The notes under the pieces are model-generated. The model saw only the letters and a program-made list of their open reading frames with translations. It was not told the DNA's origin and ran no database searches. DNA of 38,603 nucleotides from a virus: positions 1 to 38,603 of IMG/VR virus record IMGVR_UViG_3300045994_000259; one strand, written 5' to 3'. Position 1 is the stretch's first letter, and each line of letters opens with the position of its first letter. Of this stretch, positions 1-38,603 are shown in pieces. The position numbers were made by a program, and so were the translations under genes.

Positions 1-127
1 CATATAGTTCCCCTTAATATTCTTTAAAGTAGCAATTGATTGAAAATGCATCACCGATGGCACCGGCGGTTCCAAGGATAAAGTAAACTCCCTCATTTGG
101 TTGAAACGTGTAGTCTTTGTTTGAAAG
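1..127. repeat. Terminal direct repeat, left copy (circular overlap)
   Basis: Bases 1-127 are identical to 38477-38603. A clean 127-base overlap is the size of a common assembler k-mer, so it most likely shows that the contig closes into a circle rather than being a physical terminal repeat. Removing one copy leaves 38,476 bp. The gene at 14-625 and the gene at 38201-38479 become neighbours across the join. Confidence 0.93.
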
Positions 128-625
128 CTCTAGGAAAATAGATTGACCTGTAACTGCTCTAGATACGTGCCAAGACCCAAGAAACGCATTTGATGTTAGA
201 CCTGTAATAGTAAGGGCCGTATTTACTAGGCATACCCTAGAGTCTGCAATTGTTGATGCGGCACCTGTTGTGTCTTCTAGCCAAGGAGCCAGTGTACTTC
301 CACCTGTTGCCGTTGTTGATGCTGCATTATTTCTTAGCATATTAATAGTAAAGACGGTAGCAGCTGCGATAGAACTGTAAGACATCATTATTTCAATTCC
401 AACAAGCTTAAGTTTTCTAGATGCCCCATTTCTAATCGCAAGGATTCCTGACCCAATAGTAAGTGCTGCGGTTGTTAAAATTGTTCCTGATGTAACCACA
501 GCTTCAGCAGCAGGCTCTGGATCCATTTCCACGCCATTGGAGTGGTATAGAGTTACCCTTGCGGCTTTTGAGACTAGATCTATTGCTAGAGGTGTAGCCG
601 TTGTAACGTCATTAATTTGTGCCAT
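14..625 (-). CDS. Putative virion surface/decoration protein, 203 aa
   Basis: The product is 203 residues, rich in Ala, Thr, Ser and Gly with few charges, a composition typical of beta-rich virion proteins. I do not recognise a named family. It begins MAQ, like the two fibre-like proteins encoded at 635-1507 and 1739-3139. The start is supported by a GGAG ribosome-binding site about 7 bases upstream. It lies between a fibre-like gene (635-1507) and, across the circular join, a 92-residue gene starting at 38479, about 10 bases downstream. The block lies after coat and before the adaptor in the late unit, so a virion role (fibre, head decoration or adhesin) is an inference from context. Confidence 0.7.
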   Translation of the reverse strand: MAQINDVTTATPLAIDLVSKAARVTLYHSNGVEMDPEPAAEAVVTSGTILTTAALTIGSGILAIRNGASRKLKLVGIEIMMSYSSIAAATVFTINMLRNNAASTTATGGSTLAPWLEDTTGAASTIADSRVCLVNTALTITGLTSNAFLGSWHVSRAVTGQSIFLELSNKDYTFQPNEGVYFILGTAGAIGDAFSINCYFKEY

Positions 626-634
626 TATTTACTC

Positions 635-1507
635 CTATAATTGATAAAAGAATTTATATTTTCCACCGATTGTTCCGTTAAGCGGTGTTATTCTAGCGAT
701 GAAGTTTCCTGTCCCAGCTATGCATTTAATTGAAAAATCAGCAAACTCATATTCATCAGCATATCTTCCTGTTGCTTGATTGCCAATAAATTGCATAGTA
801 ATTAAACTAGTAGATGAAACTAGTGCATCGGTAATCGTGAAAGATGATCCAGTTGATAAAGTTCCAAAATCTAATTCCACAATTGTTTTAGCAGAACTAC
901 CTCCGCCCGCTGGTGTACCCCACGTTAAATCATCCTTTAAATATTTACCTGTAGCCGCTGGGAGCTTAGGAAAGAAGCCATGCTTTAAAGTCGATACATT
1001 ATTAGTGATTAAATCAGTAATTGAAATTGATGCATCGGAAATCGTTTGATCTCCTGTATTAGTACCAGATACTAAATCAAGCTCAGTCCGATTGGTATGG
1101 ACTAGACCTGCTAAATCCTGATCGCCGGTATTAACTCCGCTTACATTATTCAATGCAGTTCTATTTGTATGCGCAATATCACCATGAGCAAAGGAAGTTG
1201 TATGTGCTGAATCTAATCCAGCGGCAACGCCTATGTTTTCTTTTCCAGTTAAGTCTTGGTCGCCTGTGTTTGTGTTACTTGTATTTGCCAACCTAGTCAG
1301 GGCAGTATCAATTTGGGCATGGGTATTTGTACCGATATTGCTTAGTAAAGCATGGTTAGAAATTGATTCAGATGTTTTCCAATCTGCTGCACTAGTTATA
1401 CCAGTTGAAAAATAACCTGTACCTGCTACGGTATCAATATAATGCTGACCAAGTGCAGTTGGCGTTATTGTTGGAGCTGTTGTCCCTAAAATTATATGCT
1501 GTGCCAT
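635..1507 (-). CDS. Tail fibre-like protein with NTGDQ repeats, 290 aa
   Basis: This 290-residue protein has the low-complexity, repeat-bearing build of phage fibres. The middle contains three NTGDQ motifs (one followed by D-L-T-G, one by D-L-A-G, one by T-I-S) and two HTNRT-x-L segments, a spaced repeat seen in trimeric fibre shafts. Around residues 180-200 it has KLPAATGKYLKDDLTWGTP, a linker common in tail fibres just before a C-terminal head domain. The start ATG overlaps the stop of the upstream 63-residue gene as TAATG, so translation is probably coupled. Receptor binding is inferred; the C-terminal 90 residues are the likely tip domain. Confidence 0.75.
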   Translation of the reverse strand: MAQHIILGTTAPTITPTALGQHYIDTVAGTGYFSTGITSAADWKTSESISNHALLSNIGTNTHAQIDTALTRLANTSNTNTGDQDLTGKENIGVAAGLDSAHTTSFAHGDIAHTNRTALNNVSGVNTGDQDLAGLVHTNRTELDLVSGTNTGDQTISDASISITDLITNNVSTLKHGFFPKLPAATGKYLKDDLTWGTPAGGGSSAKTIVELDFGTLSTGSSFTITDALVSSTSLITMQFIGNQATGRYADEYEFADFSIKCIAGTGNFIARITPLNGTIGGKYKFFYQL

Positions 1508-1698
1508 TAGCCCCCCGTAACTACATTACTATTATAATCTACTAGCACACTAAACTTGTCATCTGTTAAAATTGAATCCACGCTAAATCCAGATCCAGTA
1601 AAGCCAATAAATGCTAATGCAGAGGCTAAGTCCATCTCTACAGAGGTATCGTACTCAACTCCGTCTTTTTCTAATATCGCTATTCTAATGGTTCCCAT
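1507..1698 (-). CDS. Small hypothetical virion-associated protein, 63 aa
   Basis: This is an acidic 63-residue protein of no recognised family, with a start MGTIRIAILEKDGVEYDT and a glycine-ended C terminus. It has no signal peptide or membrane segment. A good ribosome-binding site (AGGGAATT before ATG) supports the start. It is the first gene after the intrinsic terminator at 1706-1730 and ends in a TAATG overlap with the fibre-like gene downstream, suggesting that the two are made together, for example as a fibre partner or chaperone. That role is inference only. Confidence 0.7.
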   Translation of the reverse strand: MGTIRIAILEKDGVEYDTSVEMDLASALAFIGFTGSGFSVDSILTDDKFSVLVDYNSNVVTGG

Positions 1699-1705
1699 AA
1701 TTCCC

Positions 1706-1730
1706 TAAAATAGGGAGGATTTCTCCTCCC
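1706..1730 (-). terminator. Intrinsic terminator after the 466-aa virion gene
   Basis: On the minus strand there is a perfect 7-bp stem GGGAGGA/TCCTCCC with the four-base loop GAAA, followed by TATTTTAG. It sits 9-33 bases past the stop of the gene at 1739-3139 and before the 63-residue gene. The U-tract is short, so read-through to the fibre genes downstream is likely. Confidence 0.75.
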
Positions 1731-1738
1731 TTGCTTAA

Positions 1739-3139
1739 TTATGCATTTCTCTTAACGTGTTCAACTTCTATAGATAAGTCAGTAGCGTTTTTAGCTACCC
1801 CTACTCTCCAGACGTTGTTTCCAGAACCTGCTGGAATAGTTGCGCTATAAGCTGAACCAGTCCAATAGTATTTCACTCCAGGAGTTGCACCAGTCAATAC
1901 TCCAGTAATTGCTGTATCGTTAGCAAGAACCTTTACAGGAGCTGCTGCAATTGCAGTTTCAAGGGCTATACCTACTGCATATCCATCACTTGACAATGAA
2001 CCAAAAGGAAGAACAGTGTTAGCAGAGCTTATATAAACAAGATCTCCTTTTGTTACGCCGCCAAGACCAGCTACGTAAGAAACACCGCTTGCCCCAATAT
2101 CTACTGCAAGTTGAGCCAATGCAGCTTCAACGTTTTTAGTAGTATAGTAACCAAGAGTGTCAACGATAGGCATTGCTGCTGCTTTTACTTGTCCAGCTCC
2201 AGTTCCAAAATCAATCATTGCTGACTTGATACCAGATGCTTTTACATTTAAAGCATCAGTTGTAATTTCAAGAGAAGCACCATCTACGTTTACTGCCAAG
2301 GCTCCAGAAGATAGGCTTAATCCGTTACCAGCTGCAGATGAATCTAATCTAATATCTAGACCTGATTTAACTAAACCAAGGCTAGCAGTAGTTGCTTCAA
2401 AGATCTTAGGAACTAATACGGTTCCATTATATTGGTAAACTAATGAAGCTTCATCATCTACAGAGATAAACTCATTAACTAGCAATGCTCTGAACGTGTA
2501 CGATGATGCTCCATAAATAGCTATTGAATTATCGTGTCCAATAAATACACCCGACAATGCTCCTAGTGTACCATCGATTAGCACGATATCACCTGTAACT
2601 GGAGTCAATGGTGGTGTTGCTAATCTAGTCTTAGCATTTTGCCAGTTTGTGCCAATATGTGCAGCAACGATAGCATCGTCAACGTATTGCTTGTGAACAA
2701 GTTGAGCCGCTGTTGAAATTGACAATGCAGATGAGTATGACTGAACGGCTGAGAAATTTCTTCCACCAGCTAATAAAGGGAATGCTGTATGGGCAGTTGA
2801 AGCTGCTGCATCTGATAGACCATTGTGAGTTAATCCTGACTCAATCCCTGCTATATCCAATAATGAAACTGGAATTACCCCAGTAGCTCCAGTTTTAATT
2901 GGCTTACCAGCATCAGCAGCTCCAGCAGAAGCAGCGATAAATTCTGTTTCTTGGAAGTATCTTAGATCATGTACGTGCTCATTAGCTGCGTCTGCGCCAT
3001 CGACTAAGTGAGCTATTTTAGCGTCAGTTAATTCCTTAGTTGAAGTAAGGAATGAAAGCATTTTAATACTATCAGCTGCTTCACTGTGTTCTTGGTCAAA
3101 ACCATTTGCGTTTTTGTAGATGACTTTAATCTGTGCCAT
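1739..3139 (-). CDS. Large virion fibre/decoration protein, 466 aa
   Basis: The 466-residue protein is Ala/Ser/Gly/Thr-rich with few Cys. Residues 1-80 look alpha-helical and acidic. The middle has fibre-like repeats (LVHKQYVDDAIVAAHIG, typical of phage fibre shafts), then SLGLVKSGLDIRLD and SGALAVNVD, beta-helix style modules common in tail fibres. The C-terminal ~100 residues (GGVTKGDLVYISSAN onward) resemble the small beta domain seen in the 145-residue protein at 3511-3948. The start is clear: GGAGG 6 bases before ATG. A terminator follows directly. A structural role is well supported by composition and place; whether it is a tail fibre, head fibre or decoration protein is open. Confidence 0.75.
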   Translation of the reverse strand: MAQIKVIYKNANGFDQEHSEAADSIKMLSFLTSTKELTDAKIAHLVDGADAANEHVHDLRYFQETEFIAASAGAADAGKPIKTGATGVIPVSLLDIAGIESGLTHNGLSDAAASTAHTAFPLLAGGRNFSAVQSYSSALSISTAAQLVHKQYVDDAIVAAHIGTNWQNAKTRLATPPLTPVTGDIVLIDGTLGALSGVFIGHDNSIAIYGASSYTFRALLVNEFISVDDEASLVYQYNGTVLVPKIFEATTASLGLVKSGLDIRLDSSAAGNGLSLSSGALAVNVDGASLEITTDALNVKASGIKSAMIDFGTGAGQVKAAAMPIVDTLGYYTTKNVEAALAQLAVDIGASGVSYVAGLGGVTKGDLVYISSANTVLPFGSLSSDGYAVGIALETAIAAAPVKVLANDTAITGVLTGATPGVKYYWTGSAYSATIPAGSGNNVWRVGVAKNATDLSIEVEHVKRNA

Positions 3140-3153
3140 TCATTCCTCCGTGA

Positions 3154-3501
3154 TTACAAGATTATTTCACATGTATTGTTGTTATAGCTGAACTTTTCAT
3201 CCTTGAGTCCATGATTTTTCATTATATCACTGACAATAGCGGCATATAAAGACTTTTCTTGAGAATACTTTAGTGAACATTCTCCGACTTTATTTCTCTG
3301 TTTTTCTATTTTTTGCTCTAATAATTTAAGCTCTAAAATCATATTTGCTAGTGATTGCTCTTCAATTGCCATAAGTAGTTTAGCATTTTGAACCTGGAGC
3401 GGTCTTGTTTCTACTGCAATATGCTCATCATGAGAAAGAATATTCTTCTTTTCTTCTTCTATGACAACAGGTAAAGGTCTTTTTCTCTTAGTTACTGCCA
3501 T
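3154..3501 (-). CDS. Coiled-coil hypothetical protein, 115 aa
   Basis: This 115-residue protein has a basic N terminus (MAVTKRKRPLPVV) and a long charged, leucine-rich helix around residues 35-85 that should form a coiled coil. It has no membrane segment and no recognised family. A strong ribosome-binding site (AGGAGATATAA before ATG) fixes the start. It sits between two fibre-like virion genes, so it may be a small virion component or an assembly chaperone; this is a guess from position. Confidence 0.7.
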   Translation of the reverse strand: MAVTKRKRPLPVVIEEEKKNILSHDEHIAVETRPLQVQNAKLLMAIEEQSLANMILELKLLEQKIEKQRNKVGECSLKYSQEKSLYAAIVSDIMKNHGLKDEKFSYNNNTCEIIL

Positions 3502-3510
3502 TTATATCTC

Positions 3511-3948
3511 CTATAGTGTTAAAGGTGTCCCTATTTGTATAAAAATTGTATTTCCACCAATTGCTTTTCCTACTACTGTAGAAAAATTAGATAATGGCAG
3601 GGATGGCTTTACATCTGTAATGGATCCAATTTTATCCAAGAAAAGCAATGTGTTTATAGCAAATACTGAATAAGCAGTATTTGTAAATGCACCCATGATT
3701 AAGACATTAACGGTTTGACCTATTAACGCATCATTTGCAGCTATTCCAAGAACTAGTGCAGATGCTCCAGTTGTATCATTAGTAGCTAGAGCAACTTCTG
3801 TATTCGATATAGCCATAACACACTCACCTGCGAATATATGCTCTGAAGCTATCTTTGGTATTTGAAGACTTGCTGCAGATGCTACGTTTCCAGATGAATT
3901 TGTGTCACTATCTAATTGCCCTGTAAATGGGTTCCATTTGTATCCCAT
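3511..3948 (-). CDS. Small virion protein with fibre-like beta domain, 145 aa
   Basis: The 145-residue protein starts MGYKWNPFTGQLDSD, an N-terminal tag often seen in phage fibre and decoration proteins. The rest alternates small hydrophobic and polar residues, with segments ASALVLGIAANDALIGQ and STVVGKAIGGNTIFIQIG that fit a compact beta-barrel of the kind found in head-decoration or fibre-tip domains. A similar module appears at the C terminus of the 466-residue protein at 1739-3139. Its ATG immediately follows the stop of the 170-residue gene upstream (TAAATG). Virion role inferred. Confidence 0.72.
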   Translation of the reverse strand: MGYKWNPFTGQLDSDTNSSGNVASAASLQIPKIASEHIFAGECVMAISNTEVALATNDTTGASALVLGIAANDALIGQTVNVLIMGAFTNTAYSVFAINTLLFLDKIGSITDVKPSLPLSNFSTVVGKAIGGNTIFIQIGTPLTL

Positions 3949-4461
3949 TTATACTCTTTTTGCTGATACAAATACTGCTTTTGAGATATCTGTGTATGTT
4001 ATTAGTATATTTGCCTGGGAAACTGTTGCTAGATTATATTGATAATTTTCTGTTACCGGAGTTGGATATGTTGCTACTATCTCATCGTATGAAACTCCAC
4101 TTAACAGAGATCCCATATTTTTAGGAGTGATAGGTTGTTGATATTGAAGCATATACCCAGACGCATATAGATTTCCAGTTCCATCTACGAAAGTTGTTAC
4201 ATATCTAACAAAGTCATATGTTGATATGTCAATAGTTCCAGATACTGCTCCTGGTATTGTAGCCAGTACATACCAATTAGGAGAGTTTCTAATTTTACCC
4301 TGTATATCTATTAGATTTGTAGGTCCTACTCCTACCACTTCAAACCTAAGAGTAGTTTCAGCAAAACACGGAAGACCTTGAACATCTCCAGAAATACCAA
4401 CTAAACCGTTAAGTATAACAGTTGCATTATATTTTGCTTCAGTAGCTGTATTATTAATCAA
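3949..4461 (-). CDS. Virion protein, paralogue of the 106-aa protein at 37829-38149, 170 aa
   Basis: The start is best read as TTG (M-I-N-N-T-A) with an AGAGGT ribosome-binding site 6 bases upstream. Residues 1-115 align by eye with the 106-residue protein encoded at 37829-38149: both have a V-G-V/P..N-I/L-I pattern, then I-x-N-S-x-x-W, then DISTYDF-x-R and a DGTG-like turn followed by ASG/SSG. This copy has an extra ~55-residue C-terminal tail with Tyr-rich sequence. It is the first gene after the strong terminator behind coat. Likely a small beta-sandwich virion or adhesin protein; the fold is inference. Confidence 0.72.
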   Translation of the reverse strand: MINNTATEAKYNATVILNGLVGISGDVQGLPCFAETTLRFEVVGVGPTNLIDIQGKIRNSPNWYVLATIPGAVSGTIDISTYDFVRYVTTFVDGTGNLYASGYMLQYQQPITPKNMGSLLSGVSYDEIVATYPTPVTENYQYNLATVSQANILITYTDISKAVFVSAKRV

Positions 4462-4487
4462 TAGATACCTCTATTGGAAGTATAGAT

Positions 4488-4514
4488 AAAAAAAGGGGAG
4501 CGGTAAAGCTCCCC
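4488..4514 (-). terminator. Strong intrinsic terminator after the major capsid gene
   Basis: On the minus strand there is a perfect 7-bp stem GGGGAGC/GCTCCCC with a TTTACC loop, followed by seven T residues. It lies 16 bases past the coat stop codon. This is the best terminator in the window and would separate the head genes from the adhesin/fibre block, or partly reduce its expression. Confidence 0.9.
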
Positions 4515-4529
4515 TAGTATCTTTAGTAA

Positions 4530-5804
4530 TTAAACTGCAAGATTTCCAATTTTACCGTGGAAAGATGGAATTGTATAGTTTTCCATATAACCTCCGTAAC
4601 GAGCTGAGTAAGAATCTGAACCGGTATCACGAAGGAATACTGTACCATCTTCTTCAAACCACTGTACACCACCTGGGCGCATAGTAATTGTGATATAGTT
4701 ATCGTTTAATAACCAGATTTCATCATCGTGAACAAATCTGTCATAAACAACTGGAACAATACCAGCAGTTGACATGAATTGTAGACCGTCGAAAGAGAAT
4801 TGAGCAGCATACTTGCTATCTTTTGGAGATAGATTGTATCTTTTTTGGTTCTCTTGAAGAGCTAGCATTTTTTGGTATTGCTTAAATCCACAAACAATTA
4901 AGTTAGGAACTTTACCAGATTTACGTTCAATCTTAAGCATTTCTTGGTTAATCAAGTCTACAGTAATTGCTGCAGCTGAAGCATCAAGAGTTTGCATAGA
5001 CCATCTACGTTGAACAGGAACGTTATAGATTGATCCAGTTCCTAGTGCTGATTGGTTAGCAATTCCACGAAGACCTGTAATATCGTTCATGTATGAATTT
5101 TGCATAATGATAACATCAGTAGTTGCGAATTTAGAAACTGCACCAGCATGAACAGCTAGTCTTGCAGATACACCAACTAGACCAATTTGGAATAGAGCTG
5201 GATCAACAGATACTAGTTCAAGATAAGTAGTTTCTACAGCAGCTCCAGAGTTATCAGCAGCAGCACCAGTTCCAATTTGAACTAGATCTCTTTCTTCAAA
5301 GTTAGCATCAAAGAAAGTAGCAGCTGTAAGAGTAATAATATATGGAGATACAGTTGTTCCAAGACCAGTTACAGCAGTTGCAGCAGCAGCTCCTGCGCCT
5401 TTACCAAGAACACCAGATCCATCATTAAAAAGCTGACGAGACATGTTTCTCATGAATGATTCAAGAGTTTTCTTAACAGTTTCTGCCATAGCTTTTACGA
5501 AAGCACCTTCTGATTGCTCAGAAGCCTTAATTGCCTCTCTTTCTACTTGGCAAACAGCATAGATTTTTTTGCTGTTAATGATAGATCCTTCATACTTACC
5601 TACGTTAGCAGTTGGAAGTGATCCAGAACCAACGCCACCAGAAAAGCTAAGTGGATTAGATACGAACATATCCTTACCAACGAAGTCACTGTTTTTATTG
5701 GTGCGTGACCATACTACGTTAGATGCATTAAATACTGCATCACTCATTTTCCAAAACTTTCTTTTAAATACGTTTGTTGCTGTAACTAAACTAAATGCGC
5801 TCAT
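4530..5804 (-). CDS. Major capsid protein, 424 aa
   Basis: This 424-residue protein sits directly after the scaffold gene and before a strong terminator, the usual place of a podovirus coat gene. It has the size and Ala/Gly/Val-rich composition of HK97-fold coats. Residues 100-130 form a long amphipathic helix (VERE, ESFMRNMSRQLFNDGSG), followed by an Ala-rich beta region, and the C terminus (DNYITITMRPGGVQWFEEDGTVFLRD) resembles the final strands of coat proteins that receive no proteolytic tail. A GGAATTT sequence precedes ATG. Assignment as coat rests on order (TerL, portal, scaffold, coat) and composition; I am confident in the role but not in the exact family. Confidence 0.9.
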   Translation of the reverse strand: MSAFSLVTATNVFKRKFWKMSDAVFNASNVVWSRTNKNSDFVGKDMFVSNPLSFSGGVGSGSLPTANVGKYEGSIINSKKIYAVCQVEREAIKASEQSEGAFVKAMAETVKKTLESFMRNMSRQLFNDGSGVLGKGAGAAAATAVTGLGTTVSPYIITLTAATFFDANFEERDLVQIGTGAAADNSGAAVETTYLELVSVDPALFQIGLVGVSARLAVHAGAVSKFATTDVIIMQNSYMNDITGLRGIANQSALGTGSIYNVPVQRRWSMQTLDASAAAITVDLINQEMLKIERKSGKVPNLIVCGFKQYQKMLALQENQKRYNLSPKDSKYAAQFSFDGLQFMSTAGIVPVVYDRFVHDDEIWLLNDNYITITMRPGGVQWFEEDGTVFLRDTGSDSYSARYGGYMENYTIPSFHGKIGNLAV

Positions 5805-5824
5805 TTTAAATTCCTTTTTTTATG

Positions 5825-7024
5825 TTAATTTTTGTAGAAATCCATCATATCATCAAACTCGGAATCCTCTCCTCTTTTTGAAGCCACTCTAGACACCTTA
5901 GGAGCTTTAGCTTCTAAGATCTTTGCTGATTTTAGAGCTGATCGACTTGGAATCATTTCGTCTAGGATTTCATCAACTGTAGTTTCGGGAAAATCTTGCA
6001 ACAATTTAAAGACCGTCCTTGCTCTTTCGTCTGTTGTTGGATCTGTACCGACAGTTTCAAAAACTTTTACTACTTTATCAAGTGTTGGTTTTTGCTTTGC
6101 ATACTCAACGACCTTATTAGCAGTCAAATCCTTATGTCCTGCATCTTCTAGCTCTTTAGAAAGTTCATTATATTTTACAGAGTCTAGTCCAGCATTCTTT
6201 ATGATCTCAGAATCTCTTCGCATGTCTTCCTCTCGGAGTTTAACTTGCTGATCCCGGTCATTGAATCCTTTTTCCTTATTCCGTAAATAATCATTCTCTT
6301 TCTTTGTATAAAAAGCATCTCTTTCTGTTTCAGTCATGTTAAAAAACTTGGCAAATTCAGGTAACTGATGCTCAAATACAGCTCTTTCAAATATATTACT
6401 GTTTATTCCCATTTTATCAAGCAAATTGTTCACCGCTTCCATAGGATTCTTATCCATGTATCCATTTTTATTATACTGATCCACAAGGCCAGTAAAAGAT
6501 TGCCTTAAATCTCCAATTTCTTGCTTTACATAGTCATTAAATCCTGATAACTCTCTTTTTTCTGATTCAAAAGCCTTTTTACTCTTGTCAAACTCTGTAA
6601 ATCTTCTTTGTATCTCTTGTTGTCCAGAATATGAGTTAATAATATCTTGTAAAGGAACTTCTGTTTCTACTCCATTAACTTTTACCTTTACAGTATCTGG
6701 AATAGACTTAACTTCCTCTTTCTTAACTTCAGGAACAACATCCTCCTTTACCTCTTCTTTTTCTTCTTCTTTTGGAGCTTCATTATTTAGCTCATCTGGC
6801 AATTTTGTCTTATCTTCTTTTAACTTAACTCCATTATTTGCAGCTGGAGACTCATCTTCTCCAGAACCATCATATAAATTGAACACGTCATCAATGCCTT
6901 TCATTATCACTTTTCCATCTTCAGATCCTGAAGACTGAGATCCTCCTGTTCCAATAGAGCTAGCTCCCATTGACTCAGTTGCATCTTGGCTTGCCATAGT
7001 ATTCATTACATCAGAAACACTCAT
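5825..7024 (-). CDS. Capsid scaffolding protein, 399 aa
   Basis: The 399-residue protein is highly charged and helical. Residues 1-40 are Ser/Gly-rich and disordered, ~75-110 is a Glu/Lys-rich stretch with many EEK and KEE runs, and 140-300 is a long coiled-coil-like region. The C-terminal ~40 residues are basic then acidic (SRVASKRGEDSEFDDMMDFY), as expected of a scaffold that contacts coat. It lies between portal and coat genes, the standard slot for scaffold. A clean AAGGAGTT ribosome-binding site precedes ATG. No protease motif is visible, so the scaffold is probably expelled rather than digested; that last point is inference. Confidence 0.87.
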   Translation of the reverse strand: MSVSDVMNTMASQDATESMGASSIGTGGSQSSGSEDGKVIMKGIDDVFNLYDGSGEDESPAANNGVKLKEDKTKLPDELNNEAPKEEEKEEVKEDVVPEVKKEEVKSIPDTVKVKVNGVETEVPLQDIINSYSGQQEIQRRFTEFDKSKKAFESEKRELSGFNDYVKQEIGDLRQSFTGLVDQYNKNGYMDKNPMEAVNNLLDKMGINSNIFERAVFEHQLPEFAKFFNMTETERDAFYTKKENDYLRNKEKGFNDRDQQVKLREEDMRRDSEIIKNAGLDSVKYNELSKELEDAGHKDLTANKVVEYAKQKPTLDKVVKVFETVGTDPTTDERARTVFKLLQDFPETTVDEILDEMIPSRSALKSAKILEAKAPKVSRVASKRGEDSEFDDMMDFYKN

Positions 7025-7034
7025 CTAGAACTCC

Positions 7035-9116
7035 TTATTGATTCTGCGTTACCATACTCTGAGCTACTGCGCCTGTATTAAAAGGTGTTGCACTAGGTGA
7101 GATTGGTGCAGGGTTAGTTGGAACTGCTGGAACAGAGAAAATAACAGGAAACATATAGAATCTTTGCATCTGAACAGCAAACACTGGAGACTGAATAGCC
7201 TTATTATACATAAGTGCTTCCATTGTCATAATATACTGCTTTAGAGCCTGTAAAATATCCTGGTCTTGGTCTTTGTATGTCCTCTCTTGAAGAGTCTTTA
7301 AAAGCATAGGATACATAACTATAAAGTCATCCCATTGTTGAGGCTCTCCAACTGATGGATCTCTTTTTAATATCTTTGCAATTACTGTTTCTGCTGCTTT
7401 TACTGCTACTGATGCTTTTGCCTTGAATCTCTCGTCATTAGAAAGATCTAGCATTTGAGAAATTTCTTCTTTTCCAAACATTGGATCAGCCTGAGTAGCT
7501 GTGTTTAAGTCTAGAATTGCAGAAATCCTTCCAGCCTTTGACTCTGGCAGTGATGATGTATTTAAAATGCGAACATCATAAGCAGAATTAAAATCAGCTT
7601 GCTCAAATGAACTTATTAGATATGAGTTATCAGATCCAAGAATACGGACCATACGTCCATCTTCTTTTTTATAGTTATCACCCATTACTGATATCATCAT
7701 TTTATAAGTATCTTTAATTCTCTTAAGTCTTTTTGATATACCAGTTGACTGTCTCTGCTGATCTTGCTCATCGAGAAACTGAAGTGCCACTGCAGCCTTA
7801 ATTCCAGCTGGTGGCTCTCCTCTTGCCATAGAGTCTACCATAGACATTGATTGAATATATTTTTCAAACTTATCAGGCATCTCATATAGATCTTTATTAA
7901 TTGCAGAATATGAAATCATTTGAGGAGCAATTGGTCCTGAGTATTCAATAATTCCATACTCATTATTTAATTTATCTCTATGGACTGCACCTTTTGGCAT
8001 TACCCATTTAGGCATAGAAGAAACAGCGATATTACGAGAGATAGAAGCCATGCACATATTATGTAAATTCTGAAGTTGAGCTATATTAACAACAAATGGT
8101 CTACCATGTAACTCATCAGGACAATCAACATCAGTATCAAAAATGCATGGTATTTTCCCATGTGAATAAGGCAATGGACCATCTTCAAGTATGCATCCAA
8201 TAACATAAACTATTCTTCTTCCTTCTGGTAAAAACTTTGTCTTTCTATGCCAATATGTAAATACTGCTGCGTGATTCTTTCTTTTTTTAATTGAATAATC
8301 TGCACTATCATAAAAGAAATAATCATCATTGATAGTTATTTCTTCAGCATGTTCTGGATACATAGCTTTTAAGTTATCAAGATGCATCCAATCCATCTCT
8401 GTACAATCGTCAACTTCCTCCCAGTTATTACAGTTCTGTTCTGGAAATACTCTCTCTGGACCAAGAACTCTTACTGCTACATCTCCAATGGTAACTGCGG
8501 ATTCAATAAACTGACCTTCCATTGGCTGTCCATTGCTGTCAAGTCTTGGTATTTTATTTCCTCTCTGCGCTTGAACTTTATATTCTGGATGAACATCTCC
8601 AGATGTTTCATCCCATGTAATAAATGTAAAAGATTCACCTCTTAAGAAGTTCATCCTATCACCTTCAGAAAATTTCCTATCAAGATCAATTTCTTGACAT
8701 CTATTATCTAAAAGCATTTTTACTGTTGTTGCGTTATTAATATCATCAATTTCATCGTTGTTTGGAATTACTGCATATCCTGGCTTGCTTCTGGCTCTTT
8801 GAGACACTTTTGTTTCCACCATCTCTTGAACAAAGTTTACTGCCATTCTTGGCTGCTTGGATCCTGAATAAGAATCATCATTCTCATTTCTTCTATAGTC
8901 CATAGACTTATAGTGAATACCTTTATATAAGGCTTCATACTTTCTATACATCTCAATTCTACTAGATGCTGCATTAAACTTTGTCTTAATATCTTCTTCT
9001 AGCCATTTTAATTTTTCATCATGCTCTGATTCAGCTATTGCAAAAAACTTGTGCTTATTCTCATGTTCTTCATACATGTCATAATTTTCACCAAACAAGT
9101 CTAAATAAGTTCTCAT
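7035..9116 (-). CDS. Portal protein, P22-like, 693 aa
   Basis: At 693 residues it matches the size of the large P22-type portals, which form the dodecameric DNA channel at one capsid vertex. The N-terminal part has the typical pattern (FNAASSRIEMYRKYEALYKG, then PRMAVNFVQEMVETKVSQ), a central region with GRPFVVNIAQLQNLHNMC, and a conserved ARGEPPAGIKAAVALQFLDE segment. The C-terminal ~100 residues are helical, then Pro-rich and flexible. The start ATG overlaps the stop of the 72-residue membrane gene (ATGGTATGA context). It follows TerL and precedes scaffold, the usual head-gene order. Confidence 0.93.
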   Translation of the reverse strand: MRTYLDLFGENYDMYEEHENKHKFFAIAESEHDEKLKWLEEDIKTKFNAASSRIEMYRKYEALYKGIHYKSMDYRRNENDDSYSGSKQPRMAVNFVQEMVETKVSQRARSKPGYAVIPNNDEIDDINNATTVKMLLDNRCQEIDLDRKFSEGDRMNFLRGESFTFITWDETSGDVHPEYKVQAQRGNKIPRLDSNGQPMEGQFIESAVTIGDVAVRVLGPERVFPEQNCNNWEEVDDCTEMDWMHLDNLKAMYPEHAEEITINDDYFFYDSADYSIKKRKNHAAVFTYWHRKTKFLPEGRRIVYVIGCILEDGPLPYSHGKIPCIFDTDVDCPDELHGRPFVVNIAQLQNLHNMCMASISRNIAVSSMPKWVMPKGAVHRDKLNNEYGIIEYSGPIAPQMISYSAINKDLYEMPDKFEKYIQSMSMVDSMARGEPPAGIKAAVALQFLDEQDQQRQSTGISKRLKRIKDTYKMMISVMGDNYKKEDGRMVRILGSDNSYLISSFEQADFNSAYDVRILNTSSLPESKAGRISAILDLNTATQADPMFGKEEISQMLDLSNDERFKAKASVAVKAAETVIAKILKRDPSVGEPQQWDDFIVMYPMLLKTLQERTYKDQDQDILQALKQYIMTMEALMYNKAIQSPVFAVQMQRFYMFPVIFSVPAVPTNPAPISPSATPFNTGAVAQSMVTQNQ

Positions 9117-9331
9117 ACCATAAATCCTTCACCCATATCAGGTCCAAATCCTTCCATAAATTCTTTATTGACTTTAGGAGAAACTTCAGGAGCATTCATT
9201 GGAACAAATTCAACCTTGTGAGTGCTTTTCTTAAACGCCTTAATTTCTACTAAAGTGTATAGTGAAATACAAATAGCTGGCAAGCTAATCAATATCGCTA
9301 TCACCGAACAACTGATTATCAAGATCTCCAT
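9113..9331 (-). CDS. Small single-pass membrane protein overlapping terL, 72 aa
   Basis: The 72-residue protein starts MEILIISCSVIAILISLP, giving one strong membrane segment at about residues 3-30, then a basic and Pro-containing cytoplasmic-type tail. An AAGGAG ribosome-binding site lies 7 bases before its ATG, inside the terL coding region. The first 47 bases overlap the end of terL, and its stop overlaps the portal start. I do not recognise the family. It could be a holin-like or head-assembly membrane protein; the site between terL and portal favours a conserved morphogenesis accessory. Function not established. Confidence 0.75.
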   Translation of the reverse strand: MEILIISCSVIAILISLPAICISLYTLVEIKAFKKSTHKVEFVPMNAPEVSPKVNKEFMEGFGPDMGEGFMV

Positions 9332-10763
9332 ACATACTCTCCTTATCGTTCATGCTATAATCGTTACTTCTTCTAAATCCTCTTCTATCTGGAAACTGCT
9401 CATGCTCTGTTAACGGCTCTGCGTCCTCCACTCGATAATAGTTAGCAGCATTAAGTACATACCTAAGAGTATCAATCGCATGATCGTTCTCTTTCGGTAT
9501 TCTTCCTTTATCATCTGTTGAATGCTTCTCCATCTCCCAAAATAAACCAGCATCTTTTTGTACACATCTCTCTGACATAAAAAATAATCCATCCTTTAAA
9601 AGGATATCTTTTATCAACGATAACTTATTCTCTTTATTCTTTAAGTCCTTTGTGCATGGACTTAGAGTTATCATATCTGAATATTCCGGAGACTGAGCTT
9701 CATTAGCAAACCAAGTAGCAGCATAGTCATATACACAATGCCAACTTTCTTGGTGTGGCATAATATCTTTCATTTTACTAACTGCTGTAGGAATAATATT
9801 ATCAACCCGACAGTCAGCAAGTTTAGTAGCATATATTTGATCAAGGACAAAGATCTGCTTCGAATAACGATTAATAGCAACAGCAAGAAAGGCAAAGCAC
9901 TTAGCTGATCCAGGGTCAAATCCACCATAAAAATCCCACTGTTTAGGATAAATTCCTATTACCCTCATCATATCTTCATAAGATCTATAATGCTTTAAAT
10001 AGCTCAACATTGGAAATATATTATTACCTGCTGCCCTTACTCTCATGGCAAGATATTCCTTCTGCCACTTCCAATATTCTCCCTTCTCTCTTAACTCATT
10101 TTCCTTACGTTCAAAAAACTCTTTACTGATATGAGGATTAGTCATGCTTGGCATGCATATATGAAATCCAACCGGACTTCGTAACGCCTCATCAGCAATA
10201 CTACACCACCTGTCAAAACTATCCTCGGATGCATCTGGAGGTGTACCAATTATCATTAATGGAGCATCAGTAATACCAAGGTTAGGCTCAAATCCATCAT
10301 GGAAATTAGGATTATGATCCTTAAACTCGTCATAAACAACGAGTCCTGTAGCGCTATATCCACGACCTTTCTCATAATTGTCGGCACCATCACACTTAAT
10401 AAAAGAACCATTTCGAAAGCTGACACGAAAGTCTGAGTTATTAACCGTAATTCCATACTTATCCATCATCTTCTGTGGCAAAAAAAACGGCAACCTTCCA
10501 TTAGACCACACAAGATCTTTAATTTGATCCTTAAAAGGTGCGATATAGTACGACCAAGAGTTTGGATATAGTAGGCATGTTCTATATAGACAGTAAATAA
10601 GCATTTCTGTTTTGCCAAACTTTCTTCCGCATTCCACAAAGATTCGTTTTTTTCCTTCATAAAATAGAGATTTTCCTATAGATACTTGCCCAGAATGAGG
10701 AACCCACGTTGAATGCAAATCTGTTAATACTTGGCTATGAAATAATAACTTACTATCTTCCAT
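9285..10763 (-). CDS. terL: Terminase large subunit
   Basis: This ATPase-nuclease motor pumps DNA into the capsid. I place the start at 10763 (MEDSKLLFHS), where ATG overlaps the HNH stop; a longer start 13 codons upstream lies within the HNH gene. With this start it is 492 residues. The Walker A-like motif ECGRKFGKT is at ~44-52, Walker B LVVYDE at ~141-146, the coupling-motif region at ~170 (IIGTPPD), and the nuclease domain begins with GGFDPGS (~280-286), followed by VLDQIY and a C-terminal DHAIDTLRY that supplies further metal-binding Asp. TerS is upstream, separated by an HNH gene. A headful mechanism is plausible given the P22-like portal, but the type is not proven by sequence. Confidence 0.93.
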   Translation of the reverse strand: MEDSKLLFHSQVLTDLHSTWVPHSGQVSIGKSLFYEGKKRIFVECGRKFGKTEMLIYCLYRTCLLYPNSWSYYIAPFKDQIKDLVWSNGRLPFFLPQKMMDKYGITVNNSDFRVSFRNGSFIKCDGADNYEKGRGYSATGLVVYDEFKDHNPNFHDGFEPNLGITDAPLMIIGTPPDASEDSFDRWCSIADEALRSPVGFHICMPSMTNPHISKEFFERKENELREKGEYWKWQKEYLAMRVRAAGNNIFPMLSYLKHYRSYEDMMRVIGIYPKQWDFYGGFDPGSAKCFAFLAVAINRYSKQIFVLDQIYATKLADCRVDNIIPTAVSKMKDIMPHQESWHCVYDYAATWFANEAQSPEYSDMITLSPCTKDLKNKENKLSLIKDILLKDGLFFMSERCVQKDAGLFWEMEKHSTDDKGRIPKENDHAIDTLRYVLNAANYYRVEDAEPLTEHEQFPDRRGFRRSNDYSMNDKESMYGDLDNQLFGDSDID

Positions 10764-11193
10764 GCCATTCTCTTCTTGCTTCCATGTATGCATTGTGTGC
10801 ATCTAGTTCTGTTTTATAAAAACCTATATAATAGTTCTTATTATCTACTACTATCTGAGCTTTAAACCCTCTTTCCATTTTCTGAACACCCCTAAGAAGT
10901 TTACCCTGATTTCTTCTATTTGATGTGTTTATTTGCCTTGTAACAAATCTGCAGTTTTCTTTGCAGTAGTTACCGTCATTATCTATTCTGTCTAGCTCGA
11001 GCCCATCTTCATATTTATTAAACATATCATTATGAAAGTTTTCAAAAGATTCATTCCATTCGTTACAAACAGATATATCTCTTCCTACATAGTTGAAATA
11101 GAATTTACTTTTAGGATTATTGCATCTTTGTCTCATGCCTATCCATACTTGGTAAAATTTTGTATATCTCATTCCATGCTTAAAGTTACTCAT
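10753..11193 (-). CDS. HNH homing endonuclease with AP2-like domain, 146 aa
   Basis: The 146-residue protein has the free-standing homing-endonuclease layout. It has a W-I-G-M-R-x-R-C-x-N-P-K segment at ~17-28 and CNEWNESFENF at ~43-53. The HNH core LDRIDNDGNY-x4-NCRFVTRQ-x4-SNRR spans ~67-94, with the Asp-Arg variant of the first motif usual in this subgroup. An AP2-like DNA-binding domain occupies ~99-143 (GVQKMERGFKAQI, YYIGFYKTELDAHNAYMEA). It overlaps TerS by 8 bases at its start and the TerL start by 11 bases at its end. It looks intact. It is most likely selfish, though an HNH beside terminase can assist packaging cleavage in some phages; this AP2 type argues for homing. Confidence 0.9.
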   Translation of the reverse strand: MSNFKHGMRYTKFYQVWIGMRQRCNNPKSKFYFNYVGRDISVCNEWNESFENFHNDMFNKYEDGLELDRIDNDGNYCKENCRFVTRQINTSNRRNQGKLLRGVQKMERGFKAQIVVDNKNYYIGFYKTELDAHNAYMEARREWHGR

Positions 11194-11728
11194 GATTCTT
11201 CTTCGATAACCAAGGAAGTGTTTCCGTAAACTCTACCTCAACAGCTTCTTTTGCGAAAGGGTCACTAGCTAAAATTTCCCTCGCCTCCGCCCTAGATAAA
11301 CCGATGTGCTCAATAGTCTCAGTAGCAAGCCCAGACTCAAGGCGCACCATTTTGTCCATTCCAACAACTATAGTTGCAATCTTGTTCATCTCATCTACTG
11401 TAAGTTCCTTCCCATTGTTAACTTCAACTTGAAGATTCATTAACGACTTGTTAAGGATAGAAAGTGCTACTCCAGCTGTCTGATCAAATACTGCTGCTTT
11501 ATCAAATAAGAATGCTGATATTGCAGTTGATGACATATTCTTCTTTATCTGGAATAAACATGTAGGATCTTTCCCTGTGCCATCCTCTCCAAATATAAAG
11601 AATCTTATCGTATCAATGTCTATATTAGTTCTTATCTCAATATCAGTAGGTTCAAAATTACCAAAATACATCCAACGAATACTCTCACGCTGCTTCTTTG
11701 TTAATTTCTGGATTACAAGTTCAGACAT
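11186..11728 (-). CDS. terS: Putative terminase small subunit, 180 aa
   Basis: The 180-residue protein lies in the terminase position, one gene upstream of terL. The N terminus (LTKKQRESIRWMYFGNFEPTDIEIR onward) reads as a helix-turn-helix like those of small terminases that recognise the packaging site; the middle (~90-140) is a helical oligomerisation-like region with TVDEMNKIATIVVGMDKMVRL. The C terminus is acidic (EILASDPFAKEAVEVEFTET) and would be the TerL/portal contact. Its ATG overlaps the stop of the 85-residue gene as TAATG. The call depends mostly on position and the N-terminal HTH. Confidence 0.78.
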   Translation of the reverse strand: MSELVIQKLTKKQRESIRWMYFGNFEPTDIEIRTNIDIDTIRFFIFGEDGTGKDPTCLFQIKKNMSSTAISAFLFDKAAVFDQTAGVALSILNKSLMNLQVEVNNGKELTVDEMNKIATIVVGMDKMVRLESGLATETIEHIGLSRAEAREILASDPFAKEAVEVEFTETLPWLSKKNHE

Positions 11729-11985
11729 TATTTGCGCTTCTTGGTAGCGATATTAGGATTCGAACCTAAGATCGTAGAATCAAAATCTACTGACTTACCA
11801 CTTGTCGATATCGCTGTATATTCTACTACTGACTTTAATACTGATATTGGCTTTTTACTTAGCATGCCCTGAATAGATTCTCTAAGCTGCTTAGTTATCT
11901 CTTGATCTGCTAATGATTGTATATATGCTAATGATGCTTCTGGATGATTCTTTTGTATCTGTGATAATAGATCCGGTTTATCCAT
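11728..11985 (-). CDS. Small protein gene whose 3' third contains a tRNA gene, 85 aa
   Basis: The 85-residue product is helical and charged in its first ~55 residues (MDKPDLLSQIQKNHPEASLA). The last ~30 residues are encoded by the tRNA-Gln sequence at 11742-11815 on the same strand and are therefore constrained by RNA rather than protein function. A strong ribosome-binding site (TTTAGGAGTCCTT before ATG) supports translation, and the stop is coupled to TerS by TAATG. No family recognised. The protein may be real, or may be a carrier reading frame that keeps ribosomes running into TerS. Processing of the tRNA would cut this message. Confidence 0.6.
   Translation of the reverse strand: MDKPDLLSQIQKNHPEASLAYIQSLADQEITKQLRESIQGMLSKKPISVLKSVVEYTAISTSGKSVDFDSTILGSNPNIATKKRK
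11742..11815 (-). tRNA. tRNA-Gln (anticodon UUG), CCA encoded
   Basis: The minus strand folds into a full cloverleaf. The acceptor stem AGCGATA/TATCGCT pairs perfectly over 7 bp. The D arm is GAC/GTC with loop AAGTGGTAA. The anticodon stem GTAGA/TCTAC is perfect, with loop TTTTGAT giving anticodon TTG. The variable loop is GATC. The T arm TTAGG/CCTAA encloses TTCGAAT. The discriminator is A and CCA is encoded. Total 74 nt. The D loop and anticodon loop match bacterial tRNA-Gln. It lies wholly inside the 85-residue coding region, on the same strand, just upstream of TerS. It should read CAA codons, which are frequent in this AT-rich genome. Confidence 0.95.
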
Positions 11986-12006
11986 AAGGACTCCTAAATT
12001 AAAATA

Positions 12007-12339
12007 CTACTGTAATAAAATAAACTTCATATTGTCAAACTGTTCCTCACCTCTTATCAATAAATAAATTCCACATTGCTTATCTATCATCTTCTGAAAG
12101 TTCTTCTGATGTTTAGATTGTACTGATGTAGTACCAGTCTTAATTTCAATGGCGGTAAATATACCTTTATTACTAATCCCTATGATGTCACTAGAACCTA
12201 CTAACCCATATCTCTGAAAGTGACCATTGGAAGTCCTTACAGCACCAGTTGGATTACTCCAATACTTACCTAGATTATTGCTGCTTAGATAGGTTAGGGT
12301 CTTATTAACTAACTCGTTGTGTTGCTTGTAATCACTCAT
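12007..12339 (-). CDS. VRR-NUC family nuclease, 110 aa
   Basis: At 110 residues this is a stand-alone VRR-NUC domain of the PD-(D/E)XK superfamily. Visible motifs are GSSDIIGI (catalytic D51), FTAIEIKTG (E65, K67) and QSKHQKNF (Q78), in the order and spacing of the family. Family members are Holliday-junction or flap-type nucleases, and in phages a small one like this commonly resolves recombination or replication branches before packaging. It heads the terminase operon. I see no ribosome-binding site before ATG; a TTGACA box about 31 bases upstream makes a leaderless or near-leaderless start possible. Confidence 0.88.
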   Translation of the reverse strand: MSDYKQHNELVNKTLTYLSSNNLGKYWSNPTGAVRTSNGHFQRYGLVGSSDIIGISNKGIFTAIEIKTGTTSVQSKHQKNFQKMIDKQCGIYLLIRGEEQFDNMKFILLQ

Positions 12340-12345
12340 ATATGT

Positions 12346-12375
12346 TATGTTGTCAACTAAACTTTAAAATGTCAA
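12346..12375 (-). promoter_or_regulatory. Possible minus-strand promoter/operator before the VRR-NUC gene
   Basis: Read on the minus strand, TTGACA occurs twice (12370-12375 and 12351-12356). The second lies in a small palindrome, GTTGTCAAC (12349-12357). A 17-bp spacer from the first box reaches CAACAT, only half matching a -10 box, so promoter strength is uncertain. A similar palindrome overlaps the -35 box of the plus-strand early promoter at 13145-13157. Confidence 0.4.
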
Positions 12376-12438
12376 AAAAAATTTAGGCAGCCTATACACC
12401 AACAATTACCACTCATAGAAGTTTCATACCCCCCATCC

Positions 12439-12455
12439 TTGGCACATATCTTGCA
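12439..12455 (+). promoter_or_regulatory. Sequence matching a sigma54 -24/-12 promoter
   Basis: TTGGCACATATCTTGCA matches the sigma54 core exactly: GG at 12441-12442 and GC at 12453-12454 separated by 10 bases, with TGGCAC and TTGCA boxes. It points rightwards, into the 3' end of the minus-strand gene at 12485-12769, so it would give an antisense RNA. Chance is not excluded. Confidence 0.35.
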
Positions 12456-12484
12456 CAACTAACTCGCCTATCGGCTCGATGTAA

Positions 12485-12769
12485 TTATATCATTACTACA
12501 TCTTCACTATTTTTATTTTTCAATTTAATTGCAGGATAGCAATGGCAAAGCAATACTATTGCAGATTGCAACGTGAGTAATATCTTATCACTATCTGTGT
12601 CATACATTGGCATCTTTAATATCTTTCCTTCCGGTATGTCTTTTGAATCTAGCTTTCCGGCAATAGACCTTGACAAGACGCCTCTGTAATACCGCATCAT
12701 TCTAGGAGGCAATTTTCCCTCTTTTTTGTTTATCATGTTACTGATAGTATTACTGGTTAGCTCTGACAT
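12485..12769 (-). CDS. Hypothetical small basic protein, possible regulator, 94 aa
   Basis: I choose ATG at 12769 (MSELTSNTISNMINKKEG) because GAGAGGATATTA lies just before it; a longer frame to 12844 has no ribosome-binding site. The 94-residue product has an N-terminal stretch, LTSNTISNMINKKEGKLPP, that could be a short HTH followed by a basic RMMRYYRGVLSRSI segment. I cannot assign a family. It is the gene nearest the left side of the divergent control region and faces away from the early operon, where phages often keep a regulator. A σ54-like sequence runs antisense toward it. Confidence 0.6.
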   Translation of the reverse strand: MSELTSNTISNMINKKEGKLPPRMMRYYRGVLSRSIAGKLDSKDIPEGKILKMPMYDTDSDKILLTLQSAIVLLCHCYPAIKLKNKNSEDVVMI

Positions 12770-12856
12770 TAATATCCTCTCAACTATTTTCTTCCTGAAA
12801 ACTAAGTTATTACCATTATACCATTTATCTGCATTTATTATCATATAAAATACCCC

Positions 12857-13110
12857 CCGTTTTTTACATATAACAGTACATAAGTATATACATGCCTAGT
12901 ACATATTGTACCGTTTTCCATATTCCCACTTTCACATAGTTCCACTTAGATCACTTCGATTAGTCATATTAACAAGTAATATATATATTAACTCTGTATA
13001 TATAATGGGTTAGAAATATAAATGTATTTTACCAAAACTATGTGAAAGTGCGAGACTCGGCAACGGATAGGCATGTAATCGTCTATGTACAAAACAATGT
13101 ACAAAAACGG
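12857..13110. promoter_or_regulatory. Divergent control region with nested mirror-image repeats; candidate origin
   Basis: No gene is visible between 12770 and 13212. Several motifs on the left recur as reverse complements on the right about a common centre near 12984-12988: CCGTTTTTTACAT (12857) against ATGTACAAAAACGG (13097-13110, imperfect); TACATGCCTA (12889-12898) against TAGGCATGTA (13068-13077, exact); GTACAT at 12876 and 12899 against ATGTAC at 13085 and 13097; and a 15-bp exact pair listed separately. The centre (about 12965-13030) is almost pure A/T with TATATATAAT-like boxes. This suits divergent promoters with mirrored operators, or a replication origin. Confidence 0.6.
12927..13050. 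repeat. 15-bp perfect inverted repeat with 94-bp AT-rich spacer
   Basis: CACTTTCACATAGTT at 12927-12941 is the exact reverse complement of AACTATGTGAAAGTG at 13036-13050. The match stops at both ends. The spacer is very AT-rich. It is the innermost and longest pair of the mirrored control region between the two divergent operons. Confidence 0.9.
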
Positions 13111-13144
13111 ATAAAGACGGGTATATTTAATTTATAATTATTGG

Positions 13145-13175
13145 TGTTGACAACACAAAACAACTATTATAAATA
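13145..13175 (+). promoter_or_regulatory. Early plus-strand promoter with overlapping palindromic operator
   Basis: TTGACA (13147-13152), a 17-bp spacer and TAAATA (13170-13175), or TATAAA with a 15-bp spacer, give a good sigma70-type promoter. The -35 box lies inside the palindrome GTGTTG-A-CAACAC (13145-13157), a likely repressor site. The promoter is 38 bases upstream of the first early gene. Confidence 0.65.
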
Positions 13176-13212
13176 TCTTTTAATGAAGCAATTTAACGAG
13201 GAGTGCAGACCG

Positions 13213-13380
13213 ATGTTATTATTATTTTTTCTTATACCTGTTATTTATCTTAAGTTATCTACTAAGACGCATTTAAGACCTCAAATTATTGAGACTGTTA
13301 GTTTTAACAGTATATCAGCAAGATGCCTGAGAACTCTTGTAAACGATGCTAGGGCGGAGTTGTCCAAGGATGAGTGGTAA
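13213..13380 (+). CDS. Small N-terminally anchored membrane protein, 55 aa
   Basis: I choose ATG at 13213 because GAGGAG lies about 9 bases upstream; longer frames start upstream of or at the expected transcript start. The 55-residue product begins MLLLFFLIPVIYLKLS, a short membrane anchor, followed by ~38 mostly polar residues ending in an acidic tail. No family recognised. It is the first gene after the early promoter and is followed by a lipoprotein gene two bases on. The anchor plus lipoprotein pairing recalls spanins, but the early position suits superinfection exclusion or host takeover at the envelope better. Both are inference. Confidence 0.6.
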   Translation: MLLLFFLIPVIYLKLSTKTHLRPQIIETVSFNSISARCLRTLVNDARAELSKDEW

Positions 13381-13381
13381 T

Positions 13382-13675
13382 ATGAGAGCAGTATTAATTA
13401 GCATATTACTAACATCGTGCGCTAGTAACTCTCATTACTTTAAGGTAACTACTACTAAGACTTGTTCTATTGGTTATGTTTATAACAGTAAGGATAGCTT
13501 ATGTTACTTTATTAATCCTCCAGTACAGTCGTATAACTCATTAGCGACTGAATTAAGGCAAGATTCTGTTAATTCCGTTCAATCTAGCGTGAATCGTTCA
13601 AAACGCCTTAAGTCTCCTATTATTACCGTTAAACAATGTGTGGCTACATTAGCAGTGTGTGGAGTGGTGAGATGA
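13382..13675 (+). CDS. Early lipoprotein, 97 aa
   Basis: The start at 13382 (MRAVLISILLTSCASN) places AAGGA 11 bases upstream; an ATG four codons earlier has no ribosome-binding-site space. Residues 1-12 are a short signal with lipobox L-T-S-C (Cys13), so the mature protein should be lipid-anchored in the envelope. The mature part has four more Cys, compatible with two disulphides in the periplasm, and a basic NRSKRLKSP stretch. Early phage lipoproteins are known to block receptors against superinfection (for example T5 Llp); an outer-membrane spanin is the alternative. It overlaps the following 36-residue gene by ATGA. Confidence 0.72.
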   Translation: MRAVLISILLTSCASNSHYFKVTTTKTCSIGYVYNSKDSLCYFINPPVQSYNSLATELRQDSVNSVQSSVNRSKRLKSPIITVKQCVATLAVCGVVR

Positions 13676-13782
13676 ACAAGCTAGACGATATCATAATGAC
13701 TATATCAGTTACAGTAATGGCAGTAGGCGTGCTGCTTCTAGCGTTGTCATCATTGACAGCATTTTACTGGATTAACAGATGA
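13672..13782 (+). CDS. Single-pass membrane microprotein, 36 aa
   Basis: This 36-residue reading frame starts in an ATGA overlap with the lipoprotein stop. The sequence is MNKLDDIIMTISVTVMAVGV followed by LLLALSSLTAFYWINR, that is, a short charged head and one membrane segment of ~22 residues ending in Trp and Arg. Its tight coupling to two envelope genes supports it as real. It could be a small holin-like or inner-membrane partner of the lipoprotein. No family recognised. Confidence 0.6.
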   Translation: MNKLDDIIMTISVTVMAVGVLLLALSSLTAFYWINR

Positions 13783-13835
13783 GTGCATGAATGATGATTG
13801 CATTTAACTGCTCCAATAGAAGCTATTAAAGTAAA

Positions 13836-13851
13836 GGGGCATTATTGCCCC
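13836..13851. terminator. Hairpin between convergent early and repressor genes
   Basis: A perfect 6-bp stem GGGGCA/TGCCCC encloses TTAT. On the minus strand it is followed by TTTACTTTAAT, acceptable for the repressor gene that ends at 13858; on the plus strand the tail is poor in T. It sits between the 36-residue gene and the repressor gene, which converge here. Confidence 0.6.
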
Positions 13852-13857
13852 GATTGG

Positions 13858-14130
13858 TTAACGAGTAGAAAAGTTTATGTTTATGATCTCCAGCAGTGCT
13901 TTATTAGTTTGTTTTAGTAATGCAATTATCTCATTATCTTTGTCGTTAGTAGTGATAACAGTTTTATGGGTTATTGGTATTTTTGGGGATAACATAGACT
14001 TAATATGATATCGAGCGACTGAGGAAGCGATACCTAGTTTTTTTGCTATCTGATAGGCGTTAACACCCATTGTGTAAAGCTCTCTGATAGCGGTAATTTG
14101 CTCATAGGTTAGTTTGTTTCTTTTAGTCAT
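13858..14130 (-). CDS. HTH DNA-binding protein, probable repressor, 90 aa
   Basis: The 90-residue protein has a resolvase/homeodomain-type HTH in its first half: LTYEQITAIRELYTMGVNA, then YQIAKKLGIASSVARYHIKS, where the second helix pair is the recognition element. The C-terminal ~30 residues (DKDNEIIALLKQTNKALLEI) form an amphipathic helix suited to dimerisation. It has a good AAGGAACC ribosome-binding site. It is transcribed against the early genes and shares a divergent promoter region with the gene at 14227. A repressor or early-to-late switch is likely; the operators overlapping TTGACA boxes are candidate targets. Confidence 0.78.
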   Translation of the reverse strand: MTKRNKLTYEQITAIRELYTMGVNAYQIAKKLGIASSVARYHIKSMLSPKIPITHKTVITTNDKDNEIIALLKQTNKALLEIININFSTR

Positions 14131-14226
14131 AATGGTTCCTTGGTTAGACGTTAGTTGAGATTGTTATAGGTAATGTAGATAAGTTTGAATAATATATAAT
14201 GTGAATATGCAGTATAAGGGGAAGTT
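14131..14226. promoter_or_regulatory. Divergent promoter region between repressor and small early genes
   Basis: The gap carries TATAAT at 14195-14200 on the plus strand, 27 bases before the next ATG; the -35 region (around 14172) is a poor match. On the minus strand a TATAAC-like box precedes the repressor gene. No clear palindrome was found. Confidence 0.45.
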
Positions 14227-14352
14227 ATGGATAAAAGACAAAAAGAAATAATAAAAGATCTAGTAATAGAAGAATTAAATAAGCTTCTTGATACCAATGA
14301 AGCATGTAATATATATGTAAAAGAGTTAAGAGATCTCTTAGAGATGCTATAA
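14227..14352 (+). CDS. Small helical protein, 41 aa
   Basis: The 41-residue frame starts MDKRQKEIIKDLVIEELNKL and ends with KELRDLLEML. It is charged and entirely helix-compatible, with heptad-like leucines, and may self-associate. AAGGGGAAGTT just before ATG is a strong ribosome-binding site, and TATAAT lies 27 bases upstream. It is the first of a run of nine or more tiny early genes of unknown role. Confidence 0.65.
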   Translation: MDKRQKEIIKDLVIEELNKLLDTNEACNIYVKELRDLLEML

Positions 14353-14366
14353 AATGGAAGCATACA

Positions 14367-14549
14367 ATGAATAACTTAGATAGATGTCAGTATGAATACG
14401 ACAACCAAATGCCCCCAGATGATCAAATTTGCAGAGACTGTGGTGAATGTCCCTGTGAATGTGAGGCAGAATGTGACTATGATCCAAGAGACGAGTATGA
14501 CCATACTGATGACTATGATATCCGGTTTATTACTCAGGAGACTTACTAA
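14367..14549 (+). CDS. Acidic cysteine-rich small protein, 60 aa
   Basis: Of 60 residues, 19 are Asp or Glu and 7 are Cys, against only 4 Arg and no Lys. The Cys cluster C-x2-C-x2-C-x-C-x-C-x3-C at residues 22-36 suggests a small zinc-binding knuckle, and the C-terminal half is Asp/Tyr-rich. Strong negative charge makes DNA mimicry (anti-restriction style) or polymerase binding conceivable, but this is speculation. GGAAG precedes ATG, and the stop is coupled to the next gene by TAATG. Confidence 0.65.
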   Translation: MNNLDRCQYEYDNQMPPDDQICRDCGECPCECEAECDYDPRDEYDHTDDYDIRFITQETY

Positions 14550-14731
14550 TGCAATTCATAGAGTTAAGCAAGCTTGCCAAATGTTACGCTATTACATTTT
14601 ACAATGACAACTGGGTTGATAGTCATGGTTTGGATGACATAGACTACTATGATATTTATGATATCTTAATTGCCGATCAAGAAACTTTATACGATAAATA
14701 TGGGAGTATGATTAATGAAAATAACGAATGA
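14549..14731 (+). CDS. Small acidic protein, 60 aa
   Basis: The 60-residue product, MQFIELSKLAKCYAITFYND onward, has a DDIDYYDIYDILIADQ segment rich in Asp and Tyr. It has no signal, membrane segment or known motif. Its ATG overlaps the stop of the Cys-rich gene (TAATG) and its end overlaps the next gene by 17 bases, so it is embedded in a coupled early cluster. Function unknown; host-modulating roles are common for such genes. Confidence 0.62.
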   Translation: MQFIELSKLAKCYAITFYNDNWVDSHGLDDIDYYDIYDILIADQETLYDKYGSMINENNE

Positions 14732-14942
14732 ATTTGGATTTATTAACTTTAAATCTTATATGAAAACACTTAATGACCTGCCATCTGATAGAAATGTCAT
14801 TGGTAAGTTTACTGGTAACATTACATTGAAGGATAGCTTTGAAGATAGGGCAAATAATCCTGATGAGATCAAGGTTTTTATACCAGAGCATATTGATGAC
14901 TATTTAAAGGGGATATATCGTGGATACATTGAAAGAAACTGA
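14715..14942 (+). CDS. Hypothetical early protein, 75 aa
   Basis: The 75-residue product starts MKITNEFGFINFKSYMKTLN and contains a GKFTGNITLKDSFEDRA stretch. It is mildly acidic, soluble and of no recognised family. It overlaps both neighbours (17 bases before, 23 after), in keeping with a tightly packed coupled cluster. Confidence 0.6.
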   Translation: MKITNEFGFINFKSYMKTLNDLPSDRNVIGKFTGNITLKDSFEDRANNPDEIKVFIPEHIDDYLKGIYRGYIERN

Positions 14943-15156
14943 AAACATTTTTAATTTGTTCATCATGCATTTCTGGGTAAGTAATTATTATACATATGTA
15001 CAAGCATTTGATGAATTTGCGTATGATTTTAATCTGCAGAATAGAAACTTTCAAGCGATTAAAGACTGTTTCCCTCTTAATGAGGTCACCGTCCAAGAGC
15101 TATTTCATAAAGATGATAGGATGTATTACAAAACTATTTCATATATAAGCGAATAA
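14920..15156 (+). CDS. Hypothetical early protein, GTG start, 78 aa
   Basis: Starts with GTG at 14920 (reads MDTLKETENIFNLFIMHFWV) with AAAGGGGA about 7 bases upstream. The 78-residue product is rich in Phe, Tyr and Trp with an amphipathic N-terminal helix, and has no clear membrane span. It overlaps the end of the preceding gene by 23 bases. No family recognised. Confidence 0.6.
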   Translation: MDTLKETENIFNLFIMHFWVSNYYTYVQAFDEFAYDFNLQNRNFQAIKDCFPLNEVTVQELFHKDDRMYYKTISYISE

Positions 15157-15176
15157 TCGCAAACAAGGAGATCTAA

Positions 15177-15260
15177 ATGGAAAACTTAGAAACAATTAAA
15201 TTAAACAATGAGCAAGATATACACAAGCTACTATCGGCAAAAGGATTTACAACAAAATAA
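15177..15260 (+). CDS. Very small early protein, 27 aa
   Basis: A near-ideal ribosome-binding site (AAGGAG, 6 bases before ATG) starts a 27-residue frame, MENLETIKLNNEQDIHKLLS, ending AKGFTTK. The strong translation signal is the main reason to believe it. Charged and soluble; function unknown. Confidence 0.5.
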   Translation: MENLETIKLNNEQDIHKLLSAKGFTTK

Positions 15261-15292
15261 TTATAAACGAAAAGTGCAATAAGGAGAATAAA

Positions 15293-15511
15293 ATGGATTG
15301 TGATTTTGGACACAAACAAGAAATAGAATCACTCAAGCAACAATTGCAAGATTATGATATTAAAAATGGAAAATTAGAGCGAGAGAAAAAAGAACTCAAG
15401 CAACAATTGCAAGAAGAATTAGGCCAAGACAAGTTAAAAGGTTATCCGACAGTCATAGAATGGAAAAAGATGATCGAAAAAATTAAAGCGAGGGTGAAAG
15501 ATGTACAATAA
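15293..15511 (+). CDS. Coiled-coil early protein, 72 aa
   Basis: The 72-residue product has AAGGAG before its ATG. Residues 8-45 hold two copies of SLKQQLQ/ELKQQLQ in heptad register, encoded by an exact 20-base repeat 63 bases apart, so the coiled coil grew by duplication. The C-terminal third is basic (EWKKMIEKIKARVKD). It overlaps the next gene by 11 bases. Probably a dimeric scaffold or binding protein; no family recognised. Confidence 0.65.
   Translation: MDCDFGHKQEIESLKQQLQDYDIKNGKLEREKKELKQQLQEELGQDKLKGYPTVIEWKKMIEKIKARVKDVQ
15331..15413 (+). repeat. 20-base direct repeat inside the coiled-coil gene
   Basis: ACTCAAGCAACAATTGCAAG occurs exactly at 15331-15350 and 15394-15413. The 63-base period is 21 codons, three heptads, so the repeat preserves both frame and coiled-coil register. 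Confidence 0.85.
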
Positions 15512-15728
15512 ACAGATAAAAAAAGAGGCATGGGATAAGTACATACATCGAGGTAATCCGATGGCTCCGCTAAATGAGCAAGATTATTTCAATGCTGGAT
15601 TTGATGCCGGACCTAGGCAGTTTCGAGACTATCAACTTGAAGCAAAGTATGAAGAATTGGGCAAGGCGTATGTGGCGTTACTGGATAAGGTACAAAGAAT
15701 AATGAATCAATCTTTTAGTGAGGGTTAA
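15501..15728 (+). CDS. Hypothetical early protein, 75 aa
   Basis: The 75-residue product reads MYNKQIKKEAWDKYIHRGNP onward, with an aromatic N-terminal half containing NEQDYFNAGFDAG and a helical C terminus (YEELGKAYVALLDKVQRI). This layout resembles small phage proteins of unknown role; I cannot name it. It has a GAGGGTG ribosome-binding site, and its stop is joined by TAATG to a 21-residue membrane reading frame. Confidence 0.62.
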   Translation: MYNKQIKKEAWDKYIHRGNPMAPLNEQDYFNAGFDAGPRQFRDYQLEAKYEELGKAYVALLDKVQRIMNQSFSEG

Positions 15729-15793
15729 TGCTAATCTATTCTTGCATGATGATATTTGTATTAATAATGGCGGTAGCGGTAGCGAGGTTGTAA
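15728..15793 (+). CDS. Candidate 21-aa membrane microprotein, coupled on both sides
   Basis: The frame MLIYSCMMIFVLIMAVAVAR-L is almost entirely hydrophobic, long enough for one membrane pass. Its ATG overlaps the upstream stop as TAATG, and its own stop overlaps the next ATG as TAATG, so ribosomes could pass through three cistrons in turn. It has no ribosome-binding site of its own beyond GAGGG. It may be a functional microprotein or only a coupling device. Confidence 0.42.
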   Translation: MLIYSCMMIFVLIMAVAVARL

Positions 15794-15957
15794 TGGGTAT
15801 TGATTTTTTAGAAACTTCACATAATAAAATAAATGTCAAGAAGTTTGATCAAGGATACTCTTTGATAGTATGGAATAATAAAGAACAATCAGTAATAGAT
15901 GAAAAAGAAATTGATGCTGATGATGTTGACAAAGAAGAAGAAAAAGAAAAGAATTAG
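15793..15957 (+). CDS. Acidic hypothetical protein, 54 aa
   Basis: I place the start at 15793 (MGIDFLETSHNKINVKKFDQ), where ATG overlaps the stop of the 21-residue frame, rather than at an in-frame GTG at 15718. The 54-residue product ends in a strongly charged tail, DADDVDKEEEKEKN. No known family. It immediately precedes the primase gene. Confidence 0.55.
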   Translation: MGIDFLETSHNKINVKKFDQGYSLIVWNNKEQSVIDEKEIDADDVDKEEEKEKN

Positions 15958-15984
15958 CTTCTAAACTTTAATAAGGATGCAGCC

Positions 15985-18357
15985 TTGTCACCTAATGAAT
16001 TATATATTCGTGATCTTATGTACTCATATGCTGATGTCGGCATAGTTACAATACCAGTAAATGAGAAGAAGCCAGTAATTAACGACTGGAATAATCCCGA
16101 TCGTGATTTGTCTTATGAGCGTATTGATAAAATGTTTGCTGATAAGTTTAAAGAAGTGACTGGTCTTGCTGTCTTGATAGGTTCTGCAAATCTAAGTCTT
16201 TCATGTGTCGACATAGATACGCACCACGAAGAAACAATAAATAAAATAGTTAATGCACTACCTAGTCAGGTGAATAAACGTGGTCGCAAGGGATGTTCAT
16301 TCTTTTTTCAGTCTAAAGATCAAGAGGGTATATTAAAGTTTATATGTCCAGATGGGTTCATAGAAATTTTTTATAGTAATAAATATGTTGTTATTCCACC
16401 TTCTCTTCATAGTAGGGAAGACATAGGGGATCATCAGTATTCATGGGTAGATGAGAGCTGCACTCTCTTGTCTGTTGGTGGTATTGATGGTCTTCCTTTT
16501 ATTGAACATGATTTAATATTAAATATAAATCTTCTTTGTAATAATTCAGTATCTAAAGTTAATAAGAATCAACCAATACAAGTGCAATATGATATTAATG
16601 GCATAGCAGATGGAAGGTATAATGCTATAGGTATGGTTATTGGTTCTTATATAAAACGAAAAAATGGTATAGTTAATATTAGTGAACTTGTTGAGACTTT
16701 AATTAAGTTCGATAGTATTACCTTCCCTAATAATTCTTTTTTTGAATATAATTTTAATAAAAAACATAAAGAAATTAAGAAAGGTGTCTCTTCTGCTTTA
16801 AATGCATTTTCATATGCACAATCATTTTTAGTCAGCATAGAAAAGAAAGAGTCTTTGATTTATGCAGAAAATAAAAATTCCGCTGTTGAGGTTGAGTCTT
16901 ATAGTCAATTCAGAGAGTTTGTTGAAATAGGTAAGAAAGAATTATTTAGAAATGAGTTTAAAGAAGAATTGATTCCTCCTTTATATAGAAAATTTTGCAA
17001 TGATCTTAGTAGCTCTTTTGGAGTATCACTTCAGTCTGTCTTTTATCCCTTGCTAGGTGCTCATGCTGGAGTGCTTCAGTCTAAGTTTATAATAAGACCT
17101 AATAGGAAAAGTACTTTCTTTCAAAGACCAAACTTAGGTATGATATTGTTAGCAAACTCAGGCAGCAAGAAATCTGATATCATTAAAATGCTAATGTGGA
17201 AGAATAATCAACTTAATAGCGAACTAAAAAATAGTAACTCAAAAGATCTTCTTGAAAAGCAAATTGGAATTACAAAAAGGATAGAAGCGCAGACAAAAAA
17301 CAAGGTAAAGGCATATGAGTCTGGAGATCAGGACTCTGCTGAAAGTATAGTCACAGAAATTTACGGACTACAAGATGAACTTACTGAGTTGATGAAGTCT
17401 ATTAATCCTACGGTATGGCTATACCACTCTGCGACTATTCAAAAGATAATTAAAGACCATGCTGATAATAGTAAGAATGGATTGTTTTTTATTGCAGATG
17501 AATTTTCTACTTATTTATCTTTAATGAATAAAAAAGGCAATGAAGAATATCGATCATATGTTATGGAGTGCCTTAATGGAGATGCTAGCTATTCTTCTTC
17601 GACACTATCCAGGGGAACTGATCATATAGACAACTGTTTTGCATCTTTTTTAAGCACGTTGCAACCAGATGTCTTTAATACAAAAATAAATGATTTACAT
17701 AACCCTAGGCTTACTGAGAATGATGGATTTTGGCAGAGATTTATATTTATAACTATGGGAAAACCTTCTTTGGACAGAAAAGGAGAGTTCAATGTTCTTG
17801 ATTATAAAAAAGAATATAATCTTTTCGAGCATGGATTTATGAGTAAAATCAGAGAAATTAGTATAGATAATGATGCTCTTGAATACTATGACCTGTGCAG
17901 AAAGAAGATTGAACTTAGGGCATATAATTATTTTGGAACTCCAGTTGGATCATTTTTAGCAAAGCATGAAGGAAGGCTATGCAAGTATGCTTTTTTTGCT
18001 GAGTGGTTTATAAGTAATGGAAGATGCCTGTCTATAAGCAAAGAATCTATTGACTATGCAATGCTATGGCTTGAGTTCGAGGGTAACGATATAATTCAAC
18101 AGTTCATTGCCGGAAAAGAAGAGGAAGATACTGCAAATACTCTTAGGATTATAGACATGATTATGTCTGGAATACTTGTCGATGGTGAGACAGTTTCTAA
18201 GTGGCACCAGATGTGCAAGGGTATCTTTAGAAGTATGGATTATTTCTTAAAATATATTAAAATACTTGAGAATCATGGATATATATCTATGATTGAAATT
18301 AAGTCAAATTCAAAGATTGTAAAAGTTAATCCATTAATGAGATGTCATGCAAATTAA
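15985..18357 (+). CDS. Bifunctional prim-pol / DUF3987 primase-helicase, 790 aa
   Basis: The start is TTG at 15985 with AAGGA 8 bases upstream. Residues ~1-180 form an archaeo-eukaryotic primase (prim-pol) domain: GLAVLIGSANLSLSCVDIDTHH carries the metal-binding D76 and D78, and IEIFYSNKYVVIPPSLH is the third motif. The usual second-motif His is not seen; the matching place reads RKGCSFFFQ. Residues ~330-700 match DUF3987: a degenerate P-loop ANSGSKKSD near 389-397 and a Walker B FFIADEFS near 500-507. It should make primers, or even extend DNA, and unwind at forks. It overlaps the helicase gene by 11 bases. No other polymerase gene is seen. Confidence 0.9.
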   Translation: MSPNELYIRDLMYSYADVGIVTIPVNEKKPVINDWNNPDRDLSYERIDKMFADKFKEVTGLAVLIGSANLSLSCVDIDTHHEETINKIVNALPSQVNKRGRKGCSFFFQSKDQEGILKFICPDGFIEIFYSNKYVVIPPSLHSREDIGDHQYSWVDESCTLLSVGGIDGLPFIEHDLILNINLLCNNSVSKVNKNQPIQVQYDINGIADGRYNAIGMVIGSYIKRKNGIVNISELVETLIKFDSITFPNNSFFEYNFNKKHKEIKKGVSSALNAFSYAQSFLVSIEKKESLIYAENKNSAVEVESYSQFREFVEIGKKELFRNEFKEELIPPLYRKFCNDLSSSFGVSLQSVFYPLLGAHAGVLQSKFIIRPNRKSTFFQRPNLGMILLANSGSKKSDIIKMLMWKNNQLNSELKNSNSKDLLEKQIGITKRIEAQTKNKVKAYESGDQDSAESIVTEIYGLQDELTELMKSINPTVWLYHSATIQKIIKDHADNSKNGLFFIADEFSTYLSLMNKKGNEEYRSYVMECLNGDASYSSSTLSRGTDHIDNCFASFLSTLQPDVFNTKINDLHNPRLTENDGFWQRFIFITMGKPSLDRKGEFNVLDYKKEYNLFEHGFMSKIREISIDNDALEYYDLCRKKIELRAYNYFGTPVGSFLAKHEGRLCKYAFFAEWFISNGRCLSISKESIDYAMLWLEFEGNDIIQQFIAGKEEEDTANTLRIIDMIMSGILVDGETVSKWHQMCKGIFRSMDYFLKYIKILENHGYISMIEIKSNSKIVKVNPLMRCHAN

Positions 18358-19771
18358 ACTAAGAGACTATCAAGAACTTGCCATAGCAAAACTAGACGAT
18401 GAGTTTAGAAAAGGAAATAGACGCGTAATATTATGGTGTCAAACTGGTAGCGGAAAGACTACCCTGGCAGCATGGCTAATAGCGAGATCTATACGGTATG
18501 ATTACCCTGTAATATTCATAGTTCGTGGAAGGGAGTTGGTTAAAAATGCTAGTGATACACTTAGTAAGTACAATATCGATCATTCTGTTAATATGTCAGG
18601 GCACTATAAGTATAATCAGAAAAAACTCGTTCAAGTTTGTTCTGTTGATACTCTTAAATCTAGAAGTAATTATCCGTTTAGAGACAAAGAACCACTTATG
18701 TTTTTGGATGAATGCCATAAGAATTATGATGATATATTTGAGGAATATCCAAATGCATTTATAATAGGAATGTCTGGAACTCCATTCACTGATATGTCCA
18801 AATACTACTCTTATGTTCAGCCGATTGAAGGATATGAGTTAAGGGATCAAGGATTTTTAGTTTCCGAGAAGATGTATTGTCCTCATGTAATTGATGTTAC
18901 TGCTGTAAAAAAAACGGCAGGTGATTTTAACAAGAAACAGTTGGAGTCAGTAGTAACTCAAGTTGGAATTGTTGGTAACATAGTTGAGGACTGGATAAAA
19001 TATGGAGATAAGAGACCAACTGTATGTTTTGCAGTATCAGTTGAACATTCAAAACAATTGTCACAAGCATTCCAAGATAAAGGATTTTCATCAGTACATT
19101 GTGATGCAAATTCAGATGATAAAGAAAGAAAAGCAGCAAAGGATGGATTAGAAAATGGAAAAATTAAAGTTGTATGTAATGTTGATGTTTTTTCTGTTGG
19201 TTGGGATTGCCCTATCGTCTCTTGTGTCATACTTGCTCGTCCGACTTGGAGTCTTACCTGGTATCTTCAGGCGATTGGAAGAGGTCTTAGGTCAAATCCT
19301 AATAAGTCTGATTGTATTATTCTTGATAATGCTGGTAATGTTTTTAGGCACGGATTACCTTATAGAATACGTGAAATTTCTCTAGAAAAACCAAATAAAA
19401 GAAAGTCTCCAAAAATGGATAATAAGGTTTGTACCTGTGAAGAGTGCTTTTATATCTTTGATCCTGAAGTTACTCTCCAGTGCCCTGAATGTGGATGGAT
19501 GAAACCAAAAGTAGTTAGGACAGTAAAGGAAATAGATGGATCTCTAACTCAGTATCAAGAATCTGAAACAGAATATAAAGAACGATTATTCACAATGATG
19601 AGAACTGATTATTATAAAATGGAATGGGTAAGAAAGAATAAAAAATTACATTCTAATTGGACCTTTATCACTTTGAAGAAAAAGTATCCTGCTGTATTTA
19701 ATATGATGAATAAAATAACAGTAGTACCTATTCAATTTTTAGAAGATCCTCAAGGGCAACTATATTATTAG
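18347..19771 (+). CDS. SF2 DEAD/DEAH-type helicase with zinc ribbon, 474 aa
   Basis: The 474-residue protein has the full superfamily 2 set: Q-like LRDYQE at 6-11, Walker A CQTGSGKTT at 31-39, the DEC-H box at about 120-123 (FLDECHK), motif III-like SGTPF near 143, and motif VI QAIGRGLRS near 308-316. A C4 zinc ribbon (C-x-C-x2-C, then C-x2-C in LQCPECGW) follows at about 362-384. This is the phage ATP-dependent helicase type found next to prim-pol/DUF3987 genes, probably acting at forks or in recombination. Its start overlaps the primase stop, and its end overlaps the minus-strand repressor gene by 44 bases. Confidence 0.92.
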   Translation: MQIKLRDYQELAIAKLDDEFRKGNRRVILWCQTGSGKTTLAAWLIARSIRYDYPVIFIVRGRELVKNASDTLSKYNIDHSVNMSGHYKYNQKKLVQVCSVDTLKSRSNYPFRDKEPLMFLDECHKNYDDIFEEYPNAFIIGMSGTPFTDMSKYYSYVQPIEGYELRDQGFLVSEKMYCPHVIDVTAVKKTAGDFNKKQLESVVTQVGIVGNIVEDWIKYGDKRPTVCFAVSVEHSKQLSQAFQDKGFSSVHCDANSDDKERKAAKDGLENGKIKVVCNVDVFSVGWDCPIVSCVILARPTWSLTWYLQAIGRGLRSNPNKSDCIILDNAGNVFRHGLPYRIREISLEKPNKRKSPKMDNKVCTCEECFYIFDPEVTLQCPECGWMKPKVVRTVKEIDGSLTQYQESETEYKERLFTMMRTDYYKMEWVRKNKKLHSNWTFITLKKKYPAVFNMMNKITVVPIQFLEDPQGQLYY

Positions 19772-19934
19772 TTCCTTTAATTATCTTTTGGGCTATATCC
19801 AACGATACTCTTCTTGATGACTTATGATTCCTTGGTAAAGATAGACGGTAAAGAGTAGAATAATGAACTCCAGTAGCCTCTGCCATATGTCTAAGTGTTA
19901 AGTTATTTTGTTCTAAGTAATCTTTTATTGACAT
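19728..19934 (-). CDS. Cro/C1-type HTH protein, 68 aa
   Basis: The 68-residue protein is a bare HTH domain: IKDYLEQNNLTLRHMAEATG, then VHYSTLYRLSLPRN with the recognition helix, then a helical tail ending ALEDLLKIE. It lies opposite the helicase 3' end and faces away from the promoter at 19956. AAAGGT precedes ATG. A role in controlling the second early promoter (19956-19984), which lies directly upstream on the other strand, is likely by analogy with Cro-like autoregulators. Confidence 0.8.
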   Translation of the reverse strand: MSIKDYLEQNNLTLRHMAEATGVHYSTLYRLSLPRNHKSSRRVSLDIAQKIIKGTNNIVALEDLLKIE

Positions 19935-19941
19935 GAAATAC

Positions 19942-19984
19942 CTTTAGTAAAGTTGTTGACAAGGTAGAACGATAGCATTAAATT
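19942..19984 (+). promoter_or_regulatory. Second early promoter with adjacent palindrome
   Basis: TTGACA (19956-19961), exactly 17 bp, then TAAATT (19979-19984), is a good sigma70 promoter for the recombination genes. The palindrome CTTTA-G-TAAAG (19942-19952) sits immediately upstream, between the promoter and the start of the HTH gene, and is a candidate operator. Confidence 0.7.
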
Positions 19985-20006
19985 AGTAAAAAGAAAAGGA
20001 GAAATT

Positions 20007-20357
20007 ATGTATCAAAAATGGTTAACATTAAAAGAAATTATTATACAACAGACCAAAGAGTTGCATGAGGTAGAAGCTGCTATTTGGTTAGAAGCTGAGA
20101 AGAATGGAAATTTAAATTTATTAGGTGGAAAGACTTTTGATGCTGATAATTTTAAAGTTACCATTACCCATTCAGAATCTATTAAGGTAGATCAAAAAGC
20201 AGCTGCTCTGAGACCTGACTTATTTAAGGTAAAATATGAATTTGATAAGACAGGGTATAGGCAGCTTGTTAAAACTCAAAAAGATGTAGTAGATGAATGT
20301 ATAACTATAACAAAAGCAAAACCTTCATTCAGGATAGTAAGGTTAGAAAATGAATAA
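20007..20357 (+). CDS. Hypothetical protein of the recombination operon, 116 aa
   Basis: The 116-residue product has an amphipathic N-terminal helix (MYQKWLTLKEIIIQQTKELH), a central KTFDADNFKVTITHSESIKVD beta-like part and a C-terminal helix ending KPSFRIVRLENE. I do not recognise a named function, but proteins of this shape often sit directly before Sak4-type recombinases in phages. AAGGAG lies upstream of ATG, and a strong promoter starts this operon. Its stop overlaps the broken HNH gene. Possibly a recombination accessory (inference). Confidence 0.68.
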   Translation: MYQKWLTLKEIIIQQTKELHEVEAAIWLEAEKNGNLNLLGGKTFDADNFKVTITHSESIKVDQKAAALRPDLFKVKYEFDKTGYRQLVKTQKDVVDECITITKAKPSFRIVRLENE

Positions 20358-20847
20358 AAAAATATCTCAAATGTATATTAAAGAGTATTTTAATTATTCC
20401 GATGGAGTAATGATTAGGATAAAGAATAAGTATAGATCTGATCTTATCGGAAAGCCATCCAGAACAGTTAGACCAGATGGTTACGTAAAGATAAGGGTAA
20501 ATGGATCATATTTTTATGAGCACGTATTAGTTTGGGTTTATTTTAATGGATAAATACCAGACCTTATGCAGATAGATCATATTAACTGTAATTCTACAGA
20601 TAACAAAATAGAGAATTTGAGAATGGTTATATGCCAACAAAATAGAGAGAATCAGATTAGGTCTCATAAAGATTCTTCTACTGGAAGGATAGGTGTTTCT
20701 ATGGTTAAAAACGCAAAACTTAAAAAATTTAGAGTTCAACTTAAAACAAAAAGAGAAATAATATGTAAGAACTTTTCATGTATTATTGAGGCTGAGGATT
20801 TTTATTTAAAAACAAAAAGAAAACATCATAAGTTTTCTACAATCTAG
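20350..20847 (+). pseudogene. HNH homing endonuclease split by an in-frame TAA
   Basis: Two reading frames in the same phase, 20350-20553 and 20566-20847, make one HNH protein interrupted by a single TAA at 20551-20553 in the context FNG-stop-IPDLMQIDHIN. The first part has the N-terminal NUMOD/AP2-like pattern (RPDGYVKIRVNGS, EHVLVWVYFNG); the second has the HNH core IDHINCNSTDNKIENLRMV and a basic AP2-like end. One base change could restore it. Re-initiation at ATG 20566 might give a fragment. It sits between recombination genes and is probably a decaying selfish insertion. Confidence 0.8.
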
Positions 20848-20854
20848 GAGTTAT

Positions 20855-21544
20855 ATGGTATTTGAATTAACAAAAGATGATGATTTAGTAAGAGTTGCTT
20901 TATTAATTGTAGCTGAATCCGGAGTTGGCAAAACCTCTCAGTGTATGAATCTTGATCCAGACAAAGTCGCATTTGTATCACTTGAGTCTGGTGATTTATG
21001 CTTCAGAAAGAATAAGTATAAACCAAGGCTAAAATCAGTAATTAAAACAGTTGATGATTTGACTGAAGCTTTTTCTCAGCTTAATGATGGCATAGATGGA
21101 ATAGAGTATGTGTTCATTGACTCTCTTACTGAGATGGGAGAAATGGTACTTGCTGAATTAAAACAAGATCCTCACTATGGTCAACCAAAAAACGCTTTAC
21201 CAATGTACGGAAAATATAATGAAACTATGACTAAGATCGTGAAGTGCTATAGAGATATGGATAAATATACTGTTATATTTACTTGTTTATCTGAGAGAGC
21301 AAAAGACGGAATGGATACATTTGATGATTTTAATATTCCTGGAAACTCAGTTAAAAATATGCTTAAAAGTTATTTTGATTTAGTTTTACACATGCAGGTA
21401 TATAAAGACGAAGAAGGAATAGATAAGAGGGTTTTTTTAACAAACTCATCAGTTTCTAGGTTGGCAAAAGACAGGTCTGGATTATTAGAAGAAGTAGAAA
21501 ACGCAAACGTAGGCGATATAATTGCCAAAATAAAGGGAGAATAG
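20855..21544 (+). CDS. Sak4-like RecA-family single-strand annealing ATPase, 229 aa
   Basis: The 229-residue protein is a compact RecA-fold ATPase of the phage Sak4 kind, which anneals or exchanges single strands, usually with an SSB partner. Walker A AESGVGKTS is at about 20-28, Walker B YVFIDSLTEM at about 85-94, and a sensor-like VIFTCLSERAKDG at about 146-158. It lacks RecA's long N- and C-terminal parts. AGGAGTTAT precedes ATG. The next genes encode an SSB-like protein and a Cas4-like nuclease, which strongly supports a recombination role. Confidence 0.88.
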   Translation: MVFELTKDDDLVRVALLIVAESGVGKTSQCMNLDPDKVAFVSLESGDLCFRKNKYKPRLKSVIKTVDDLTEAFSQLNDGIDGIEYVFIDSLTEMGEMVLAELKQDPHYGQPKNALPMYGKYNETMTKIVKCYRDMDKYTVIFTCLSERAKDGMDTFDDFNIPGNSVKNMLKSYFDLVLHMQVYKDEEGIDKRVFLTNSSVSRLAKDRSGLLEEVENANVGDIIAKIKGE

Positions 21545-21545
21545 T

Positions 21546-22001
21546 ATGGGTTTCAGTTTTAAACAAGAAGTCGTAGAAGTTAAAGTTTTTGCACCAATAG
21601 CTCCAGGAGTGTATGATGTAAAATTTGATTCATTAGAGGAAAAGCAAACACAATCAGGCGGTGTCTCTTGGAACGCTAAGATGAAGATTATTAACTCAGG
21701 AAGAACCTTTTTTCTTTCTTGGAATGTTGAGAACGCTTCTGAAGTTTCTCAAAGAATTGCAAGAGAACAGTTAACTCAAATTGCTACATTGTTAGGTGTA
21801 CAGTCTGATATTAATCTAGAATCTATTAAGACTAATAAGGCATTTACTATTACTCTTGAACAAAGAGTATATGGTGATAAGACTTATTATCAAACTAAAG
21901 GACCATGGAAACTTGCTCCTATGACCATGGACCAAGCAGTATCAGCAGTTGAGAAGTCATTTTCAGCTCCAGTCAAAAAGAAATCACCGTGGGAAAAATA
22001 G
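21546..22001 (+). CDS. Single-stranded DNA-binding-like protein (DUF669 type), 151 aa
   Basis: The 151-residue protein has the beta-rich N-terminal two-thirds expected of an OB-like phage SSB: APIAPGVYDVKFDSLEEKQT, then SGGVSWNAKMKI, then TFFLSWNVENASEVSQ. This pattern matches DUF669-type proteins placed beside Sak4. The C terminus is basic then short and polar (APVKKKSPWEK) rather than the acidic tail of bacterial SSB. GGAG lies 7-8 bases before ATG. The end overlaps the nuclease gene by 13 bases. It should bind ssDNA and load or help the annealing ATPase; the assignment is by pattern and context. Confidence 0.75.
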   Translation: MGFSFKQEVVEVKVFAPIAPGVYDVKFDSLEEKQTQSGGVSWNAKMKIINSGRTFFLSWNVENASEVSQRIAREQLTQIATLLGVQSDINLESIKTNKAFTITLEQRVYGDKTYYQTKGPWKLAPMTMDQAVSAVEKSFSAPVKKKSPWEK

Positions 22002-22657
22002 ATATAATAAAACTTATTGATGATGCAATTATAAGGCGGGCAAGTCTAAAAACTTCCCGCAACTATATGGGTGCCAGCGGCTTGGGGGAAAAGTGTGACC
22101 GTAAGCTTTGGTACTCTTATAAACTTCCAGAAACTATCACTGATCCAAGGATTAATAGGATCTTTGATCTAGGTAATAATCTTGAAGATGTTGTTGTTAA
22201 ATATATGAGAGATGCTGGGTTAATTATCCATACTCATGACGAAAACGGAGAGCAGTTTGGTTTTGTAGATGGAATTATTGCTGGTCATTGCGATGGTGTA
22301 CTAGAAACTCCAGATGGACCAGTAATGGTAGAATTTAAGACTTTCAATACAAAAAGATTTGAAAATTTTAAAAAAGTTGGTATAAAAGAATCTGATCCAA
22401 AATATTATACTCAAATTCAAGTTTACATAGAAAAATTTGAACTTAATAAGGGCGTAGTAATAGGGATAGATAAAAACGATTGTGAGCTTCATATTGAATG
22501 GCTAGATGCTGATCCTATAGAGGCTCACTGGGCAATTAACAGGGGAAAAGAAATTGGAAACAGAGAAACAGAACCAGATAGAGGATACGGTCATAAGTCA
22601 AGCTTCCAGTGCAAATTGTGCAACTATAGAGCCAAGTGTTGGGCTGACGTTGACTAA
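21989..22657 (+). CDS. Cas4/RecB-like PD-(D/E)XK exonuclease, 222 aa
   Basis: Starts at GTG 21989, overlapping the SSB-like stop; no ribosome-binding site is obvious, so coupling is likely. Motifs: GAS-x-L-G-E-K-C with Cys36, H100-x-D102 in GHCDGVLE, E115-x-K117 in VEFKT, and a Q-containing YYTQIQVY helix at ~139-146. A cluster C208-x2-C211-x5-C217, with C36, fits a four-Cys iron-sulphur site as in Cas4 and AddB. It probably resects DNA ends to make substrate for the annealing protein. Related phage enzymes are common next to Sak4; there is no CRISPR array here, so it is not a CRISPR adaptation gene. Confidence 0.9.
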   Translation: MGKIDIIKLIDDAIIRRASLKTSRNYMGASGLGEKCDRKLWYSYKLPETITDPRINRIFDLGNNLEDVVVKYMRDAGLIIHTHDENGEQFGFVDGIIAGHCDGVLETPDGPVMVEFKTFNTKRFENFKKVGIKESDPKYYTQIQVYIEKFELNKGVVIGIDKNDCELHIEWLDADPIEAHWAINRGKEIGNRETEPDRGYGHKSSFQCKLCNYRAKCWADVD

Positions 22658-22871
22658 GCATGAGGCAGGATTACTATGGGGAATGATGAAGATTGCATTT
22701 GAAGGATCTCAAGAGAAGAGATATCCACAAAGCAACAACAAGTTTCCAGAACAATTATTTCCCATGAGTAATGAGGCATTAATGAAATTGCTTCCAGTTT
22801 GGGAAAAAATAGCTAAAGATTTAGACTCTTTAAACGGGATTAAAAGCCATGAAACAATGTTCTCAGTGTAA
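22554..22871 (+). CDS. Hypothetical protein, TTG start, 105 aa
   Basis: The frame opens at TTG 22554 with GGGGA 7 bases upstream, inside the nuclease gene (104-base overlap). Later starts (a TTG or ATG near 22650-22685) have no good ribosome-binding site. The conserved-looking part begins LTLTKHEAGLLWGMMKIAFE and continues to a helical C terminus KLLPVWEKIAKDLDSLNG. I do not recognise the family. It overlaps the zinc-ribbon gene by 23 bases. The C-terminal ~70 residues are the firm part; the start is uncertain. Confidence 0.62.
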   Translation: METEKQNQIEDTVISQASSANCATIEPSVGLTLTKHEAGLLWGMMKIAFEGSQEKRYPQSNNKFPEQLFPMSNEALMKLLPVWEKIAKDLDSLNGIKSHETMFSV

Positions 22872-23112
22872 GCGCTTTGGAGCTGGTGATTACTTTATAA
22901 GGAAGAAGACTTCTTTATGCTATAAATGCCAGCCAACAGCAACTATTAAGGAAGCTAGGTATGAGTTTATGAAGCTTAAGCAAGAAGTAGTTAAAAGAAA
23001 GTGCTTAATGTGTGATAGAACTTTTAATTCTACTGGAAATAGAAGATGCTATGAGTGTAATAATTTAACAAAAGATCAAGCTAGGACAGAAGTTAGTAGC
23101 TATTTGAGGTAA
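22849..23112 (+). CDS. Double zinc-ribbon protein, 87 aa
   Basis: The 87-residue product has two Cys-rich knuckles: C4-x2-C7 with C24-x2-C27, and C52-x2-C55 with C67-x2-C70 (approximate positions), separated by a basic helix KEARYEFMKLKQEVVKRK. Each could bind one zinc. Small phage zinc-ribbon proteins often contact DNA or RNA polymerase; the late place in the early operon is compatible with a transcription factor for late genes. That role is a guess. Confidence 0.7.
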   Translation: MKQCSQCKRFGAGDYFIRKKTSLCYKCQPTATIKEARYEFMKLKQEVVKRKCLMCDRTFNSTGNRRCYECNNLTKDQARTEVSSYLR

Positions 23113-23114
23113 TT

Positions 23115-23669
23115 ATGTGGAATCCATTTAAAAAGAAATCAGTTTTATTAATCCCAGATTATAATTCACTGGTTTCTTCATGCTTGTTTGATAGTAATTA
23201 CGACATAATAACTTCTGGAGTATGTCTTAAGATACTATTAAATATAGAAAGATATTCCGCTGTAGAACTTGCTACTAAAGTTCCTTGGTACCTAATAGCT
23301 GCTCTGCATTATAGAGAGTCTGATCTTGATTTTAATACTTGCCTTCATAATGGAGATAAGTTACCAGGTCCTACTCACAACGTCCCTGCAGGGCGTGGTC
23401 CCTTTAAGTCATGGGAAGATGCTGCTATAGATGCTCTGGTGATGGAAAAACTTCCTATCCAGTGGACTATTCAGTCCTGTCTTGAGTTTTCTGAAAAATA
23501 TAATGGACTTGGTTATAGATCTCATGGATGCTATAGTCCCTATGTTTGGGCTGGAACTTCAGTTTATACTGGAGGTCTATATATAGCTGATGATAAATTT
23601 AGTTCTAGTAAGTTTGATAAAAGAATTGGAACAGCTTGCATTATAAAGAAGCTAACTTCCGCTTTTTAA
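23115..23669 (+). CDS. Lysozyme-like endolysin, 184 aa
   Basis: The 184-residue protein has a lysozyme-fold pattern: VPWYLIAALHYRESDLDF with likely catalytic Glu68, then the NVPAGRGPFKSWEDAAIDAL block, then EKYNGLGYRSHGCYSPYVWAG and a C-terminal Y-x-A-D-x-K-F. It should cleave peptidoglycan glycan strands. There is no signal peptide, so it needs a holin or other exit. Unusually it is the last gene of the plus-strand early operon rather than in the late unit. Its 3' end overlaps the last minus-strand gene by 29 bases, with no terminator hairpin between. Confidence 0.86.
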   Translation: MWNPFKKKSVLLIPDYNSLVSSCLFDSNYDIITSGVCLKILLNIERYSAVELATKVPWYLIAALHYRESDLDFNTCLHNGDKLPGPTHNVPAGRGPFKSWEDAAIDALVMEKLPIQWTIQSCLEFSEKYNGLGYRSHGCYSPYVWAGTSVYTGGLYIADDKFSSSKFDKRIGTACIIKKLTSAF

Positions 23670-23871
23670 TTACTGTGGATTTTATTATAGATACCATCTC
23701 TCTATTTAATTCAGTAGTTTCTTGATCTTGATCAAGTACATGCCACCAAGTCCCATATACATGGGACTTATCTTCTTTTGTTATCCATAATGTAACTTCA
23801 CATATCATCTTTGAGTCACCTTTACAGTGGTCATGAAATTGTATTGTATATTTAGATCCTATTTTGAACAT
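23641..23871 (-). CDS. Hypothetical protein, 76 aa
   Basis: The 76-residue product reads MFKIGSKYTIQFHDHCKGDS and continues with beta-like VTLWITKEDKSHVYGTWWHV before a basic C terminus IKSTVIKKRKLASL. It has no signal or membrane segment. It follows the metallophosphoesterase gene with a 13-base overlap, and its end overlaps the endolysin gene on the opposite strand. Function unknown. Confidence 0.62.
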   Translation of the reverse strand: MFKIGSKYTIQFHDHCKGDSKMICEVTLWITKEDKSHVYGTWWHVLDQDQETTELNREMVSIIKSTVIKKRKLASL

Positions 23872-24665
23872 ATAATAGTCCCATCTGCCAGTGTTAGCTG
23901 GTTATCGAATATTAGGTGTACATTTAAATTAAACTTCCCATTTGGGCGCATATAGATTGTGGTATAGCCGTTCTGCCAGCAAGTCTCAGCATTCTTTATG
24001 TAGTGAGGATTAAGGTCGCACATAGCAGGATTACTCCATGCTGATCTGGACTCACCTCTAACCGAAAAGGTTGAGCATTCGGCACTATGGACATGACCAT
24101 ATAACACGTTTCTTCCTCCGCAAGCCATATAATGCTTCTTGAGCGCGGATGGACCATGGAACATCCCATGGGTAATGCTGATTTCTCCAAAATCCAGCCA
24201 GCTATTATATTCTGTGCTTCCAATATTTCTCTCCTTTAACTTTAGATCTCTTTCTATGTTAAAGTTTGGTTTATATCCTTCAGGGCAATATTTAGATAAG
24301 AACATATCTAGTCTTGGTTGATCATGGTTTCCATGCATAAAAATTATATGATTAAAGTGGGACTGAAGAGCATCCAGCGTATCATTGCCCCATTTAATCT
24401 CTTCCTGATATTTAGGAAGGAAAAATTCATCTACTCCGTCTTTTCTATCTTTCCAGAATTGAAACTCAGCATCCTTTGGCATAAAGTATGCAGTATCTAA
24501 AAAGTCACCACCAATGATCAGATTTCTCTGAGACTTTTTTAGTAACTGTGAATGTTTTAGGAGAATTTCAAATGAAGGAATGTGAAGGTGGTGACTATGT
24601 AGATCAGATATGAAAAACCACATCTGAGGTTCTTTAGGTGTTTTTAAAACATGAGTTGCTCCCAA
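23859..24665 (-). CDS. Calcineurin-like metallophosphoesterase, 268 aa
   Basis: The start is TTG at 24665 with AAGGAAG 6 bases upstream. All metallophosphoesterase motifs are present: SDLH (D21, H23), GGDFLD (D54), GNHD (N113-D115), ITHG (H166) and GHVH (H191, H193), so it should bind two metal ions. Related phage enzymes act as nucleic-acid phosphatases or nucleases (as in SbcD), but some cleave cyclic nucleotides, so an anti-defence role is conceivable. A sigma70-like promoter lies just upstream, so it may be made separately from the late genes before it. Confidence 0.9.
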   Translation of the reverse strand: MGATHVLKTPKEPQMWFFISDLHSHHLHIPSFEILLKHSQLLKKSQRNLIIGGDFLDTAYFMPKDAEFQFWKDRKDGVDEFFLPKYQEEIKWGNDTLDALQSHFNHIIFMHGNHDQPRLDMFLSKYCPEGYKPNFNIERDLKLKERNIGSTEYNSWLDFGEISITHGMFHGPSALKKHYMACGGRNVLYGHVHSAECSTFSVRGESRSAWSNPAMCDLNPHYIKNAETCWQNGYTTIYMRPNGKFNLNVHLIFDNQLTLADGTIICSK

Positions 24666-24695
24666 TATTCTTCCTTGAATAATTGATACAACTAA

Positions 24696-24723
24696 ATTAT
24701 ATGCTAAGGGATTATAGAATCAA
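24696..24723 (-). promoter_or_regulatory. Minus-strand promoter for the metallophosphoesterase gene
   Basis: On the minus strand TTGATT (24718-24723), a 16-bp spacer and a perfect TATAAT (24696-24701) form a good sigma70-type promoter. The -35 box lies in the 3' end of the lipoprotein gene and the start is 31 bases from TTG 24665. Early or constitutive expression of the phosphoesterase is suggested. Confidence 0.65.
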
Positions 24724-25018
24724 GCTTATTCGACCACTGTCCTATATTGTTAGAACAATTATTATTCCGCTTACATTGGTCAAGTATATAGATTTTAATT
24801 TTTATCCATGAGTCTACTGGCACATAAATAGACTCTATCTTAAGATCTATCCATGATTTTCCATCCAAGAGATGGGTATCATCTATAATTATGTCTTTAT
24901 TTGATATTGTATAAGTACAAAATGCGCTATTTACTGTTCTTTGTCTGCAAACTGGAACATCAGGTATAGAAGCACAGCTACAAATAATTAAACTTAACAA
25001 GAGACTTGAATTTCTCAT
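24704..25018 (-). CDS. Lipoprotein, spanin-like candidate, 104 aa
   Basis: I choose ATG at 25018 (MRNSSLLLSLIICSCASIPD), 6 bases after AAGGA; a TTG two codons earlier is less likely. The signal peptide ends at a lipobox around I-C-S-C or L-I-I-C, giving a lipid anchor in the envelope. The mature part has four more Cys (VC, FC, QC, NC) and Lys-rich KIKIYILDQCKRNNN. A late lipoprotein beside small membrane genes could be an outer-membrane spanin; I see no clear inner-membrane spanin partner overlapping it. It overlaps the 109-residue gene by 41 bases. Confidence 0.7.
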   Translation of the reverse strand: MRNSSLLLSLIICSCASIPDVPVCRQRTVNSAFCTYTISNKDIIIDDTHLLDGKSWIDLKIESIYVPVDSWIKIKIYILDQCKRNNNCSNNIGQWSNKLDSIIP

Positions 25019-25307
25019 CTGCAATCCTTATATCTTCTACTGATTGTGTTTTATTGGCTTGTATAGTAGCTGCAACATACTCTCTTCCTTGCTCTGATAC
25101 TCTTAGATCAACAAATGTAAAAAATGCTGATAGCTCTAAACCATCAGCTATTTTACGCACGATCCAATTTAAACCCTGATCGATAATTAAATTGAAGGGT
25201 GGTACGTTTAAATAGGGGAAAGCCCCAAAAAATGCTATTTTAACTGCACTCTCTGAGGCTTTAACGAAGTATTCCTTGTTTATTCGGACTAGCTCGTCTG
25301 TGGTCAT
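24978..25307 (-). CDS. Possible holin-like membrane protein, 109 aa
   Basis: The 109-residue protein has a polar N terminus, then AVKIAFFGAFPYLNVPPFNL and LIIDQGLNWIVRKIADGLEL, two moderately hydrophobic stretches, then ELSAFFTFVDLRVSEQGREY and a charged C terminus. This looks like a small two-segment membrane protein. Position between a small helical gene and a lipoprotein gene, in the late unit, suits a lysis cassette. Its ATG overlaps the upstream stop (TAATG). Holin function is a hypothesis. Confidence 0.62.
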   Translation of the reverse strand: MTTDELVRINKEYFVKASESAVKIAFFGAFPYLNVPPFNLIIDQGLNWIVRKIADGLELSAFFTFVDLRVSEQGREYVAATIQANKTQSVEDIRIADEKFKSLVKFNYL

Positions 25308-25534
25308 TAAGCTAAAAGAGAAAGTTTTAATTCAGCAACTTTTGCTTTAATTAGAGACTCAAGAGCTGGATTAATAGCTGGAAGAATCATTGCAACTGCT
25401 GCGTCGTCTAATGGAGTAGCAGTTTTAGCTACTGCATCTTTTAGAGCTTGCTCACCAATGTCTTTAACTAGACCAATTACTAGTTTTTCTAGGTCAATAC
25501 AATCTACTACTAATTTAATTAATTCTAACTTCAT
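25307..25534 (-). CDS. Small helical protein, possible membrane-active, 75 aa
   Basis: The 75-residue product is amphipathic throughout (MKLELIKLVVDCIDLEKLVI, then AVAMILPAINPALESLI), without a clear 20-residue membrane span. AGGAGATAGT precedes ATG. It is coupled to the 109-residue gene by TAATG. It could be part of a lysis or envelope cassette with its neighbours; no family recognised. Confidence 0.6.
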   Translation of the reverse strand: MKLELIKLVVDCIDLEKLVIGLVKDIGEQALKDAVAKTATPLDDAAVAMILPAINPALESLIKAKVAELKLSLLA

Positions 25535-25535
25535 A

Positions 25536-25661
25536 CTATCTCCTAAGCTTACTGATTAATATAGCTAGGTAAGAGTTATGTTCACTCTTATCTAGTCCTT
25601 TATGATATTCTAAGTATGACTGAATCATAAGTAAAGCTAAGTAAACTCCGAATTCTTTCAT
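25536..25661 (-). CDS. Small membrane-anchored protein, 41 aa
   Basis: The 41-residue frame starts in an ATGA overlap with the stop of the 658-residue virion gene: MKEFGVYLALLMIQSYLEYH, then a charged KGLDKSEHNSYLAILISKLRR. It may have one short membrane segment at residues 4-16. Coupling on the upstream side and a fit between two genes support it as real. Role unknown, possibly lysis-related. Confidence 0.55.
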   Translation of the reverse strand: MKEFGVYLALLMIQSYLEYHKGLDKSEHNSYLAILISKLRR

Positions 25662-27634
25662 TGGTAATCGTCCGGTAATGATCCATCTCTATTTAGACCA
25701 TCTTGGTATTGGGCTTTTTGAGTATTAGTTAATGCTCTATTATTATTTACGTCTTGATAAGCATTATGAATCATCATTTGCTTTTGTATAGGGTCTATCG
25801 AGAATATCTTCCCATCGAATCTATTATACTTATCAGGATGGAATATATTAGGAAATTGAGTTCCTATTATTGGAAGTATATTCTTTAGCTGCTCTGGATG
25901 CATCATTAGTGCATCTTGCAAGGTAGCGACTAGCTTAGGATCATTTGTAGCTTGAGCTAGTTTTGCTAGTGCCAGCTTTGTGTTAGATAGGATTGCTTCT
26001 GAGTTTCTTGGTATTTTATATTCAGCAAGATTTTCTACTAATCCCTTTTGCATCATCATTTGTTGTTGAATATTGGGTACATTTGCAACTGCTCCTGGTC
26101 TAAGCAATAGAGCTATTTGACTAAGACCTTTTCCTGGTCTAATATAGTCGGCTGCATTCTGAGCCAATGAAGCTGTTCTTGATGGTATTTGATTGGCAAT
26201 ATCCTTAAAAACTGCCCTAGCTGCTCCAAAACCTCCACCAATAGAAGCTCCAAGCACTGGATGCCCAACAGCTTCTCCTGCAGCTAGGCCTATTCCTGCC
26301 ATTCCTAGTGCTTCAACTGCACTTGATCCAGATAAGTTTGAAGTTTTTGCTCCAGCTACTATATCTTTTGCATTTAATAGGTTTGATAAGTCATTATTTG
26401 CTTTTACAAAATTACTTACGTTTGGATCTGTATCTGAAATTCCATTTATTCTATTGTCTATCTCTGACCAAATAGCCTTATGGACTTTTAAATCAGTGAC
26501 ACCTTGGACTCCATATGTTTCAGGATTACTTTTAATTTCATAGATAGCATCAGCTGCATTTCTTTTCATATCTATTAGATCTGAAAATGATCTCAATCCA
26601 CTTGCTATATTAGTTTTAAGCTTTCCTTTAACTTGATTTATAAGATCAGTTTGATCTTTTGCTGCAAACTTAACCAGGGAGTTTTGATTCCTAGACTCTC
26701 CTGACATTTTATTTATTATATCATTAGCCATTTGATTTACATCAATAGGAGGCATTCCTTGTGATATATGAGAAGCTCCCTGTTTTACAGAATCTGTTAA
26801 TTCATTAATAATTCCATATCCAGGTTTCCCTCTTTGTATGTTATTTTTATCATATTCAATTCCATAATCTCCAGCTAGTTGCTTATGTAGTTCTTCTGGA
26901 TTATGTATTAGATCAGCAAGTCCATACTCATTTAGAGTATTCCCAACTATCTCCATTTTTTTATTAGTAACCATTTCAATGTTTTTACTTCTATCAAGGT
27001 CTGAATTTTTTATTAACCCCTTACCTCTTTCGCTCTGTGCAGCTTCATCAAGAGTATTAACTACTCCCTCTTGAGGTACATGAGGAAGAATTATATCTCC
27101 CATAAATGCATCAAGTGCTATTCCTGGAACATCCGAAGGAACTACTGAGGAGGCGAATTCATATGCCTTTGGAAACTCTTTTTGTACCCATGCTTTTGCT
27201 GTGCCTAATTTTGTTTCTCCCTGGGCTATATCTTGAAATGGAGTATCCATTATTGGCTTTTGTTCAGGGAATGCTTCTCTGAATCTTCCCATAAAGCTAG
27301 ATTTTGCCTGAGGTTCCCATGAAGTTATTTCTTTATTTACATTTTCGTAAGGATCTACTCCTTTTCCAATATCTATAAGTGGTCCAGCTGTTAATGCAAA
27401 TGATTTTGATCTTATGTTGTCTAGATATTTTAATTTATCAGCAACATTATATACTTTATTTAGACCTAGACCTTCTTCTAGCGTAGGCTCTTGCGGGATA
27501 CTGACTGGAGCTTCTGATGGAGAGGCTTCCATGCTCTGTATTTGAGATATTTTATCTTCCCTAGATCTAGGTATCGCAGAAGATTGTTCAGACTGTAATC
27601 TCATTATCTCATCTATTTTTTCTTCTCTGGTCAT
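25658..27634 (-). CDS. Large internal virion protein, ejection-type, 658 aa
   Basis: The 658-residue protein is mainly helical and polar. Two REEKIDEI/REDKISQI-like repeats open it (residues ~2-35), a long helical middle follows, and an Ala/Gly-rich segment around 440-490 (AVEALGMAGIGLAAGEAVGH) looks membrane-active. The last ~150 residues are Gln/Asn-rich. Size, build and place after nozzle, collar and three smaller virion genes match P22 gp16-like ejection proteins that enter the host with the DNA. No lytic-transglycosylase motif was seen. Confidence 0.72.
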   Translation of the reverse strand: MTREEKIDEIMRLQSEQSSAIPRSREDKISQIQSMEASPSEAPVSIPQEPTLEEGLGLNKVYNVADKLKYLDNIRSKSFALTAGPLIDIGKGVDPYENVNKEITSWEPQAKSSFMGRFREAFPEQKPIMDTPFQDIAQGETKLGTAKAWVQKEFPKAYEFASSVVPSDVPGIALDAFMGDIILPHVPQEGVVNTLDEAAQSERGKGLIKNSDLDRSKNIEMVTNKKMEIVGNTLNEYGLADLIHNPEELHKQLAGDYGIEYDKNNIQRGKPGYGIINELTDSVKQGASHISQGMPPIDVNQMANDIINKMSGESRNQNSLVKFAAKDQTDLINQVKGKLKTNIASGLRSFSDLIDMKRNAADAIYEIKSNPETYGVQGVTDLKVHKAIWSEIDNRINGISDTDPNVSNFVKANNDLSNLLNAKDIVAGAKTSNLSGSSAVEALGMAGIGLAAGEAVGHPVLGASIGGGFGAARAVFKDIANQIPSRTASLAQNAADYIRPGKGLSQIALLLRPGAVANVPNIQQQMMMQKGLVENLAEYKIPRNSEAILSNTKLALAKLAQATNDPKLVATLQDALMMHPEQLKNILPIIGTQFPNIFHPDKYNRFDGKIFSIDPIQKQMMIHNAYQDVNNNRALTNTQKAQYQDGLNRDGSLPDDYQ

Positions 27635-27635
27635 T

Positions 27636-28871
27636 TTATTTACCCTTATCTTTTAGCCCTTGAATTATTCTATCTAATTGAGCATCTGGCATTGCCCCTA
27701 GTTGCTGCTTTGAATGGTTTGCAGATCTAACTGGAGGAGAAACATTTATATCAGTTGGAGCTACTATTTTATCTGAAATAAATTTCATTTTATTTTTATC
27801 TTGTCCACCATCTGAGAACGTTCTCACGTATCTGTCTTGTACTGAATATAAAGCATCATTATTTGCCTTATCAAGCTCAACAAGGACTGCTCTTAATTGT
27901 CTTAATTGTTCTTTTGGATTTTGATTTGTAGATATAGTTTCTATTCTTTGTGATAATTTTTCAAACATTCCAGGAGGAGCTGTTACAAATCCTCTTTCTT
28001 GGTCTGAAAGTCTTTCATTAACAATTGCCTTTGCTGTTCTGAAAATACCAGCTGCTTGCGTAATTGCATCTGAGTCTGGAGCATTTAATAGGTTAATTGC
28101 ACCTTTCAGAGATGCTTTCTGTTCATTTATTGACTTGGTTTCTTGCATGAACTTTTCAACCATTCCATTACCTTGTTGAACTTCATCTTCTCGCAAGTTA
28201 TATTTATCCCCAACTCCCCTTGCTACTCCTGCAACATTTGAAACTCCACTAGTTGGTCCAATTGCAATTATTTTCTTGTTTCCTTTTTCATCCGTAACTT
28301 CTTTATATTGAGGTGCTTGATATTTAACTGGATTTTTAACAAGTTCTCCTGCTGCAGAGCCTACTTGCCCTGTACCTTTATTAAATGACCCAATAGCCTC
28401 TAGACCAGTAACTGGATCTTTATATGTAATAGGAGATAGTGAACTAGCAGAACTATTCCTTGCTGGTTTGATATATGGCTCTAATCCTGGAGCATTTCTA
28501 ATATCAGTATATTGTGGCTTCCCGTCTGGACCAACAGTCATTGCTAGTTTTTTAGGGGCACCTTCTAGGTATTGTTTTTGACTGTCTTGTATAGCTTGTT
28601 CTGCTGCTAAGGGGCTAGCCCCAAATAAGAAGCTCATTAATGCAGGAGCTGCTCCAGCTATTCCTCTTACAATTGTAGATCTATCTTGAGAGCTCATTCC
28701 TTCATTTTTTGGAGATACAGTTTTTACTTCTGTACTTGCTCCATCTGGAGCATTTGCAGCATAATTAGTTTCTTCAGCTGAAGGAGTTTCTAGATCCATA
28801 GAAGAATCTTCTGGTCCTTGTGGATCTATTTGATCTCCTTCTGATGAAGGTTTTCTTTTCATTGTTGCCAT
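27636..28871 (-). CDS. Internal virion protein, ejection-type, 411 aa
   Basis: The 411-residue protein has a disordered acidic N terminus (residues 1-60), a hydrophobic RGIAGAAPALMSFLFGASPLAAEQA segment at about 69-93 that could enter a membrane, and a helical, Gln/Lys-rich C-terminal half. This build is common for podovirus ejection proteins such as gp20. AAGG precedes its ATG, and it directly follows the 107-residue gene. Assignment by build and position. Confidence 0.68.
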   Translation of the reverse strand: MATMKRKPSSEGDQIDPQGPEDSSMDLETPSAEETNYAANAPDGASTEVKTVSPKNEGMSSQDRSTIVRGIAGAAPALMSFLFGASPLAAEQAIQDSQKQYLEGAPKKLAMTVGPDGKPQYTDIRNAPGLEPYIKPARNSSASSLSPITYKDPVTGLEAIGSFNKGTGQVGSAAGELVKNPVKYQAPQYKEVTDEKGNKKIIAIGPTSGVSNVAGVARGVGDKYNLREDEVQQGNGMVEKFMQETKSINEQKASLKGAINLLNAPDSDAITQAAGIFRTAKAIVNERLSDQERGFVTAPPGMFEKLSQRIETISTNQNPKEQLRQLRAVLVELDKANNDALYSVQDRYVRTFSDGGQDKNKMKFISDKIVAPTDINVSPPVRSANHSKQQLGAMPDAQLDRIIQGLKDKGK

Positions 28872-28872
28872 A

Positions 28873-29196
28873 TTATTTACCTTGATTTTGATTGTCTAAA
28901 AGTGCTTTATACATTGGCTTTCTGAGAAGGGCTATTCCTCCTCCGTATGTATTAACATCTGGATACTGCTTAAAATCCTCTAATGTTCTTGTTCTTGCAT
29001 TGGCAATAGGATTTGTTCCAGATTCTAGATCAGCTAAAGATATTCCAGACTGTAGTGAATATTGTTTTTCTAGTTCACTTCCTTCTTTTATATCATTTTG
29101 AAACATTTGAGCAGTAACAGAAGGAGCCTTGCCTGTAGCCGGGCTTCTATTTTGATTTTGTTCAAGAATATCTAATAATTCAGCTGTTGAAGCCAT
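28873..29196 (-). CDS. Small virion-associated protein, 107 aa
   Basis: The 107-residue product has an N-terminal helix MASTAELLDILEQNQNRSPA, a Ser/Gly-rich middle and a C terminus with NTYGGGIALLRKPMYKALLD. Its ATG overlaps the stop of the 50-residue gene. It sits inside the internal-protein block and is probably a small virion component. No family recognised. Confidence 0.65.
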   Translation of the reverse strand: MASTAELLDILEQNQNRSPATGKAPSVTAQMFQNDIKEGSELEKQYSLQSGISLADLESGTNPIANARTRTLEDFKQYPDVNTYGGGIALLRKPMYKALLDNQNQGK

Positions 29197-29348
29197 TATT
29201 TATTCTTCTTTTTCTTATCTTCAGCGTCTTCTTTTTTTTCCATTGCTGGAGTTTCTTTTAACGCCTCAGATGCAGTTTCACCTTCAGCTACTTCTTCCTT
29301 ACCGCGCAATGACTCTAATAGTTTTTTCTTTTTTAGTTTCTCTAACAT
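29196..29348 (-). CDS. Very charged small protein, 50 aa
   Basis: A 50-residue frame, starting MLEKLKKKKLLESLRGKEEV and ending KKEDAEDKKKKNK, opens inside the end of the 308-residue gene (50-base overlap) and joins the next gene by TAATG. Alternating Lys and Glu blocks suggest a disordered or helical linker protein that could bind nucleic acid or chaperone the ejection proteins. No family recognised. Confidence 0.6.
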   Translation of the reverse strand: MLEKLKKKKLLESLRGKEEVAEGETASEALKETPAMEKKEDAEDKKKKNK

Positions 29349-30225
29349 ATCCGACCACCCAACAAATAGGCATTAATGCCCTAGTTAATAAATTTGGCTT
29401 ATGAGCTGCTATAGACTTTGCCCAACCAATAAAAAGGTTAGATAATTTATCTGATTTCTTCATTAATTCTACTATAGGCTTTGCAATAGTCAAATAACCA
29501 ATATATTTATATTTTCCAATCTTAAGTCCATATATAGCTGATCTTTCCCATTCTTTCTTAGTTATCTTTCCTTGAAAGTATAATTCTGTGCAAATTACTG
29601 ATCCAGAACTATAATTGCCAACTGCTCCAGGGGTAGACGCATTCCCAATTCCCATCCCTGCCATATACTGACCTGCCATCCCTTGCTGCTTGGCTGTTAT
29701 ATTTCTACCTACAGCAGCGGTTGCAGAATCTTTATATGATTGATTTTGACCAGATGCAGCCATTTGAGAGTTTTGATACAACTGCTCTTGCGCTCCTCCC
29801 ATGGAAGAACCAGCCATTCCTAGTTTTCCAGCTGATTTTGCAATTCTTTGATTTCCAGTTTGTCTATAGATGTCCGCCTGAGCAGAATTAGTATTCATCC
29901 TGTCTTTCAGGTCCTGAGAGTAAGCAGACGCTTCTTTTCCAACGCTACTTATGTTCTGACCATACAGTAATTGTCCAAAGTTTAACCCCTGAGCAGCTCC
30001 CATTTGTTGATCTTGCGTTCCAGCAAGTGACATTCCTGCTGAGTTTGCGGCATTTTGAATATATAGATTATTTGCATCTTTATTTGGATTAACTGGAATT
30101 TGATTAGTTACGTTTGTATTTGCTTCAACAGCATTGACCTGTGTTCCGTTATAGTTACCTATCCATTTTCCATTTTCATCGTATCCAGGTTTAGGAGCTT
30201 GGTATCCATTTTCTGTCATTGGCAT
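29299..30225 (-). CDS. Internal virion protein with C-terminal CTEL domain, 308 aa
   Basis: The 308-residue protein has two parts. Residues 1-200 are Gln/Asn/Ala/Gly-rich and helical (GAAQGLNFGQLLYGQN, QQGMAGQYMAGMGIGN), like small podovirus ejection proteins. Residues ~205-290 start VICTELYFQGKITKKEWERS and continue IGYLTIAKPIVELMKKS and LFIGWAKSIAAHK, a module that recurs at the end of many podovirus internal proteins. AAAGAGGTAATAT precedes ATG. P22 gp7-like role in DNA ejection is inferred. Confidence 0.75.
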   Translation of the reverse strand: MPMTENGYQAPKPGYDENGKWIGNYNGTQVNAVEANTNVTNQIPVNPNKDANNLYIQNAANSAGMSLAGTQDQQMGAAQGLNFGQLLYGQNISSVGKEASAYSQDLKDRMNTNSAQADIYRQTGNQRIAKSAGKLGMAGSSMGGAQEQLYQNSQMAASGQNQSYKDSATAAVGRNITAKQQGMAGQYMAGMGIGNASTPGAVGNYSSGSVICTELYFQGKITKKEWERSAIYGLKIGKYKYIGYLTIAKPIVELMKKSDKLSNLFIGWAKSIAAHKPNLLTRALMPICWVVGYVRETKKEKTIRVIAR

Positions 30226-30246
30226 ATATTACCTCTTTTTAAAATT

Positions 30247-30810
30247 CTAGTTTATTTTTATAAAAATGTTAACTGTTATATTCTTCATCCTTGTTTCATT
30301 TCCACCGAATGCAGTTTCATATGATGTTGACGATACTGCAGAGGTAGATATCATAGATACTGCCTGTAGAGACTCTATTATCGTCCCAGGTCCAGCAACA
30401 TAAGTATAAATTGGATGACTATGGCTTATTACTTGATCTGCTTGATATGTGCCTAGCGCAAGATCTCCATCTGGATTTAATCCCCTTCCGTTGTCCTTAC
30501 CTCTAAGCGCACAGCCCCTTGCGTCAGGAAGTATGCTAATTCCTGTAACTGACTCAAGCAGTGATCCTGCACAAGATGATCCATCAAACATTGCCCAGTC
30601 TGTTCCTAATATTGCCTGAAACTGAGAAAGAGTTAGCATTGAATGTATTATAGATCCTACAGGCAAGAATATATTACTTATTGACGAATTAGATTTTAAA
30701 AGATTATTTATGGACTTAAAATTCATAGATAAATCTTGAGACAGTCTTTGGGCTTGCTTTATTGGGTCATCTCCCCTTGGCATTTCAAAGTTAGTTTTTA
30801 TCGACACCAT
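30247..30810 (-). CDS. Tail collar/short fibre-like protein, 187 aa
   Basis: The N-terminal ~45 residues are helical, for trimer or tail attachment. The rest resembles the phage tail-collar domain: LPVGSIIHSMLTLSQFQAIL, then ILPDARGCALRGKDNGRGLN, then SHSHPI and the ending GNETRMKNITVNIFIKI, the typical pattern of trimeric fibre tips and needles. Its position after the nozzle gene suits a tail needle or short tail fibre (P22 gp26 slot). ACGAGGT lies before ATG; the first 20 bases overlap the nozzle gene. Confidence 0.82.
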   Translation of the reverse strand: MVSIKTNFEMPRGDDPIKQAQRLSQDLSMNFKSINNLLKSNSSISNIFLPVGSIIHSMLTLSQFQAILGTDWAMFDGSSCAGSLLESVTGISILPDARGCALRGKDNGRGLNPDGDLALGTYQADQVISHSHPIYTYVAGPGTIIESLQAVSMISTSAVSSTSYETAFGGNETRMKNITVNIFIKIN

Positions 30811-32977
30811 TAAATACCTCGTAGGTTAACTCATATCCAGTAAGTACCATATTTTCATCATTGGTTGAGTTAGAGAATAATACTCTTAAAGCTCTCTTTG
30901 TCTGCATATTAAGCATTTTAAAGTCTGTTTGGGTCGTTGTTCCATATACTGAATCATTCGAAGTTAATACTGTTCCAGCTTGCCAATCTCCCTCGGTGGT
31001 GACTCTAGCAGTAAATGCGTCTCCAGTAAGCCCCCATGTTCTTATTGAGTTCCATTTCTTATTTAAAGATGGCTCTCCAGCATGATGCCACGTTGTAGCA
31101 TATACTGAACTTATAGCTACTCCGTTATCTGAATATAAATCAGAAAACTTAAATAACTTTAATCCGTCACAGAAATAAACATCTCCATTTTTATCTGATA
31201 TAATTCCACTTCCCATTGGTTTATCGAATGACCACATATATACTTGTTGATAATAATAATCTATTACAACAACCCTTGATGTCCCTGCTGCTATGTCTGG
31301 AATATAAAACATAGATTTTTGTTTTTTCTTAACTATTACTGATCTTGTGCTAGTATAATCTTTTGATAAAAATAAAGAATCAAGTTCATACGTTAGCTTT
31401 TGTACTCCGATGCCATTTGTATAGTAAATTCCATTGTGTGCTTGGAAGTATAGTCCTTCTTCTGACTCTGAAATTGATTTATGAGATGTACATCCAATAA
31501 AGTTTGTATTTATTTTTCTTAATGCAAATTGACCATTAACCAAGTCTCCGTCAATTGAAAATATTCCTCTATTTTTAAATATTATCAATGAATCGTTACA
31601 TCTTCTCATCCCAGTAATATCACCATCCCAAGTTTCACCTATTTTAGTAAAGTTAAAATCCGATACTCCTTCTGGACCATCACCGGTAGATCTATCAGAA
31701 TATGTAACCAGTGAAGTATTTGCAAACTGAATAGATGCATTTGGACTTGCATTAGTATGTGAGTAAATTGTGAAATATGACTGAATAGACCCATATACTA
31801 TTTGATCTCCGAAAGAAGATATATACTTGCAAATTGGCGGCATACATTTTCTATATGCAGAGTCGTATAAGTTCTCAAAAGGAATACCGTCTAGATTTCC
31901 TCCAATTGTGTTGTCGGATGTTCCTATGTCGGTGAAGACATTCTGAGTTACTGAGTTATCTAGTACTAGAGATGAAGTAATAGTATAATTTGTTGCCTGC
32001 ATACTTGAATGAGCTACATATATTTTACATCTTACGTCTACTGGATAATCTACTCCTGGGAAAATACTTGCTAGAAATACTATTTGGTTAGATCCAATCG
32101 ATGCTAGTGTAAAAGTGATTGATTCAACTCCATCAGGAACAGTATGTTTAACAGATTCTACTTCAAGAACTAAAAAATCCTTTCCTGTAGTTAAAAACTT
32201 AATAAACTTATTTTCAGAGTCAACTAAAAATTTATCTCCAGCTATATAATTGTGCCTAGAAAGTATTAGTTCATTGGCACCTGAATCTATAGTCTGAGCC
32301 GCTGCTTTAAACCTGTAGCAGTATTTATCAAAAAATCCATTTTCCATACAGTTTGGATCATTTTTAAATGAATTTATTGTCATTTCTCTATAGTATGATT
32401 GTGCATATTCAACATATGGAGAATATGAAATATTTCCATTAATATCTTTGTATGAATAAAATATCCTAGTATATCCAGCTCCAGGTGTACCCATTGTTGG
32501 ATATGAATCTGGCTGAATATACCCGCTAACTAAAGCCTGACTAATTCTTGGAGTTGGAAGTCCTGACCTATATATATTAGATCCATCGTATTTCATTACG
32601 TATGAGCTATAATCAGTATTTGTAAAATATAAGTTATTTTGGTTTTCGCAGCTAGATATTGATACTTCCTGAGCTAGCACTCCAGATGGTATCGGAAATG
32701 TTCTTAATGTTTTTGTAGAATTATTTATAACTTTTATATTTGCAGAATTTTTAGTAAACCCAAGTATTTCATCTTTAGAGTTATAATAAATTAAATCATC
32801 AAATGCAGCTACATTAGAACTATTAATTAAAGTTTCAGTATATCCATTTCTTTTTTTAATAGTAGATGAAGTATCATACTCCATATTTACCATTTCTGAT
32901 GCTTTGTCAACCGCCCTGGTTAGATCGTTTGACTTTTTATCTAAACCACCTAATGAAAATACTTTTATAGTTGCCAT
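30791..32977 (-). CDS. Tail nozzle/stabilisation protein, gp10-like, 728 aa
   Basis: I choose ATG at 32977 (MATIKVFSLGGLDKKSNDLT), which overlaps the adaptor stop as TAATG; an ATG 7 codons earlier has no ribosome-binding site. The 728-residue protein opens with the GGLDKKSNDL motif and a MVNMEYDTSSTIKKRNGY segment that are typical of podovirus tail nozzle proteins, followed by long beta-rich repeats that fit a beta-propeller. The C terminus is beta-rich. It should form the hexameric nozzle beneath the adaptor and carry the fibres. Position directly after the gp4-like adaptor supports this. Confidence 0.86.
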   Translation of the reverse strand: MATIKVFSLGGLDKKSNDLTRAVDKASEMVNMEYDTSSTIKKRNGYTETLINSSNVAAFDDLIYYNSKDEILGFTKNSANIKVINNSTKTLRTFPIPSGVLAQEVSISSCENQNNLYFTNTDYSSYVMKYDGSNIYRSGLPTPRISQALVSGYIQPDSYPTMGTPGAGYTRIFYSYKDINGNISYSPYVEYAQSYYREMTINSFKNDPNCMENGFFDKYCYRFKAAAQTIDSGANELILSRHNYIAGDKFLVDSENKFIKFLTTGKDFLVLEVESVKHTVPDGVESITFTLASIGSNQIVFLASIFPGVDYPVDVRCKIYVAHSSMQATNYTITSSLVLDNSVTQNVFTDIGTSDNTIGGNLDGIPFENLYDSAYRKCMPPICKYISSFGDQIVYGSIQSYFTIYSHTNASPNASIQFANTSLVTYSDRSTGDGPEGVSDFNFTKIGETWDGDITGMRRCNDSLIIFKNRGIFSIDGDLVNGQFALRKINTNFIGCTSHKSISESEEGLYFQAHNGIYYTNGIGVQKLTYELDSLFLSKDYTSTRSVIVKKKQKSMFYIPDIAAGTSRVVVIDYYYQQVYMWSFDKPMGSGIISDKNGDVYFCDGLKLFKFSDLYSDNGVAISSVYATTWHHAGEPSLNKKWNSIRTWGLTGDAFTARVTTEGDWQAGTVLTSNDSVYGTTTQTDFKMLNMQTKRALRVLFSNSTNDENMVLTGYELTYEVFNGVDKN

Positions 32978-33837
32978 TATGGAAGCCACTCCTGCCATTC
33001 AGTGACTGGTGGCTTAGCATCATCATATGAGTTATCCTGGAATACTTCTTTTATTTGAGCCAACTCTTCTGCGCTAAACAACTGTGAAGTTTGAATATCT
33101 GGAGATGATTGTCGGTATTGGATTAATCTCTCTAGTGCAGTTACTATATATTTTTCACATTCATCTGGAAGTTGGCTATTAGTTGTTGCATATTTTCCAG
33201 ATACTACAAACATTCCCGCTGTAATTCCAACAGTGCTAGGAACAGTAAAAGTTGTTCCTAAGGTAAAGTCTGAAGGTAGACCTGCTACTATTATATTTCC
33301 AGATGAATCTATAATTGTTATATAGTCATTTAGTCCTTCAAACCCCGTTACGTAGTCAGTTACTACTATAGTTGTTGGGGTTGTAGATACTACTTTTGCT
33401 CCCCTAATCCCCAGGGTTGGTATTTTCCTAACATATGCCATTTTCATATTTAAAGGAGAAGTAGGTCTAGGCGTTAATACTATTTTATCTTCTCGAACAA
33501 AATATCCAAACGTAAATCCCTGCTGTTTTCTTGATACTTTTTTTAATGGCAAATATGTGTTAGATAATCCGTTAAGAAATGATACTGCTAGATTATCTAT
33601 TGAAGACTTAGCATAAATATTAGGTGGCAATGGATATTCATCCTGACCTGGTACTAGTTGGAATATATAGTCTGAAACAAATAAATCATTTTCATCATTA
33701 ACTAAGAACATTAAGTCTTCTACGTATGACTGGATTCTATTTAAGTATCCTTGACACAGGAGCAACGATACTGACGCAATATCAGTTGTATTAGTAGATA
33801 ACCTAGCTTCATTTATTAATAACTCAACTCTTCTCAT
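32977..33837 (-). CDS. Head-to-tail adaptor, gp4-like, 286 aa
   Basis: The 286-residue protein starts MRRVELLINEARLSTNTTD, followed by LLLCQGYLNRIQSYVEDLMF, the helical opening of podovirus adaptor/tail-tubular proteins that plug under the portal. The middle is beta-rich with FQLVPGQDEYPLPPNIY, and the C terminus returns to helix (CEKYIVTALERLIQYRQSS). The ATG overlaps the stop of the 144-residue gene (TAATG). The next gene is the nozzle, the usual partner. Confidence 0.85.
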   Translation of the reverse strand: MRRVELLINEARLSTNTTDIASVSLLLCQGYLNRIQSYVEDLMFLVNDENDLFVSDYIFQLVPGQDEYPLPPNIYAKSSIDNLAVSFLNGLSNTYLPLKKVSRKQQGFTFGYFVREDKIVLTPRPTSPLNMKMAYVRKIPTLGIRGAKVVSTTPTTIVVTDYVTGFEGLNDYITIIDSSGNIIVAGLPSDFTLGTTFTVPSTVGITAGMFVVSGKYATTNSQLPDECEKYIVTALERLIQYRQSSPDIQTSQLFSAEELAQIKEVFQDNSYDDAKPPVTEWQEWLP

Positions 33838-34271
33838 TATACACCCAGCTGTCTAGTTGCAGACAATGCATTAGTCAATGCTCCCTGAACTGCTGCTTTC
33901 CTATCTGCAGCTTCTTTAATCCTAGCTTGCTCGTTCATTGCATCTGCTTTTTGGCTATTTTCATATGCCGAAAGTGCTAATCCGCCGGCCATAATTCCTA
34001 GACCAGCAGGACCTGCAGCTGCTAAGGCTGTTCCTGATGTTGCTCCAAGTGACCCTATCCCTAAAGATAATCCTGCACTTGTCAGCATCCCTCCAGAAGT
34101 TGATCCTGAGTTCATAGCCTGCTGTGCCCCCTGTGCTGCTGCATGAGTAGGTGATTCTGTAGCAGCTAAAGCTACTGGCTGAGAAGCAGAGTCCAGCCCT
34201 GCTCCATACATAGATGCTGGGGACTTAGAATATTCAGTAGATAATTCTGGAATATTAAATTGTGATGCCAT
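33837..34271 (-). CDS. Small Ala/Gly-rich virion protein with membrane-like core, 144 aa
   Basis: The 144-residue protein has a polar N-terminal third (MASQFNIPELSTEYSKSPAS), then a long Gly/Ala-rich stretch at about 58-102 (SAGLSLGIGSLGATSGTALA, AGLGIMAGGLALSAYE) that could span or disturb membranes, then a charged helix to the C terminus. Such small glycine-zipper proteins are typical internal or ejection components. AAAGGAC precedes ATG. Function by composition and place only. Confidence 0.65.
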   Translation of the reverse strand: MASQFNIPELSTEYSKSPASMYGAGLDSASQPVALAATESPTHAAAQGAQQAMNSGSTSGGMLTSAGLSLGIGSLGATSGTALAAAGPAGLGIMAGGLALSAYENSQKADAMNEQARIKEAADRKAAVQGALTNALSATRQLGV

Positions 34272-34468
34272 TATTTTGTCCTTTTTGTATCTATTATGAT
34301 GTGATTATTAATCCCTTCTTTTAACTCATCTAACTTTTCAATTATTCTTTCATATTTAGAATCTTGAACAGCCTCTACCCTTTGAGAGTTAAATATTCCA
34401 GCTGTTACCCATACGCACCATGGAGCTACTACTATTGTCAGTATAATTTCAGCTCCTAGTTTTTTCAC
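34271..34468 (-). CDS. Single-pass membrane protein with coiled-coil tail, 65 aa
   Basis: The 65-residue protein has one membrane segment, ILTIVVAPWCVWVTAGI at about 9-25, then a charged helical tail KYERIIEKLDELKEGINNHI. The layout resembles small inner-membrane spanins or membrane-bound lysis regulators, but no overlapping lipoprotein frame was found next to it. It overlaps the 204-residue gene by 4 bases (ATGA). Lysis or injection-related role possible. Confidence 0.62.
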   Translation of the reverse strand: MKKLGAEIILTIVVAPWCVWVTAGIFNSQRVEAVQDSKYERIIEKLDELKEGINNHIIIDTKRTK

Positions 34469-35079
34469 TTGTATAATTCCTTTAAAATTGGGAAATTTCT
34501 ATCTTCTCCGTTAAAGTATATACCCATGATTATTTTTAGCCAATCTTTACCATACATTGCTTCCATTCTTTTCTCGAAGAACCATTTAAATAACGGTGCG
34601 TCAATGTTAGACAACTCTAACCAGTTAAGAATCTTGCTTGATGTATTTCCTTTTTCTTTAAAGGAGTTAATTAATAAATTAACTCCGTACAAAGGTGCGA
34701 AAATACTAGTCCAAGACTTATTTGCTAGTTTTCCCCATACATAGTAATTACCTAGGTTGTATGGAAGTCTATCTGTCCAATTATGAACGACCGCTGGATA
34801 GGCTCCTAGGTTTGCTTTTAACGTGTCCCAGATCTCTAAGCGATGATTTGTCTTAAGTATCTTTGAAGACACCATCCAGCCTAGTATTTCATCTTGTGAT
34901 ACTGTTCTTGTAGTATGAATCGATGAGCGTAAATACAATCCAATTGGAAGTTTCTTGGCGTTCATGAAGGAGTTAAAGCCTTGATCGACTCCGCCAAGGG
35001 TTAAGTATTCCGCATAGAAGAGATTTCTGTTCTCAGTTTGTGGATCTTGTTTAGTAATTAATCCTTCGTTAAAATACAT
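34465..35079 (-). CDS. Hypothetical protein, 204 aa
   Basis: The 204-residue product is soluble, rich in Trp, Tyr and Leu, with no signal peptide or known motif: LTLGGVDQGFNSFMNAKKLP, VVHNWTDRLPYNLGNYYVWG and FKWFFEKRMEAMYGKDWLKI are the most ordered-looking segments. AGGAAC precedes ATG. It lies between a fibre-like gene and a small membrane gene in the late unit. It might be a chaperone for the fibre or an enzyme; nothing visible decides. Confidence 0.65.
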   Translation of the reverse strand: MYFNEGLITKQDPQTENRNLFYAEYLTLGGVDQGFNSFMNAKKLPIGLYLRSSIHTTRTVSQDEILGWMVSSKILKTNHRLEIWDTLKANLGAYPAVVHNWTDRLPYNLGNYYVWGKLANKSWTSIFAPLYGVNLLINSFKEKGNTSSKILNWLELSNIDAPLFKWFFEKRMEAMYGKDWLKIIMGIYFNGEDRNFPILKELYK

Positions 35080-35835
35080 TTAATAAGTTCCTATGCAGTA
35101 AAGAGTTCCCCAAGAATTAGGCGTTAGTGCAGTACTATATAGTACAGTTAAAAACTGAACCGAAGAACATACTGTACAGTTTATAGGTCCTCTGATCCAT
35201 CCATCTCCTGAGCTTGATTCCGATGTTCCTACACATTTTAATTTATTATAAGTTTTTGATGTCTGAAGTACATATATACCAGTAGAAGATCCGTGATAAA
35301 CATTTGCCTCTGCGCCAATCCCATCAGAATAAGGGCATATTATACCATTTGCTGAAGCACATGCGGAAGTCGCTGATGCACCAAAACTAATACTAAAGGT
35401 ATCTACGTTTCCTGAGTATCCAGGAACAACAGGAGTGCCAGCGGTAGTGGATGGATTAACCCATGTGCTTCCGTTATACGTACTTAGTAAATTAAGACTT
35501 GTATCGTACACGACCATACCGGAAGCAGCAGGGGAAATAGCTAGTTTTTGAGAAGTGGTCATCCGTGGAGGCAAAAACGCTTTAGTTGTTGACTGAAAAT
35601 CTGCAATACTATTAGTAGTAAGCGACCCACCTAGCACTAGAGATGTTCCACTAGCAACACCTATCCCATCTATTGTTAAAGATGATCCAGTTCGTGTTCC
35701 TGTGAAAGATCCATAGTTAGTTATAAAAGTGGTTATATTGCTGATATCTCCAGAAACTCTAGAAGAAGTAGGAGGAAGCGATGCATTGGCATTTAAGCTA
35801 CATAATGACAAAAATAGTGTTATTTTTCTAAACAT
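35080..35835 (-). CDS. Secreted-looking fibre-like protein with Sec signal, 251 aa
   Basis: ATG at 35835 follows an excellent AGGAGAGAAT site. Residues 1-18 (MFRKITLFLSLCSLNANA) form a Sec-type signal peptide with A-N-A cleavage before Ser19. The mature part opens with fibre-like repeats (TIDGIGVASGTSLVLGGSLT) and AFLPPRMTTSQKLAISPAAS-GMVVYD, a module common in bacterial and phage fibre proteins. The last ~95 residues hold six Cys, suggesting disulphides made in the periplasm. This combination is odd for a virion part built in the cytoplasm. It may be exported to the cell surface, or derived from a host adhesin. A GIY-YIG gene overlaps its start. Confidence 0.75.
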   Translation of the reverse strand: MFRKITLFLSLCSLNANASLPPTSSRVSGDISNITTFITNYGSFTGTRTGSSLTIDGIGVASGTSLVLGGSLTTNSIADFQSTTKAFLPPRMTTSQKLAISPAASGMVVYDTSLNLLSTYNGSTWVNPSTTAGTPVVPGYSGNVDTFSISFGASATSACASANGIICPYSDGIGAEANVYHGSSTGIYVLQTSKTYNKLKCVGTSESSSGDGWIRGPINCTVCSSVQFLTVLYSTALTPNSWGTLYCIGTY

Positions 35836-36385
35836 ATTCTCTCCTAAAAACATAACCGTTAGTTTGCTTATAAGTACCAAGTAGAACTTTCTTAATTGAA
35901 ACTCTATGACACCCAGTTATTCTTTCGCAATCTCTTAGTGATTCATAGATAATTCCATTTTGGTCAATTAGTTGAATTTTTCTTTTCTCATTGTACCCTG
36001 TAAGTCTCTCTCTTTCTATCCCTACTTCACACTGTATCTTCCTAGTTTTCGCCATTTTTTCCTGACGAGGAATTAGCTTTATAGGGAGCTTCTTCGTTAA
36101 TTGTGTGTGACCAATATATGTATTTAACTCACACTGACCAAGGTTCTTATAATAATATATTATCTTATCCTCTAGACTAATCGCCTCTTTCTTTTCTAGC
36201 TCCCATACTCTTATCTTCAATATTGGCAATAGTCCTGCTTCTTTTGAGTTATTAAAAAAATCCTTGGTAGATTTTTCATCACCATTTCTATGGGCTTTAT
36301 ATCTAACTCTCACACCTCTAGACATTCCCACATATTTGACAAGCTTGCTTGTAGGACATATTAATTCATATATACAATATTTCAT
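35828..36385 (-). CDS. GIY-YIG homing endonuclease with DNA-binding tail, 185 aa
   Basis: The 185-residue protein starts with a GIY-YIG variant (CIYELI at 4-9 and KYVGMS at 17-22), then the R-containing helix RVRYKAHRNG and an acidic SLEDKIIYYY helix, the standard nuclease fold. The C-terminal ~40 residues (IQLIDQNGIIYESLRDCERI, then TGCHRVSIKKVLLG) form a NUMOD-type DNA-binding end. It appears intact and overlaps the secreted fibre gene start by 8 bases. Likely selfish and responsible for spread of the fibre locus between phages. Confidence 0.87.
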   Translation of the reverse strand: MKYCIYELICPTSKLVKYVGMSRGVRVRYKAHRNGDEKSTKDFFNNSKEAGLLPILKIRVWELEKKEAISLEDKIIYYYKNLGQCELNTYIGHTQLTKKLPIKLIPRQEKMAKTRKIQCEVGIERERLTGYNEKRKIQLIDQNGIIYESLRDCERITGCHRVSIKKVLLGTYKQTNGYVFRREYV

Positions 36386-36394
36386 AAGTTCTCC

Positions 36395-37795
36395 TTAAGA
36401 CTGTGCTTCTACCCACCAAATAATGGACACTGCTTGTGTTCCTGATTCAGCGCATACTGTTATATTAGATCCGCCGTAGATATTTTCAGACCTAGCTGGC
36501 TGCAGCTGAAGTCCAGATGTGGTTGTTGCAGCTCCTTGTCTAAATCTTATATTAGCTGTATTTGTATCAGGTGTCTGTATTAGCGCCCCTATTGCGTTAG
36601 CTGGAGCTGTAAAAGTCTGGATAGTAGTTAGGTTAGTTATTTCATTAAATGAGGAGGTCTTCATTGTGCCAAAATGTTTAACTGCTGATGCTAATGATAC
36701 TGGTTGAGTTGTTTGCCAAAACGCACCAGTAACACCAACGCTAGATGATCCACTAACATCAATCTTGTCTGTGGCAAATGCCAAGTCTCTTACGTCTAAA
36801 TTTGTCGCTGAAACTGCCTGAGTGGCAGGAAAGTTTGATACCGCTACTGATGATCCAGATACATCTACAAGATCTGTTGCAAATGCAAGGTTTCTAATAT
36901 CCAGGTCTATAGCTGAAATTGGTTGTGTTGCTGGAAAGTTACCAACAGAAACAGATGAACCAGAAACATCAACCTTGTCCGTAGCAAAAGATAAGTCTCT
37001 AATATCTAAGTTAGTAGATGAAACAGTTACTGTATTTGTGATAGTATCAACAGTGGTTACTTTTGTTAAAGTATCTGCAGGCTTTAATAGTGTATTTACC
37101 GATGTGTTTAGTGTGCCTAGGGCTGTGTGAGATGCAGAGTCTGAAACCTTAGCTTCATTTGAAACTGTGATTCCCAATACTGTAGTTCCATCTCCAATCT
37201 GAATTGAGTCTGGTTGAGACCCATTATGACTTGTCTGTATATTCAAATCACCAGTAGTAACATTTAGAACCATACCAGACGCACCCATTATTTCTACTGG
37301 AAGTGCTCTTGTATTTGCTGGAGTAGTTGTATCTCTGTTTACAACATTAGTAACTCCGTTTAAATGGTATGATAATGGAGATGGAGTAACTGATACGTTT
37401 AATGATCCATCTACGTTGTACGCTGGAGTAATATGTCTCCAGATGGTAAAAGTCTTTCCAGTAGGATCTGAGTCCAATTCTACTGATGTTATTATTGTAT
37501 CTGTATCCGGTATGCTTATAGCTGAAAATTGAGTCCCGTCAGCTAGTCTTATTACGTCTGACTTACTTGCTCCATGTGCAGTTGCTATAATCTTTCTTAT
37601 ATTAGAACCAGCAAGAATAGTAATTGGAGCAACTGATATCTGGTATGCACCTTGAACTAATACATCAAGAGCATGTCTTCTTCCTGACATTTCTTGAACT
37701 GTTACGTACCTTGCAGGATCTATAGATTGTTCTTCTGTAAATCCAGATAGTTTCTGCTGTAATGCTTGTTGTGATTTAAATCCCTTAATACTCAT
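36395..37795 (-). CDS. Tail fibre with 35-aa tandem repeats, 466 aa
   Basis: I choose ATG at 37795 (MSIKGFKSQQALQQKLSGFT), 5 bases after GGAGG; two upstream in-frame ATGs are spaced worse. The 466-residue protein has a helical N-terminal ~25 residues, a beta-rich part, then three tandem 35-residue units with LDIRDLSFATDKVDVSGSSV and NFPATQPISA-like sequence (residues ~259-360), and a C-terminal ~100-residue head rich in Thr and Ala (ENIYGGSNITVCAESGTQAV). Such repeats build fibre shafts and can vary in number. Likely a receptor-binding or side fibre. Confidence 0.8.
   Translation of the reverse strand: MSIKGFKSQQALQQKLSGFTEEQSIDPARYVTVQEMSGRRHALDVLVQGAYQISVAPITILAGSNIRKIIATAHGASKSDVIRLADGTQFSAISIPDTDTIITSVELDSDPTGKTFTIWRHITPAYNVDGSLNVSVTPSPLSYHLNGVTNVVNRDTTTPANTRALPVEIMGASGMVLNVTTGDLNIQTSHNGSQPDSIQIGDGTTVLGITVSNEAKVSDSASHTALGTLNTSVNTLLKPADTLTKVTTVDTITNTVTVSSTNLDIRDLSFATDKVDVSGSSVSVGNFPATQPISAIDLDIRNLAFATDLVDVSGSSVAVSNFPATQAVSATNLDVRDLAFATDKIDVSGSSSVGVTGAFWQTTQPVSLASAVKHFGTMKTSSFNEITNLTTIQTFTAPANAIGALIQTPDTNTANIRFRQGAATTTSGLQLQPARSENIYGGSNITVCAESGTQAVSIIWWVEAQS
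36715..37020 (-). repeat. 105-bp tandem repeat, about three copies, in the fibre gene
   Basis: Matching points fall at 36999, 36894 and 36789, an exact 105-base (35-codon) period. The third copy diverges at its end. In-frame period means copy number can change without breaking the fibre. Confidence 0.85.
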
Positions 37796-37828
37796 CATTG
37801 CCTCCATGGTCTTATTGATGTCTAAAAT

Positions 37829-38149
37829 TTAGAACATTGATATAAATCCAGAACTAATACAAGTTCCAGTTCCAGATGCTGTTGTTACATTAAATCTAAT
37901 AAAGTCATAAGTTGAAATATCAACTAATCCACCAGTTAATCCAGTAAAAGATGCTAAAGATGTCCATAGAGAAGAGTTGGTAATTCTAGCCTCAATAGCT
38001 ATTACATTACCCACTCCTACCCCTGATATCTCTACTCTTAGTCTATTTTCTATATGAACTTTAAATTCAGCATTTCCCTTAACTCCAATTGTTCCATCTA
38101 TAACTACTAATGATGCATGCTTTGACTCTGAAGCTTGATTATTTAACAT
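37829..38149 (-). CDS. Virion protein, paralogue of the 170-aa protein at 3949-4461, 106 aa
   Basis: The 106-residue product, starting MLNNQASESKHASLVVIDGT, shares with the protein at 3949-4461 the GVGVGNVIAIEARITNSSLW block, then VDISTYDFIRFNVTTASGTG and a final SSGFIS. It lacks the other's 55-residue tail. AAGAGGTC precedes ATG. The pair brackets the adhesin/fibre block, pointing to duplication followed by divergence. Likely a small virion or fibre-associated beta-sandwich. Confidence 0.72.
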   Translation of the reverse strand: MLNNQASESKHASLVVIDGTIGVKGNAEFKVHIENRLRVEISGVGVGNVIAIEARITNSSLWTSLASFTGLTGGLVDISTYDFIRFNVTTASGTGTCISSGFISMF

Positions 38150-38200
38150 ATTGACCTCTTGTAATATATTAACCTGCCATTTTAAAGATAGGCTATATTA

Positions 38201-38479
38201 TTATATTAAAATAACTGGTAAACTAGACCCAGATAACGCAATCGACGCAATCTCAGTTTTAGCAATTCCTTTATAACCAACATAGTCAGCATCTAGCATT
38301 TCAAGATTGCCGTCGATATCCAGACACATTGGCTTTAAGCTCATCTTGTAGACACCATCGGGTAATATTTCTTTTACCGATGCCATAGCTTCAACTTTTC
38401 TTAGTTCAACATTGATATCAGTTACCACTACGGCATAGCTGACGTTAAAAACAGGTATAAAGTTTAGTATTTCTTTCAT
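38201..38479 (-). CDS. Hypothetical virion-region protein, 92 aa
   Basis: ATG at 38479 (MKEILNFIPVFNVSYAVVVT) follows AGGGGAACTAT and is the true start; reading further upstream enters the duplicated terminal repeat. The 92-residue product is acidic with beta-like segments (GVYKMSLKPMCLDIDGNLEM). No family recognised. On the circle it lies 10 bases after the gene at 14-625. Confidence 0.68.
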   Translation of the reverse strand: MKEILNFIPVFNVSYAVVVTDINVELRKVEAMASVKEILPDGVYKMSLKPMCLDIDGNLEMLDADYVGYKGIAKTEIASIALSGSSLPVILI

Positions 38480-38603
38480 ATAGTTCCCCTTAATATTCTT
38501 TAAAGTAGCAATTGATTGAAAATGCATCACCGATGGCACCGGCGGTTCCAAGGATAAAGTAAACTCCCTCATTTGGTTGAAACGTGTAGTCTTTGTTTGA
38601 AAG
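38477..38603. repeat. Terminal direct repeat, right copy (circular overlap)
   Basis: This is the exact second copy of bases 1-127. It duplicates the start region of the 92-residue gene and the 3' part of the gene at 14-625, so coding sequence beyond 38479 should not be annotated a second time. Confidence 0.93.

Follow-up and report, generated by a model that had tools for sequence, protein, structure and literature searches.

A putative tRNA-Gln gene, probably a recent gain, within the tail of a conserved gene just upstream of a phage terminase

How can a complete tRNA gene lie inside a protein-coding gene, on the same strand, in the middle of a packaging operon? This question is raised by a stretch of viral DNA of 38,603 nucleotides (IMG/VR record IMGVR_UViG_3300045994_000259, hereafter the window), in which a first-pass annotation, made from the letters alone, had read a tRNA-Gln with anticodon UUG and an encoded CCA on the minus strand, within an 85-codon gene that precedes the gene for the small terminase subunit (TerS). 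The features concerned are as follows; L003 is a close relative, introduced below.

11742..11815, minus strand: tRNA-Gln (ARAGORN, Rfam, direct reading of the sequence)
11728..11985, minus strand: 85-codon gene (open reading frame, L003 homologue, Shine-Dalgarno sequence, dN/dS, AlphaFold2)
11186..11728, minus strand: TerS-like gene (position next to the large subunit gene; 57% identical to its positional counterpart in L003)
12007..12339, minus strand: VRR-NUC/endonuclease-like gene, upstream of the 85-codon gene (79% identical in L003)
10753..11193, minus strand: free-standing HNH endonuclease gene, between the TerS and TerL genes and overlapping both
9285..10802, minus strand: terminase large subunit, TerL (PHROGs/Pfam scan, relatives)

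The tRNA reading was confirmed by two programs. ARAGORN found a single tRNA in the window, tRNA-Gln(TTG) at 11742-11815 on the minus strand, and the Rfam family RF00005 matched 11745-11815 over its full model (positions 1-71) with 62.1 bits (gathering score 29; E 2.8e-11), far beyond chance. Read directly, the sequence provides a seven-pair acceptor stem (AGCGATA/TATCGCT), an anticodon stem (GTAGA/TCTAC) closing the loop TTTTGAT with UUG at 11781-11783, a T arm (TTAGG-TTCGAAT-CCTAA), a discriminator A73, and a CCA encoded in the DNA at 11742-11744. The D stem is short, with three pairs (GAC/GTC) and a D loop containing GG; the other three stems are intact, and so are the conserved loop residues. 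RNase P would be expected to cut between 11816 and 11815. Glutamine identity depends in some bacteria on U1-A72 and G73, and charging of the predicted tRNA with glutamine is not certain, because its first pair is A1-U72 and its discriminator A73; the three other distinct phage tRNA-Gln compared all begin with U. The closest phage tRNA-Gln match is 84% identical over 60 positions. In computed folds, the isolated tRNA sequence adopts a cloverleaf-like structure, and the minimum-energy structure of a 171 nt mRNA context breaks the acceptor stem.

The tRNA lies wholly within the 85-codon gene: it begins at the third base of codon 57 and ends with the first base of codon 82. Of the three frames across it, only that of the gene contains no stop. 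Taken alone, this open frame is weak evidence for a gene, since roughly one in three frames across a tRNA lacks a stop: 48 of 147 frames (33%) from the 49 tRNAs of the fetched loci, and likewise 33% of random 74-mers drawn from the minus strand of the window. The evidence that the 85-codon gene is a genuine protein gene, independent of the tRNA, comes from a relative. L003 keeps a homologue of 76 residues (357-587) with the same start (MDKPDLLS) and the same neighbours, and has no tRNA. The two proteins share 37 of 57 residues in their core, and the Shine-Dalgarno sequence GGAGTC is conserved between the genes; in the window, TTTAGGAG stands shortly upstream of the ATG. Over codons 1-57, this single window/L003 pair gave dN 0.39, dS 1.15 and a dN/dS of about 0.34, which indicates purifying selection on the core. 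The protein matched nothing in PHROGs, Pfam or the phage records searched, and its core showed no significant distant homology to the small open reading frames near TerL in L004 and L006-L009. The only other match to it, L001, was discarded as a homologue, as only the tRNA-derived residues align, at an unrelated tRNA-Lys.

The conservation is confined to codons 1-56/57 (11815-11985). Tyr56 is the last residue with similarity to L003; it coincides with the 5' edge of the tRNA, and no meaningful similarity was found past it, so that the tail is not conserved as protein. An AlphaFold2 model, built from two sequences only, places helices at residues 6-13, 19-44 and 48-62, with pLDDT below 50 at residues 68-71 and 73-85. 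The break in similarity and the low pLDDT beyond the helices suggest that the tRNA-encoded tail is probably a tolerated, unstructured extension. The comparison of frame and fold in relatives, proposed by the first-pass annotation, gave one of the outcomes that this annotation had listed as refuting: L003 retains the protein, which upholds the gene, and lacks the cloverleaf, which speaks against a shared dual-coding element. The L003 tail was also considered as a decayed tRNA and rejected, since 33% of shuffled sequences align equally well and Rfam returned no tRNA match.

The 85-codon gene is tightly joined to the next gene. Its stop, TAA at 11728-11730, shares an A with the ATG of the TerS-like gene (TAATG), and in L003 the corresponding overlap is ATGA. 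The downstream protein has no PHROG or Pfam match and owes its name to its location beside TerL. Pairing energies with the anti-Shine-Dalgarno, estimated from simple duplexes with a 16S tail of E. coli type, which may differ from that of the host, were -6.8 kcal/mol for the 85-codon gene and -0.8 for TerS, compared with -6.1 and -3.3, respectively, in L003. The strong ribosome-binding site and the TAATG junction to TerS were therefore both borne out around a gene that is real. Because TerS is almost devoid of a Shine-Dalgarno sequence and the 85-codon gene has a strong one, ribosomes likely finish the 85-codon gene across the tRNA and re-initiate on TerS, which makes crossing, one of two possibilities raised at first pass, the favoured route, and we infer that TerS translation is coupled to that of the 85-codon gene.

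Is the tRNA an ancestral part of this operon? A search of IMG/VR with TerL retrieved two close relatives, L003 (79%) and L004 (75%), and more distant ones, L005-L016 (27-51% identical, L011 and L012 looking nearly identical to each other); none was found in genome_contigs. L003 shares the order of the window, VRR-NUC gene, homologue of the 85-codon gene, TerS and TerL, with no tRNA in its packaging locus. L005 begins inside TerL and was left out of the judgement; in none of the judgeable loci from L003 to L016 does a tRNA stand directly upstream of TerL, which argues that the tRNA-Gln is probably a recent gain in the lineage of the window. It is best read from these comparisons as an addition to an existing gene, rather than as an ancestral dual-coding element, the direction of change resting on the more distant relatives because the 85-codon gene has one close homologue only. 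In L010, a tRNA-Asn(GTT) at 6276-6352 lies between open reading frames, upstream of the TerL match by 1.7 kb; tRNAs thus arise near packaging genes in other members of the wider group. In L013, a tRNA-Ala lies upstream of the TerL match by about 4.8 kb, on the opposite strand.

Several routes of acquisition were explored. A search with the acceptor and D-arm pattern for a bacterial source gave one match, L019, which is not a tRNA, and the same pattern found no source in viral contigs. A role as integrase attachment site was set aside: no integrase was found among the window proteins scanned against PHROGs and Pfam (part of the open reading frames), and the tRNA is complete and present in one copy in the window. 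Nor do glutamine-rich late genes provide a reason for the tRNA, with an ordinary 40.9 Gln codons per 1000 on the minus strand vs 31.8 on the plus strand. L003 and L004 also lack the HNH endonuclease gene at this place between TerS and TerL, indicating that this packaging stretch took up more than one insert.

Other features of these loci were recorded along the way. Alignment with relatives suggests that TerL probably starts at the ATG at 10763 rather than at 10802. On the plus strand, two adjacent open reading frames (20350-20553 and 20566-20847) match positions 105-170 and 176-262 of phrog_99, as if a single HNH endonuclease gene had been split by a stop or a frameshift. Among the late genes, a 185-residue protein (35828-36385, minus strand) starting with MKYCIYELICPTSKLVKYVGMSRG looks, by eye, like a GIY-YIG endonuclease. 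L004 has no full TerS; a 126-residue open reading frame (140-520) precedes TerL, and the EEARILAEDPFAQAIEV...VPWK of its C terminus is similar to the TerS C terminus. A fusion of the 85-residue protein with TerS was suggested there by eye and dropped, as BLASTP gave no support. The first 75 bases of L004 seem to repeat about 305-378 in inverted orientation, and its assembly may be faulty. In L008 (TerL 45% identical), the order over 2202-3180 is VRR-NUC gene, TerS, a 146-residue open reading frame and TerL, the small protein following TerS and not preceding it as in the window.

Taken together, these results favour, with reasonable though far from full confidence, the following account. In the lineage of the window, a tRNA-Gln(UUG) would have been gained in the variable, probably unstructured tail of a small conserved gene just upstream of terS, and the frame would have stayed open, so that ribosomes loaded at the strong Shine-Dalgarno sequence could read through the tRNA to TAATG and re-initiate there on TerS, itself without a good Shine-Dalgarno sequence. 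From spacing and orientation, we infer one common transcript for the VRR-NUC gene, the 85-codon gene and TerS; promoter-like matches in a promoter scan were not above chance level. Moving ribosomes would hold the cloverleaf open, and copies that are untranslated, or not yet translated, could fold and be excised by host RNase P and 3'-processing enzymes, supplementing the glutamine tRNA pool. A cut before 11815 would end the 85-codon gene after 170 nt, as a nonstop fragment, and the 3' cut after 11742 would leave TerS with a leader of 13 nt. Since processing cuts the 85-codon gene away from TerS, every transcript would serve either as TerS message or as tRNA precursor, not both. Such a competition between translation and tRNA folding on one RNA is plausible as a model, and processing, charging and any effect on terminase level are predictions from the sequence.

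The most serious competitor to this account, though clearly the less probable of the two, is that the open frame is incidental: the tRNA would have landed in an unimportant gene tail, TerS would be translated independently, and some transcripts would simply be wasted. The stop-free third of tRNA frames and a tail that is poorly conserved and probably disordered fit this reading. However, TerS has nearly no Shine-Dalgarno sequence of its own, and the 85-codon gene stops exactly at the TerS start, as its homologue does in L003, where a stop within the tRNA would have left an intergenic gap. Rather unlikely, too, is a tRNA that serves no longer as such, a relic or passive cargo carried in by recombination, perhaps along with the adjacent HNH endonuclease gene. 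The HNH gene is likewise missing from L003 and L004 and the first pair A1-U72 is unusual, but intact stems and conserved loop residues (62 bits) are unexpected for a relic in a fast-diverging phage.

The other possibility raised at first pass, that tRNA maturation acts as a switch, cleavage splitting the VRR-NUC message and a nonstop fragment from the TerS message and thereby tuning terminase output, seems to us the least probable of these readings. On one transcript, cleavage necessarily parts the two portions of the message, as a matter of geometry, and the cleaved TerS message would have a weak leader, so that excision of the tRNA may regulate terminase. Against this, co-transcription is a prediction from the layout of the genes, with promoter-like matches within chance, and excision control of terminase is not a conserved feature of packaging, because the tRNA is absent from the packaging operons of the relatives that could be examined. 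A stronger form of the competition model, with dual selection on one stretch of RNA and the balance of translation and RNase P setting the ratio of tRNA to TerS, also appears improbable. We return to the gain of the tRNA in a tolerant tail, with the frame kept open, as the preferred account.

How does this arrangement compare with known systems? Phage tRNA-Gln genes as such are common, and those of Pseudomonas phage Kaya and Enterobacter phage vB_EhoM-IME523 belong to the same RNA family and isotype as that of the window. The Kaya tRNA-Gln also has the anticodon UUG and an encoded CCA, but is intergenic, whereas the window tRNA lies inside a conserved gene. Synechococcus phage S-PM2 has same-strand tRNAs fully within annotated coding sequences (S-PM2d247, S-PM2d248), as in the window; the one that was translated, however, consists almost entirely of tRNA sequence, and they look like chance frames of annotation, whereas two thirds of the window gene is not tRNA and is conserved in a relative. 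In mitochondria, tRNAs punctuate polycistronic RNAs, lying between genes or slightly overlapping their ends. There too, excision of a tRNA from a polycistronic RNA would part messages, but the window tRNA is embedded in a single frame, and its processing is a prediction. In bacteria, mixed tRNA-mRNA operons such as that of tufB yield single transcripts that hold both a tRNA and a protein-coding part and are processed by RNase P and RNase E; their tRNAs lie outside coding sequences, in contrast to the window tRNA inside one. A literal word search of open-licence text found no paper on a same-strand tRNA nested in a validated phage gene, a weak indication that none exists.

We conclude that the tRNA-Gln is a real and unusual case, best described as a gain in a dispensable gene tail, and that, unlike S-PM2 and Kaya, it combines a conserved gene around the tRNA with a tRNA-less homologue. 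Same-strand nesting of this kind is usually written off as an annotation error; here, tRNA-less L003 shows that the surrounding gene is real. The window and L003 form a clean natural pair for the competition between ribosomes and RNase P on one RNA, and bear on how small phages acquire tRNAs with their operons unbroken.
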